From contig JAJYOJ010000007.1 in the NCBI GenBank assembly GCA_021796235.1, forward strand, positions 1 through 49,235: DNA of 49,235 nucleotides, given 5' to 3'. The translations under genes were made by a program, and so were the position numbers. How positions within the stretch are numbered: the first letter of the stretch is position 1; every line of letters begins with the position of its first letter. Shown here piece after piece: positions 1 through 49,235 of this stretch. The DNA is from a bacterium. GTDB taxonomy: Bacteria > Patescibacteriota > Microgenomatia > UBA1406 > GWC2-37-13. A model generated the notes under the pieces. It was not told the origin of the DNA. It saw only the letters and a program-made list of their open reading frames with translations, and did not search any database.

Positions 1-381
1 AGAAAAGTTGCAGAGTCTTTTAAAACCAAACAGGAGGAAATGAAATTAATTTTTTCTCAAGTAACAACTCTCGTAGAAGAAGCAAAAAAAAACATCACCG
101 ACGGAGATTATGAAAGACTAGGCAGGAATCTGCTAGAAAACCATAAGTTATTGCAGAAACTGGGAGTGAGTACATCTAAATTGGATAATATGGTTACGGC
201 AGCTGTTTCCGCAGGAGCCTGGGGAGCAAAATTATCAGGTGCTGGAGGCGGTGACTGTATGATCGCTTTGGTCTCGAGAGAGAAACGCAAAAGAGTTGAA
301 ACTGCAATTGTCGAAGCCGGCGGCGAAATTATTGACGTTGCTAATAATGCTGAGGGAGTTAAAGTTGAAACTATTATATGA
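1..381 (+). CDS. mvk: Mevalonate kinase, C-terminal part (5' end outside window)
   Basis: The reading frame is open from the first base of the window, so the N-terminal part of the gene is missing. The visible part ends with the GHMP-kinase motif 3 (KLSGAGGGDCMIAL, encoded near 226-273), the glycine-rich loop that shapes the ATP/phosphate site. GHMP kinases also include phosphomevalonate and homoserine kinases. Mevalonate kinase is chosen because the next gene is mevalonate diphosphate decarboxylase, joined by a 4-nt ATGA overlap, which indicates a translationally coupled isoprenoid operon. The enzyme would phosphorylate mevalonate in the cytoplasm on the way to isopentenyl diphosphate. An internal Met at 40 is not taken as the start because the frame continues upstream. 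Confidence 0.8.
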   Translation, partial: RKVAESFKTKQEEMKLIFSQVTTLVEEAKKNITDGDYERLGRNLLENHKLLQKLGVSTSKLDNMVTAAVSAGAWGAKLSGAGGGDCMIALVSREKRKRVETAIVEAGGEIIDVANNAEGVKVETII

Positions 382-1355
382 AATCTACAGCAGTTGCGCC
401 ATCTAATATCGCTTTTATCAAATACTGGGGAAAGAAAAATGAACAATTGCGACTTCCGGAAAATGCCAGTATCTCAATGAATTTAAGCAATCTATTTACA
501 ACCACAACTGTAGAATTTTCCGCAAACTATAAAGAGGACTCGATTGAGATTGATGGAATTAAAGAGTCGAATGGAGAAAATCGGGCCATCCAGCATTTAG
601 ACCGAGTCCGAAAGATGGCTAATCTATCTTTTAAAGCAAAAGTCGTTACTAAAAATAACTTTCCGGTTGGGACCGGACTCTCTTCTTCAGCTTCGGGATT
701 CGCCGCATTGACATTGGCTGGAGTCTCGGCCGCCGGTTTAAAATTATCAGAAAAAGAATTATCTATTTTGGCCCGCCAGGGATCAGGTTCTGCCTGCCGA
801 TCAATTCCGGACGGATTTGTTGAATGGCTAGATGGTTCAACTAGCGACACATCTTATGCTCTTTCACTTTATCCACCCAATTATTGGGATATCCTTGATG
901 TAATTGCAATTGTCAGTGCAGAAAAAAAAGACGTTTCAAGTACGGAAGGACAAAAATTTATTACCTCAAGTCCGTTTTTTAAAACTCGTCTCTCTCACAT
1001 TGGCGAAAAAATTTTTTTAGTTAAAAGACTGTTAAAGGAAAAAAATTTTCTTAAATTTGGAAAACTTATCGAGGCAGAAGCTCTTGAGCTTCATGCAATA
1101 ATGTTAACCTCTCAGCCCTCCCTTATTTATTGGACCTCGGGAACGCTTGAGCTTATGAAGTTGGTAAAGAGGTGGAGGGTTAAAGGTTTATCTGTTTATT
1201 TTACGATAAATACTGGACAGGATATACATCTAATTATTGAAAACAAAAATTTAGATCCTCTTTTAAGGAAATTAAGAGAAATTAAATTTATTCAGAAAAT
1301 AGTTATAAATAGACCTTCAGTCGGAGCACGTCTAACCCACGAACATTTATTTTAA
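378..1355 (+). CDS. mvaD: Mevalonate diphosphate decarboxylase
   Basis: The 325-residue product fits the family length. It begins with the diagnostic N-terminus APSNIAFIKYWGKKNE (residues 7-22). It carries the GHMP ATP-binding motif PVGTGLSSSASGFAAL (about residues 96-111), followed by a GSGSACRSIPDGFVEW segment typical of diphosphomevalonate decarboxylases. The enzyme makes isopentenyl diphosphate by ATP-dependent decarboxylation, the last step of the mevalonate route. Its start overlaps the mevalonate kinase stop by 4 nt. Its stop overlaps by 4 nt the stop of the convergent pilin-like gene. The isoprenoid product would feed the UppS encoded nearby. Confidence 0.93.
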   Translation: MKSTAVAPSNIAFIKYWGKKNEQLRLPENASISMNLSNLFTTTTVEFSANYKEDSIEIDGIKESNGENRAIQHLDRVRKMANLSFKAKVVTKNNFPVGTGLSSSASGFAALTLAGVSAAGLKLSEKELSILARQGSGSACRSIPDGFVEWLDGSTSDTSYALSLYPPNYWDILDVIAIVSAEKKDVSSTEGQKFITSSPFFKTRLSHIGEKIFLVKRLLKEKNFLKFGKLIEAEALELHAIMLTSQPSLIYWTSGTLELMKLVKRWRVKGLSVYFTINTGQDIHLIIENKNLDPLLRKLREIKFIQKIVINRPSVGARLTHEHLF

Positions 1356-1699
1356 AGCTTAGGGAGGATAAACTGCCAGCCATTCAGAATACCTTTTAAT
1401 CCAAGAACTTGAGTGATTATGACCTGATAAACCGTAAGCATAACGATAACCAAGACCATTCCGATAACAGCGTTCGTAATTTTGTTTTGGGCTTTACTGA
1501 CTTTTTCTTTTTCTCCGCCTGAGGTTATCCAGTCAAGCGCTCCCCAGAGCATAAAAAACAAAAGAGCTATGGCCGCAATTAAAAGAAAGGCCTGAATTCC
1601 GGTACCTATGAGTTTATTTACAAAATCTTGAGGCTGGCTGGGTATACCTGCAACCGGTGGGCTGACATTGCCAAAAATATTTTGGGCTAGAAGTTTCAA
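1352..1699 (-). CDS. Small T4SS-pilin-like membrane protein (copy 2)
   Basis: A 115-residue protein with two hydrophobic helices (about residues 33-56 and 75-100) separated by a short charged loop, DWITSGGEKEKVSKAQNKI. This W-(I/L)-T-(S/A)-G-(G/A) plus K/N-A-Q pattern is the hallmark I know from the CPR family annotated as type IV secretion system pilin-like (VirB2/TrbC-type) proteins. The start codon is TTG, overlapping the TGA of the upstream paralogue (1696-1974), so the pair is probably translationally coupled. The role is unknown; a surface filament or DNA-uptake component is a family-based guess. Confidence 0.7.
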   Translation of the reverse strand: MKLLAQNIFGNVSPPVAGIPSQPQDFVNKLIGTGIQAFLLIAAIALLFFMLWGALDWITSGGEKEKVSKAQNKITNAVIGMVLVIVMLTVYQVIITQVLGLKGILNGWQFILPKL

Positions 1700-1974
1700 A
1701 ATGGTAGATTCTGAACTTTTAATATAGATGCGATTAATTTTACAACAAAAAAACTTGATACTGCAATTACGATTCCAATTATGGCAAAGACGATTGTTTT
1801 TTGAGCATTCTCAACGCTTTTTGGATCAGCGCCGGCTGTAAGCCAAGTAAAAGCGCCACGCAGTAACATAACTAAAAAAATAAGTGCAGCAACTACCAAG
1901 GCAAGCGGAAGCAGAATATTTATCAAGATATCAAATGTTCCGAATTTGGCTGGGGCAAAATTACTCAAATCCAT
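1696..1974 (-). CDS. Small T4SS-pilin-like membrane protein (copy 1)
   Basis: A 92-residue protein with the same architecture as its downstream neighbour: two hydrophobic helices (about residues 14-42 and 61-85) around the loop FTWLTAGADPKSVENAQKTI. The two genes look like diverged tandem duplicates in one operon. The start ATG lies opposite the uppS promoter, so transcription is divergent from uppS. Assignment to the T4SS-pilin-like family rests on the loop motif and size; no processing site is obvious. Confidence 0.7.
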   Translation of the reverse strand: MDLSNFAPAKFGTFDILINILLPLALVVAALIFLVMLLRGAFTWLTAGADPKSVENAQKTIVFAIIGIVIAVSSFFVVKLIASILKVQNLPF

Positions 1975-2019
1975 ACTCTTAACAGTTTAATTGAAATGAT
2001 TTTGAGTGTCAAGAAAGAC

Positions 2020-2025
2020 TATAAT
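2020..2025 (+). promoter_or_regulatory. -10 box of uppS, 6 nt before ATG
   Basis: A perfect TATAAT followed by exactly 6 nt and the ATG at 2032. Initiation 6-7 nt after the -10 box would fall on the start codon, so the mRNA is predicted to be leaderless. No good -35 box was found at 17 nt. Confidence 0.6.
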
Positions 2026-2031
2026 AGAGCA

Positions 2032-2730
2032 ATGAATGTGGAATATACTCCTAGACATGTTGCCATAATTCTTGACGGCAATAGACGTTGGGCAAAGGAA
2101 AAAGGACTGCCTATTTTTGAAGGTCATAGGCGCGGATTTCATGCCACAATAAATATTGGTAAGAAGGCGAGAAAACTTGGAATAAAAGTTCTTACCTATT
2201 GGATGTTTTCAACCGAAAACTGGGATCGTACGGAAGAAGAAAAGACCTATCTTTGGAAGCTGTTGGAATCAGGTATTAATAGCTATTTGAAAACGGCTCT
2301 TAAAGAGCAGATAAAAATAATACATTTAGGAAGAAAAGACCGAATCCCAAAATATTTAACAGATGAAATAAAAGAAGTTGAAGAAAAAACCAGACACTTT
2401 ACCAAATATTATTTGGCAATTGCCTTGGATTACGGAGGGCGTGATGATGTTATAAGAGGCATTAAAAAAATTCAGAAGTCGGTTACAAAAATTCAGGATT
2501 TAACCCAAGAAACGTTTAACAAATTTCTTGATACAAAAGATTTACCTTACCCGAATCCGGATCTTATAATAAGGACCGGTGGAGAGTTTAGGACTTCGGG
2601 TTTTATGATCTGGCAGGCAGCTTATTCTGAATATATTTTTGTAAAAAAATATTTACCGGATTTTACCACAGATGATTTTGAAAAATGCATAAAAGAATAT
2701 TCGGTTCGGCAAAGACGATTTGGTAGATGA
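2032..2730 (+). CDS. uppS: Isoprenyl transferase (undecaprenyl diphosphate synthase)
   Basis: A 232-residue cis-prenyltransferase. The catalytic motif HVAIILDGNRRWA is at the N-terminus, with the conserved Asp that binds Mg-diphosphate. The C-terminal signature DPDLIIRTGGEFRTSG is followed by the conserved Trp and Glu. It condenses isopentenyl diphosphate with farnesyl diphosphate to give the C55 lipid carrier for peptidoglycan and glycan export at the membrane. I chose the ATG at 2032 rather than an in-frame ATG at 1996. The conserved domain begins right after 2032, and a TATAAT sits 6 nt upstream of it, inside the longer version. It lies near the mevalonate genes that supply its substrate. 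Confidence 0.92.
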   Translation: MNVEYTPRHVAIILDGNRRWAKEKGLPIFEGHRRGFHATINIGKKARKLGIKVLTYWMFSTENWDRTEEEKTYLWKLLESGINSYLKTALKEQIKIIHLGRKDRIPKYLTDEIKEVEEKTRHFTKYYLAIALDYGGRDDVIRGIKKIQKSVTKIQDLTQETFNKFLDTKDLPYPNPDLIIRTGGEFRTSGFMIWQAAYSEYIFVKKYLPDFTTDDFEKCIKEYSVRQRRFGR

Positions 2731-2736
2731 TATAAT
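2728..2736 (+). promoter_or_regulatory. Extended -10 promoter of the Fic gene
   Basis: TGA TATAAT: a perfect -10 hexamer at 2731-2736 preceded by TGN. The TGA is also the stop codon of uppS. The ATG at 2745 follows after 8 nt, so the transcript would have almost no leader. Confidence 0.55.
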
Positions 2737-2744
2737 AAACTGTC

Positions 2745-3788
2745 ATGTTTTCTCCTAAATATTCAATTGATAATAAAATTCTAAACAATATTGCTAAAAT
2801 TGAGGCAGCTTCGGAAGTGATTCGTCATGCTCCTTTACTGCCTTTGTGGGAAAAACAGTTTAAAGATGATGCGATTGTTCGTTCGGTATATCATGGTACT
2901 CATATCGAAGGAAATAAACTCCAAAAAGATGAGGCAAAGGATGTGCTTTTAGGTAGGGAAGTGATAGGGCGACCACGCGATATACAGGAGATTATTAATT
3001 ATCGAAAGGTAATCGAGTTTATTGACGAAGAAGCAAGTCGCAAAATCGATAAAATAACCGAACAGCTGATAAAAAAAATCCACAGAATTATTGCCGACAA
3101 GATTTTACCTTCCGATGAAGTGGGAATATATCGGACCAAACAAGTAGTTGTCAAAGATTCACAAACCGGTGAGATAACCTTTCGTCCGCCGCCATCCCTG
3201 GAGGTACCATTTCTCATGCGGGAGTTTATTTATTGGATAAATCGTAATACCGATAATGATATTCATCCGGTTTTAAAAGCTGGGATAGCCCATCATGAAC
3301 TGGTTAGAATCCATCCTTTTATCGATGGTAATGGCCGAATGGCTCGGATTTTAGCAACCCTTATTATGTTTCTAGGTGGTTACGATATCAGAAGATTTTT
3401 TTCTCTGGAGGAATATTACGATCATGATGCTGCAAGCTATTATGAAAACTTGCAAAAAGCCTCTTCAGGCGATCTTACTGTTTGGCTTGCTTATTTCACC
3501 TTTGGTGCCGCAAATGAATTTGAAAAAATAAAAGAAAAAATCTTGAAGCTTTCTAAAGACGTAAAGCTTAAAGAAAAAATTGGTGGGACCCAAATTTACT
3601 TAACCGAAAGACAGGTAAAAATCATTGAGTACCTACAAGACGCCGGATATTTACAAAATCAGGCATTTTCCAATCTTTTCCCGGACGTTTCCGAAGATAC
3701 GGTCTTGCGAGACGTGCAGGATCTCACAAAAAAAGGTCTTATAAAAAAAGTCGGCAGTACAAAATCAGCACGCTATGTAATGATGTAG
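2745..3788 (+). CDS. Fic family protein with C-terminal winged helix
   Basis: A 347-residue Fic-domain protein. The full catalytic motif HPFIDGNGRMAR is at residues 190-201, so AMP (or another nucleotide) transfer to a target hydroxyl is expected. An inhibitory-helix-like segment, GTHIEGN, lies at residues 51-57. It is close to the (S/T)xxxE(G/N) consensus but has Gly at the first position. The last 60 or so residues (TERQVKIIEYLQ onward) look like a winged helix-turn-helix, as in Fic proteins that carry a C-terminal DNA-binding domain. The target is unknown. The gene is a single unit with its own promoter. Confidence 0.85.
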   Translation: MFSPKYSIDNKILNNIAKIEAASEVIRHAPLLPLWEKQFKDDAIVRSVYHGTHIEGNKLQKDEAKDVLLGREVIGRPRDIQEIINYRKVIEFIDEEASRKIDKITEQLIKKIHRIIADKILPSDEVGIYRTKQVVVKDSQTGEITFRPPPSLEVPFLMREFIYWINRNTDNDIHPVLKAGIAHHELVRIHPFIDGNGRMARILATLIMFLGGYDIRRFFSLEEYYDHDAASYYENLQKASSGDLTVWLAYFTFGAANEFEKIKEKILKLSKDVKLKEKIGGTQIYLTERQVKIIEYLQDAGYLQNQAFSNLFPDVSEDTVLRDVQDLTKKGLIKKVGSTKSARYVMM

Positions 3789-3800
3789 TAATATATATTC

Positions 3801-3986
3801 ATGGATCAGAAGTCTCTTGAAATTATTTATCTAGGTTTTTTATTACCAGGACTTTTTTCCTTGACCTTGGTTACGGAGGGAATTTATAAAATTTCAAGAC
3901 ATGAAGAAGGATTCTTTACATTTGCATTGGGTATTTTATTTTTAATCGGTCTTGGATTAGCGTATTTGTTACTCTTTAAAAAATGA
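3801..3986 (+). CDS. Small membrane protein, two predicted helices
   Basis: A 61-residue ORF with two hydrophobic segments (about residues 8-25 and 40-58) separated by a charged linker ISRHEEG. A TAATAT -10-like box at 3789-3794 lies 6 nt before the ATG, the same spacing seen at better-supported genes here. I do not recognise the family. It lies between the Fic gene and the ligase gene on the same strand. The short length and the absence of motifs keep the confidence moderate. Confidence 0.5.
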   Translation: MDQKSLEIIYLGFLLPGLFSLTLVTEGIYKISRHEEGFFTFALGILFLIGLGLAYLLLFKK

Positions 3987-4011
3987 TCCATTCGACTCCG
4001 CTCAGGATCAT
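3983..4011. repeat. Intergenic inverted repeat with 7-bp arms
   Basis: Arms ATGATCC (3983-3989) and GGATCAT (4005-4011) enclose a 15-nt loop, ATTCGACTCCGCTCA. The loop resembles an intergenic repeat I recall from many environmental bacteria. It lies between the stop of the small membrane gene, which it overlaps, and the ligase promoter. It could serve as a weak terminator or be a dispersed repeat; there is no clear T-tract. Confidence 0.5.
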
Positions 4012-4017
4012 AGTGGG

Positions 4018-4026
4018 TGTTATAAT
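4018..4026 (+). promoter_or_regulatory. Extended -10 promoter of the DNA ligase gene
   Basis: TGT TATAAT: an extended -10 ending exactly 6 nt before the ATG at 4033, predicting a leaderless transcript. No -35 match is seen, as expected for extended -10 promoters. Confidence 0.65.
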
Positions 4027-4032
4027 CGAACT

Positions 4033-5826
4033 ATGAAATTTAGTCAACTTGCTCAGTATATTCAAAAGATTGAAGAGACCTCTTCCCGCTTAATTATCAC
4101 CGAACACTTAGCCACGCTTTTCAAAAATCTAGAAACAACCGAAATCAAAATCACTACATATCTATTGCAAGGTAGAATAGCGCCTCTTTATGAAGCAGTG
4201 GAGTTTGGAATGGCGGAAAAAATGATTAAGAAAGCAGTTTGTCGCGGACTTAATTTAGATTGTAAACTTTTTGATACGCGCTATAAAAAAATTGGCGATC
4301 TGGGTAAAACAGTCGAAGAGTTTAAAAAAGAGATAAAATCTTTAGATGAAAAAGATCTCTCGATATACGAAGTTTTCGAATCCTTGTATAGTGTTGCAAC
4401 GGCTTCAGGTGCAGGCTCCCAAGATCTTAAAATCAATCATCTTGCCCATCTAGTTAGGAATTTAGATCCATTAGCCTGTCGATACCTGGTTAGAATTCCG
4501 TTAGGAGTGATGCGTCTGGGTTTTTCCGACATGACAGTTTTGGATGCTCTTTCTTGGATGATTAATGGAAATAAAAGTTTGAGACCAATTATTGAGAAGG
4601 CTTATCACGTCAGACCGGACTTAGGTTTCATTGCAGAGTTAGTTAAAAGACAGGGGGTTACGAATTTGAAAAAAGTTCTGCCGACAGTCTTTACGCCCAT
4701 TCTTATGATGCGGGCCGAACGCTTGCCTTCAGGAAAAGAGATTATTGAAAAAATTGGCAAATGTGCGGTTGAGTCGAAATATGACGGTTTCAGACTGCAA
4801 GCTCATTATTCGAGAAAAAAACAGGAGGTAAGACTATATTCAAGAAATCTCGAAAATGTCACTTTTATGTATCCTGATCTGGTTGACGGAATCCAAAAAG
4901 AAGTCAAGGCTAACGAGATTATTATCGAAGGTGAGGCGATCGGCTTTGATCCCGACACAGCAAACTTTTTACCTTTTCAGGAAACTGTACAAAGAAAAAG
5001 AAAATACGGTATAGAAAAAATGGCGAAAGAGGTTCCGCTTAAACTTTTTTGCTTCGAACTTCTTTATAAAGACGGTAAGAGTTTTATTAACTCGCCTTAT
5101 ATTGAAAGAAAAAAAAATCTAGAAAAATCTTTAAAACTTACAGGTGACGCTGCCAAAGATATGATTTTAATCGCTGAAGAAACAATAACCGACGATACAA
5201 AACAACTTGAAATTCTTTTTGAGGATGCACTCTCGAAAGGATTGGAGGGAATAATTGCGAAGAAACTTGATGGAATCTATCAGGCGGGAGCGCGGGGTTG
5301 GAACTGGATTAAATTTAAACGTAGTTATTCGGCCAAAATTGAAGATACAATAGATTGCTTAATTATGGGCTATGATTTTGGAAAGGGAAAACGTGCTGGA
5401 TTTGGAATCGGCGCCTTTTTAGTAGGTATTTTCGATGAGAGTAAAGATAAATTTGTAACAGTTGCGAAAATAGGAACAGGTTTGTCAGACAATGAATGGA
5501 GAACCCTAAAAACTCAAAGTATAAAGCTCAAAACCCCAAAGAAACCCAATCAGTACGAAGTAGATAAAGCAATGGATTGCGACGTTTGGTTACTGCCTCA
5601 AACTGTTGTTGAAATTAAGGCAGATGAGATAACTCGGTCTCCGGTTCATACAGCCGGCAGGAAACTTAAACCGACTAAGTCTGGCAATGCCTTTGAAGTT
5701 GACGAACCTGGTTTTGCGCTTCGTTTTCCTAGACTGCAGCGTTTTCGTGATGACAAACGCGCCGAAGATATTACCTCTTTAAAAGAGGTTGAAAAGATGT
5801 TCAAGGCACAATTCAAACATAGTTAA
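4033..5826 (+). CDS. ATP-dependent DNA ligase
   Basis: A 597-residue ligase with the three-part layout of archaeal-type ATP ligases: an all-helical DNA-binding domain (about 1-215), an adenylation domain, and an OB domain (about 430-590). Motif I is ESKYDGFR with the adenylated Lys at residue 249. Downstream are IIEGEAIGFD (motif III region), LEGIIAKKL (motif IV) and WIKFKRSY (motif V). It seals nicks in duplex DNA using ATP. Bacteria normally rely on the NAD-dependent LigA, so this is either an addition or a lineage trait; LigA is not in this window. The last 14 nt overlap the convergent gene at 5813. Confidence 0.92.
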   Translation: MKFSQLAQYIQKIEETSSRLIITEHLATLFKNLETTEIKITTYLLQGRIAPLYEAVEFGMAEKMIKKAVCRGLNLDCKLFDTRYKKIGDLGKTVEEFKKEIKSLDEKDLSIYEVFESLYSVATASGAGSQDLKINHLAHLVRNLDPLACRYLVRIPLGVMRLGFSDMTVLDALSWMINGNKSLRPIIEKAYHVRPDLGFIAELVKRQGVTNLKKVLPTVFTPILMMRAERLPSGKEIIEKIGKCAVESKYDGFRLQAHYSRKKQEVRLYSRNLENVTFMYPDLVDGIQKEVKANEIIIEGEAIGFDPDTANFLPFQETVQRKRKYGIEKMAKEVPLKLFCFELLYKDGKSFINSPYIERKKNLEKSLKLTGDAAKDMILIAEETITDDTKQLEILFEDALSKGLEGIIAKKLDGIYQAGARGWNWIKFKRSYSAKIEDTIDCLIMGYDFGKGKRAGFGIGAFLVGIFDESKDKFVTVAKIGTGLSDNEWRTLKTQSIKLKTPKKPNQYEVDKAMDCDVWLLPQTVVEIKADEITRSPVHTAGRKLKPTKSGNAFEVDEPGFALRFPRLQRFRDDKRAEDITSLKEVEKMFKAQFKHS

Positions 5827-6394
5827 AAAGCCTCAAAAGAATCAGAGTCAGGCCTCCATTTAAAATCAATGCGCTTAAAAGTTGCCATACATCATGTTTT
5901 TTCAAATAGAGCCGAGACCAAAATACTAAAGGTATAGAAACATATAATATTGGAAAACTCCAGTTATAAAGATAGTTAATGAGAATGGTGGCAACTACGT
6001 TGATAGCCATGTGGTAGCTGATTTTCCAAAACATAGTAATTAGAAGATCAATAAGAAACAAAACAAAAGTTATGACAAATAGATCGGACAGCAGTTTTGT
6101 TCCAAACAAATGGACGATGACAAAAGAAATAATAAGAAAGATAAAAATAAAAAAAAGCGGCTTGAATCTTTGTTGTCTTTTGGTCAGATCGAGATCGGTA
6201 ATTGCACTTTGCTTGTACAAAATAAAAATATAGGCAAATGGCAAAACAACAAGCAATAAGAAAAGCATTAGGCTAACAATTTTATAATTAACAGAATGTA
6301 GCTGAGTTTTTGTGGCTATAATAAATAAGGTTGTTGGCCAAAGGACTATTGGTCCAAAGATTATTGATATGGTTTTTGCAATAGTTTTTTTCAT
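5813..6394 (-). CDS. Polytopic membrane protein, possibly a degenerate PAP2-type phosphatase
   Basis: A 193-residue protein that is almost wholly hydrophobic, with about six predicted helices. A K-x-S-x-H-like segment (KISYHMA, residues about 126-132) and a later SR...KKHD segment recall the KxxxxxxRP / SGH / SRxxxxxHxxxD pattern of PAP2 phosphatases, but only loosely. The start overlaps the stop of the upstream glycosyltransferase by 4 nt, so the two are co-translated. It might act on a lipid-linked intermediate related to that glycosyltransferase; this is a guess. Confidence 0.55.
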   Translation of the reverse strand: MKKTIAKTISIIFGPIVLWPTTLFIIATKTQLHSVNYKIVSLMLFLLLVVLPFAYIFILYKQSAITDLDLTKRQQRFKPLFFIFIFLIISFVIVHLFGTKLLSDLFVITFVLFLIDLLITMFWKISYHMAINVVATILINYLYNWSFPILYVSIPLVFWSRLYLKKHDVWQLLSALILNGGLTLILLRLFNYV

Positions 6395-7065
6395 AAAGGA
6401 TGGTTTTTCATTGAGCGTATGAGTCGGAGAGGATATTCTATAAAAAATGAGCCGGGATGATTTATTATTCTTCTTCCCGAAGCTTGAACTATCAGAGTTT
6501 TATCAATATTAATCTTTCCTTGAGCTGTGAGTATGTGCATACCGATATCAACGTCTTCATGAACAGCGCTACCATCCATACAGACTGATGTTCTTATTTT
6601 TTTCCAGACTTTCTTTGTAAATGCCATATTTGGTCCGATTAAAGTGTTGCCGCCTTTTTGCGCAAATCTCATAAAATCTAAAAATAAGTTTGCCCAAAGA
6701 GTTGTTTTCATAGGTAGATCATAGAAAACAATCGGACCGGAAAGACCATCTATATCTGCTTGCTCAAAGTCAAGTTTGATTTTTTTTACCCAATCAGGCG
6801 GCAAAATTGAGTCAGCATCAGTTCTCGCAATAATATCGTATTTCGCTTCGTCATATCCAGCATTTCTGGCTGGTATCATTCCTGGTTTATTTTTGTGAAT
6901 AATTCGTACGTTATAAGAAGCGGCGATAGAATTAGTTTTGTCAGTTGAGTTATTATTAACCACTATAATCTCGTCGGGCGGCTCACTTTGTTTCTTCAAA
7001 CTGTTGAGGCAGTTGCCGATAAAATCTTCCTCATTGTAGGCGGGTATGACAACAGAAACTTTCAT
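6391..7065 (-). CDS. Glycosyltransferase family 2 protein
   Basis: A 224-residue GT-A fold enzyme. The N-terminus MKVSVVIPAYNEEDFIGNCL and the Asp-x-Asp metal/sugar-nucleotide site TDADS (about residues 82-86) are typical of family 2. An acidic HEDVD segment follows near residue 169, in the region of the usual catalytic base. It transfers a sugar from an NDP-sugar to an unknown acceptor, probably in cell-surface glycan synthesis. A TATAGA box 6 nt before the ATG suggests a leaderless start. It is divergent from a second family 2 gene at 7099. Confidence 0.85.
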   Translation of the reverse strand: MKVSVVIPAYNEEDFIGNCLNSLKKQSEPPDEIIVVNNNSTDKTNSIAASYNVRIIHKNKPGMIPARNAGYDEAKYDIIARTDADSILPPDWVKKIKLDFEQADIDGLSGPIVFYDLPMKTTLWANLFLDFMRFAQKGGNTLIGPNMAFTKKVWKKIRTSVCMDGSAVHEDVDIGMHILTAQGKINIDKTLIVQASGRRIINHPGSFFIEYPLRLIRSMKNHPL

Positions 7066-7098
7066 AGAACTTCTATAAATGATATAATAACATATAAA

Positions 7099-7911
7099 AT
7101 GAATCCGTATTTTTCTATCGTAATACCCACGTTGAACGAAGAACTGTTCCTGCCAAAACTTCTAAAAGATTTGACAAAGCAAAGAAATCGTAACTTTGAG
7201 GTAATAGTCGTTGATTCACGCTCAACCGATAAAACCAGAGATAAAGTTAAAGATTTTACTAAGGTTTTAGATATTAGTATTTATGAAGCTAAAAGTAATG
7301 TTTCGCAAGGCAGAAATATAGGGGCCTCTAAAGCCAAGGGCGATTATCTGGTTTTTCTTGATGCCGACGCGCAAATAAACTCGGGCTTCATTCAGACATT
7401 AACGAAAGCCGTTACTAAAAATAAAGGCTTAATTTTTATACCTGCCATAATTCCTGATAAAAATGATCTACAGATGGAAATAACATTTAGGCTAGTTAAC
7501 TACTTGGTAGAGTTTTCGCAAAACTTGAATAAACCCTTTTCTACGGGTGGTTCCATGATCGTTGAAAGGAATTTTTTTCAGAGGATTGGTGGATTCGATG
7601 AAAAGCTTTTCTTATCGGAAGATCATAATCTTATACAAAGAGCACAAACGTGGGGCGTTCGGGCAAAATTCTTGCACTCTTTGAAACTAAAGTTTTCAAT
7701 GCGCAGGATGAGACGTGAGGGAGCTGTCAAGCTTTTTTATCAGTATTTATTGGCGACCGCACATGTGATAATCAAGGGTGACATTAAAGAAAAAATTTTC
7801 AACTACGAAATGGGTGGGCATCTTTATGCGAATAAAGTAATTAAAAATAACGATAAATACTACCTTAAAAAAACTCTTAGGCAGATAAAAAATTTCTTCA
7901 ATTCATTTTAA
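7099..7911 (+). CDS. Glycosyltransferase family 2 protein
   Basis: A 270-residue enzyme starting at the ATG at 7099 (FSIVIPTLNEELFLPKLL). A longer reading from 6988 is rejected because it overlaps the divergent gene and its extra residues show no domain. The nucleotide-binding strand and the LDADAQ metal site are clear, with a later GGFDEKLFLSEDHNL segment holding the probable catalytic acid. A TATAAT at 7083-7088 lies 10 nt before the start. The acceptor is unknown. The 3' end overlaps the convergent phosphoesterase gene by 14 nt. Confidence 0.85.
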   Translation: MNPYFSIVIPTLNEELFLPKLLKDLTKQRNRNFEVIVVDSRSTDKTRDKVKDFTKVLDISIYEAKSNVSQGRNIGASKAKGDYLVFLDADAQINSGFIQTLTKAVTKNKGLIFIPAIIPDKNDLQMEITFRLVNYLVEFSQNLNKPFSTGGSMIVERNFFQRIGGFDEKLFLSEDHNLIQRAQTWGVRAKFLHSLKLKFSMRRMRREGAVKLFYQYLLATAHVIIKGDIKEKIFNYEMGGHLYANKVIKNNDKYYLKKTLRQIKNFFNSF

Positions 7912-8680
7912 ATGTCGTAAGAATAGGGAAGTGATCTGAAAGATGCACATCTATTCTTTTGGCATCTTTAAGGGTAAGATTTCTATAAAAGACGTAATCA
8001 ACTTTAAGTTTACCAAAATATTTCCTTATAAATCGCGCTAAAAACCGTTGGACAAGGTTGTATTTCTCTTTTTTTCCGCTTTGAGAATACATGATAGTAT
8101 AGAAAATACTTTTAGTTGCTTCTTGGAAACTGTTATCTCGCATGGCTCTTTCAAGACGTCGTCTACTGTAAGGGAAATAGTTGAAATCGCCAGCTAAAAC
8201 AGTCGGATTTTTTTTTGACTTTATATCTGTTGCTGCTTCGCGAATTTGTTTGATTCGGGCGCCGTTTGAACCAATGAGAGTAAGGTGAACATTGTACACC
8301 GTAAGTTTTTGTCTGGTAGTTTTAATAACGAACGAAGTCTCAAGAAATGTACGCCGCTGGTTTCCTCCGGTTAACAGTCTAAGTACTGTAAGTAATAGTT
8401 CATATACGCTTCGGGGAAGGAAATGTGTAGACGAGCAGATAAAACCAATGTTTTTAGGACTATAAAACGTGGCAACGCCAAAAACTTTATCAAATTTTAT
8501 GAATGAGTTCGAATAATCAGCTAAAATATAGTTGAATTTTTGCAACTTTTTAAGATTTGATTCGTCAGTGTCGACCTCCTGCAAACAGATGATATCAGGC
8601 TCGTATTTGTCTAGAATGCTTTCTAAAGCACCCAGGGCTTTATTATAAAGCAAATTATATGTCAGAACAGAAATCTCCAT
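7898..8680 (-). CDS. Endonuclease/exonuclease/phosphatase (EEP) family hydrolase
   Basis: A 260-residue protein with the full set of EEP motifs in order: TYNLLY (metal-binding Asn), CLQEVD (metal-binding Glu), YNVHL, AGDFNYFPYS (catalytic Asp and Asn), KVDYVFY, and the terminal SDHFPI with the catalytic His. This superfamily includes exonuclease III, DNase I-like and phospholipid phosphodiesterases. The substrate cannot be read from the motifs. There is no signal peptide, so it is probably cytoplasmic. TATAAT (8690-8695, minus strand) lies 9 nt before the ATG. Confidence 0.85.
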   Translation of the reverse strand: MEISVLTYNLLYNKALGALESILDKYEPDIICLQEVDTDESNLKKLQKFNYILADYSNSFIKFDKVFGVATFYSPKNIGFICSSTHFLPRSVYELLLTVLRLLTGGNQRRTFLETSFVIKTTRQKLTVYNVHLTLIGSNGARIKQIREAATDIKSKKNPTVLAGDFNYFPYSRRRLERAMRDNSFQEATKSIFYTIMYSQSGKKEKYNLVQRFLARFIRKYFGKLKVDYVFYRNLTLKDAKRIDVHLSDHFPILTTFKMN

Positions 8681-8832
8681 AGTTAACTAATTATACAATA
8701 ACTCCTGAGATTTCATTGATCCACACGTTGTCCACTTTTTTATTTAGAAATTTTTAAGGCCTTACGAAGACCTATTTTATAATATATATTTTATAGGCTA
8801 TCTTATAGTAGTATCTATATTTTCTATAGGGC
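8681..8832. other. AT-rich intergenic segment with repeated TATAGG/CTATA motifs
   Basis: About 150 nt between the EEP gene and the promoter of the 50-residue ORF. It holds an imperfect palindrome at 8771-8797 (CCTAT...ATAGG outer arms) and several TTATAGG/TTATAGT/TCTATAGG words at 8791-8830. The clustering just upstream of a promoter suggests operator copies or AT-rich promoter DNA, but no function can be assigned. Confidence 0.35.
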
Positions 8833-8861
8833 TTGACATTTTTCTTAGTTTATTCTATAGT
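8833..8861 (+). promoter_or_regulatory. Consensus promoter TTGACA-N17-TATAGT
   Basis: A perfect -35 TTGACA at 8833-8838, 17-nt spacer, and TATAGT at 8856-8861. Exactly 6 nt then precede the ATG at 8868. It is one of the best promoters in the window and drives a small ORF that minimum-length cut-offs would miss. Confidence 0.7.
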
Positions 8862-8867
8862 TTTATT

Positions 8868-9020
8868 ATGTTGTCACAGTTGTCTAATCAAATAATGCTT
8901 AAAAACGAAGCATTAAAGCAAAAAATCAAAAGGGAAGAAGGCTTGAATTTTGTTTCTTTGCAGTTTAAGGAGCTTATCAGAAGAAAATTGCAGGTTCCGG
9001 TAAAATTATATCATCTTTAA
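8868..9020 (+). CDS. Small basic protein, 50 residues, unknown
   Basis: An ORF of 50 codons (MLSQLSNQIMLKNEALKQK... to VKLYHL) rich in Lys/Arg, with an amphipathic helical look and no cysteine or membrane segment. The case for it being real is the promoter: TTGACA, 17 nt, TATAGT, 6 nt, ATG, the leaderless layout used by good genes here. It stands alone between two minus-strand genes. A small DNA- or RNA-binding regulator would fit its charge and the upstream repeat cluster, but nothing proves a function. It could also be a short non-coding transcript. Confidence 0.5.
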   Translation: MLSQLSNQIMLKNEALKQKIKREEGLNFVSLQFKELIRRKLQVPVKLYHL

Positions 9021-9038
9021 TTTCGATTAAATCGGGGT

Positions 9039-9102
9039 AAAAAAATTAAGAGCATCACTACCGCTCGTATATGGGTGACGACGAGTAGTAATGCTCTTAA
9101 TT
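9039..9102 (-). terminator. Intrinsic terminator of the DUF2298 gene
   Basis: Perfect 12-bp arms, AATTAAGAGCAT (9044-9055) and ATGCTCTTAATT (9091-9102), enclose 35 nt with further pairing (ACTA/TAGT, CTCGT/ACGAG). On the minus strand the stem is followed by a run of seven or eight T (9047-9040). It lies just past the stop of the gene at 9144-11264, as expected for its terminator. Confidence 0.75.
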
Positions 9103-9143
9103 TAAGAAGTTAACACATTATCCTAATGTTGTCAAGATGTCTA

Positions 9144-11264
9144 CTAATTAAGTTTATATAGAGCCCCAAGCCCGTTAGAAGAAGTAAATATAGCCTTCCC
9201 AAGTTTAGTAAATTTTTCCACGTTTAAGTTCTTATACTTTTCAGTCTCTAACCGAGAAATTATTACGTATTTAATATGATATTTTTTGATAAGTTTCTTG
9301 GTAAGAGCAATATCGGAAGACTCATAAAGACTAACAATATCGGGAATACGTATCCCGACCACATCTGACGATCCTCGCCATAACCATTCATGTACCCACC
9401 AACCGGCAACCGTTGGCAAACCGGTATAAGCCGAAATTCTTTCATAGTCGGTGTAAGAATCGCCTTGAGCTTCTAGGATAGTAGGCTGATCTTTGATGTT
9501 TGCATTGATAAAATCTATAATTTCATGATCTTCCGGATAATAAGTATCGAGCCAACTGGATCCGTCTAATTGCGGTGTTTTTGTAAGTGCTCCGTAATAG
9601 GAAGGAAACGAGAAAAAAGGATAGATGAAAAGAAGAGTAAGAAGGATTATAAAAACAACCTTAAAAACCTGACGTAAAGGGTGCTTAAACATTTTTACTT
9701 GCAAAATTACATAGCCTGATGCAAGTGACATCATGATATAGGCCTGGTATCCGAGTTTAAACATTGTATTAGCCCTAAAATGGAGCGGATAGATGTCTTT
9801 CACATAAAAAAACTCGGGAATAATGAGAAGAAAGGTGCTGAAAGAAAAAAGAGCTAGGATAAATTTGTCGGTTTGTGACCAATTTGCAGTGTTTAAATGC
9901 TTTTGTAAAAATTTAATCAAAAGAAATATGGCAAAACTGATCCAAAAGAATCCCCACAGGACGAAAAGCATCCAAGCGGGTGAGATCTGACATTTATCCT
10001 TTTCAAAAAGAAACGGTCCAATCTTACCGATATTAACAAGAAACATCGGACTACAATTAACACCGATGCCTGTCACAAAGGGCTCGAAATTTTTAGTGAA
10101 AGGATGCGCAAAAATAATGAAAGAGACAGTTAAAAGCAGAGATCCGAAAATAGTTTGCCACAGGCTTTTGAATAGAATAAAAAATAACATGAGCGTCAAT
10201 AAGATATAGATTGGCCCATCAAATGCATTTGTCATGAAATGTATAGCAGTAAGAAAACCCAAAAAGACGGAATTTAGGATCAAAAGCTTATAATCTAGAA
10301 CTTTAGATGTAAAAAGTTTAAACAGGATTGCTAACGTTAATAAAACAAAGGGAATATCAAAAACATGGCCGTGCAGATCGGCAACAACATAAGAATACGA
10401 AGGAAACTCGTGGATTGTATAGGGTATAAAACGCGTCGCATTGGGGTACCAGTATTTTTCTGGATGAAAACCGCTTAATATTTGCCAAAAAGGAACAGGT
10501 TTATCGTTAGGATAACCAGAGGTAAATACGTAAATCGTATGTAGGTTACCTGCTAGATTAAGCAGGAAGCTACTTAAAAGACCAAAAAAAGACAACGTTA
10601 GCAATCCAAGCTTTTTGAATGTGCTATGTGCAATATTAATTGCTAAAGAAAAGCTGGTAGTTATAGCTTCGGCAAAAAGCGTTGCAAGAATTAGATTGTA
10701 GCCAATCGACGGCTTAATACCGGTAAGTTTTATAAGTACAGCCCCGGTTAAATGACCAAAATAATAGTAGTTAATTGGGTAACCATTTGGTTTGATAGCA
10801 TCGCCTGACAGCCACATATCCAGAGGAGGAAAAAATTTTGTCCGAAGTAGCGAATTTATAAATCCAAAGTCCATAAACTTTTCCAGACTGTGTATTGATG
10901 CTTCTTGACCTCGGACAAAGGCCAAAAAGATAAGAGAACTCAAAAAGAGAACTTCTTCGAAAAGGATAAGTGGGATATTAGTTCTAAGATTAAATTTCAG
11001 AAAGGGTTTCTTTTTTAATAAAAGGATATTTACTCCGGCCAGAATAATAAGAATGATAAACAAACCCATTCTCTCAAATGGCAAAATTTTAAAAAAACCG
11101 AGTACAAAAACAAGATAGCTCAAAAAAATAGTCGCTAGAACTTTTGCAAAAGGATATCCGAAGTCTATAAATGAACCAAATATTTTTTTGGTTAGAGGAA
11201 ATAGAATTAATCCTAATACAAGTAGATAAAAATACCAGTGTAATGTACTATATATCCAACCCAT
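9144..11264 (-). CDS. DUF2298 (Chlor_Arch_YYY) polytopic membrane protein
   Basis: A 706-residue protein with many hydrophobic helices. It carries the Tyr-rich signature NYYYFGHLTGAVL and the segment FPSYSYVVADLHGHVFDIP that mark the DUF2298 'YYY' family, found in Chloroflexi, Archaea and CPR. The family resembles membrane glycosyltransferases of the GT-C fold, so polyprenyl-phosphate-sugar transfer at the outer face is plausible but unproven. The start is set at 11264 (MGWIYSTLHW). A TATAAT lies exactly 6 nt upstream, and the 60 extra residues of a longer frame run antisense through valS and have no family resemblance. Confidence 0.85.
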   Translation of the reverse strand: MGWIYSTLHWYFYLLVLGLILFPLTKKIFGSFIDFGYPFAKVLATIFLSYLVFVLGFFKILPFERMGLFIILIILAGVNILLLKKKPFLKFNLRTNIPLILFEEVLFLSSLIFLAFVRGQEASIHSLEKFMDFGFINSLLRTKFFPPLDMWLSGDAIKPNGYPINYYYFGHLTGAVLIKLTGIKPSIGYNLILATLFAEAITTSFSLAINIAHSTFKKLGLLTLSFFGLLSSFLLNLAGNLHTIYVFTSGYPNDKPVPFWQILSGFHPEKYWYPNATRFIPYTIHEFPSYSYVVADLHGHVFDIPFVLLTLAILFKLFTSKVLDYKLLILNSVFLGFLTAIHFMTNAFDGPIYILLTLMLFFILFKSLWQTIFGSLLLTVSFIIFAHPFTKNFEPFVTGIGVNCSPMFLVNIGKIGPFLFEKDKCQISPAWMLFVLWGFFWISFAIFLLIKFLQKHLNTANWSQTDKFILALFSFSTFLLIIPEFFYVKDIYPLHFRANTMFKLGYQAYIMMSLASGYVILQVKMFKHPLRQVFKVVFIILLTLLFIYPFFSFPSYYGALTKTPQLDGSSWLDTYYPEDHEIIDFINANIKDQPTILEAQGDSYTDYERISAYTGLPTVAGWWVHEWLWRGSSDVVGIRIPDIVSLYESSDIALTKKLIKKYHIKYVIISRLETEKYKNLNVEKFTKLGKAIFTSSNGLGALYKLN

Positions 11265-11270
11265 CTCTCT

Positions 11271-11276
11271 ATTATA
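11271..11276 (-). promoter_or_regulatory. -10 box of the DUF2298 gene
   Basis: TATAAT on the minus strand, ending 6 nt before the ATG at 11264. It fixes the start codon and predicts a leaderless transcript. Confidence 0.6.
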
Positions 11277-11302
11277 GCAGTCTATTTTTAGAGTACTACT
11301 CG

Positions 11303-11331
11303 TTGATTTAAGGCTATTTTTTTGGTATAAA
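11303..11331 (+). promoter_or_regulatory. valS operon promoter
   Basis: TTGATT (11303-11308), 17-nt spacer, TATAAA (11326-11331) with a TGG extended -10 element just before it. The ATG at 11342 is 10 nt downstream, so the leader is only a few bases. Confidence 0.65.
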
Positions 11332-11341
11332 TGATTTTCAT

Positions 11342-13504
11342 ATGGAGCCAAAATTTCAGCCGAAAGAAATAGAAGACTTAATTTATAGCTCTTGGCAGGA
11401 CGCCGGCCTAATGAAAGCCGACCCAAATTCAAGCAAGAAACCATTCTGCATTATTTTGCCGCCGCCCAATGCAAACGCTGATCTTCATCTTGGTCACGCA
11501 ATGTACGTCTACGAAGACCTGATGATTCGCTATTATAGAATGCTAAACTACGAAACTCTCTGGCTTCCAGGCGCCGATCATGCCGGTATAGAGACTCAAT
11601 ACGTTTTTGAAAAATATCTAAAAAAGCAAGGCAAGAGTCGATTTGACTATGATCGACAGACTCTTTTTCAAATGATTTGGGACTTTGTGATGGAAAATCG
11701 AGGGAAAATGGAGGGACAGTTGAAAAAATTGGGTTTTGCTCTCGATTGGGAAAAGAAAAAATTTACCCTGGATGAAGATATCGTTGCTATTGTTTATGAC
11801 ACCTTTAAAAAACTTTTTGAAGAAAAACTGCTGTATCGTGATTATCGGCTGGTCAATTATTGTACCCGATGCGGGACATCATTTTCTGATTTAGAGGTTG
11901 TTTACATCGAGAAGAAAGATCCGCTTTACTATCTAAAATATGGTCCTTTTACGATCGCTACCGTCCGGCCTGAGACAAAGTTTCGCGATACGGCCTTAGC
12001 AGTTAATCCCAAGGACAGACGTTATAAAAAATGGTTGGGAAAAACTCTCGAAATTCCTGGACTTTTAGGAGAGATTAAAATGACTGTTATTGCAGATCCG
12101 GAGGTTGATCCGAAGTTTGGCACCGGAATTATGAAGGTTACTCCTGCCCACGATCCCCACGATTTTGAACTGGGGAAAAAATACGGCCTACCAGTAACGC
12201 CGATCATTACCACGCAAGGCAGAATGGATTTTTCCTGGTTCTTAGGGCAGAAAAATATCCCAGAAAAATATCGAATCCGGGCCGAAAAATATCACAATCA
12301 GAAGATAGCAAAAGCGAGAACTCTTATGGTGGAAGACTTGAAAGCGGACGGATTACTGGTCAAAGTCGACGAAAATTATACTCACAGAATTGGTACTTGT
12401 TATCGAGACGGCAGTGTGATCGAGCCTTTGCCTTTAGAGCAATGGTTTATCAAAGTTAAACCGCTAGTTGCCGAGGCAAAAAAAATCGTCCAGACAGGCA
12501 AGATAAAAATCCACCCCAAAAGATTTCAAAAACATTTAATCACAATTCTTGATAATTTTATTGATTGGAACATCTCACGCCAAATTGTTTGGGGTATACG
12601 AATACCCGCCTATAAATGTCAAAAAATGTCAAATGGCAAATGTCAGATGTCAAAAGGGTGGTTTGTTTCTCTGGAAAAACCAAAAGTTTGCAGCAATTGT
12701 GGTGCTAAAGAATTTGAGCAAGATCCGGACACTTTTGACACCTGGTTTTCATCAGCTCAATGGCCATTCGCAACATTGATGGCAGCTGGAAAAAAATATT
12801 ATGACAACTTTTATCCAACTTCGGTCATGGAGACAGGATACGATATTTTGCGAGCCTGGGTAGCAAGAATGATAATGATTGGCTATTTTATTACTAAAAA
12901 ACCGCCGTTTAAAAATGTTTTTTTACATGGATTGATTCGAGACAGACAGGGACAAAAAATGAGTAAAAGCAAAGGTAACGTTGTCAATCCGATGGAGATG
13001 ATTGATAAATACGGAGCCGATGCTTTGCGTGGCGCTCTAATTTTTAATGTTAAAGAAGGTGGGGATTTGCCTTTTTCTGAGGAAAAAGTCATCGGTATGC
13101 GAAATTTTACGAATAAGATTTGGAATATAGGACGCTTTTTAGAACTAAACTCGAAAGCCGAAAATCGAAATTTAAAACAAGTTCAAAATTCAGAGCAACT
13201 GAACGAATTAAAAAAAGAATTGACTGCTGAAAAGAAAAACTATATCAGAGCAATGAATGGATATAAATTCTCGCAAGCTTTAGGTGAAGTTTATGAATTT
13301 TTGTGGCACAGATTTGCCGATTATTATATTGAAGAGTTGAAAGATGCATTACAAAATGGTAACATAGAAGTTCTTGATACATTGAAAGAAGTATATTTTG
13401 AGAATCTGAAAATGCTTCATCCTTTCCTGCCATTTGTTACAGAAGCGGTTTGGCAGGTTTTCAAAGGGAAGAACGATTTCATTATTAATTCCAAAATTGT
13501 ATGA
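11342..13504 (+). CDS. valS: Valyl-tRNA synthetase
   Basis: A 720-residue class I synthetase that charges tRNA-Val. The N-terminal [14 protein letters not shown] contains the HIGH-type motif (HLGH). An editing domain with ATVRPET and [15 protein letters not shown] follows, and KMSKSKGN (KMSKS) lies near 12955-12980. The protein is shorter than typical ValRS because it ends in the anticodon-binding domain and lacks the C-terminal coiled-coil. The editing motif reads TVRPET rather than the usual TTRPET. Residues encoded at 12610-12660 form a low-complexity insert ([15 protein letters not shown]). The last codon overlaps rpmH by 4 nt; the operon continues with yidC and khpB. Confidence 0.93.
12613..12656 (+). 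repeat. Short ATGTCAAA-type repeat inserted in valS
   Basis: Within about 44 nt the word ATGTCAAA or a near variant occurs four to five times, encoding the Cys/Lys/Gln/Met-rich peptide [14 protein letters not shown]. It sits between the conserved IPAY and the WF...C-x2-C segments of ValRS, where homologues I know have no such peptide. It reads as an in-frame insertion of simple-repeat DNA. Confidence 0.55.
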
Positions 13505-13635
13505 AACGGACATATCAACCAAAAAAACTAAAAAGGCAAAAAAAGCACGGTTTTTTAAAAAGAATGGCGACAAAAGACGGGCAAAAGGTGCTCAAGCGCC
13601 GTAGACAAAAAGGGAGAAAGAAATTAACAATATGA
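13501..13635 (+). CDS. rpmH: Ribosomal protein L34 (bL34)
   Basis: A 44-residue, very basic protein beginning [18 protein letters not shown] and containing the L34 core (R)M-x-T-x-D-G-x-x-V-L-x-R-R-R-x-K-G-R. It is a component of the large ribosomal subunit. Its ATG overlaps the valS stop (ATGA), and its own TGA overlaps the yidC start (ATGA). It is the usual partner of yidC, but rnpA, which normally lies between them, is absent here. Confidence 0.95.
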
Positions 13636-14471
13636 ATCCATTTCAGTGGTTTGGGACATATATTTTTACTCCGATTTTTTATCATCCGATTTTAAATTTG
13701 TTGGTTTTATTTTATAAAGTTTTCCATTTTATAAGATTACCGGGGGATTTTGGGTTTGCGATTATTATTCTTACCGTATTTGTCCGGCTACTCCTTCATC
13801 CATTTTTTAAACAACAGATAGAGTCGGCGAAAAAATTGCAGGATTTAAAACCTCATCTTGACAGATTGTCGGAAAAACACAAGAAAGATCCGAAGCGTCT
13901 TCAACAGGAACAGCTGAAACTTTATCAGGCAGCAGGTATAAATCCGGCATCAGGTTGTTTATTTATGATAATTCAGATCCCGATATTTTTAGCTCTCTAC
14001 AATACTTTATCAAGCTTTCTCTTAACAGGAGGTTCAGCAAAAGTTATCGCTGAAATTAACAAGGTTCTTTACAGCCCCTATCTTAAGATTCAAACGATCA
14101 ATCCCTGGTTTTTTGGCTACAATCTAGCTTTATCGCCAGCTAAATCTGGTTTATGGTACTACTGGTTGGTCCCAGTTATTACGGCGTTTTTGCAATATCT
14201 TCAAGTCCAAGTTGCAACTCCGCAAACTACAACGTCAGGAGTTAAAAAAAGCGACAGTTCCTCTTCCGCTAAAGCTCCGGAGGACAAGGAAGATTTTCAA
14301 AAAGCTATGAATACGCAGATGAAGTTTATTTTTCCTCTTATGATTGGATGGTTTTCTTATACATTACCGATTGGGCTATCGCTCTACTGGAACATTTTCT
14401 CGATTTTTAGTATAATCCAGTATCGCAAAATAAATCCCAAACCGTTATATGAACAAAAAGGAAATAATTAA
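13632..14471 (+). CDS. yidC: Membrane protein insertase YidC/Oxa1
   Basis: A 279-residue insertase of the short, Gram-positive type without the large periplasmic domain. It has five hydrophobic segments, the cytoplasmic coiled hairpin ([22 protein letters not shown] region), and the conserved [20 protein letters not shown] helix. It helps insert and fold membrane proteins, with or without SecYEG. Between predicted helices, about residues 208-222, lies an inserted [13 protein letters not shown] peptide encoded by a palindromic element. The start overlaps rpmH by 4 nt; the 3' end overlaps khpB by 23 nt. Confidence 0.92.
14258..14291 (+). repeat. Palindromic in-frame insertion in yidC
   Basis: The outer arms are TTCCT (14258-14262) and AGGAA (14287-14291). 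The next arms are CTTCC (14263-14267) and GGAGG (14279-14283), with an inner GCT-AA-AGC hairpin. The element encodes the hydrophilic peptide [11 protein letters not shown] in a cytoplasmic or loop region. I recall AKAPEDK-like peptides in other CPR proteins. This layout resembles Rickettsia palindromic elements, which also insert in-frame in genes. Confidence 0.55.
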
Positions 14472-14928
14472 AACCGAAGCTGAAGAACTCTTAAAAAAAA
14501 TTATCGATAAGTTTGAACTTGAAATAGAAGAACAGGATAACACTTATCAAGTGGTAATAAAAACCGAAGAAGAGGCTCCAACTGTCATTGGTCGACACGG
14601 CGAGACAATCCGGGCGATCCAAAAAATACTTGAGGTTGTACTTTATAAGAAGTTTGGAGAAGCAGTCAGCATTTTGGTCAATGTCAACGATTACCGGGAA
14701 AAACAGAAAGAACGCCTGGAAGACTTAGCTTCGCAGGTTGCGACCAAAACTCAAGAAGCAAGAACTCCATCCTATCTTCGTAATCTATCTTCCTATGAGA
14801 GAAAAATTATTCACGAATATATAACTACAAATTATCCCGACTTGACTTCCTATTCGGTTGGGGAGGGTAGAGACCGGCGTCTGGTTGTGGATATTAAAAA
14901 AGAAACAGGAGAAAATTCTTCATCCTAA
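14449..14928 (+). CDS. khpB: KhpB/Jag RNA-binding protein (KH and R3H domains)
   Basis: A 159-residue protein. The KH domain has the GRHGETIRAIQ loop (about residues 46-56), and the C-terminal R3H domain contains RNLSSYERKIIHEYI with the Arg-x3-His core. Jag/KhpB proteins bind RNA and, with KhpA, affect cell-division and envelope genes in Firmicutes. The position after yidC is the conserved one. The N-terminal Jag domain is short (about 25 residues). It overlaps yidC by 23 nt. Confidence 0.88.
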   Translation: MNKKEIIKTEAEELLKKIIDKFELEIEEQDNTYQVVIKTEEEAPTVIGRHGETIRAIQKILEVVLYKKFGEAVSILVNVNDYREKQKERLEDLASQVATKTQEARTPSYLRNLSSYERKIIHEYITTNYPDLTSYSVGEGRDRRLVVDIKKETGENSSS

Positions 14929-14941
14929 TTTTCTAAGAAAA

Positions 14942-14954
<13 letters not shown>
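14927..14954. terminator. Possible bidirectional terminator between khpB and rpoD
   Basis: Arms AATTTTCT (14927-14934) and AGAAAATT (14936-14943) form a near-perfect palindrome that also pairs in an alternative way with TAGAAAA (14948-14954). It lies between convergent genes and has A/T runs on both strands. The stem is AT-only, so it would be weak. Confidence 0.35.
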
Positions 14955-16033
<1,079 letters not shown>

Positions 16034-16043
16034 AGGTTACATT

Positions 16044-17795
16044 TTATAACGGAGTGAGCATTTTTTCTACCTCATTTAGCCGGCGACTCAGTTCTTTGAG
16101 CTTTTCTTTATTTTCTTCGATGATCATTTCTTTAGCGATTTTTGCAATCTGACGTTTAAATGAATATCTTCTTAGTTCAAGAATGAGCTTATCCAAGTTT
16201 TCATTTTCAAATGCCAAGTCAGACGAACTGAAGAGATAGATTTCATCAAATACCGGAATTAGTTCAGCCGGCAGCTTTTGTACAAATTTTTGCGGATCAA
16301 ACTTTTTTTCACTAAGAAAAAGATCAACTATTTTTTGATAAGACGGTATAGAAAAGTCCGACTGATTTAAATTGGCAAAAATTTTATTTGCTAATTCATA
16401 AGAATTATCGCTTTGGAAAAGCATGCTGAGAATATGTTTTTGAATAAGTATTTCACGCGGTTCTTTTTTTTCGATGTTGATTTTTTTGAAAGGTTGGGCG
16501 CGCTGTTTAATTTTTTGCCTGGTCTTCCTGATGAGAGCTTCGATACTTGATTCTGACACATTAAGTAGGCCGGCCAATTTCTTTACATAATGTGACTGGA
16601 CAATCGGATTGCGGATCTTTTCGATAAATTCGACGCTTTCTTCCCCAACCCTTTTTTTGTTAAAAGGATCATCGCCGGGATATTTTTTTCTGGCGAGATC
16701 AATAATAAAATCATAGATTGGGATAGGAACATTCAATAATTTTTTAAAACGGGAACTATCTTTTTGCACTGCTTCGTCGGGATCTTTAGCAAAATCAAGC
16801 AGAACAACTTTAAGATCGAAATCTAAATTCTCTGCTTCCTCTATCCCTCTTTTCATTGCTTCTTCTCCCGCAACATCTGAATCTAAGGTAAGCGTAATTT
16901 TTCCAGTATATCTCTTCAAAAGCATCAATTGTTCTCTCGTAACAGCCGATCCCTTTATTGCAACAATATTTTCAATGCCATTTTGATACGGGGAAATTAC
17001 ATCAAACTCTCCCTCGACTAAAAAAACGTTTTCGGCTTTTTTTATCGACTCTTTAGCGGTATTTATTCCAAACAGCGTCTCACGTTTATGATAAAGAGAG
17101 GTTTCGGGAGTATTAATATATTTAGCTGACTTCTCTTTTTGATCCAAACTTCTTCCCGAAAATCCAAGAATATTGTTGCGAGCATCAATCAAAGGAAACA
17201 TTAATCTTCCTCTAAATCTGTCGTAAAATGTGCCCCTTTGATCTTTAACCAATAATCCTGTAGCAAATATTTCATTAGCTTCATAATGTTTTTTCTTCAA
17301 AAATTTTAGTAAGGAATCCCAGGAGGCAGGTGCGTAGCCTAACTGAAATTTTTTAGCTATTTTTTCATCGATCAACCGATTTTTAAGATACTCTTGAGCT
17401 TCGTTTCCAAACCTGGTCTTTCGCAAAACATAGTCAAAAAACTCTGCAGCAAGAAGGTTAATCCCCAAAAGTCGTTCCCGTTTTTTCCAAGCAGAATCCT
17501 CATAAGTTATGTGGGATAGCTTGACGCCAAATTTATCAGCAAGCTCTTTCAAGGCTTCGTAAAAGGTTATATTTTCCCATTTCATCAAGAATTTTATGGC
17601 GTCACCGCCTTCTTGACAGGCTCCGAAGCAATGCCAGATTTGGCGATCCGGTGAGATAACAAAAGAGGGGGTTTTTTCTTGGTGAAATGGGCAGATTGCC
17701 TTAAAATTCCTGCCGGCTTTTTTTAGCGTAATAAAAGAACCGATATATTCAACTATATCTAATCGTCTTTTAACCTCTTCTACACTATTTTCCAT
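16044..17795 (-). CDS. dnaG: DNA primase
   Basis: A 583-residue primase that makes RNA primers at the replication fork. The N-terminal zinc-binding domain has CPFH...HCFGAC (Cys35, His38, Cys56, Cys60). The TOPRIM core follows with LVEGEFDVIS and TLDSDVAGEEA, and then a C-terminal helicase-interacting region. I chose ATG 17795 (MENSVEEV). A GTG 6 nt upstream is possible, but a TGA-TACAAT extended -10 ends 9 nt before the ATG and only 3 nt before the GTG. It is followed by rpoD in the same operon and is divergent from the PilM-like gene. Confidence 0.93.
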   Translation of the reverse strand: MENSVEEVKRRLDIVEYIGSFITLKKAGRNFKAICPFHQEKTPSFVISPDRQIWHCFGACQEGGDAIKFLMKWENITFYEALKELADKFGVKLSHITYEDSAWKKRERLLGINLLAAEFFDYVLRKTRFGNEAQEYLKNRLIDEKIAKKFQLGYAPASWDSLLKFLKKKHYEANEIFATGLLVKDQRGTFYDRFRGRLMFPLIDARNNILGFSGRSLDQKEKSAKYINTPETSLYHKRETLFGINTAKESIKKAENVFLVEGEFDVISPYQNGIENIVAIKGSAVTREQLMLLKRYTGKITLTLDSDVAGEEAMKRGIEEAENLDFDLKVVLLDFAKDPDEAVQKDSSRFKKLLNVPIPIYDFIIDLARKKYPGDDPFNKKRVGEESVEFIEKIRNPIVQSHYVKKLAGLLNVSESSIEALIRKTRQKIKQRAQPFKKINIEKKEPREILIQKHILSMLFQSDNSYELANKIFANLNQSDFSIPSYQKIVDLFLSEKKFDPQKFVQKLPAELIPVFDEIYLFSSSDLAFENENLDKLILELRRYSFKRQIAKIAKEMIIEENKEKLKELSRRLNEVEKMLTPL

Positions 17796-17825
17796 ACCCA
17801 CCCTATTGTATCACAACGAAACTGC

Positions 17826-17855
17826 TTGTCTTTTTCTATAAAGTTCTAATATAAT
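17826..17855 (+). promoter_or_regulatory. Promoter of the PilM-like/LytR_C gene
   Basis: TTGTCT (17826-17831), 18-nt spacer, TATAAT (17850-17855), then 7 nt to the ATG at 17863. The predicted transcript is leaderless or nearly so. Confidence 0.6.
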
Positions 17856-17862
17856 AAAGGTA

Positions 17863-19317
17863 ATGCTATATATATTTCTTGAAAAAAATGCAATAAAAGT
17901 ATTACTGCTAAAAAAGTCTCTTCTGGGGCAGTATGAAATAGATTATTTTGGAAAATTTTATCAAAGCGATCTTTTGAACCAAGGTAGAATTGAAAATGTT
18001 GATTTTACCGCTTCAGCGCTGAAAGAAGCAATTAATAATCTTTCCCAAAATAATACGAAAGAAAAGCAAGTGTGTCTCATTCTACCGCAGGAAACCTTTC
18101 AGTATTTAAGGATAAATGTTCCGAAAGATATAGCAACTTCTGCTTTGGGTTCTTTCATTTTAGATAAGGCCAGATCGTCACTTAACATACCAATTGATGA
18201 GTGTGTATATGATTATCTTGTAACTACTTCGGACCAAGAAAAACTGGTCAATTTTTTTGCGATTGATCACGAAATACTTGAAAAATTTAAAGATAGTTTA
18301 GCCCTTATTGATCTTAAATTAACCTCAGTTGTGCCAGAAGCGCTGGCCTACTTTAAACTCTTTGAAAAAACACTGCGCAAAGACAAAAAAGAAAATATTT
18401 TTTATGTAGACTATGAAAACTCCAGATTGACTGGTTATTTATTTGACAGTTTTGGACTTTTGCAAGAACAAAAATGGTTGGCAAAGACCACGGAAAAAAA
18501 TAATATAGAAGAAGTTTTAAAAGCCAGAGTATCAGAATTTGAGAAAACAGGCAATAAATTGAATCGACTTATCTTGAGCGGTGAAGGCTCGGAAAAAGTT
18601 CGTCAGGACACTTTCACAAAGAGTGTAGGAGCTTGGACTAATCCTTTAAAAAGAATTATTCCGAACTTCTATCAAGACTATCTTAAACTTTTCGTAACTT
18701 CCGCAAATAAATCTTTACCGTTTCTGGCATTTGATAGCTGTTTTGGCGCCTTCATTTTTACGCAAGAGAATTCGCAGTTTTCATTTTTAAAAACAGGTTG
18801 GAAACCTGCTTCGAGAAAAACTTCTTTTGCCTTGCCTCAGATAGGACTTCCTCTTAAAGAAATCTTATTATTTTTAGCCGCTTTTATTTTATCGTTCCTG
18901 GTTTTTATTTTCGGTTCGAAAATGAATTTTAAATTTAATCTGAAATCAATTCTGCCCAAAAAAACAGCATCTCAGATTACATCGGCTATTCCCACCAATG
19001 CTCCAACCCCAACGCCAGAAATCTTAGTAAAAAAAGAGGATCTTAAAATTAAAGTCCTAAATGGATCGGGAACCGTAGGAAAAGCATCTGCTGTAAAAGA
19101 CACTCTGAAAAGTAAAGGCTATCAGGACATTCTAACCGGCAATGCAGATAATTTTGACTATACACAAAGCGTTTTGGAAGTTAAGGACAGCGCAACCGGA
19201 GCAGCAACACTTCTTGAAGGTGATCTTAAGGATAGCGTCGCAAGCTTTAAAGTTACTACATTAACCGCAACCGATGCAGCAGACGTGGTATTGATTGTTG
19301 GACAGGATTTCAAATAA
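17863..19317 (+). CDS. PilM-like protein fused to a LytR_C domain
   Basis: A 484-residue protein in three parts. Residues 1-310 resemble the actin-like PilM/SHS2 fold of pilus assembly proteins (strand-rich N-terminus, PQETFQYLRINVP, VPEALAYFKLF), though the ATPase loops are not clear. One membrane helix is at 333-351, followed by a Pro/Thr linker (TNAPTPTPE). Residues 395-484 match the LytR_C domain (KIKVLNGSGTVGKASAVKD... to ADVVLIVGQDF). The layout suggests a cytoplasmic scaffold joined through the membrane to an envelope-side domain. This is inferred from domains; the exact role is unknown. Confidence 0.65.
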   Translation: MLYIFLEKNAIKVLLLKKSLLGQYEIDYFGKFYQSDLLNQGRIENVDFTASALKEAINNLSQNNTKEKQVCLILPQETFQYLRINVPKDIATSALGSFILDKARSSLNIPIDECVYDYLVTTSDQEKLVNFFAIDHEILEKFKDSLALIDLKLTSVVPEALAYFKLFEKTLRKDKKENIFYVDYENSRLTGYLFDSFGLLQEQKWLAKTTEKNNIEEVLKARVSEFEKTGNKLNRLILSGEGSEKVRQDTFTKSVGAWTNPLKRIIPNFYQDYLKLFVTSANKSLPFLAFDSCFGAFIFTQENSQFSFLKTGWKPASRKTSFALPQIGLPLKEILLFLAAFILSFLVFIFGSKMNFKFNLKSILPKKTASQITSAIPTNAPTPTPEILVKKEDLKIKVLNGSGTVGKASAVKDTLKSKGYQDILTGNADNFDYTQSVLEVKDSATGAATLLEGDLKDSVASFKVTTLTATDAADVVLIVGQDFK

Positions 19318-19362
19318 TCTCTCCTTTGCTATAATCAGAAGCATAAACTTTAATTTATTCGT

Positions 19363-20370
19363 ATGGAAAATAAAGAAGAACTTCAGAAAAAACTGAAAAA
19401 TATTTTAAATAAAGCCAAACTACCCGAGAAAAAAAGTGAGATCGCTAACCTGGAAAAGAAAACCTATGAAGCTAGTTTTTGGGCAGACGCCAAATCTGCA
19501 AGTGAAGTGATGAAAAAAATTACGAGCTTAAAAAAGGAGGTCGAAGATCTTGAGATGGCTGAACTTTTATTAGAGGAAAATCAATTTATTGAAGCTAAAA
19601 AATTAATTAATAAATATGAGATTCTGCTTTTTTTATCAGGTCCTTATGATCGGGGCGACGCTATATTTGCTATCCATGCTGGTCAGGGAGGGACAGAGGC
19701 CATGGATTGGGCCAATATGCTCTTTCGTATGTATACAAGGTATTTTGAGAGAAAAGGTTGGCAGTTTGATGAGGTGGATCGTGTCGCGGGTGAAGAGGCA
19801 GGGGTTAAGAGTGCCACTATAAACGTTACAGGCTTATTCGCTTATGGATATCTAAAAGGCGAAGCCGGAGTTCATAGACTAGTTCGTCAGTCACCTTTTA
19901 ATGCCGATAAATTAAGACAAACATCTTTTGCTCTGGTTGAGGTTTTACCCGTCATTGAAGCCAAAGATATTGATGTAAAGGAAGAGGATATTGAATGGCA
20001 GTTTTTCCGGAGCGGTGGTCATGGAGGGCAAAATGTTAACAAGGTTGCGACTGCGGTTCGACTTATTCATAAACCAACCGGCATAATTGTCGCCTGTCAA
20101 ACAGAACGTTATCAACTGCAAAATCGGGAAAATGCTTTAAAAATTTTACGTGCCAAACTTTGGGAAATAGAACAAAAAAAGACCGAGCAAGAAATTGAAA
20201 CATTCAAAACCGAAAAAATTGCCTCCTGGGGACGTCAGATTAGATCTTATGTTTTGCATCCGTATAAACTTATTAAAGATCTTCGCACCGGCCATGAGGA
20301 TTCGAACGTTGAGAAAATTCTAGACGGTGAGCTTGATGAGTTTATCGAAGCTTACCTTAAAAAAAATTAG
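19363..20370 (+). CDS. prfB: Peptide chain release factor 2
   Basis: A 335-residue class I release factor. The GGQ motif lies in [19 protein letters not shown], and the stop-codon-reading tripeptide SPF is in [17 protein letters not shown], which marks RF2 (UGA and UAA). This confirms that UGA is a stop in this organism. There is no programmed +1 frameshift: the frame is continuous and the usual CUUUGA site is missing. A TATAAT at 19330-19335 lies 27 nt upstream, so this mRNA may have a short leader. Confidence 0.93.
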
Positions 20371-20399
20371 TTGTTTTTTTCTGAATTTGCTGCTATTCT
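20371..20399 (+). promoter_or_regulatory. Promoter of the small protein-ftsE-ftsX operon
   Basis: TTGTTT (20371-20376), 17-nt spacer, TATTCT (20394-20399) with a TGC extended element. The ATG at 20409 is 9 nt downstream. Confidence 0.5.
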
Positions 20400-20408
20400 A
20401 ATTACGTT

Positions 20409-20852
20409 ATGGAAAATGAAAAAGTTATTCATAATTTAGAACCTAAAAGTCTTGGTCAAAGCCTGTCGTTTAAACAATTTTTTAGCGTTTTAATAATTGT
20501 TTTAATTGCAGCTCTAGGTTTAGGATTTGTTGTTAGTAAATTTAAAAACGGCTCTACTTTAACAGGTCAAGCTGGAACAAGCCAGACAAAGGCCACTTCG
20601 GTTGCGGGAGTGCCGGACAAAAGTACATTTAAAGATCAGGCCGAAGGAGTTTTGCAAACTGGAGGAGTAGATGGCGAAGGCAGCTTTCACCTGGACCGTC
20701 CAGGTGGTCAATCACAAAATGTTTACCTGACATCAACGACGGTTGATCTCTCTAAATACGTCGGTAAAAAAGTCAGAGTTTGGGGACAAACCTACCAGGG
20801 AGACAAAGCAGGTTGGCTCATGGACGTTGGATTAGTCGAGATACTACAATAA
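20409..20852 (+). CDS. Membrane-anchored small protein upstream of ftsE
   Basis: A 147-residue protein with a cytoplasmic N-terminus, one membrane helix (about 26-46), a Ser/Thr-rich linker, and a C-terminal domain of about 75 residues. The end of that domain (TTVDLSKYVGKKVRVWGQT) has the beta-strand pattern of an OB-like fold. It is co-transcribed with ftsE (the stop TAA shares one base with the ftsE ATG), so a role near the division complex is possible. I know no characterised homologue. Function is unknown. Confidence 0.6.
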   Translation: MENEKVIHNLEPKSLGQSLSFKQFFSVLIIVLIAALGLGFVVSKFKNGSTLTGQAGTSQTKATSVAGVPDKSTFKDQAEGVLQTGGVDGEGSFHLDRPGGQSQNVYLTSTTVDLSKYVGKKVRVWGQTYQGDKAGWLMDVGLVEILQ

Positions 20853-21529
20853 TGATAGTTTTTGATCACGTAATCAAAAAATACCCTTTGGGTAATATCG
20901 CGCTTGATGACGTCTCATTTAAAATAAACGATAATGAGTTTGTTTTTTTAGTAGGTCCATCCGGAGCAGGAAAGACAACAATTATTAAACTCCTGCTTCG
21001 CGAGATTACTCCAACCAAGGGAACGATTACTTTGGGTGACTTCAATATAGCCGACAAAAAATTTACCAGGATTGAAAACCTACGTAGACAAATAGGAATT
21101 GTTTTTCAGGACTTTAAAATTCTAAACGATAAGAATATTTTTGAAAATGTTTCATTGAGTCTAAGAGTCACCGGTATGCCAAGCGCAACAATTAGAACCG
21201 AAGTAAAGGAGTCGCTCCAATTGGTTGGTCTTTCCGGTAAAGAAAAAGTCTTTCCAGCTCAACTTTCGGCTGGAGAATTGCAACGTGTAGCAATAGCGCG
21301 CGCGATTGTCGGCAACAGAGATATTTTAATCGCAGATGAACCAACCGGTAATCTTGACCCAAAAACCTCCTGGGAAATTATGAAGATTTTCAAAAAAATT
21401 GAAGGGAAAAAAACTATTATAATAGCAACTCATAACAGCGATATCGTCAATAGTCTCAAAAAACGCGTTATCGTTTTAAAAGATGGAAAAATTATAAAAG
21501 ATCTTAAAAAAGGAGGTTATGATTTATGA
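20852..21529 (+). CDS. ftsE: Cell division ATP-binding protein FtsE
   Basis: A 225-residue ABC ATPase. Walker A is GPSGAGKTT, the Q-loop is VFQDFKIL, the signature is QLSAGELQR (LSAGE in place of LSGGQ, common in FtsE), and Walker B is ILIADEPTGNLDP. FtsE pairs with FtsX at the septum to control peptidoglycan hydrolases. The start at 20852 is chosen over a longer frame because MIVFDHVIKKYPLGNIAL is the normal FtsE N-terminus and follows the previous stop directly. It overlaps ftsX by 4 nt. Confidence 0.95.
   Translation: MIVFDHVIKKYPLGNIALDDVSFKINDNEFVFLVGPSGAGKTTIIKLLLREITPTKGTITLGDFNIADKKFTRIENLRRQIGIVFQDFKILNDKNIFENVSLSLRVTGMPSATIRTEVKESLQLVGLSGKEKVFPAQLSAGELQRVAIARAIVGNRDILIADEPTGNLDPKTSWEIMKIFKKIEGKKTIIIATHNSDIVNSLKKRVIVLKDGKIIKDLKKGGYDL
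21511..21517 (+). promoter_or_regulatory. Strong Shine-Dalgarno site of ftsX
   Basis: AGGAGGT lies 8 nt before the ftsX ATG, inside the end of ftsE. It shows that internal operon genes use Shine-Dalgarno initiation, in contrast to the leaderless first genes of this window. Confidence 0.75.
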
Positions 21530-22419
21530 TAGAAGCATTAACTTCCATAAGAAGGACTCCCTATCAGTCGCTTTCGGGATTTTTAGTGCTTTTCCTTACC
21601 CTTTTTTTGTCAACCGGAATTTTTATAATCTTGACATTTCTTTATGGGCTTTTAGGTTATGTTGAAACCCGACCCCAGGTAACAGTATATTTCAAGACCG
21701 ACACCTCTGAAAGCGATATCTTTAAGGTGCGAGAACAACTTATTTCTTCAGGAAAGGTTTTATCGATAAAGTATGTCAATAAACAAGAGGCGTTTAAAGT
21801 TTACCAGCAGTTTACAAAGGATAACCCGCTGCTTCAGCAAATGGTTTCTGCCGATATTTTGCCGGCCTCTTTGGAAATTTACGCCAAACAGCCTGAGTTC
21901 TTACCACAGATTGCCGAGTTTTTAGGAAAGCAGCCAGGAGTGGATGAGGTACAGTTCCAAAAAGATATTGTAAGTAGACTTCTTACTTTAACAAGCATAT
22001 TGCGTAAAACAAGTTTAGTATTATTTGGATTTTTAATTTTGATGTCGATTTTAGTTCTTATTACAATAACACTTTTTAAGATTGCTCTAAAAAAAGATGA
22101 GATTGAACTTCTCAGACTCTTAGGTGCGTCAAATTTTTATATCCAGAAACCGTTTTTACTGGAAGGATTTTTATTTGGTCTTTTTTCATCGCTAACGTCT
22201 TTTCTTATCCTTATAGGTGGACTTTTTTATTTTTATCCCTTTTTAACCTCATATCTTCGAGGTATTCCAGCTTTATCGCTTAACTTGCCTCATTACTCTT
22301 TGCAGGTGTGGCCCCTGAATATAATTTTCCTTTCAGTAACCCTAGTTTTTTCGCTTTTTTTTGGCGTAGGCATCGCCTTCATTTCAGTCCTCATCTCTAC
22401 AGGTAGGTATTTTAAGTAA
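21526..22419 (+). CDS. ftsX: Cell division protein FtsX
   Basis: A 297-residue membrane protein with the FtsX layout. There is an N-terminal helix (about 21-44), an extracellular domain (about 50-160, ETRPQVTVYFKTDTSE...), then three helices in the FtsX/MacB permease part, with IELLRLLGASNFYIQKPFLLEG as the conserved coupling region. Together with FtsE it transmits ATP hydrolysis to a hydrolase outside the membrane. The gene 16 nt downstream encodes an EnvC-like coiled-coil M23 protein, the expected partner. Confidence 0.93.
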   Translation: MIEALTSIRRTPYQSLSGFLVLFLTLFLSTGIFIILTFLYGLLGYVETRPQVTVYFKTDTSESDIFKVREQLISSGKVLSIKYVNKQEAFKVYQQFTKDNPLLQQMVSADILPASLEIYAKQPEFLPQIAEFLGKQPGVDEVQFQKDIVSRLLTLTSILRKTSLVLFGFLILMSILVLITITLFKIALKKDEIELLRLLGASNFYIQKPFLLEGFLFGLFSSLTSFLILIGGLFYFYPFLTSYLRGIPALSLNLPHYSLQVWPLNIIFLSVTLVFSLFFGVGIAFISVLISTGRYFK

Positions 22420-22423
22420 AAGC

Positions 22424-22429
22424 TATAAT
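22424..22429 (+). promoter_or_regulatory. -10 box of the EnvC-like gene
   Basis: TATAAT followed by 6 nt and the ATG at 22436. This gene therefore has its own leaderless promoter besides possible read-through from ftsX. Confidence 0.55.
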
Positions 22430-22435
22430 ATACTT

Positions 22436-23644
22436 ATGGGGAAAATAAAATATATTGCTTATTTTTTTGTGATTTTTTTCTTGGCAGTTTCTGTCTTATT
22501 TCCTCTTTCCCAAAAAACGTTTTCGGTTGATTGCAACACCGACGTTTCCATAAACAGTCTTTCCCAGGCAGACTTACAGACTTTAATAAGCTTGTGTGGC
22601 CAAAAAGTTGCCGACCTACGAAGTCAAGTCAACACTCTTTCTTCGCAAATTCAACTCATGGATACTCAAATCTATTTGACTGAAATTAAAATTCAAAACA
22701 CCCAAAGCCAAATTGAAACAACCCAAAAAGAAATAGATCTCATCGATTCAAGAATTGGCGGCCTAGACTCATCATTAAATATTTTAACCAGAACCTTGAT
22801 TTCAAGGATTATTGAAGACTACAAAAATCACAGCGTTTTAAATGTTTCATTTTTTGAAGTTTTATTTGATAGTGAGAATGCTAATGATTTTTTTACTCGA
22901 CTAAAATATTTACAGACTGCTCAAGAAAATAATCAAAAACTTCTCGTTCAGGTGCAGGAAGCCAAACTAAACTACGAAGACCAGAAAAAACTGAGGGAAG
23001 AGAAAAAGAAAGAACTTGCCGATTTGGTAACAACCTTAAATAATCAACAGGTGGATCTGAAAAACCAACAAGGCGCAAAAAAAAACTTATTAGTAGAGAC
23101 TCAGAATAGTGAAGTAATTTATCAAAACTTGCTTGCGCAGGCTAAAGCGGAATACGCTGCAATTCAAGGAATTATTGCTGGCGCTGGAACCGAGACACGA
23201 TTACGTGACGTTTCCAAAGGTGAAACAATTGGTTCTATTATCTCTGGACCTTCATGTAATTCTAACGGGGCACATTTACATTTTACGGTCGAAATAGGCG
23301 GCTCTACCGTTAATCCTTTTAATTATCTCAAACCTGTGGATCATACCGATGATTCTGGAGGAGACGCCTGGACTCCTTCTGGAAGTTGGGACTGGCCAGT
23401 TAATCCTCCAATCCAATTTAATCAAGGCTATGGAATTACGTGGTTCGTAAACACATACCATTGGTATCCTTTTCACAATGGAATTGACATAGATGGCACA
23501 TCGTATGAAGTTCATTCTGTTGCAGATGGAACATTATATAGGGGAAGTTACTCAGGTAATGGTGGCTGTGCTCTCCCTTATGCAAAAGTTGTTCATAAAG
23601 ATAGTAACATTTCTACTCTTTATCTTCATGTGTACGTTCAATGA
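22436..23644 (+). CDS. EnvC-like coiled-coil protein with circularly permuted M23 peptidase domain
   Basis: A 402-residue exported protein. The N-terminal signal/anchor is at about 6-24 and a long coiled coil at about 55-245, as in EnvC and PcsB. The C-terminal part has all M23 (LytM) zinc and catalytic motifs but in swapped order. The GAHLHFTVEIGGSTVNPFNYL block (HxH at 280/282) comes first. It is followed by the domain start WDWPVNPPIQFNQGYG, then HNGID (His347, Asp351), VADGTLYRG, and finally STLYLHVYV with His398 near the terminus. Normal order ends with HxH. The protein likely cuts peptidoglycan cross-links under FtsEX control, or activates an amidase. Confidence 0.8.
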   Translation: MGKIKYIAYFFVIFFLAVSVLFPLSQKTFSVDCNTDVSINSLSQADLQTLISLCGQKVADLRSQVNTLSSQIQLMDTQIYLTEIKIQNTQSQIETTQKEIDLIDSRIGGLDSSLNILTRTLISRIIEDYKNHSVLNVSFFEVLFDSENANDFFTRLKYLQTAQENNQKLLVQVQEAKLNYEDQKKLREEKKKELADLVTTLNNQQVDLKNQQGAKKNLLVETQNSEVIYQNLLAQAKAEYAAIQGIIAGAGTETRLRDVSKGETIGSIISGPSCNSNGAHLHFTVEIGGSTVNPFNYLKPVDHTDDSGGDAWTPSGSWDWPVNPPIQFNQGYGITWFVNTYHWYPFHNGIDIDGTSYEVHSVADGTLYRGSYSGNGGCALPYAKVVHKDSNISTLYLHVYVQ

Positions 23645-23704
23645 TTCGTTTTTGTAGCATATAGTCCATTGACTTCTAATGTAACTTAGTACTAACTTCA
23701 ACTT
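23645..23704 (+). promoter_or_regulatory. Putative promoter of the lamin-tail protein gene
   Basis: TTGACT (23669-23674), 18-nt spacer, weak -10 TAACTT (23693-23698), then 6 nt to ATG 23705. The -35 is good and the start spacing matches the leaderless pattern; the -10 is poor. Confidence 0.4.
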
Positions 23705-24949
23705 ATGTCTAAAGGCATCTTGGTTGTTTTGCTGTTTCTTATTTGTTTTATCTATAAATCGAAACGAGCTTACGCAGTAATAACGACAATCAATAGTTAT
23801 CCCCAAAGCATTTCTAATGAGCCTTTTACTGTCGATGTCACAATAACCGGTGCTGTAACTGGCACGAATTATCTTCGTATAGATCTTTACAAAACAGACA
23901 CAACAAACTATTTTGGTGAAACGTTTAACAGCAAAGATTGGTATGGAGAAAATGATTACCTCCAATATCTTCCTATAACGATACAGTCAGGAATACCCTG
24001 GTCTGGTCAGATCCAGGCCCGAGTCGGTAATCCTTCCGAAACGCAATATGAAACAACCAGCCAGTATAAATTAAAAATTCGAAGATACACATCATCTGGT
24101 AGTTATAACGCAATCGAAACCAATACAAGTGCTGTTGATGTAAATATAAACATAATTCCAACCCCAACTCTCTTTCCTACAGAAACTCCAGCGATAACCG
24201 AGCTGCCAACGCCTACCCAAGAAACAGCGCTGCAATCCTATAATAATGTTTACATTTCCGAGGCAATGGTCTTTCCCTCCAAAGATGAAAATGAATGGGT
24301 TGAGATTTATAACGATAATGATTTTGTAGTTTATCTTAACGGCTGGTTTATTGATGACATCGAAGAAGGTGGATCTGTACCAAAGTCTATAGATTTCAGT
24401 ATCGAACCGAAATCTTTTGCTATTTTTGAACAAAGTAATGCGATGTTTAATAATAGTGGTGACAGTATTAGGCTTTTGGACTTCAATAAAACTTTTATTG
24501 ACGGTTTTGAATACGGGTCTGCAGTTCAGGGAAAAACTTTTGGCAGAAGAGGATTCGATTCGGATGAATTCTGTCTACAGGAGCCAAGTCGGAATGCCGC
24601 AAATAATCCATGTATAAATCCGACTGAAACGCCAGTCCCAACAACTAAACAATCACCTACCTTCAAACCAACGCCGATACCATCTCCTACTCAGTTATTA
24701 ATGACCCCCAGCACATCGGGTCCCAGAAAGAAAACCTTAAATACTGCATTTATTAAAACTCCAATGAATCGATTCATTGGAGTAACTACAAAAAAAACAT
24801 CTGAGAGCACTGACTCAGGAAATGTCCTGGGCATAGAAACAGATGATGCTTCTCATAATAAAGCTCTTATTAAATCGCTTTCTATTATTTCCTTTTCCTA
24901 CTCACTTTTGACAATTATTGGAATCTTGCTTAAAATGAAAGTAGGATAA
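23705..24949 (+). CDS. Exported lamin-tail-domain surface protein
   Basis: A 414-residue protein with an N-terminal signal peptide (about 1-24, ending near AYA). Next comes a beta-rich domain (25-150) of unknown type and a Pro/Thr-rich linker. A lamin tail domain lies at about 182-290 (VYISEAMVFPSKDENEWVEIYND, GWFIDDIEEGG, GDSIRLLD). A second Pro/Thr linker and a C-terminal membrane helix (about 390-410) follow. The design is that of a cell-wall-spanning, membrane-anchored surface protein. LTD domains in bacteria are thought to mediate binding; the ligand is unknown. Confidence 0.7.
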   Translation: MSKGILVVLLFLICFIYKSKRAYAVITTINSYPQSISNEPFTVDVTITGAVTGTNYLRIDLYKTDTTNYFGETFNSKDWYGENDYLQYLPITIQSGIPWSGQIQARVGNPSETQYETTSQYKLKIRRYTSSGSYNAIETNTSAVDVNINIIPTPTLFPTETPAITELPTPTQETALQSYNNVYISEAMVFPSKDENEWVEIYNDNDFVVYLNGWFIDDIEEGGSVPKSIDFSIEPKSFAIFEQSNAMFNNSGDSIRLLDFNKTFIDGFEYGSAVQGKTFGRRGFDSDEFCLQEPSRNAANNPCINPTETPVPTTKQSPTFKPTPIPSPTQLLMTPSTSGPRKKTLNTAFIKTPMNRFIGVTTKKTSESTDSGNVLGIETDDASHNKALIKSLSIISFSYSLLTIIGILLKMKVG

Positions 24950-24954
24950 TACCT

Positions 24955-25851
24955 ATGAGTAAACTGTTAAATTTCTTACATCATTTTTTTGTTCCGAGAG
25001 AAGAGAACAACTTCCAGGCTCGATCGCTTCATACGGATTTTTTAAGCTTTTATCTTGTGCTGGCGATACTTATTGCCTTTTCTTTTCATTATTTGGATAG
25101 CCATTTCTCAAACGTTTTAGGTTTTGCTACCGATATAACCATTAATAAACTCTATGCACTAACTAATCAGGAGCGTGAACAAAATGGATTGTCAGATCTC
25201 ACTTATAATGAAGAATTGGCAACGGCCGCAGCTAAAAAAGCGCAGGATATGTTCGCTAAAAATTACTGGTCGCATTATGGTCCGGAGGGTGAAACTCCTT
25301 GGGATTTTATACTAGCTTCAGGCTACAGGTATCAATACGCCGGTGAAAATCTTGCTAAAAATTTCCTATTTTCCCAAGGAGTTATGGATGCCTGGATGAA
25401 CTCTACTTCTCATAAAGAGAATATTCTGCAAAAAAACTATACTGATGTTGGCTTTGCGGTTGTCAATGGGGTTTTGAATGGTGAAGAAACAACCTTGGTT
25501 GTTCAAATGTTTGGGAGACCTCAAACTATTGCCGCAGCCCAACTTCCGAAAAACAATACTCCGCAACCTGCAACTTCCGTAGTTCAACCAACTGTTGCAG
25601 TTGCGGCTGCTCAACAACCGGCTACGGTTCTAGCTAAAGAAAGTTCAGGAACAGGTTTAACCGCAGCTTCAGTTTCTTTAAACATGAATCTTATCTTCCT
25701 TATGTTCTTACTGGTTGCAATATTTATGGATATCTATTTTGCCGCAAAATTCAAGGTTATAAGAATCACGGGAAAACATTTGGCACATTTCATATTCATA
25801 TTTTTTATCCTAGCCGGCATATTAGTTTTCACGAAAGGTACTATTCTTTAA
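24955..25851 (+). CDS. CAP/SCP-domain extracellular protein
   Basis: A 298-residue protein. A membrane helix at about 33-52 is followed by a CAP (SCP/PR-1-like) domain at about 65-185: LTNQEREQNGLSDLTYNEELATAAAKKAQDM, then the signature segments YWSHYGPEGETPWDF, AGENLAKNF, WMNSTSHKENILQKNYTDVGF. A Pro/Gln/Ala/Val linker and two more C-terminal helices (about 240-258, 270-295) follow. It is exported and anchored at the cell surface. Bacterial CAP domains bind lipids or act in wall metabolism in some cases; the role here is unknown. Confidence 0.8.
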   Translation: MSKLLNFLHHFFVPREENNFQARSLHTDFLSFYLVLAILIAFSFHYLDSHFSNVLGFATDITINKLYALTNQEREQNGLSDLTYNEELATAAAKKAQDMFAKNYWSHYGPEGETPWDFILASGYRYQYAGENLAKNFLFSQGVMDAWMNSTSHKENILQKNYTDVGFAVVNGVLNGEETTLVVQMFGRPQTIAAAQLPKNNTPQPATSVVQPTVAVAAAQQPATVLAKESSGTGLTAASVSLNMNLIFLMFLLVAIFMDIYFAAKFKVIRITGKHLAHFIFIFFILAGILVFTKGTIL

Positions 25852-25854
25852 ACT

Positions 25855-26139
25855 ATGACTCATCACCTGGTTAGATATCTTAAACAAGATTTTACAGCAC
25901 ATCTTTTTGATTATTTACTTCTGATTACCGCCGGAGTTTTTTTTCTTATAAGTGTAAATATTTTTAAGGGAGAACGACTTCTGGAATTTATTTTACTTTT
26001 GGCATTTACTACATTTTATATAATCTGGGGGATATATCATCACATTGTAGAAGACGATCTCCATCTTAAGGTTGTGATAGAATATATTCTTATCGGTTTT
26101 ACAATTATGTTCCTATTAAAAGCTCTAATCTTACCATGA
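25855..26139 (+). CDS. Small membrane protein, three predicted helices
   Basis: A 94-residue hydrophobic protein with helices at about 18-36, 43-60 and 72-92, and a polar loop HHIVEDDLHLK between the last two. It starts 3 nt after the CAP gene stop, and its 3' end overlaps the nucleotidyltransferase start by 4 nt, so it belongs to this operon. I do not recognise a characterised family. Confidence 0.6.
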   Translation: MTHHLVRYLKQDFTAHLFDYLLLITAGVFFLISVNIFKGERLLEFILLLAFTTFYIIWGIYHHIVEDDLHLKVVIEYILIGFTIMFLLKALILP

Positions 26140-26882
26140 AAGGTGTAATTCTTGCCGGCGGATTGGCAACCAGACTATATCCTTTAACATTTGCCACTAA
26201 TAAGCATCTTCTTCCTGTCTATGATAAGCCGATGGTATATTATCCAATCCAAACTCTGGTAAATGCAGGAGTTAAAGACGTATTGATTGTTGTGTCAGGT
26301 CCTTATTCTGGTCATTTCATTCAGGTTTTAAAAAACGGAAAAGAATTTGGTTTAAAGCATCTAGAATTTGCTTATCAAGAAAACCCTAAAGGCGGTATTG
26401 CCGATGCGCTTAGTTTAGCCGAAGATTTTTCTGAGGGTGAATCTCTTACCGTAATTTTAGGTGACAATACTACTGATGCTGATATTTCCAAACCAGTTAA
26501 TAATTTTAAAAAAGGAGCACTTATTTTTCTTAAAAAAGTTCCTGATCCCAAACGGTTTGGCGTGCCGAAGTTTGATTCAACTAATCCTAAAAAAATCGTT
26601 GAAATTATCGAGAAACCAAAAGATCCTCCTTCAAATTATGCAGTTACCGGACTTTATATTTATGACAATAAGGTGTTTGATTTTATCAAACAATGTGATC
26701 CCAACTATATTGGTAGGGGCGAGTTGGAAATAACGCAAGTAAATAATTTTTATATAAAAGAAAATCAGTTGGGATGGTTTGAATTAAATGGTTATTGGTT
26801 AGATGCCGGAACTTTTGACACTCTTCTTCAAGCTAATATTTTCTGGGCAAAAAAAAGAGGTTCCACTGTTCTTGACATATAA
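26136..26882 (+). CDS. Sugar-phosphate nucleotidyltransferase (RmlA-like)
   Basis: A 248-residue nucleotidyltransferase. The signature GVILAGGLATRLYPLT (nucleotide-binding loop), KHLLPVYDKPMVYYPIQTL, the LGDNTT metal site and ELEITQVNNFYI/YWLDAGTFD are those of glucose-1-phosphate thymidylyltransferases. It makes an NDP-sugar (probably dTDP-glucose) for surface glycans. It is about 40 residues shorter than E. coli RmlA at the C-terminus, which is common for short RmlA forms. The exact nucleotide cannot be set from sequence alone. Confidence 0.85.
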   Translation: MKGVILAGGLATRLYPLTFATNKHLLPVYDKPMVYYPIQTLVNAGVKDVLIVVSGPYSGHFIQVLKNGKEFGLKHLEFAYQENPKGGIADALSLAEDFSEGESLTVILGDNTTDADISKPVNNFKKGALIFLKKVPDPKRFGVPKFDSTNPKKIVEIIEKPKDPPSNYAVTGLYIYDNKVFDFIKQCDPNYIGRGELEITQVNNFYIKENQLGWFELNGYWLDAGTFDTLLQANIFWAKKRGSTVLDI

Positions 26883-26900
26883 AGAAAAATCCATCACAAT
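26872..26900 (+). promoter_or_regulatory. Promoter TTGACA-N17-CACAAT
   Basis: A perfect -35 TTGACA (26872-26877), 17-nt spacer, and CACAAT at 26895-26900, then 6 nt to the ATG at 26907. The -10 is weak but position and spacing fit the leaderless pattern exactly. The -35 lies within the end of the preceding gene. Confidence 0.5.
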
Positions 26901-26906
26901 ATAGAT

Positions 26907-27173
26907 ATGGACACAACTCAATTACTTTTAACTATTATTTTAACGATAACTACAATTTTTTTGGTAATTGTAGGAATACAATTGATTTTTCTTCTTAAAG
27001 ATATTAGGAAAACTATCCGTAAGATTAATGGAATTATCGATGCGTTTGAAAAGGCAGGTCTGGCGGTCGAACACGGACTGGGCGAAGTAGTAGGATTTGC
27101 CTCAGGTTTGAAATCGGTATTTAAAATTATGGATGTGATAGAACAAAAACGGCATGGAAAATCAAAATCATAA
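26907..27173 (+). CDS. Small membrane protein, DUF948-like
   Basis: An 88-residue protein with one N-terminal membrane helix (about 6-28) and an amphipathic cytoplasmic helix (KDIRKTIRKINGIIDAFEKAG). The pattern resembles small DUF948-type proteins that often precede YtxH-like proteins, which is the case here. The next gene starts inside it (20-nt overlap). Function is unknown; envelope stress association is only a family-based guess. Confidence 0.6.
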   Translation: MDTTQLLLTIILTITTIFLVIVGIQLIFLLKDIRKTIRKINGIIDAFEKAGLAVEHGLGEVVGFASGLKSVFKIMDVIEQKRHGKSKS

Positions 27174-27489
27174 AGTTTCCAATTTTTGGCTGGGATTTGC
27201 CTTGGGCAGTTTAGCTGCCGGTGTAGGATCCTATCTTTTTGGTACAAAAAAAGGCAGAAAGCGAGTTCAACAGATTCTTGATTGGTCAGAAAACCTGGAG
27301 GAAAATTTGCTTCTTTTAGGTGAAGAACTGGAAGAAAATGTTATAGATAAGGGAACTAAAATAAAAGATGATGTGCAGAAATTAGCTGAAGAAGGAGGAC
27401 ATTCGACCTTAGATAAAATTCTAGGCACAATTAATAGCTTGTCATCGGGCTCACGTAAGAGCACGAAGCGATTCGAAAAGTCCTCTTGA
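27154..27489 (+). CDS. YtxH-like small membrane protein
   Basis: A 111-residue protein. The N-terminal WLGFALGSLAAGVGSYLFGTKKGRKRVQQI is the YtxH-type glycine-rich membrane helix followed by a basic GxKxGxK(E/R) turn. The remaining part is a charged amphipathic helix. It is co-expressed with the DUF948-like gene. The stop codon lies within the -35 region of the rpoB promoter. Confidence 0.65.
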   Translation: MENQNHKVSNFWLGFALGSLAAGVGSYLFGTKKGRKRVQQILDWSENLEENLLLLGEELEENVIDKGTKIKDDVQKLAEEGGHSTLDKILGTINSLSSGSRKSTKRFEKSS

Positions 27490-27514
27490 CTTTAAGTCTC
27501 TCATAATGTATAGT
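27486..27514 (+). promoter_or_regulatory. rpoBC operon promoter
   Basis: TTGACT (27486-27491), 17-nt spacer, TATAGT (27509-27514). Initiation near 27521 gives a leader of about 75 nt before the rpoB ATG, unlike the leaderless genes around it. The -35 overlaps the stop of the YtxH-like gene. Confidence 0.6.
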
Positions 27515-27530
27515 ATTATAACTTTTTCAA

Positions 27531-27558
27531 TTCCCCTTGTGGTATAAGGGGGATTTTT
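27531..27558 (+). terminator. Intrinsic terminator hairpin in the rpoB leader
   Basis: Stem TTCCCCTT (27531-27538) with AAGGGGGA (27546-27553), 7-nt loop, followed by five T (27554-27558). It would end transcription from the YtxH gene. Because it lies about 10 nt after the predicted rpoB start point, it could also attenuate the rpoBC operon. Confidence 0.7.
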
Positions 27559-27594
27559 GTGTTAACGAGAAATTATTTTTCCTAAGAATTAAAG

Positions 27595-30500
27595 ATGTCA
27601 GCTTCAGATAAATCCAACATTAACTTTAAAAAAGAATTGCTTCTGGGAAAAGAAGATAAAGACTTGGAAAAGTTTGACCTCATAGAAATACAAAAAGAAT
27701 CTTGGAATAAATTCACTACTTTTAATCTAAAAGAAATCATAATCGAATTTTTTCCAATAGATGATTACACGGGGAAAAAATTTACTCTTTTTTTTGACGA
27801 CATCTTTTTTGGCAATCCTCGTTATCCGATTAATCTCTGTCTTGAGAAAAAACTTACTTATGACCAACCAGTGTATCTTAAACTTAGACTCCTCAATAAA
27901 AGAACCGGATCCGAAAAAAAACAAGACGTCTATTTTTTTAATCTACCCAAGATGACCGAGCGGGGAACGTTCATAATCAATGGGGTGGAAAGAGCTATTA
28001 TTAACCAAATCGTAAGAGCGCCTGGTGTTTATTTTACAGCTGAGATTGATAAAACAACCGGTCTTACACTTTACAACGCAGAAATTCGTCCGTATATCGG
28101 AGCCTGGATTGATATCACACTGAATAAAAATAATCTTATTGAGGTAAAAGTTAATAAAAAACGCAAGTTTTTAGCGACAGTACTAGTGAAAACTTTTGAG
28201 GGCGATAATGAAACTCAAGTAATGTCTTTATTCAGCGACCTTGATAACGAACTAAAAGAAAAATATCTCATACCTACTCTTAAAAAAGATCACACCAAAA
28301 ATAAAGATGAGGCAGTGCTCGAAATCTACAGGAAGGTCAAACCCGGAGAACCTTTGATTTTGGATAATGCTTACGAAACCCTACAAAACCTTTTTTTCAA
28401 TCATCGTCGTTATTCCCTTGCGGAAGTAGGGCGATACAAACTGAATAAAAAACTTGGGCTTGATCTAGAAAAGAAAAAAGAAAATTTTTTAGTTACTAAG
28501 CAGGATATTGTTGCGACGGTTAAGTATCTTTTGCTTCTTACTAAAGGTAAAGGTAACTTTGACGACATTGATCACTTAGGGAATCGAAGATTACGGACGG
28601 TTGGGGAACTGATAGCGATGTATGGAATACGCGTCGGTATGCTTAGAGTTGAGCGGGAAATCAAAGAGCGGATGAGTTTAGTTACCAGCGATTCGCACGT
28701 TTCTCCATCCCAAATAATAAACTCCAAGCCTCTAATTGTCGCAATCAATTCATTCTATCGAACGAGTCAACTCTCAACGATTATTGATCAAAACAATCCA
28801 CTTTCTGAGCTGGATAATTTACGAAGAATTACTGTCGGTGGACCAGGAGGCATAGAGAAAGAGCGAGCTTCATTCTCAATCCGCGATATCTCATCTTCTC
28901 AGTACGGAAGAATCTGTCCGATCCGATCTCCCGAAGGTCCGAATATCGGCGTTGTAACCTATCTTGCACTTTACTCTAAAGTTAATCAATATGGATTTTT
29001 GGAAACTCCTTATAAAAAAGTTGTAAAAGAACGAAACGGAAGTTCACTAAAGGTAAAAGTCTCCCATGAGGTTGTCTATTTGCAGGCAGACGACGAAGAA
29101 AAATATTACATCACATCTAACGATATCGAAGTTGATAGTGAAGGTTATATCAAAAATAAACTCGTTGTCGCGCGCTACATGGGCGATATTGTTGAGGTTC
29201 CGATTGAAAAAATTGATTTTATCGATGTTTCACCTCGTCAGGTTATTGGAGCATCCGCTTCTCTAATTCCATTTCTCCAAAATGATGACGCTAGCCGGGC
29301 TCTTATGGGGACTCATATGCAGTGTCAGGCAGTTCCTTTGGTTAAGCCACAGGCTCCAATTGTCGGGACCGGTATGGAAAGAAAAGTTTCAAACGCATTA
29401 AATCGAACAATTTATGCCCAAGAAGAAGGTGTAGTTGAGTATGTTGATGGTCAGAAAGTGATAATTAAGGAGAAAAATGGCAAACATCATGAATATAAAC
29501 TAGAAAGGTTTATCAGAACGAGTAAAGATGTTGTCTTTGACCAAAAACCACGGGTTGAATTAAAACAAAAAGTAAAAAGTGGCGATTTGATCATTGATGG
29601 CCCAGCAACTGATCAAGGCAGACTGGCATTGGGTCAGAATCTGGTGGTTGCTTATACATCATTAAATGGACTTGGTTATGAAGATAGTTTTGTTGTTTCT
29701 GATAGGCTTGTCAAGGACGACGTTTTAACTTCTATAACCTCGGAAGAATTTATTGCCGACCTAGTTGACACCAAACTTGGACCAGAAGAGCTTACCCGTG
29801 ACATTCCCAATGTACGCGAGGAAGTACTTGCCAATTTGGACAAAGACGGATTAGTGCTGCAAGGAACTGAAGTTCAGGGGGGAGACATACTTGTTGGTAA
29901 AGTCGCCCCAAAAGGGGAAAAGGAATTAACAGCAGAAGAACGATTGCTTAGAGCCATTTTTGGTGAAAAAGCTAAAGATGTAAAAGATACTTCTCTGCGA
30001 ATGCCTTATGGAAAACGGGGAACTGTAGTCAATCTCGAGGTCATTGATTCAAAAAAAGATCCTAACGAACTTGAGCCAAGCGTATTGAAACGGATTATAG
30101 TCCATACGGCTCAACTTCGCAAAATTTCAATCGGTGACAAACTGGCTGGGCGTCACGGAAACAAAGGCGTTATATCAAAAATATTGCCGCAATGGGATAT
30201 GCCTTACCTGGCCGATGGGACTCCAGTTGATGTCATTATTTCTCCACTTTCGATACTTTCCCGTATGAATCTGGGTCAGCTTTTTGAAACATTGCTGGGA
30301 ATTATAGCCTCGCAAAAAGGTGAAATTATATCTGTACCAGTTTTTGAAAAAATTAAAGAGGAATTTATTACTTCCCAGCTCAAAAGTCTTGGACTACCCA
30401 TTGATGGGAAAGTAGCTCTATTTGATGGCCAAAGTGGTAAAAAATATGAACGAAAAGTTCTGGTCGGCACAGGCTATATCCTTAAACTTATCCACATGGT

Positions 30501-30810
30501 TGAGGATAAATTCCATGCCCGATCAGTTGGTCCGTACTCCTTAGTAACGCAACAACCTTTAAGTGGCAAATCCCAAATGGGAGGTCAACGCTTCGGAGAA
30601 ATGGAGGTTTGGGCTCTTGAATCGCATAGAGTTCCTCACGTTCTTCAAGAACTTTTAACTATTAAAAGTGATGACGTACGTGGTAGAACCAAGGCTTTTG
30701 AATCTATTATTAAAGGCATCGATATTCCCCAATCAAATGTTCCGGAATCATTTCATGTCTTGGTAAAAGAATTAAACGCCTTAGGTCTATCTGTTGATTA
30801 CATCAAATAA
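27595..30810 (+). CDS. rpoB: RNA polymerase beta subunit
   Basis: A 1071-residue beta subunit with all core regions: FNLPKMTERGTFIINGVERAI, the rifampicin pocket (SQLSTIIDQNNPLSELDN, residues about 391-408), YGRICPIRSPEGPNIG, the active-site segment GDKLAGRHGNKGV, and the C-terminal GGQRFGEMEVWALE clamp region. It is shorter than E. coli RpoB because the lineage-specific inserts are missing. Within the rifampicin pocket the positions matching E. coli Q513, H526, S531 and L533 are Thr, Asn408, Thr413 and Gly415. It is followed by rpoC after one base. Confidence 0.97.
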   Translation: MSASDKSNINFKKELLLGKEDKDLEKFDLIEIQKESWNKFTTFNLKEIIIEFFPIDDYTGKKFTLFFDDIFFGNPRYPINLCLEKKLTYDQPVYLKLRLLNKRTGSEKKQDVYFFNLPKMTERGTFIINGVERAIINQIVRAPGVYFTAEIDKTTGLTLYNAEIRPYIGAWIDITLNKNNLIEVKVNKKRKFLATVLVKTFEGDNETQVMSLFSDLDNELKEKYLIPTLKKDHTKNKDEAVLEIYRKVKPGEPLILDNAYETLQNLFFNHRRYSLAEVGRYKLNKKLGLDLEKKKENFLVTKQDIVATVKYLLLLTKGKGNFDDIDHLGNRRLRTVGELIAMYGIRVGMLRVEREIKERMSLVTSDSHVSPSQIINSKPLIVAINSFYRTSQLSTIIDQNNPLSELDNLRRITVGGPGGIEKERASFSIRDISSSQYGRICPIRSPEGPNIGVVTYLALYSKVNQYGFLETPYKKVVKERNGSSLKVKVSHEVVYLQADDEEKYYITSNDIEVDSEGYIKNKLVVARYMGDIVEVPIEKIDFIDVSPRQVIGASASLIPFLQNDDASRALMGTHMQCQAVPLVKPQAPIVGTGMERKVSNALNRTIYAQEEGVVEYVDGQKVIIKEKNGKHHEYKLERFIRTSKDVVFDQKPRVELKQKVKSGDLIIDGPATDQGRLALGQNLVVAYTSLNGLGYEDSFVVSDRLVKDDVLTSITSEEFIADLVDTKLGPEELTRDIPNVREEVLANLDKDGLVLQGTEVQGGDILVGKVAPKGEKELTAEERLLRAIFGEKAKDVKDTSLRMPYGKRGTVVNLEVIDSKKDPNELEPSVLKRIIVHTAQLRKISIGDKLAGRHGNKGVISKILPQWDMPYLADGTPVDVIISPLSILSRMNLGQLFETLLGIIASQKGEIISVPVFEKIKEEFITSQLKSLGLPIDGKVALFDGQSGKKYERKVLVGTGYILKLIHMVEDKFHARSVGPYSLVTQQPLSGKSQMGGQRFGEMEVWALESHRVPHVLQELLTIKSDDVRGRTKAFESIIKGIDIPQSNVPESFHVLVKELNALGLSVDYIK

Positions 30811-30811
30811 T

Positions 30812-33800
30812 ATGGATAATTTAAATCTTTTAGCTGATTTTTCCGGCCTGCGAATAAGTCTTGCTTCACCGGAGGCGATTTTAGCCTGGTCACACGGTGA
30901 GGTTACTAAACCTGAAACCATAAACTACCGAAGTTTCCGGCCGGAAAAAGATGGACTTTTTGACGAAAAAATATTTGGTCCCACTAAGGATTATGAATGT
31001 TACTGTGGTAAGTATAAGAGAATGCGCTATAAAGGTATTGTTTGCGATCGTTGTGGAGTTGAGATTACAACCTCTGCAGTTCGACGCGAACGTATGGGGC
31101 ACATTAAACTAGCCTCACCTATAGCTCACATCTGGTATTTTAAAGGTTCTTCATCGGTCTTGAGCATCATTCTTGATATACCAGCTCAATCATTGGAGAG
31201 GATCATTTATTACGCATTATATCTTGTCAAAAAAGTTGATCGCGAGAAACAAAAAAAGGCAGTATCAGTGATCGAAGACGAAAAAGATGACGAGCTGCAA
31301 AAATTGGATGTAACTAACGAAGAACAAAAGAAAAAAGTTGAGGAAGAGTTCCAAAAACAAAAAGATGCCCTGACAAAAAAAATTACCAACACCGAACAAA
31401 AAGCAATTGCGGAACACGAAATTGATTTTAAACTCCGGGAACAATTAAAAATTCTTTCCGATAAATTGAGTGATCAGAAGGCCCAGAAAACCGCTTTCTT
31501 CGATCATCTTTTAAAGGTTACAAAAAGTCTAAAATCGCTTGATACCATAGAAGAAGATCATTACCTTCACCTTAAAGAGAAGGGGGTAGAGAACTTTTTG
31601 GAAGTTGGTATGGGATCGGAAGTAGTTTATGAAATTCTATCTTCATTTGATCTGAAAAAAGCTTATGACGAATGCCTGAAGGAACTGAATGAAGAAAAGG
31701 GTGAAAAAAGGAATCGTTTACTGAAAAAAACCCGAATTTTAGAATCATTTATCAAAGCGAGCATATTCCCGAAATGGATTGTATTGACGGTTTTGCCGGT
31801 TATTCCACCCGATCTTAGGCCGGTTGTTCAACTTCCGGGTGGAAAGTTTGCAACTTCGGATTTGAACGATTTTTACCGAAGAGTTATAAATAGGAATAAT
31901 CGACTTAAACAGCTTATCGATCTTGGCGCACCAGAAATAATACTCAGGAATGAAAAACGTATGCTCCAGGAAGCGGTTGACTCTCTTATTGATTTGCAAA
32001 AATCTCGCGGTAGAACTCGTACTCAAGCGGGTGGGGCAAAAGTTCAGAAATCTTTATCCGATATTTTGCGGGGTAAACAGGGACGTTTCAGACAAAATCT
32101 TTTGGGTAAACGTGTAGATTATTCGGGTCGTTCAACGATAATCGTCGGGCCAGAACTAAAAATTACCCAGTGCGGAATTCCAAAAGAAATGGCGCTGGAA
32201 CTATTCAAACCCTTTCTTTTACACGAGATCATCATACGAGGTTTTGCTCCTAATATAAAAAGTGCCAAAAGTTTTCTGGAAAAAAAAGAGCCAGTTGTTT
32301 TTGATATCTTGGAAGAAATAACCAAAGACCATCCTATACTTTTAAATCGCGCACCAACTCTCCATAAGCTTTCAGTCTTAGCATTTTATCCGGTTCTAAC
32401 CGACTCTTATGCAATAAAACTTCATCCAGCAGTTTGCGCCGGTTATAATGCAGACTTTGATGGAGATGCGATGGGAGTTTTTCTTCCCTTATCAGAAGCT
32501 GCGATTTCGGAAGTGAAAAGTCGTATGACCGCTCCATATAACCTTTTGAAACCCGCGGACGGATCGCCAATTGTTCTTCCCAATAAAGAGATGGCGCTTG
32601 GCTGTTATTACATAACAAGCATTGATACTCAGTACATTACAAAAAAAGATTCCGAGATAAAGCCATTTGCTACAGAAGAAGAGGTGTTAAATGCCTACTA
32701 TTTCGACAAGATTAAATTACGTGAGCCAATATTAGTTAAAATGGCCGATACAACAGTTAAAACGACTGCGGGAAGAATTTTTTTCAATCAGGTTTTACCC
32801 GAAGAACTTAAGTTCTTAAATCAGGAATTTAAAGCCGTTGATCTCAAAAACTTAGTAGTAAAAGCGATGAAGATTTTTGACAATCAACGGGTTGGAGAGC
32901 TTATTGATAGTTTAAAAGAGATAGGCTTTTGGGGAGCAACTATTTCCGGTGGGCTTTCATTGTCGATATTCGATTGTCAGATGAGTCCTGAAAAAGCTAA
33001 AATAATTGAGGAAACTGAAAATAAAATTGAGGATGTTGAAAAAAATTATGAACAGGGACTTCTTACCCTTGAAGAAAAAAGACGTTACAGTAACAATTTA
33101 TGGATTGATACGACAGAGCGTCTGGCAGATATAACCTGGGCAGGTTTGGACGAAGAAAATTCAATTAAAATTGCGATTAAATCCGGAGGCCCGAGAGCTT
33201 CTAAAGAGCAGCTGAAACAGCTGGCTGCAATCAAAGGTCTAGTTGTTGACCCTTTAGGAAAAATTATCGAAATTCCAACCAAATCAAACTACCGCGAAGG
33301 TCTTTCAATCTTTGAATATGTTATTTCCGCGCGAGGAGCGAGAAAAGGTCTTACCGATTCTGCCTTAAAAACCGCTGACGCAGGTTATCTCACTCGAAGA
33401 TTAGTTGACGTATCGCACGATATGATTGTAAAAGAAGACGATTGTAAGGTAACTGACGGACTTTCCATCACAATATTTGGCGATCGAGGCGAAAAGTTTA
33501 AGGAGAGAATCAGTGGAAGATATTTGGCAAAAGATCTTTACACGGAAGAAAAAAAACTTATTGCCAAGGCCGATGCGCTTATAGACGAAGAAACAGTTAA
33601 GGTCATTCAAAAATCCAACTGCAAAAAAGTAGTTGTCAGATCGGCTCTATATTGTCAATCAAAATATGGTATCTGTCAAAAATGTTACGGTATGGACTTG
33701 TCAACCAACAAAGTTGTTGATTTGGGTGTGCCGGTTGGAGTTATGGCAGCCCAATCAATTGGTGAGCCTGGCACACAACTTACGATGCGAGTCCGACATT

Positions 33801-34606
33801 TTGGAGGAATAGTAATCTCTGATGTGACCCAAGGACTGCCAAGAGTCGAAGAACTTTTTGAAACACGAACACCAAAAATAGTTTCTCCTATTTCAGAAAT
33901 CGACGGAAAAGTTTCGGTTCAGGAAGATACGCAAAAAGAAACTTACAGTGTTAAAATTAATTCAGTTGGAAAAACACCACCTCAAGAAGAAGAGTTTGTA
34001 ATTCCAATGTCGCAAAAACTAAAGGTAAAAGACGGAGAACTTGTAGCTGGTGGAACTCCACTTTCTGAAGGTTATCTTGATGTTGACGACATCCTAACGA
34101 TTAAAGGCCTGCGTTCGGCTCAATTATATCTATTGGATGAAATTCAAAAAGTATATGAATCGCAAGGAATTGGAATTCATGATAAGCATTTCGAGGTTAT
34201 CATAAGAAAAATGAGCGATAAAGTTATAATAGACGATGAGGGAGACACATCTCTGATAAAAGATGAGGTTGTTTCAAAGATTCGTTTCGAAGAGGAAAAC
34301 AAAAAAATACTGGCTCAAGGAGGCAAACCGGCAGTTGGAAAGGTGTCTATCCTAGGAATAACTCGAGCTGCAATCTATACCGATTCGTGGTTATCGGCAG
34401 CCTCATTTGAACAAACCACCAACGTTCTCAGTAGCGCTGCCATAAAAGGGCAGGTAGATTACTTGTTAGGCCTAAAGGAAAATGTTATAATTGGTAGATT
34501 AATACCTGTTACCCAAGAACTTATTGAACGGTATTATGGTAAGTTTTTAAGTAAATATGCCGACAGTCAACCAACTAGTGAAAAAGGGCAGAGCCAAACG
34601 ATCTAA
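30812..34606 (+). CDS. rpoC: RNA polymerase beta' subunit
   Basis: A 1264-residue beta' subunit. The N-terminal zinc ribbon is [20 protein letters not shown], the catalytic Mg motif NADFDGD lies at residues 546-552, and a second zinc site includes [14 protein letters not shown] Lys/Glu-rich insertion (about residues 140-215) lies after the first zinc region. I take ATG 30812, just after the rpoB stop, rather than a TTG at 30794 that overlaps rpoB. The last 50 nt overlap rpsL in another frame. Confidence 0.97.
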
Positions 34607-34979
34607 AAAATCTCGCGCTACCGCTCTTAAAGCCAGTTTCAATGCGGTCAAGCGAAGATATATAGATACTTCTTCTCCGATGAAGCGGGGAGTTTGTACT
34701 GTGGTTCGTACCATGACACCAAAAAAACCAAATTCAGCTTTGCGGAAAGTTGCGAGAGTTAGACTTTCGAATAAGATTGAAGTAACCGCCTATATTCAAG
34801 GCATAGGTCACAATCTGGCCGAACATTCAATCGTTTTGATAAGAGGTGGGAGAGTAAAAGATCTTCCCGGAGTTAAATATCATATCGTAAGAGGGAAGTT
34901 TGACACAACCGGAGTAGCGGGTAGAAAAACTTCGCGATCAAAATACGGAGCTAAGTTTGAGCAAGCTAAAGCTGCTTAA
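34557..34979 (+). CDS. rpsL: Ribosomal protein S12 (uS12)
   Basis: A 140-residue S12 with the standard N-terminus [12 protein letters not shown] and the decoding-site loops [16 protein letters not shown] and [13 protein letters not shown]. The lysines linked to streptomycin sensitivity (K43 and K88 in E. coli numbering) are kept. The segment before KRGVCT is longer than in E. coli. The start lies 50 nt inside the rpoC frame; the conserved N-terminus makes this overlap real. Confidence 0.96.
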
Positions 34980-34992
34980 TTAATTTAATTAT

Positions 34993-35466
34993 ATGCCAAG
35001 ACACGTCTATAAACGATTACCTGTAAAGTCTGATCCAATCTATGAAAGCCATGAAGTAGCCAAACTTATAAACTATATTATGCGTGATGGCAAAAAATCA
35101 ATTGCCAGACAGGTTGTATACTTTGTGTTGAATAAGATGAAAAAAGACGGGTCTGATCCTTTAAAAGTTTTAAATCAGGCTTTGGCAAATGTTGCGCCAG
35201 TCCATGAAGTGAAACCCAGACGGTTGGGTGGAGCCTCATACTTGGTTCCAATCGAGGTTAGGCGCGACCGAAGACTTTTTTTGGCGTTGAATTGGGTTGT
35301 TGATGCTGCAATTTCCCGCTCCAATAAAGAATTCAAAACCTTTGGAGAAAAACTCTATGCCGAGCTTATGGATGCTGTAAAAGGTCAGGGATCGGCAGTT
35401 GCCAAACGTCAGCAAACTGAAAAGCTCGCCGAAGCCAATAAAGCCTTTGCCCACCTTAAGTGGTAA
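34993..35466 (+). CDS. rpsG: Ribosomal protein S7 (uS7)
   Basis: A 157-residue S7, a primary 16S rRNA-binding protein of the small-subunit head. MPRHVYKRLPVKSDPIYES and the conserved VKPRRLGGASYLVPIEVRRDRR segment identify it. It lies 13 nt after rpsL and 6 nt before fusA, in the conserved str order. Confidence 0.96.
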   Translation: MPRHVYKRLPVKSDPIYESHEVAKLINYIMRDGKKSIARQVVYFVLNKMKKDGSDPLKVLNQALANVAPVHEVKPRRLGGASYLVPIEVRRDRRLFLALNWVVDAAISRSNKEFKTFGEKLYAELMDAVKGQGSAVAKRQQTEKLAEANKAFAHLKW

Positions 35467-35472
35467 ATTCTT

Positions 35473-37569
35473 ATGCCTCCGCAATCAATAATTACTAAAA
35501 ATAGAAATGTTCCTTTGGATAAAATCCGAAACATCGGAATCATAGCTCATATCGACTCGGGGAAAACAACCACAACGGAGAGACTTCTTTACTACACCGG
35601 TCGAACCTACAAAGTCGGCGACATTGATGAGGGTACTACCCAGATGGATTGGATGCCTCAAGAACGAGAACGGGGAATAACCATAGTTTCTGCCGCAACA
35701 ACAACTTTCTGGAAAGACGTTCGCATAAATATTATAGATACTCCAGGCCACGTTGACTTTACAGCCGAAGTTGAACGGTCGCTTCGTGTTTTGGATGGGG
35801 GAGTTGTAATTTTTGACGCAGAAGAAGGAGTGCAGAGTCAATCAGAAACAGTTTGGCGTCAGGCTGATAAATATAAAGTTCCCCGTATTTGTTTTATTAA
35901 TAAAATGGATAAACTTGGTGCAAATTTTGAAGGGACTGTAAATGAAATTAAAGATCGATTGGGAGCCAATCCGGCAGTGATGAACTTTCCAATCGGAAAG
36001 GAACAAGAATTTAAAGGCGTTGTCGATCTTTTAACACTGCAGTCAATGATTTGGGATAAAAATGACCTCGGTACAGAATATACAGTATCTAAAGAAATAC
36101 CAAGTGATATCAAAAACCACGTGTTGAAATTAAGAGCTCAACTTGTAGAAAAAATTGCCGAAACCGACGATAAATTATTAGATAAATATTTAAATGCCCA
36201 AGAAATATCGGTTGAAGAACTAAAGGCGGCACTTCGTCGTGCTACAATGGCTTATAAATTAATTCCTGTATACTGTGGAACTTCTTTAAGGAATAAAGCA
36301 GTACAGCCGATTCTTGATGCCATAGTTGATTACCTGCCATCGCCTCAGGACCTCAAAGAAATTCAAGGCCACGATCCTAAAACCGGAGAGGTAAAAAAGA
36401 GAGCTTTAACTCCCGAAGGAAAATTCACTGCCCTGGCTTTTAAAATCCAGCTTGACCCGCATGTAGGAAAACTTACCTATGTCCGGATCTATTCTGGTAC
36501 GCTTGAATCTGGATCATATATTTATAACGTAAATCGAGATAAAAAAGAGCGTGTAAGTAGGATACTTCTTATGCATGCTAATCAAAGAGAAGAGATTGAT
36601 AAAGCTTATTCTGGAGAAATTGTAGCGTTGGTTGGACCAAAAGAAACAAGAACCGGCGATTCACTGTCCGACCCAACCGATCCAATCCTTTTGGAAAAAA
36701 TAACGTTTCCTGAACCGGTTATTTCCTTGGCGATTGAGCCTAAAACTAAAGCTGATCAGGAAAAACTTTCGTATTCGTTGCAGCGCTTGGCAGAAGAAGA
36801 TCCAACCTTTAAAGTCAAGATGAATCAGGAGACTGGTCAAACAATTATGTCTGGTATGGGCGAATTGCACTTGGAAATTCTAGTTGACCGGATGAAACGA
36901 GAGATGGGTATGAATGTAGTTGTTGGAAAACCGCAGGTTGCCTATAAAGAAACCGTTACCAAATCGGCCGATGCTGAAGGAAAATATATCAAGCAGACCG
37001 GAGGTCACGGTCAGTACGGACACTGTCTTATCAAGATAGATCCTTTACCTCGAGGTACAGGATTTAAATTTATCAATAAAATTAAAGGTGGAGTAATTCC
37101 ATCCGAATTTATTCCTTCCATAGAAAAAGGCATAATCGAAGCAATGGATAAAGGTATACTTCTAGGCTTTCCTTTAACCGACTTTCAGACAACCCTTTAC
37201 GATGGAAGTTACCACGAAGTTGACTCTTCAGATATTGCATTCAAAATCGCCGGTTCTATGGCACTTCAGGCTGCCGCAAAGCAAGCCGGTCTGACGCTGA
37301 TTGAACCAATAATGAAACTCGAGGTAACAGTGCCGGAAGAGTTCATGGGTGTTGTAATCGGAGATATCTCGAGTAAGCGGGGAAAAATTTTAGGTACGGA
37401 AAAAAGAAGCCGGGCTGTTATTATAAAAAGTTATGTTCCATTGGCTGAACTTTCCGGTTATGCAACAACGCTTCGTTCCCTGACCGAGGGCCGCGGATTT
37501 TTCTATATGGAACCATCTCACTACGAAGAGGTTCCTCACAATATTATTGCCGCAATGCTCAATAAATAA
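35473..37569 (+). CDS. fusA: Elongation factor G
   Basis: A 698-residue translocase GTPase. The G1 motif AHIDSGKTT is at residues 25-33, followed by RGITI (G2), DTPGHVDF (G3) and NKMD (G4). Domains II-V follow with GGHGQYGH and SYVPLAELSGYATTLRSLTEGRG, full family length. It moves tRNA and mRNA on the ribosome. The gene ends the str-type operon; tuf, normally next, is not here. Confidence 0.97.
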   Translation: MPPQSIITKNRNVPLDKIRNIGIIAHIDSGKTTTTERLLYYTGRTYKVGDIDEGTTQMDWMPQERERGITIVSAATTTFWKDVRINIIDTPGHVDFTAEVERSLRVLDGGVVIFDAEEGVQSQSETVWRQADKYKVPRICFINKMDKLGANFEGTVNEIKDRLGANPAVMNFPIGKEQEFKGVVDLLTLQSMIWDKNDLGTEYTVSKEIPSDIKNHVLKLRAQLVEKIAETDDKLLDKYLNAQEISVEELKAALRRATMAYKLIPVYCGTSLRNKAVQPILDAIVDYLPSPQDLKEIQGHDPKTGEVKKRALTPEGKFTALAFKIQLDPHVGKLTYVRIYSGTLESGSYIYNVNRDKKERVSRILLMHANQREEIDKAYSGEIVALVGPKETRTGDSLSDPTDPILLEKITFPEPVISLAIEPKTKADQEKLSYSLQRLAEEDPTFKVKMNQETGQTIMSGMGELHLEILVDRMKREMGMNVVVGKPQVAYKETVTKSADAEGKYIKQTGGHGQYGHCLIKIDPLPRGTGFKFINKIKGGVIPSEFIPSIEKGIIEAMDKGILLGFPLTDFQTTLYDGSYHEVDSSDIAFKIAGSMALQAAAKQAGLTLIEPIMKLEVTVPEEFMGVVIGDISSKRGKILGTEKRSRAVIIKSYVPLAELSGYATTLRSLTEGRGFFYMEPSHYEEVPHNIIAAMLNK

Positions 37570-37580
37570 TATTTTCATTT

Positions 37581-38261
37581 ATGAAAAAAATTCTTATTAT
37601 ATCTGATACTCATCTTACCGACCGGTTTGACCGAAAAAAATTTATGTTTTTGCAAAAAATTATCGGGGAAGCAGATCAGGTAATTATAAACGGCGACTTT
37701 TGGGACGGTTATATCACAACTTTCTCTCGATTCATCAACTCTTCCTGGAAAAAGTTATTTGCTCAACTAAGGCGGAAAAAAACTGTCTATCTCTATGGTA
37801 ATCACGACCCAAAAGAAATGTGCGATAAACGCGCCAGTAAGTTTTCTGTTAAACAGTTATTAAGATATGATTTCAAATTCAAGGATGTAACTTATCGAGT
37901 CGAACATGGTCAGGCGTTTGAGCCAGGAGCTATGGGAATTTTTCATCTGATACCTGATATTCGTAATGTGCAAGTAGCAGTAAATATTTTTTTGGGAAAA
38001 GTTGAGGGAGTACTTTTAAAAATTTTCGGAATAAAATTTGTCAGAAATATTTTATATGGACAATTAAATAACGATGTCAAGAAAAAAATCAAACCATTAT
38101 TAAAGCCCAAGGAAGTTTTTGTTTTCGGTCACACCCACAAGGCTGAAATTGATCTAAAAAACGGACTGGTTGATTCGGGCTTCATCCGCCACGGACTGGG
38201 CACTTATCTGACCCTGGATGAAAACGGTATAAAACTTCGTGAGGAATGGTACAGTAGATAA
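37581..38261 (+). CDS. Calcineurin-like metallophosphoesterase
   Basis: A 226-residue phosphoesterase. Metal-binding motifs appear in order: ISDTHL (Asp, His), INGDFWDG (Asp), YGNHD (Asn, His), VEHGQAF and FGHTHKAE (His residues). A middle segment of hydrophobic character (MGIFHLIPDIRNVQVAVNIFLG) may contact the membrane, as in UDP-diacylglucosamine hydrolase-like members. The substrate is unknown. It follows fusA by 11 nt, and a TAATAT box 8 nt before its ATG may allow separate transcription. Confidence 0.85.
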   Translation: MKKILIISDTHLTDRFDRKKFMFLQKIIGEADQVIINGDFWDGYITTFSRFINSSWKKLFAQLRRKKTVYLYGNHDPKEMCDKRASKFSVKQLLRYDFKFKDVTYRVEHGQAFEPGAMGIFHLIPDIRNVQVAVNIFLGKVEGVLLKIFGIKFVRNILYGQLNNDVKKKIKPLLKPKEVFVFGHTHKAEIDLKNGLVDSGFIRHGLGTYLTLDENGIKLREEWYSR

Positions 38262-38263
38262 AA

Positions 38264-38782
38264 CTATTCCTCTCCTTTATATCTGATAACAGCCGTAATC
38301 TGAGAATTAGGAATGATAATAGAATTACCTTCTTTATCAAGAAGTGTTGTACTTCTTAAAGTTATTTTTCTTACCTCACCCGTAAAATCTCCTATTTTAA
38401 TTTTGTCGCCAATATTAAACTGGTCTTCCAAGATAATAAAAAACCCCGAAATGAGATCTTTAACTAGTGTCTGTGCTCCAAAAGAAAAAGCCAAGCCGAC
38501 TATACCTGCACCGGTTAGGATCGGAACAATGTTTACCCCCCAGTGAGCTAAAATGGTAAGAATCGCAATTGCGAATAAAACCACATCAATTACATTTTTG
38601 AGAAGCGAGCGAATAGTCCGGGTTTTGGCGAGGATGGTTTTGTGGGAAACTTTTTGTTTAATTTCAATAAATACCAAATCAACGCTCTTTTTCAAAACGT
38701 ATGAAAAAACGAATGCCGCAAGAAAAATAAAGGCAGAAAGAATTAGTTTATTTACGATAGGATTTATTGGTATGTTTTGCAT
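38264..38782 (-). CDS. mscS: Small mechanosensitive channel (MscS family)
   Basis: A 172-residue short MscS. The pore-lining TM3 (GVNIVPILTGAGIVGLAFSFGAQTLVKDLISG) and the start of the beta domain (FNIGDKIKIGDFTGEVRKITLRSTTLLDKEGNSIIIPNSQI) are clear. The C-terminal alpha/beta vestibule domain is missing, so the protein ends after the beta domain. It would open under membrane tension to release solutes. TATAAT (38789-38794, minus strand) lies exactly 6 nt before the ATG. Confidence 0.85.
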   Translation of the reverse strand: MQNIPINPIVNKLILSAFIFLAAFVFSYVLKKSVDLVFIEIKQKVSHKTILAKTRTIRSLLKNVIDVVLFAIAILTILAHWGVNIVPILTGAGIVGLAFSFGAQTLVKDLISGFFIILEDQFNIGDKIKIGDFTGEVRKITLRSTTLLDKEGNSIIIPNSQITAVIRYKGEE

Positions 38783-38788
38783 AAAACT

Positions 38789-38794
38789 ATTATA
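38789..38794 (-). promoter_or_regulatory. -10 box of the mscS gene
   Basis: TATAAT on the minus strand, 6 nt before the ATG at 38782: a leaderless start. It lies between the stop of the ABC transporter gene and mscS. Confidence 0.6.
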
Positions 38795-38800
38795 AGCTTA

Positions 38801-40582
38801 TTATTTGTACCCTTGCGCTTGAATGTTAAAGAGTTCAGCATAAAGGCCTTTTTTCTTCATAAGTGTCTCATGATTACCTTCTTCAAGTATTGTTCCGTCA
38901 TTTATAACGATTATTCTATCGGCGTTCCTTACGGTAGAAAAACGGTGCGAAATTATTATCACCGTTTTATCTTTCTCAAGTTCTTGCACTCTTTGGAATA
39001 TTTCATACTCAGCTTTAGCATCGATGGCGCTAGTTGGTTCATCAAGGATCAAAACCGGAGCATTTTTAAAAAAAGCTCTCGCCAAAGCTAGCTTCTGCCA
39101 CTGTCCACCCGACAAATCAATACCGTCTTTGAACATTTTTCCAACGATTTGATCAAATTTATTAGGAAGATCTTTGAGATATTCGTCTGCTCCAGACTGT
39201 TTGATCGCTTCTTTCAATAAGGTTAAATTACCTGTTTCTTTTTCGTTGCCAAAAAATATGTTTTCTTTAAAACTAAATTGGTATTTAATAAAATCCTGAA
39301 ACAGAGCGCCTATTTGAAGGTATAACTTAGATAAATCAAGATTTTTAATATTAACCCCGTTAATCAGTACATCGCCGTCGGTCACATCATAAAAACGCAG
39401 AAGAAGTTTTAATAAAGTTGTTTTTCCGGCACCATTCTCACCGACAAAAGCAATTTTTTCGCCAGACTGGATAATTAAATTGAAATTTCTTAAAACAAAG
39501 CGCTTGGTGTTTGGATATTTAAAGGAAATATTCTTAAACTCTATAAGAGGTGGCAATGGCTTTTCAGGGAGTTCTTTAATTTCCGAGGGTGTTGGTATTT
39601 GTTTTTTTGTGTTCATAAATTCAAAATATTTTTCTATATATTTATTACGCATATTGATACTAGAATAATGATCAAGAATTCCTTCAGCGCCGAGCATGAG
39701 ATTGCTTGTCTGTTGAAAATAAAGAGTAAACTCACCGATTCCTAAACTGCCTATCATAACAGCTTTTAGATTAAAAGCCTGGGTTAAAACAAATGCGAGA
39801 AACTGTATAATGCGTGTAATTATGATTGGCAAAAGACCATCTTCAGAAGCTTTAGTAAATCTATTAGTATAGATTTTCTGATGAGTTTTTACTTTATTGT
39901 ATAAAGCATCACCGGTTTTATAGATTGCTACTTCTTTGGAAGTTGAATCTTGAGAAAGCAAATTTTTAATATATTGAGAAATTCTGTTTAAAAACGACCA
40001 TTCTTCGACAAAATATTTCCAAACTTTTTTTCTATATAAATCTAAGGAAAAAAACGAAGGAAGAGAAGCAATAAGTATAATTGGGATAAATAGCGGAAAC
40101 TTGGTCATTAAAACAAGAGAAGCAGTTAAAAGTTTAAACGCAGCATCTATCCAAGCCGTAATTCTGGCAACGTTTACATTGAGCGTTCCTTTGACCCCCT
40201 CCATTTGCATCAAAAGGTTTTGAAACTCGGAATTTTCAAAAATTGCTGGATCAAGTTCTATTAATTTTTTATCAATTTGTAGATCAAGATAATTTGCCAA
40301 ACGGGCTTCGAGAAGAACTGATTGGGTGTCGAGAAAACTTGATAAGGTCATTCGTACGAAAGAGGCAATTAGAAAAAAAGTTATTAAGGGCGAGAGTTGG
40401 GAAAAAGTTAGTCCTTGCTTACTTCCTAATAGATCGAGAACTTTTGCCAGAATTAAAACTAGAAAGAAGGGATAAAAAGTATTTTCATAGATCGTTCCAA
40501 AAATCGATAAAACTGCATACCAACGGTTGGCATCCCAGTTAAGCTGAAGAATCTTCCAACAATACTTTAATGTTTTTTTCAT
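38801..40582 (-). CDS. ABC exporter, fused permease and ATPase
   Basis: A 593-residue half-transporter: a six-helix permease domain (about 1-320) followed by an ATPase with Walker A (GENGAGKTT), Q-loop (LFQDF), signature LSGGQWQK, Walker B (VLILDEPTS) and the H-loop (IISHR). It would work as a homodimer exporting a lipid, peptide or drug. Divergent from the gene at 40646. A TGG-TATAGT extended -10 lies 10 nt upstream of the ATG. Confidence 0.9.
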   Translation of the reverse strand: MKKTLKYCWKILQLNWDANRWYAVLSIFGTIYENTFYPFFLVLILAKVLDLLGSKQGLTFSQLSPLITFFLIASFVRMTLSSFLDTQSVLLEARLANYLDLQIDKKLIELDPAIFENSEFQNLLMQMEGVKGTLNVNVARITAWIDAAFKLLTASLVLMTKFPLFIPIILIASLPSFFSLDLYRKKVWKYFVEEWSFLNRISQYIKNLLSQDSTSKEVAIYKTGDALYNKVKTHQKIYTNRFTKASEDGLLPIIITRIIQFLAFVLTQAFNLKAVMIGSLGIGEFTLYFQQTSNLMLGAEGILDHYSSINMRNKYIEKYFEFMNTKKQIPTPSEIKELPEKPLPPLIEFKNISFKYPNTKRFVLRNFNLIIQSGEKIAFVGENGAGKTTLLKLLLRFYDVTDGDVLINGVNIKNLDLSKLYLQIGALFQDFIKYQFSFKENIFFGNEKETGNLTLLKEAIKQSGADEYLKDLPNKFDQIVGKMFKDGIDLSGGQWQKLALARAFFKNAPVLILDEPTSAIDAKAEYEIFQRVQELEKDKTVIIISHRFSTVRNADRIIVINDGTILEEGNHETLMKKKGLYAELFNIQAQGYK

Positions 40583-40605
40583 TCTTATTAATACTATACC
40601 AAGAC

Positions 40606-40634
40606 TTGAACGACCAAAACAGTTTATATATAAT
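40606..40634 (+). promoter_or_regulatory. Promoter of the conserved CPR-type gene at 40646
   Basis: TTGAAC (40606-40611), 17-nt spacer, TATAAT (40629-40634), 11 nt to the ATG. The leader would be about 4 nt. Confidence 0.6.
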
Positions 40635-40645
40635 CATTCAAAGCT

Positions 40646-40993
40646 ATGGATGAAGATGAACCTAAAGAACACGGTCCTGGCTCGGGTAAACCAACCGTAA
40701 AAACAAATCTGACTCTTCAACAAGCAATTGATTTTGGTGAATATGAACCAAAATTCCTTCAAAATTTTGCCGAATGGCATACATTAAGCGCTCACATTCA
40801 ATGGGAACTAATCAGAAAAGCCCTAGATGTCCGTCATAGACAATTGATAACCCAATATGCAGAATTAAATAACGCGCTTGATTTTAGTAAAAAGCCTTAT
40901 ATAAAAGAAGCTATGAAAAATGTTCAACGCCAGCTTGAAAATTTAAGGGATGATAAAGAAAGGTTGTATGTGGAATATTCAAATAAAATGTAA
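40646..40993 (+). CDS. Conserved hypothetical coiled-coil protein
   Basis: A 115-residue soluble protein. After an acidic, Gly/Pro-containing N-terminus comes TLQQAIDFGEYEPKFLQNFAEWHTLSAHIQWELIRKALDVRRR-like sequence and a C-terminal amphipathic helix (about 80-110). I recall similar short proteins in other CPR genomes but no function. It has a good promoter, so it is expressed alone. It precedes lexA but is separated by the SOS promoter. Confidence 0.65.
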   Translation: MDEDEPKEHGPGSGKPTVKTNLTLQQAIDFGEYEPKFLQNFAEWHTLSAHIQWELIRKALDVRHRQLITQYAELNNALDFSKKPYIKEAMKNVQRQLENLRDDKERLYVEYSNKM

Positions 40994-41011
40994 CTACTTT
41001 AAATCTTCCCC

Positions 41012-41040
41012 TTGACAAGTAAACGATTGTTCACTAGAAT
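41012..41040 (+). promoter_or_regulatory. lexA-dinB promoter with LexA operator
   Basis: TTGACA (41012-41017), 17-nt spacer, TAGAAT (41035-41040), then 8 nt to the ATG. The spacer holds a near-perfect palindrome AGTAAAC-GATT-GTTCACT (41018-41035), which matches the Gram-positive type LexA box GAAC-N4-GTTC. LexA bound there would block both promoter boxes, giving autorepression and SOS induction. Confidence 0.75.
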
Positions 41041-41048
41041 AATTTTAT

Positions 41049-41618
41049 ATGGCAGTCGACAAACTGGACAAATTAAAAGCTTTTTATAAAAAACATAGAC
41101 GCCTTCCTTCTTACGCCGAGATGCTCAAATTATTTGGTTTTTCCTCAAAAAATTCTATATTCAAACTTGTCCAAAAATGGGTTGATGAAGGATTTTTTAA
41201 AAAAGAATTTAATAAATTAGTACCAACCCCAAAATTTTTTAGCTTACCAATCTTAGGTCTTATTAAAGCCGGTTTTCCTATTCTTGCCGAAGAGGATAAA
41301 AACTATCTTTCACTGGATGAGTATCTTATTGAGGATCCTCACTCATCGTTTCTACTCAAAGTCAGCGGCGATTCGCTGCAGGGAATAGGCATATTTGATG
41401 GAGATCTTGTAATCATCGAAAAAAGAAAAGAAGCCCGTTCCGGCGAGGTTGTGTTGGCCCAGATTGATCGGGAATGGACTTTAAAAATTCTTCGCCGCTC
41501 GGCAAACGGCCAGTCCTATCTTGCTGCAGCTAATCCCAAATATCCGCCGTTTTACCCTTCGGAAGAACTTCAGATTTACGGTGTTGTGAAAGCAGTCATT
41601 AGAAAACTCTCAAACTGA
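41049..41618 (+). CDS. lexA: LexA repressor
   Basis: A 189-residue LexA-type protein. The N-terminal winged helix (about 1-58, LPSYAEMLKLFGFSSKNSIFKLVQKWVDEGF) matches the LexA DNA-binding domain. The C-terminal S24 peptidase domain has the Ala74-Gly75 self-cleavage bond, Ser109 in VSGDSL and Lys146 in TLKIL. The Ser-Lys spacing of 37 is the same as in E. coli LexA (119/156). It should repress SOS genes until RecA filaments trigger self-cleavage. It ends 2 nt before dinB, which it likely controls together with itself. Confidence 0.9.
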   Translation: MAVDKLDKLKAFYKKHRRLPSYAEMLKLFGFSSKNSIFKLVQKWVDEGFFKKEFNKLVPTPKFFSLPILGLIKAGFPILAEEDKNYLSLDEYLIEDPHSSFLLKVSGDSLQGIGIFDGDLVIIEKRKEARSGEVVLAQIDREWTLKILRRSANGQSYLAAANPKYPPFYPSEELQIYGVVKAVIRKLSN

Positions 41619-41620
41619 TT

Positions 41621-42841
41621 ATGTTTCAAGTCCGCTCTTGGCCAACCGTAATTTTGCATCTGGACGGCGATGCTTTTTTCGCTGCAGTTGCCCAAGCAGT
41701 TAATCCCAAACTTAAAGGAAAACCGGTTGTAACCGGTCGGGAACGGGGGATTGCTACGGCAGTTTCCTATGAAGCAAGAAAGCTCGGGATAACCCGCGGT
41801 ATGCGGACAGTTGATATCAAAAAAAACTATCCCATCTGCATAATCCTGGGATCCGATTATGAACTCTACGGCCTTTTTTCCCAAAAAATGTTTGCTATTC
41901 TCAAAACTTTCACTCCTTATGTCGAGGAGTATTCAATCGATGAAGGATTTGCCGATATTAAAGGTTTACGAAAGCCTTTGAATCTAGGTTATCTAGAAAT
42001 CGGAAAATCTATTCAGGATAAAATTGAAAAATCTTTGGGTATAAGTGTATCGGTGGGAATTTCATTGACGAAATCTTTGGCAAAACTTGCTTCTTCGACA
42101 CGTAAACCCCACGGCTTAACGGTTGTAAATGGATTGGGAATAGAAAATTTATTAAAAAACCGGCCCGTTGAAGATATCTGGGGTATTGGTGAAAATACTT
42201 CTGCTTATCTTAAAAAAATGGGTATTAATACCGCTCTGCAATTTGCTTCTTTATCGGAAGAGTTTATCCTGAGCCATTTGACAAAACCTTTTTATGAAAT
42301 TTGGCGAGAACTCAAGGGTATTCCGGTTTACGAATTAAATTTTTATGGCAGAACTACCTATAGATCCGTAACCAGAAGTGAAACTTTTGCTCCGGCAACC
42401 AATAATGCCGACATTCTTTTTGCACGGCTCCTTGCGCATGTTGAAGCGGCATTTTCTGAAGTTAGAAGTCTTGGTTATCAGGTTGGCAAACTCTTAATTT
42501 ATTTGAAAACCCAAGAATTTCGCTATAATTCCTTTGAGTTAAAAATCAATCCTAAGACAGCCTATCCTTTCGCAATTCATGAAGAAATAAAAGAAGCCTT
42601 CAAAAAAATTTATCAGAAACCTAGTCTTTACCGGGCGACTGGCGCGACTGTATATGATCTTGCAATTACGGACGATGAACAAAAACAGTTGTTTGCTGAT
42701 AATAAAGTTAGTAATGACAAAATTAAAAAAATCTATCCATTATTTGAAGGAAAGAAAGTTGATTTTGGGACAGTTCTTTTTGACAAAGAAAGAAATCATA
42801 AAGAAAAACCAAAACTCTCGCTTCCAATAATTTCAATTTAG
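41621..42841 (+). CDS. dinB: Y-family DNA polymerase (DinB/UmuC type)
   Basis: A 406-residue translesion polymerase. The catalytic acidic residues are in LHLDGDAFFAAV (Asp15, Asp17, with Phe20 as probable steric gate) and YSIDEGFADI (Asp, Glu). Thumb and little-finger domains follow, with VEDIWGIGENTSAYLKKMGI as the helix-hairpin-helix. It copies damaged DNA. Coupling to lexA in one operon mirrors umuDC/dinB cassettes and implies induction by DNA damage. Confidence 0.92.
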   Translation: MFQVRSWPTVILHLDGDAFFAAVAQAVNPKLKGKPVVTGRERGIATAVSYEARKLGITRGMRTVDIKKNYPICIILGSDYELYGLFSQKMFAILKTFTPYVEEYSIDEGFADIKGLRKPLNLGYLEIGKSIQDKIEKSLGISVSVGISLTKSLAKLASSTRKPHGLTVVNGLGIENLLKNRPVEDIWGIGENTSAYLKKMGINTALQFASLSEEFILSHLTKPFYEIWRELKGIPVYELNFYGRTTYRSVTRSETFAPATNNADILFARLLAHVEAAFSEVRSLGYQVGKLLIYLKTQEFRYNSFELKINPKTAYPFAIHEEIKEAFKKIYQKPSLYRATGATVYDLAITDDEQKQLFADNKVSNDKIKKIYPLFEGKKVDFGTVLFDKERNHKEKPKLSLPIISI

Positions 42842-42860
42842 ATAGTAATCTTTTAGCGGG

Positions 42861-42895
42861 TAAGATACCAGGCTGGACACCCTAAGGGTGTACGG
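42861..42895 (+). repeat. 35-bp repeat with inner hairpin, copy 1
   Basis: Matches copy 2 at 43796-43830 in 33 of 35 positions, same orientation; the last 26 bp are identical. The core ACACCC-TAA-GGGTGT can fold as a 6-bp stem with 3-nt loop. It lies 3' of dinB and immediately 3' of a truncated minus-strand reading frame. Confidence 0.75.
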
Positions 42896-42898
42896 AGG

Positions 42899-42949
42899 TC
42901 AATACCATTCTCGGTCCCAGACAGATTTGATTGGGTCAGTTTTATTCAT
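42899..42949 (-). pseudogene. Truncated ORF, first 16 codons only
   Basis: A reading frame MNKTDPIKSVWDREWY starts with an ATG that overlaps the methyltransferase stop (ATGA), the coupling style of real operon genes here. It stops after 16 codons, 3 nt before the 35-bp repeat. This looks like the 5' end of a second gene cut off by the repeat junction. The family cannot be told from 16 residues. Confidence 0.4.
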
Positions 42950-43656
42950 TTTCTAACTCCTGAAAGGAATAAATATTGGCACAATTCTTTAATAAAAAAT
43001 CGTTTTGTTCCTAAGTTAATTTTTCCTCTTAATCCGAACCAAAAGTAATCGAGATGTAAATTTTTAAACCCAACCTTTTTAACCAACAGAACTAATTCCT
43101 TTCCGGTATATTCTCTTTCATGTACTGACTTACCCCCAATACCAGACTCCTGGACTACTAAAGGGAATTTTTTTGGTTTTCCTACTAATGTAAATAATAA
43201 ATTAGCTAAGCGATCTCTATTGGGTGTTGCTATAAACAACTTTCCATCTTTTTTAATAACTCTCCTTATTTCCTTCATAAAATTCAGATCATCTTTTATA
43301 TGTTCTATAACATCAAAGTTAACCACCACGTCGAACTTATTGTCACCAAACGGCATCTTTCGGCCATCGTACTTTATGAATTTAAAATACTCTCGGAGTT
43401 TTTTTTCTCTATAATCTAGAATATCTATACCAGTAACTTTATTATTATTTACGGAAAATAGCTTAGTATAGTTTCCCAGACCGCAGCCTACATCCAAAAT
43501 GTTGCTATTTTTTAGAGAGTTAGCTAAGTTTTTTATATAATATGCATAAGCCATAGCCATTGCAGCACGATCTACTTTGCCATACACTGAGGGAAATTTT
43601 ATAACTTTATTATTAAGGGAACTATATATAAAGTTACCTCTACTCAAATAAGCCAT
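42946..43656 (-). CDS. Class I SAM-dependent methyltransferase
   Basis: A 236-residue methyltransferase of the Methyltransf_11 type. The SAM-binding motif I is ILDVGCGLGNYTKLF (about residues 53-67), with GIDILD (motif II), DVVVNFDVIEHI (motif IV) and a GKLFIATPNRDRL segment. The acceptor (often a sugar, lipid or small molecule in this group) cannot be deduced. It lies between two copies of a 35-bp repeat, with a cut-off gene downstream and a transposase remnant upstream, so it appears to be acquired. Confidence 0.8.
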   Translation of the reverse strand: MAYLSRGNFIYSSLNNKVIKFPSVYGKVDRAAMAMAYAYYIKNLANSLKNSNILDVGCGLGNYTKLFSVNNNKVTGIDILDYREKKLREYFKFIKYDGRKMPFGDNKFDVVVNFDVIEHIKDDLNFMKEIRRVIKKDGKLFIATPNRDRLANLLFTLVGKPKKFPLVVQESGIGGKSVHEREYTGKELVLLVKKVGFKNLHLDYFWFGLRGKINLGTKRFFIKELCQYLFLSGVRK

Positions 43657-43669
43657 TGTTAACTTCTTT

Positions 43670-43686
43670 GGGTTTTGTCTAGATAA
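43670..43686. other. Possible terminal repeat of an IS1595-type element
   Basis: GGGTTTTGTCTAGATAA directly abuts the stop codon of the transposase remnant on its 3' side, 14 nt before the methyltransferase start. It starts with G residues as many IS1595-family ends do. No matching opposite end was found. Confidence 0.3.
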
Positions 43687-43794
43687 CTAATAACCATAGG
43701 ATTTAATTCCGATGAGTTCCTTAAGCGTTTTCTCCACATCTTTTCGGTGATTAGACCGCCATTCTGACTCTTTCAAGTATACCAGGAATCTGTG
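43687..43794 (-). pseudogene. Transposase remnant, last 35 codons (IS1595/ISXO2-like)
   Basis: The minus strand encodes HRFLVYLKESEWRSNHRKD...IKSYGY and a stop. The FLxYLKESEWRxNHR pattern is what I recognise from the C-terminus of IS1595-family (ISXO2-like) transposases. The frame is closed upstream by a stop at 43795-43797, inside the 35-bp repeat copy 2, so more than 80% of the gene is missing. Identification rests on a short motif. Confidence 0.5.
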
Positions 43795-43795
43795 C

Positions 43796-43830
43796 TAAAA
43801 TACAAGGCTGGACACCCTAAGGGTGTACGG
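43796..43830 (+). repeat. 35-bp repeat with inner hairpin, copy 2
   Basis: Direct repeat of 42861-42895 with two mismatches. It truncates the transposase remnant on one side and borders a GC-richer stretch (43826-43860) on the other. Same palindromic core ACACCC-TAA-GGGTGT. Confidence 0.75.
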
Positions 43831-44049
43831 GGGCGAAGGCGGTGTGGCCGTGTCTGGAATCCAACGTCCCTATAACTTCCATATCCGTCCACGCTGATAT
43901 TGTACCAAATCTCTAGGCTGAAAATGGGTTCTGTCCCATAATCTGAGGCGAAATGGAACAAATGGAACACTACAAAAAAGGGTATCTCATTTTAAACTGA
44001 TATAGTTTGATATAGTTTCTAAAACGTACGAGTTTGGGATAATTGATAT
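43831..44049. other. Non-coding accessory segment with operator-like repeats
   Basis: No convincing gene in about 220 nt. The first 60 nt are GC-richer than the rest of the window. A hairpin ATGGG-TTCTGT-CCCAT is at 43924-43939. A triple motif AAACT-N5-AGTTT-N5-AGTTT (43994-44018) looks like an operator for the next gene. GATAAT at 44038-44043 is 6 nt before the GTG at 44050. A minus-strand frame across the repeat (43773-43970) has no protein-like features. Confidence 0.4.
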
Positions 44050-44553
44050 GTGGTCAAGAAATTCGAAAAGTTACGATTTTATTTATTTACTAAATCTTAC
44101 GCTTGGTATATTTTAAAGCAACAAATAAAAAGAATAAAAGTGTCTGAAATTTTTATTGATAAATTAAGTCAAATTCTTTTGCTTAACAAAAAAATTCTAA
44201 CCAATATTTTCAATAAAAACGGTGTCGATAGACAAATAAGTCTGATTTCAAAACGAAATAAAAAGATTTCTATTTATCTGCAAATCGAACACGAGTTAAT
44301 TACTTTACTTAAACAAAAACAAAATAAAGATAGTTTTGCCGATGATGATTATCATTTTGCTTTGTTTGAACCAGCAATTGAAAGAGTCGCAGGAAATAAT
44401 TTATCACATATCAAAAGTGATCATTGGTTTGATAAAAGATTAATTGATTTAGGAAGAAAGTATCATCGATGGTATTACGAGGTTGCGTATAAATATAAAC
44501 TACCAACAATGAGAATTGTTCCCTTCTTGCTTCGATTATTATCGATCAGCTAA
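44050..44553 (+). CDS. Hypothetical protein in accessory region
   Basis: A 167-residue basic protein, GTG start, rich in Lys/Ile/Asn, with markedly AT-rich codons compared with the housekeeping genes. No membrane segment, no motif I recognise. Predicted mostly helical. It lies at the left edge of the phage-like module. A GATAAT box 6 nt before the GTG fits the local leaderless pattern and supports the start. Confidence 0.5.
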   Translation: MVKKFEKLRFYLFTKSYAWYILKQQIKRIKVSEIFIDKLSQILLLNKKILTNIFNKNGVDRQISLISKRNKKISIYLQIEHELITLLKQKQNKDSFADDDYHFALFEPAIERVAGNNLSHIKSDHWFDKRLIDLGRKYHRWYYEVAYKYKLPTMRIVPFLLRLLSIS

Positions 44554-44619
44554 TAATAAAAATATATAATATCCTCATATTATTAATAAATTCAAATAGT
44601 AAAGATAAAAAATATTCCT

Positions 44620-45372
44620 ATGGATGAAGACTATCTTGATAAGCTCGCCAAACGGCAGATGCAGAAAATCAAACTCTTGGTTTCCCGCCCTGAATTTCAA
44701 AAAGATATTCTTGTTTTAAGAGAGAAATGGGATATTCATAAAAAAGGGTTCAAGAACGAAAAAGAGAATCAAAAATGGAATCGAGAGCTTTGGGATAAAG
44801 AACAGAAATATTTTGCTACCGAGTGGCCAAAGTATAGGGATGAGCTTTTGATTCTTCGAAACAACCCAAAAACCTATATGGAACATAAGAGAAGGCAGCA
44901 GGAAATAAATAATGCTGCGCCTATTAACGCGTTTCAGATTGATATACGAGTGATTATGAAAAAATACCAATTATCTCATCTGTGGGATACAGCAATTAAA
45001 CGCTATCTTTTATTTAACGATTTAGAAAAGATGGGGATGTTTTTGGGGCCAGTTATCGTTACAGAGGAGGATCGGTATGGATTTAGGAAGGTGCTGTTAG
45101 ACATATCTGACGGAATAACCTTTGATGAGCTGAAGGAATTTTATTCAGAAATAAAAAATTTTCAAGCGGGATTTGGCAATAATAAACAGAAAAAATTCCA
45201 ACCGCTGAAACGCTTTGACCGTAACAAAGATGCCTATGAACTTCGACAGAAAGGGAAAAGCTTAAAAGATATAGCGGAGTTTTTGCGTGAAAAATACAAA
45301 GAACCCGATATAACCTATGCTGATATCTCTGACTTCATACGACGCCATAAACAAAGACTTGGCATCAATTAA
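44620..45372 (+). CDS. Hypothetical protein with C-terminal helix-turn-helix-like region
   Basis: A 250-residue charged protein. The N-terminal 100 residues are Lys/Glu/Trp-rich and helical (KWDIHKKGFKNEKENQKWNRELW). The last 50 residues (DAYELRQKGKSLKDIAEFLREKYKEPDITYADISDFIRRHKQRLG) look like a helix-turn-helix of the kind used to bind DNA. It precedes the ParB-methyltransferase and terminase genes on the same strand, so a DNA-recognition role in that module is possible. I do not recognise the family. Confidence 0.5.
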   Translation: MDEDYLDKLAKRQMQKIKLLVSRPEFQKDILVLREKWDIHKKGFKNEKENQKWNRELWDKEQKYFATEWPKYRDELLILRNNPKTYMEHKRRQQEINNAAPINAFQIDIRVIMKKYQLSHLWDTAIKRYLLFNDLEKMGMFLGPVIVTEEDRYGFRKVLLDISDGITFDELKEFYSEIKNFQAGFGNNKQKKFQPLKRFDRNKDAYELRQKGKSLKDIAEFLREKYKEPDITYADISDFIRRHKQRLGIN

Positions 45373-45425
45373 GCTCAATTCCCGCTCTATACAGGTTTAA
45401 AACCTTCATATATGCTTCTTTTATC

Positions 45426-46766
45426 ATGAAAGATTTAATCAAACAAGGGCTAAAAATCTTATATATCCCGATTTCCGATCTGCACCCGGCGGAATATAAT
45501 CCAAGAAGCTGGAACGATGATGCGATTGATCAGCTTAAGGAAAGTATTAAACACTTTGGGTTGGTGGATCCGTTTGTTGTTAACGCCGCTCCCAAGCGCA
45601 AAAATATTGTAATCGGCGGACATTTTAGGCTGAAAGTAGCAAAAGATCTTGAATACAAAACTGTACCAGTCGTTTATGTCACCATTTCTGATATTCAAAA
45701 AGAAAAAGAGCTCAATCTTCGTTTAAACAAGAATGTTGGAGACTTTAATTGGGAGCTTCTTTCCGAGTTTGGCGAGGAACTTCTTAAAGATGTTGGTTTT
45801 TCCTCGGAAGAGTTGGATAAGGTTTTTGACTGGGAAGAGAATCCCGAGGAGTTTGATCTGCAAAAAGAACTGCAAAAGCTCAACATCGAGAACATTGCGT
45901 TTCGAAAAGGAGATGTTTACCAGCTTGGATCACACCAGTTAATGTGTGGTGACTCAACCGTTGAAAATGACGTTCTAACTCTCATGAACGGTGAAAAAGC
46001 TGACTTTTGTTTTACCGATGAACCATATGTACTTAATTACCTTCAAGGCAAGAAACGCCACGGTAAAGCAACCGAAGGATTTGGTTTTAAAAGAGATAGA
46101 CGGTATCTTGAGACAGAATCGCTTCCTCATAATTTTATGGACCTATGGATGGCGAATATCAATAAAGTTCAAAAGAATAATTTTTCAATCATCTCATTTG
46201 AAAACTGGAAGAACTTGAAGGATATGTGGATAACGATGGAAAAATACTGGAAGATACGAAATGTCATTATCTGGCATTGTCCAAACCGGACCCAAGGATT
46301 TGCCGCAAAATACAAATTCTTCTCAAAATATGATATCGCGATCCTTGGAACCTCAGGAAATAATAATTTGAACCATAATGCTGAAACAGAGCTTCTCCAA
46401 AATGAATATGAGGCTGCGATATTTGCAACTTCCGGCAAACCTCATTGGGAGTCTTACGAAAAAGGCAAAAAGATTTGCCCAACTGACTTTATTGAGTTTA
46501 AAACTGAGGACGAGAAAAGTTCAGGTCAAGGCATTATCTTCGGCACCAAGCCTTTGCCCATCCTCATTCCTTATATAAAAGTCTTGACTCGTCGTGGCGA
46601 CCTAATTGTTGAGCCATTTGGAGGGAGCGGTTCGACTTTAATTGCCGCAGAAAAATTAGGACGTCGCTGTTTTATCATGGAAAAAGTCCCTACCTATTGC
46701 GAGGTCATAAAACACCGATTCGAAAAGTTAACCGGTAAGAAAGCCACAAAAATCTATGGATCCTAA
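45426..46766 (+). CDS. ParB-like nuclease domain fused to DNA methyltransferase
   Basis: A 446-residue fusion typical of phage genomes just upstream of terminase. Residues about 10-100 form a ParB/sulfiredoxin-type domain (HPAEYNPRSWND, IKHFGLVDPFVVN, IGGHFRL). From about 160 a DNA amino-methyltransferase follows. The order is catalytic motif IV first (FTDEPYVLNY, 196-205), then SAM motif I (VEPFGGSGST, 395-404), i.e. a beta-type arrangement. Motif IV reads DEPY instead of the usual DPPY. It would methylate adenine N6 or cytosine N4. It overlaps the small terminase gene by 11 nt. Confidence 0.82.
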   Translation: MKDLIKQGLKILYIPISDLHPAEYNPRSWNDDAIDQLKESIKHFGLVDPFVVNAAPKRKNIVIGGHFRLKVAKDLEYKTVPVVYVTISDIQKEKELNLRLNKNVGDFNWELLSEFGEELLKDVGFSSEELDKVFDWEENPEEFDLQKELQKLNIENIAFRKGDVYQLGSHQLMCGDSTVENDVLTLMNGEKADFCFTDEPYVLNYLQGKKRHGKATEGFGFKRDRRYLETESLPHNFMDLWMANINKVQKNNFSIISFENWKNLKDMWITMEKYWKIRNVIIWHCPNRTQGFAAKYKFFSKYDIAILGTSGNNNLNHNAETELLQNEYEAAIFATSGKPHWESYEKGKKICPTDFIEFKTEDEKSSGQGIIFGTKPLPILIPYIKVLTRRGDLIVEPFGGSGSTLIAAEKLGRRCFIMEKVPTYCEVIKHRFEKLTGKKATKIYGS

Positions 46767-47196
46767 AATATCTATTCAAAAACGGATACGCAATCAAAAA
46801 GTACTATTTCTTGAGAAACTCAAAGAAACCCCGATTGTCGAGCTTGTCTGCAAAAAACTTGGGGTTGGACGGACAACCTATTATCGCTGGAGACAACAAG
46901 ACCACGAGTTTGCAAAAGCTGCAGACGAAGCTATTCTTGCAGGAAGTCTTATCATCAACGACATGGCAGAGTCGCAACTTATTAGCGCTATAAAAGACAA
47001 AAACTTAGGTGCTATTATCTTCTGGCTTAGGCATCACCACCCAACCTACACCAACAAAATTGAAGTTACTGCACGTCTAAAACATGATGAAAAGTTAACA
47101 CCAGACCAGGAAGCCTTAATAGATAAGGCTCTAAAACTAGCCGCTCTTGTCCCAACCATTAAAAATTTAAAGGATGAGGAGCTTAAAAAAATATGA
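46756..47196 (+). CDS. terS: Small terminase subunit-like protein
   Basis: A 146-residue protein. The N-terminal homeodomain-like HTH (FLEKLKETPIVELVCKKLGVGRTTYYRWRQQDHEFAKA, about 18-52) is followed by a conserved ISAIKDKNLGAIIFWLRHHHPTYTNK segment seen in phage phBC6A51-type small terminases. It would recognise the packaging site and recruit the large terminase. It overlaps both neighbours (11 nt upstream, 4 nt downstream). Confidence 0.75.
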   Translation: MDPKISIQKRIRNQKVLFLEKLKETPIVELVCKKLGVGRTTYYRWRQQDHEFAKAADEAILAGSLIINDMAESQLISAIKDKNLGAIIFWLRHHHPTYTNKIEVTARLKHDEKLTPDQEALIDKALKLAALVPTIKNLKDEELKKI

Positions 47197-48707
47197 TTAT
47201 TACACCGCTTACTCAAGGCGAGCTTGCCAGGATTAAAAGTGACCGAAGCGTCAGAAGGATACTTGCTATGAAAAATCACTATTGGTTTTTTGCTATTTAT
47301 TTATCCCATTATATCCAATATCCCTTTGCCCCGATCCACTTTCAGATGTTTGATATTACAGAGGACCAGAGAATGTCTTTAGCAATTTTAGTTGCCTTCA
47401 GAAACTCAGGAAAATCAACCATAATGACCGCGTCCTATCCGATTTGGTCTTTAGTTGGAGTACAAAAGAAAAAATTTGTTCTGATTATAAGCCAGACCCA
47501 AAATCAAGGACGGCTTCATTTAACTAACATAAAGAGGGAACTTGAGGGGAATGATCTTTTGAAAGATGATATCGGGCCCTTTGAAGAATATTCTGACGAA
47601 TGGGGTGCAAACTCGATTGTTTTATCAGACTATAATGCTAGAATTACAGCTGCTTCAACAGAACAAAGTATCCGTGGAATGCGCCATGGTCAATATCGAC
47701 CGGATCTTATCATCGCTGATGATATTGAAGATCTCCAATCGGTCAAAACCAAAGAAGGAAGAGACCGCACCTTTAACTGGTTTAACGGTGAAGTCATTCC
47801 AGTTGGCGATACTAAAACCAAGATTGTCGTTGTTGGGAACTTACTTCATGAAGATAGCCTTATTATGCGCCTTCGAAAACTCATCACTGAGGAAAAACTT
47901 ACCGCCTCTTTTTTCGCCTTTCCACTTTTAGATGATAAAGATACCATTATGTGGCCTGGGAAGTTTCCAACAATGGCGGAAATAGAGGCTCTTAAAAAAT
48001 CAGTCCCTTCTGAATCCGCATATTTTCGAGAATATCTTCTTAAGATTATTTCCGACCAAGACCGACTGGTTCATCCTTCCTGGATTAAATATTACGACGA
48101 AATATCACCGGCTGAACAAAGACAGTATCTTTACACGGCAACCGGAATAGATCTTGCGATATCGGAAAAAGAATCTGCCGATTGTACGGCAATGGTTTCG
48201 GCAAAAATTCATAGTACCGATCAAGGTCTTAAAATATATATCCTTCCAAATCCAGTCAATAAACGAATGAACTTCCCAGAAACTGTTGAACAGGCTATTG
48301 CCTTATCAAAAGCCATAGGAAACGGTTACTATACGGAGCTTTTCATTGAAAACGTTGGGTATCAGGATGCTTTTATTCAACACTTAAAAAATATTGGTGT
48401 TCCGGCAGAAGGTGTTAAAACAGGGGGTCAAGGAAAACGGGAACGCTTAGCATTAGTTACTCATATGATCCAGCAAGGTAAAGTTCTTTTCCCAAGGCAT
48501 GGGTGTGAAGATCTTATTTTACAGTTAACTGGTTTTGGAGTTGAAAAACATGATGACTTAGCTGACGCATTTTCACTTCTACTCTTAAAGGTAATAAGCG
48601 ATGATAAACCTCCACCAATGCTTACGGTACTTGACATTGGACCATCATTTTTCGGAGGTATCTCTCAATTTGGTGACCATCGGATAACCCGTGATATGAT
48701 TTTTTAA
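47193..48707 (+). CDS. terL: Phage large terminase subunit
   Basis: A 504-residue packaging motor and nuclease. The ATPase part has a Walker A-like AFRNSGKST (residues 68-76, Lys74) and Walker B LIIADDIED (172-180). The RNase H-like nuclease has its acidic residues in GIDLAISEKESAD (Asp320), LFIENVG (Glu) and HDDLADAF (Asp). All key residues are kept, so it looks functional rather than decayed. No portal gene follows: the next gene is on the other strand and overlaps the stop by 4 nt. Confidence 0.88.
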   Translation: MIITPLTQGELARIKSDRSVRRILAMKNHYWFFAIYLSHYIQYPFAPIHFQMFDITEDQRMSLAILVAFRNSGKSTIMTASYPIWSLVGVQKKKFVLIISQTQNQGRLHLTNIKRELEGNDLLKDDIGPFEEYSDEWGANSIVLSDYNARITAASTEQSIRGMRHGQYRPDLIIADDIEDLQSVKTKEGRDRTFNWFNGEVIPVGDTKTKIVVVGNLLHEDSLIMRLRKLITEEKLTASFFAFPLLDDKDTIMWPGKFPTMAEIEALKKSVPSESAYFREYLLKIISDQDRLVHPSWIKYYDEISPAEQRQYLYTATGIDLAISEKESADCTAMVSAKIHSTDQGLKIYILPNPVNKRMNFPETVEQAIALSKAIGNGYYTELFIENVGYQDAFIQHLKNIGVPAEGVKTGGQGKRERLALVTHMIQQGKVLFPRHGCEDLILQLTGFGVEKHDDLADAFSLLLLKVISDDKPPPMLTVLDIGPSFFGGISQFGDHRITRDMIF

Positions 48708-48925
48708 AGTGAAAGAAATTCAGAAGATTTTATTTTTAGAACCTTAATAATTTTGTATACCGTAAATATGGGCGGATTTGATTCTCCTCGTTCAATCCTT
48801 CCCATATATGTCCGATGAATTCCCACTTTATCAGCAAACGCTTCTTGAGACAAACCATATTGTTTCCTAAGATATTTAATTCTCTCACCAAATTTCTGTA
48901 ATATAGCCTCTTTTGAAGTTGCCAT
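48704..48925 (-). CDS. XRE-family transcription regulator
   Basis: A 73-residue single-domain repressor of the Cro/C1 type: FGERIKYLRKQYGLSQEAFADKVGIHRTYMGRIERGESNPP, with the recognition helix around HRTYMGRIERG. It probably controls the module and its own promoter, which carries a symmetric operator. It is convergent with terL (4-nt overlap). Confidence 0.85.
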   Translation of the reverse strand: MATSKEAILQKFGERIKYLRKQYGLSQEAFADKVGIHRTYMGRIERGESNPPIFTVYKIIKVLKIKSSEFLSL

Positions 48926-48931
48926 GCAGAA

Positions 48932-48964
48932 AGTGTAGATTTATGCAGTCGTATAGTCTACACT
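48932..48964 (-). promoter_or_regulatory. XRE promoter overlapped by inverted-repeat operator
   Basis: On the minus strand TAGACT (-35), 17 nt, TACACT (-10), 6 nt, ATG. Perfect 8-bp arms AGTGTAGA (48957-48964 on minus; TCTACACT on plus) and TCTACACT cover both boxes, with a 17-nt spacer. This is a likely autoregulatory operator. Confidence 0.65.
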
Positions 48965-48984
48965 CGCCCCGTGTTCATTTACGC

Positions 48985-49013
48985 TTGATTTTACCTTTAC
49001 AGTGCGATATATT
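48985..49013 (+). promoter_or_regulatory. Promoter of the zinc-ribbon gene
   Basis: TTGATT (48985-48990), 17-nt spacer, TATATT (49008-49013). The start point near 49020 gives a leader of about 50 nt. Confidence 0.5.
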
Positions 49014-49053
49014 TGTTTTAAGTGGTAAGAACATTATTAGATAGAAAGCTCGA

Positions 49054-49062
49054 GGGGAGGTG
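49054..49062 (+). promoter_or_regulatory. Strong Shine-Dalgarno site of the zinc-ribbon gene
   Basis: GGGAGGTGA lies within GGGGAGGTGAAAACAT, about 7 nt before the ATG at 49070. It is the longest anti-SD match seen in the window, in clear contrast to the leaderless genes. Confidence 0.7.
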
Positions 49063-49069
49063 AAAACAT

Positions 49070-49235
49070 ATGAAGAAATGCAAAGGATGTCAAAAGGAGA
49101 TTGATCCCAAAGCCAAGAAATGCCCCTATTGTCAAACTGACCAGCGGAATTGGTTTATTAAACATCCCATTCTTACCGGTCTTTTAGCACTCTTTGTTAT
49201 AGGTAGTATTGGAGCAGCAGGAGGCAGTAGCGGCA
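49070..49235 (+). CDS. Zinc-ribbon membrane protein, 5' part (runs off window)
   Basis: The first 55 codons of a protein with an N-terminal zinc ribbon, KCKGCQKEIDPKAKKCPYC (two CxxC knuckles), then a membrane helix (about 34-50) ending in a Gly/Ser-rich segment. Zinc-ribbon plus one helix is common in small bacterial membrane proteins of unknown function. The leader with a strong ribosome site suggests a different origin or regulation from its neighbours. The C-terminal part is not visible. Confidence 0.7.
   Translation, partial: MKKCKGCQKEIDPKAKKCPYCQTDQRNWFIKHPILTGLLALFVIGSIGAAGGSSG

Follow-up and report, generated by a model that had tools for sequence, protein, structure and literature searches.

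The locus examined here raises two questions: whether an M23 (LytM) peptidase domain can exist in nature with its two halves exchanged along the chain, and what such a domain would do beside the division complex FtsEX. Few wall hydrolases have been studied as closely as the M23/LytM domains, but to our knowledge no natural circular permutant of them is known, and we found no published description of a permuted M23 domain in the open-access literature. The window, which is the whole stretch of 49,235 nucleotides that was analysed, comes from a member of the candidate phyla radiation (CPR/Patescibacteria). It encodes a 402-residue protein directly after ftsE and ftsX, and the start of ftsX overlaps ftsE by 4 bases. 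An earlier note on this DNA had placed ftsE-ftsX directly upstream, and the profile matches of both genes bear this out.

20843-21529, + strand: ftsE, ATPase of the FtsEX mechanotransmitter (TIGR02673 FtsE, 255 bits, cut-off 264.85; PF00005)
21526-22419, + strand: ftsX (PF18075 FtsX_ECD, 62.2 bits, and PF02687, 36.3 bits, both above cut-off)
22436-23644, + strand: permuted-M23 coiled-coil ORF, 402 amino acids, TGA stop

Downstream of this ORF, the region 23705-25851 of the window encodes a Lamin Tail Domain protein and a CAP/YkwD-family secreted protein; the latter matches the model of the divisome-associated lipoprotein DalA below cut-off.

Profile comparisons and an alignment with a solved M23 chain confirm that the C-terminal third of the 402-residue protein is a circularly permuted M23 (LytM) peptidase domain, as the earlier note had proposed. 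A residue check of the ORF reproduced the motif positions and the swapped order given there: H280-L-H282 with VNPFNYL (to residue 297), a linker, W318-D-W-P, QGYG, H347-N-G-I-D351 and then Y396-L-H398. The order is thus HxH, HxxxD, YxH instead of the HxxxD, YxH, HxH of the M23 family, which makes the domain a permuted variant of that family.

23195-23326, + strand: half B, residues 254-297, with the strand V..G..I, the pre-HxH loop, the HxH strand and VNPFNYL; the part with which an M23 domain usually ends (PF01551 positions 62-96, half-domain HMM)
23327-23386, + strand: linker, residues 298-317, between what were originally the C- and N-termini (spacing across 74 homologues)
23387-23629, + strand: half A, residues 318-398, WDWP..QGYG..HNGID..GTLY..YLH; the part with which an M23 domain usually starts (rotated PF01551 match, half-domain HMM, 9gy1)

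The native sequence matches PF01551 in two stretches with 32.3 bits, over the cut-off of 28.7, and the best stretch (residues 258-294), which is the earlier one in the chain, corresponds to profile positions 62-96, the end of the domain. When the halves were exchanged in silico, the match became continuous, covering positions 3-96 of 96 with 39.2 bits. Similarly, the solved M23 structure 9gy1 aligns in swapped order, with query residues 342-400 on chain residues 37-92 and query residues 259-299 on chain residues 102-141. Once rotated, the domain is like other M23/LytM metallopeptidases (PF01551, 9gy1) in its zinc-ligand and catalytic positions and along most of the profile, but differs from them in its swapped halves, in the linker between the old termini and in a chain that ends at the YxH histidine. 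For a canonical M23 reference profile we used half of the canonical proteins and kept the other half as controls; rotated and native sequences were both scored against it. Rotation raised the best single-domain score in 74 of 74 permuted ORFs (median 38.95 to 76.35 bits), whereas it lowered the score of the held-out canonical proteins from 161.1 to 76.8 bits and improved it in none of 46. A six-frame PF01551 scan of the window's own genome recovered only half of the permuted domain, below cut-off, and missed a second permuted copy.

The same order recurs in other genomes. The earlier note had suggested a search for homologues with this motif order; using profiles of both halves made from a 20-row alignment, we typed the order in every locus examined and found 74 homologous ORFs with the permuted order. 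Two of these loci, L007 and L055, agree exactly in their coil rows and lie on contigs of the same length, so they probably represent a single genome sampled twice. The median identity between representatives of the permuted domain is 34%, and such low identity with a kept active site points to selection rather than recent copying. The spacing from residue 297 to W320 ranges from 5 to 30 residues across the 74 homologues. These data bear on the reading that an assembly error or frameshift has thrown two broken M23 pieces into one ORF. The window's genome is indeed a draft assembly of 21 contigs (96% complete), and the oddness of the domain is confined to its order. However, all 74 ORFs, from many genomes, share this order and stop at the same place with TAA, TAG or TGA, and within the window no half-B motif lies downstream of the ORF in any frame. 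We therefore rejected chance, assembly error and frameshift, and give an artefact of this kind a negligible probability. Among the loci examined, no single ORF had the A-B-A-B or B-A-B arrangement of a tandem intermediate.

If the permuted domain is a working peptidase, its zinc site and catalytic histidines should be kept. From established knowledge of LytM, we take H282, H347 and D351 to be the zinc ligands and H280 and H398 to be catalytic. All five positions (HHHDH) are present here, as had been claimed, and are complete in 67 of the 74 homologues.

23273-23275, + strand: H280, first His of HxH, catalytic; kept in 74 of 74
23279-23281, + strand: H282, second His of HxH, zinc ligand; kept in 72 of 74
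23474-23476, + strand: H347, zinc ligand; kept in 70 of 74
23486-23488, + strand: D351, zinc ligand; kept in 74 of 74
23627-23629, + strand: H398 of YxH, catalytic; kept in 73 of 73 where the sequence is present

H398 stands 4 residues before the C-terminus, and 2-5 residues follow the YxH histidine in 71 of 73 homologues. Because the catalytic H398 is so close to the chain end, the new termini would lie near the active site, in agreement with the earlier prediction. Four permuted members (L227, L231, L232 and L242) lack the zinc ligand equivalent to H347, with P, G, R and P, respectively, in its place, and these proteins are possibly inactive activators.

We then considered whether the exchanged halves would close into a single domain. 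The structure prediction that the earlier note had called for gave one compact unit: the AlphaFold model of the isolated domain has a pTM of 0.80 and a mean pLDDT of 79, values too high to be expected of two unanchored halves. When the isolated domain was searched with Foldseek and VIA, both of which are order-dependent aligners, no M23 chain was among the matches listed; this is expected for a permuted fold, yet a mis-modelled domain would look alike. A different way for the halves to meet is a domain-swapped oligomer, in which half A is complemented by half B from a partner chain and an active enzyme would form only on assembly. The B-linker-A order would permit swapping, many members have linkers of up to 30 residues, and a self-inhibited dimer of PcsB is known (PMC11627006). 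We nevertheless consider such swapping improbable, given that the linker has only 5-8 residues in eleven members and that the single chain is itself predicted to be one compact domain with a pTM of 0.80.

A single-chain domain of this kind might be further held together by a cysteine pair.

23255-23257, + strand: C274, pre-HxH loop; may form a disulfide with C378 (Cys counts in 74 homologues)
23567-23569, + strand: C378, half-A hairpin; may form a disulfide with C274 (Cys counts in 74 homologues)

The total number of cysteines is even in all 74 permuted homologues. One cysteine in the pre-HxH loop together with one in the half-A hairpin occurs in 56 of the 74, compared to none of 89 canonical comparators, although this pairing reflects about two evolutionary changes on the tree, too few for a phylogenetic test. 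The pattern is suggestive of a disulfide staple that would tie the pre-HxH loop to the half-A hairpin, and to that extent it speaks, independently of the model, for contact between the halves. VKOR, a candidate disulfide oxidant, was not found in the window's genome.

The remainder of the protein resembles the coiled-coil partners of FtsX.

22445-22498, + strand: N-terminal hydrophobic helix, residues 4-21, putative signal peptide or membrane anchor (predicted helix, hydrophobic sequence)
22565-23182, + strand: coiled coil, putatively of the FtsX-binding type, residues 44-249 (AlphaFold model, profile and structural matches)

In the AlphaFold model, helix 4-21 is followed by a low-confidence stretch, and the coil is predicted to be antiparallel, its two long helices (44-130 and 149-249) being connected through short ones. 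The EnvC profile matches residues 46-257, and CC_PcsB (PF24568) matches the coil with 23.6 bits, just under cut-off. The top PDB matches of the full-length model are 8tzl (full-length EnvC with FtsEX) and 6tpi (EnvC with the periplasmic domain of FtsX). A VIA search with the full-length model, which informs on the coil only, had as its top matches RipA, Cg1735 and the EnvC of FtsEX-EnvC, at Z 11.8-11.9, where a Z below 13 can be generic for long helices. With the second coil helix ending at residue 249 and the domain's first strand beginning at 254, the model has no separate arm or long linker between the two, unlike EnvC, PcsB and RipC. The description 'EnvC-like' in the earlier note holds for the coil, but seems less apt for the function: the catalytic residues are kept, and we found no Amidase_3 (PF01520) in 48 of 54 genomes searched, including the window's own.

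Which of the known FtsEX partners is the better guide to function? The catalytic domain of CwlO is NlpC/P60. PcsB and RipC have cysteine-dependent CHAP and NlpC/P60 domains, respectively (PMC11627006). FtsEX systems with coils of this kind work by mechanotransmission: ATP hydrolysis by FtsE moves FtsX, the coil relays the movement, and the hydrolase or activator is freed from autoinhibition (PMC7668044, PMC11627006). The LytM domain of EnvC has the canonical order, is without catalytic residues and activates AmiA/AmiB (PMC7668044). The 402-residue protein is like EnvC of E. coli and V. cholerae in its two-helix coiled coil and C-terminal LytM-type domain, here with its gene adjacent to ftsX, but its domain is permuted and keeps all of the catalytic residues, whereas that of EnvC is canonical in order and catalytically dead. 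With PcsB, CwlO and RipC it shares a coiled coil followed by a catalytic C-terminal domain, theirs being under FtsEX control (PMC11627006), and it has a permuted zinc peptidase in place of the CHAP and NlpC/P60 domains of PcsB and RipC.

A second permuted copy is present in the window's genome (L035:3035-4312, on contig C9 of G000) and is 54% identical. Its HLH has become HTP, with the loss of a zinc ligand, and ftsX is not nearby; its neighbours resemble a metal-handling island, with P-type ATPase, cupredoxin-like and thioredoxin-like genes.

The protein might instead be an activator like EnvC, with little or no catalytic activity of its own, and serve to open another hydrolase. EnvC is its closest full-length structural match, degenerate LytM activators are common, and the paralogue just described is without one zinc ligand. 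Nevertheless, we regard this reading as unlikely, since the five zinc and catalytic residues are kept here and in 67 of the 74 homologues, no Amidase_3 target was found in the organism's own genome, and relatives carry C39-like or CHAP domains in the same slot, which makes a catalytic role likelier. Retention of all catalytic residues, together with the lack of a detectable Amidase_3, places the protein functionally with PcsB and RipC, and by analogy the PcsB/CwlO/RipC group appears to be a better parallel than an EnvC-type activator.

Exchange of catalytic domains on FtsEX coils is known between phyla (EnvC, PcsB, RipC), and in our comparison it appears within one family. Many relatives in the window's family keep the coil and the neighbouring ftsX but carry a C39-like cysteine peptidase domain instead (PF13529, 47 bits in one relative; loci L016, L017, L020-L022, L024-L030, L036-L040, L042-L044, L048 and L051-L054). 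The coil tree (87 rows) contains at least three changes between M23 and C39, with permuted M23 rows nested inside a C39 clade. Elsewhere in the phylum, the slot after ftsX has CHAP, C39 or canonical M23, and two genomes of one family with otherwise equal operons differ in having canonical M23 (L239) or CHAP (L240). C39-type and permuted M23-type coil proteins also adjoin each other downstream of ftsX at L242:2867-5493. At two loci of one genome (L014 and L049, G011) the coils are very similar and the permuted M23 domains clearly different, with both loci cut by contig ends; such a pair may reflect recent exchange of the domain where it meets the coil.

The permuted form is not peculiar to the window's gene, and the matches support its conservation across many families of the candidate phyla. 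Within the stretches examined, ftsX lies upstream of 64 of the 74 permuted ORFs, while three others run off the contig. L007, without ftsX in its stretch, is apparently the same gene as that of L055, for which a wider stretch includes ftsX, and for six others ftsX is not nearby (L019, L032, L033, L034, L035 and L236). A permuted match spanning both halves occurs in about 85 of 380 genomes of the phylum and in about 125 of 187 genomes (about two thirds) of the window's class. Among the matches listed from 84,980 species genomes, all 12 Patescibacteria loci are permuted, compared to none of 68 non-CPR loci, 65 of which are canonical and 3 of which have a single half detected. Viral contigs gave partial matches only. 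In a tree of rotated and canonical domains, 57 permuted rows, including the window's, fall in one supported set, and a single origin of the permutation is not rejected. At L235, ftsX precedes a tandem pair of coiled-coil M23 genes, the first permuted and the second canonical, which is a possible clue to the origin of the permutation. In Clostridia (L066, L074, L075, L076, L085, L095 and L126), both members of the tandem coiled-coil M23 pair behind ftsX are canonical.

We conclude that the 402-residue protein is very probably an FtsEX-controlled septal peptidoglycan hydrolase with a stably permuted, catalytically competent M23 endopeptidase. ATP hydrolysis by FtsE would move the extracytoplasmic domain of FtsX, which would work on the coiled coil such that the zinc M23 endopeptidase is released or opened and cuts peptidoglycan cross-links at the septum. 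In the permutant, the linker connects the old C- and N-termini, and the break in the chain falls in the loop behind the YxH strand; the coil enters the domain at the strand leading to HxH, the chain ends on the catalytic histidine, and a disulfide from the pre-HxH loop to the half-A hairpin probably ties the two halves. As the modelled coil feeds the HxH strand, from helix end 249 to strand start 254, the force of the coil may act rather directly on the active site and gating may be altered. Much more tentatively, the permuted, disulfide-stapled M23 domain could be an old and widespread CPR innovation that was fixed at the FtsEX slot because a coil joined straight to the HxH strand would let FtsEX act mechanically on the active site, instead of through the removal of a restraining arm, although we doubt this more than we favor it.

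Searches with profiles and structures that depend on order under-report the division hydrolases of CPR bacteria. The occurrence of the permutant across much of a deep bacterial radiation would provide a natural test case for force transmission from FtsEX to a hydrolase, one in which the attachment point may have moved from the edge of the domain to a strand of the active site.
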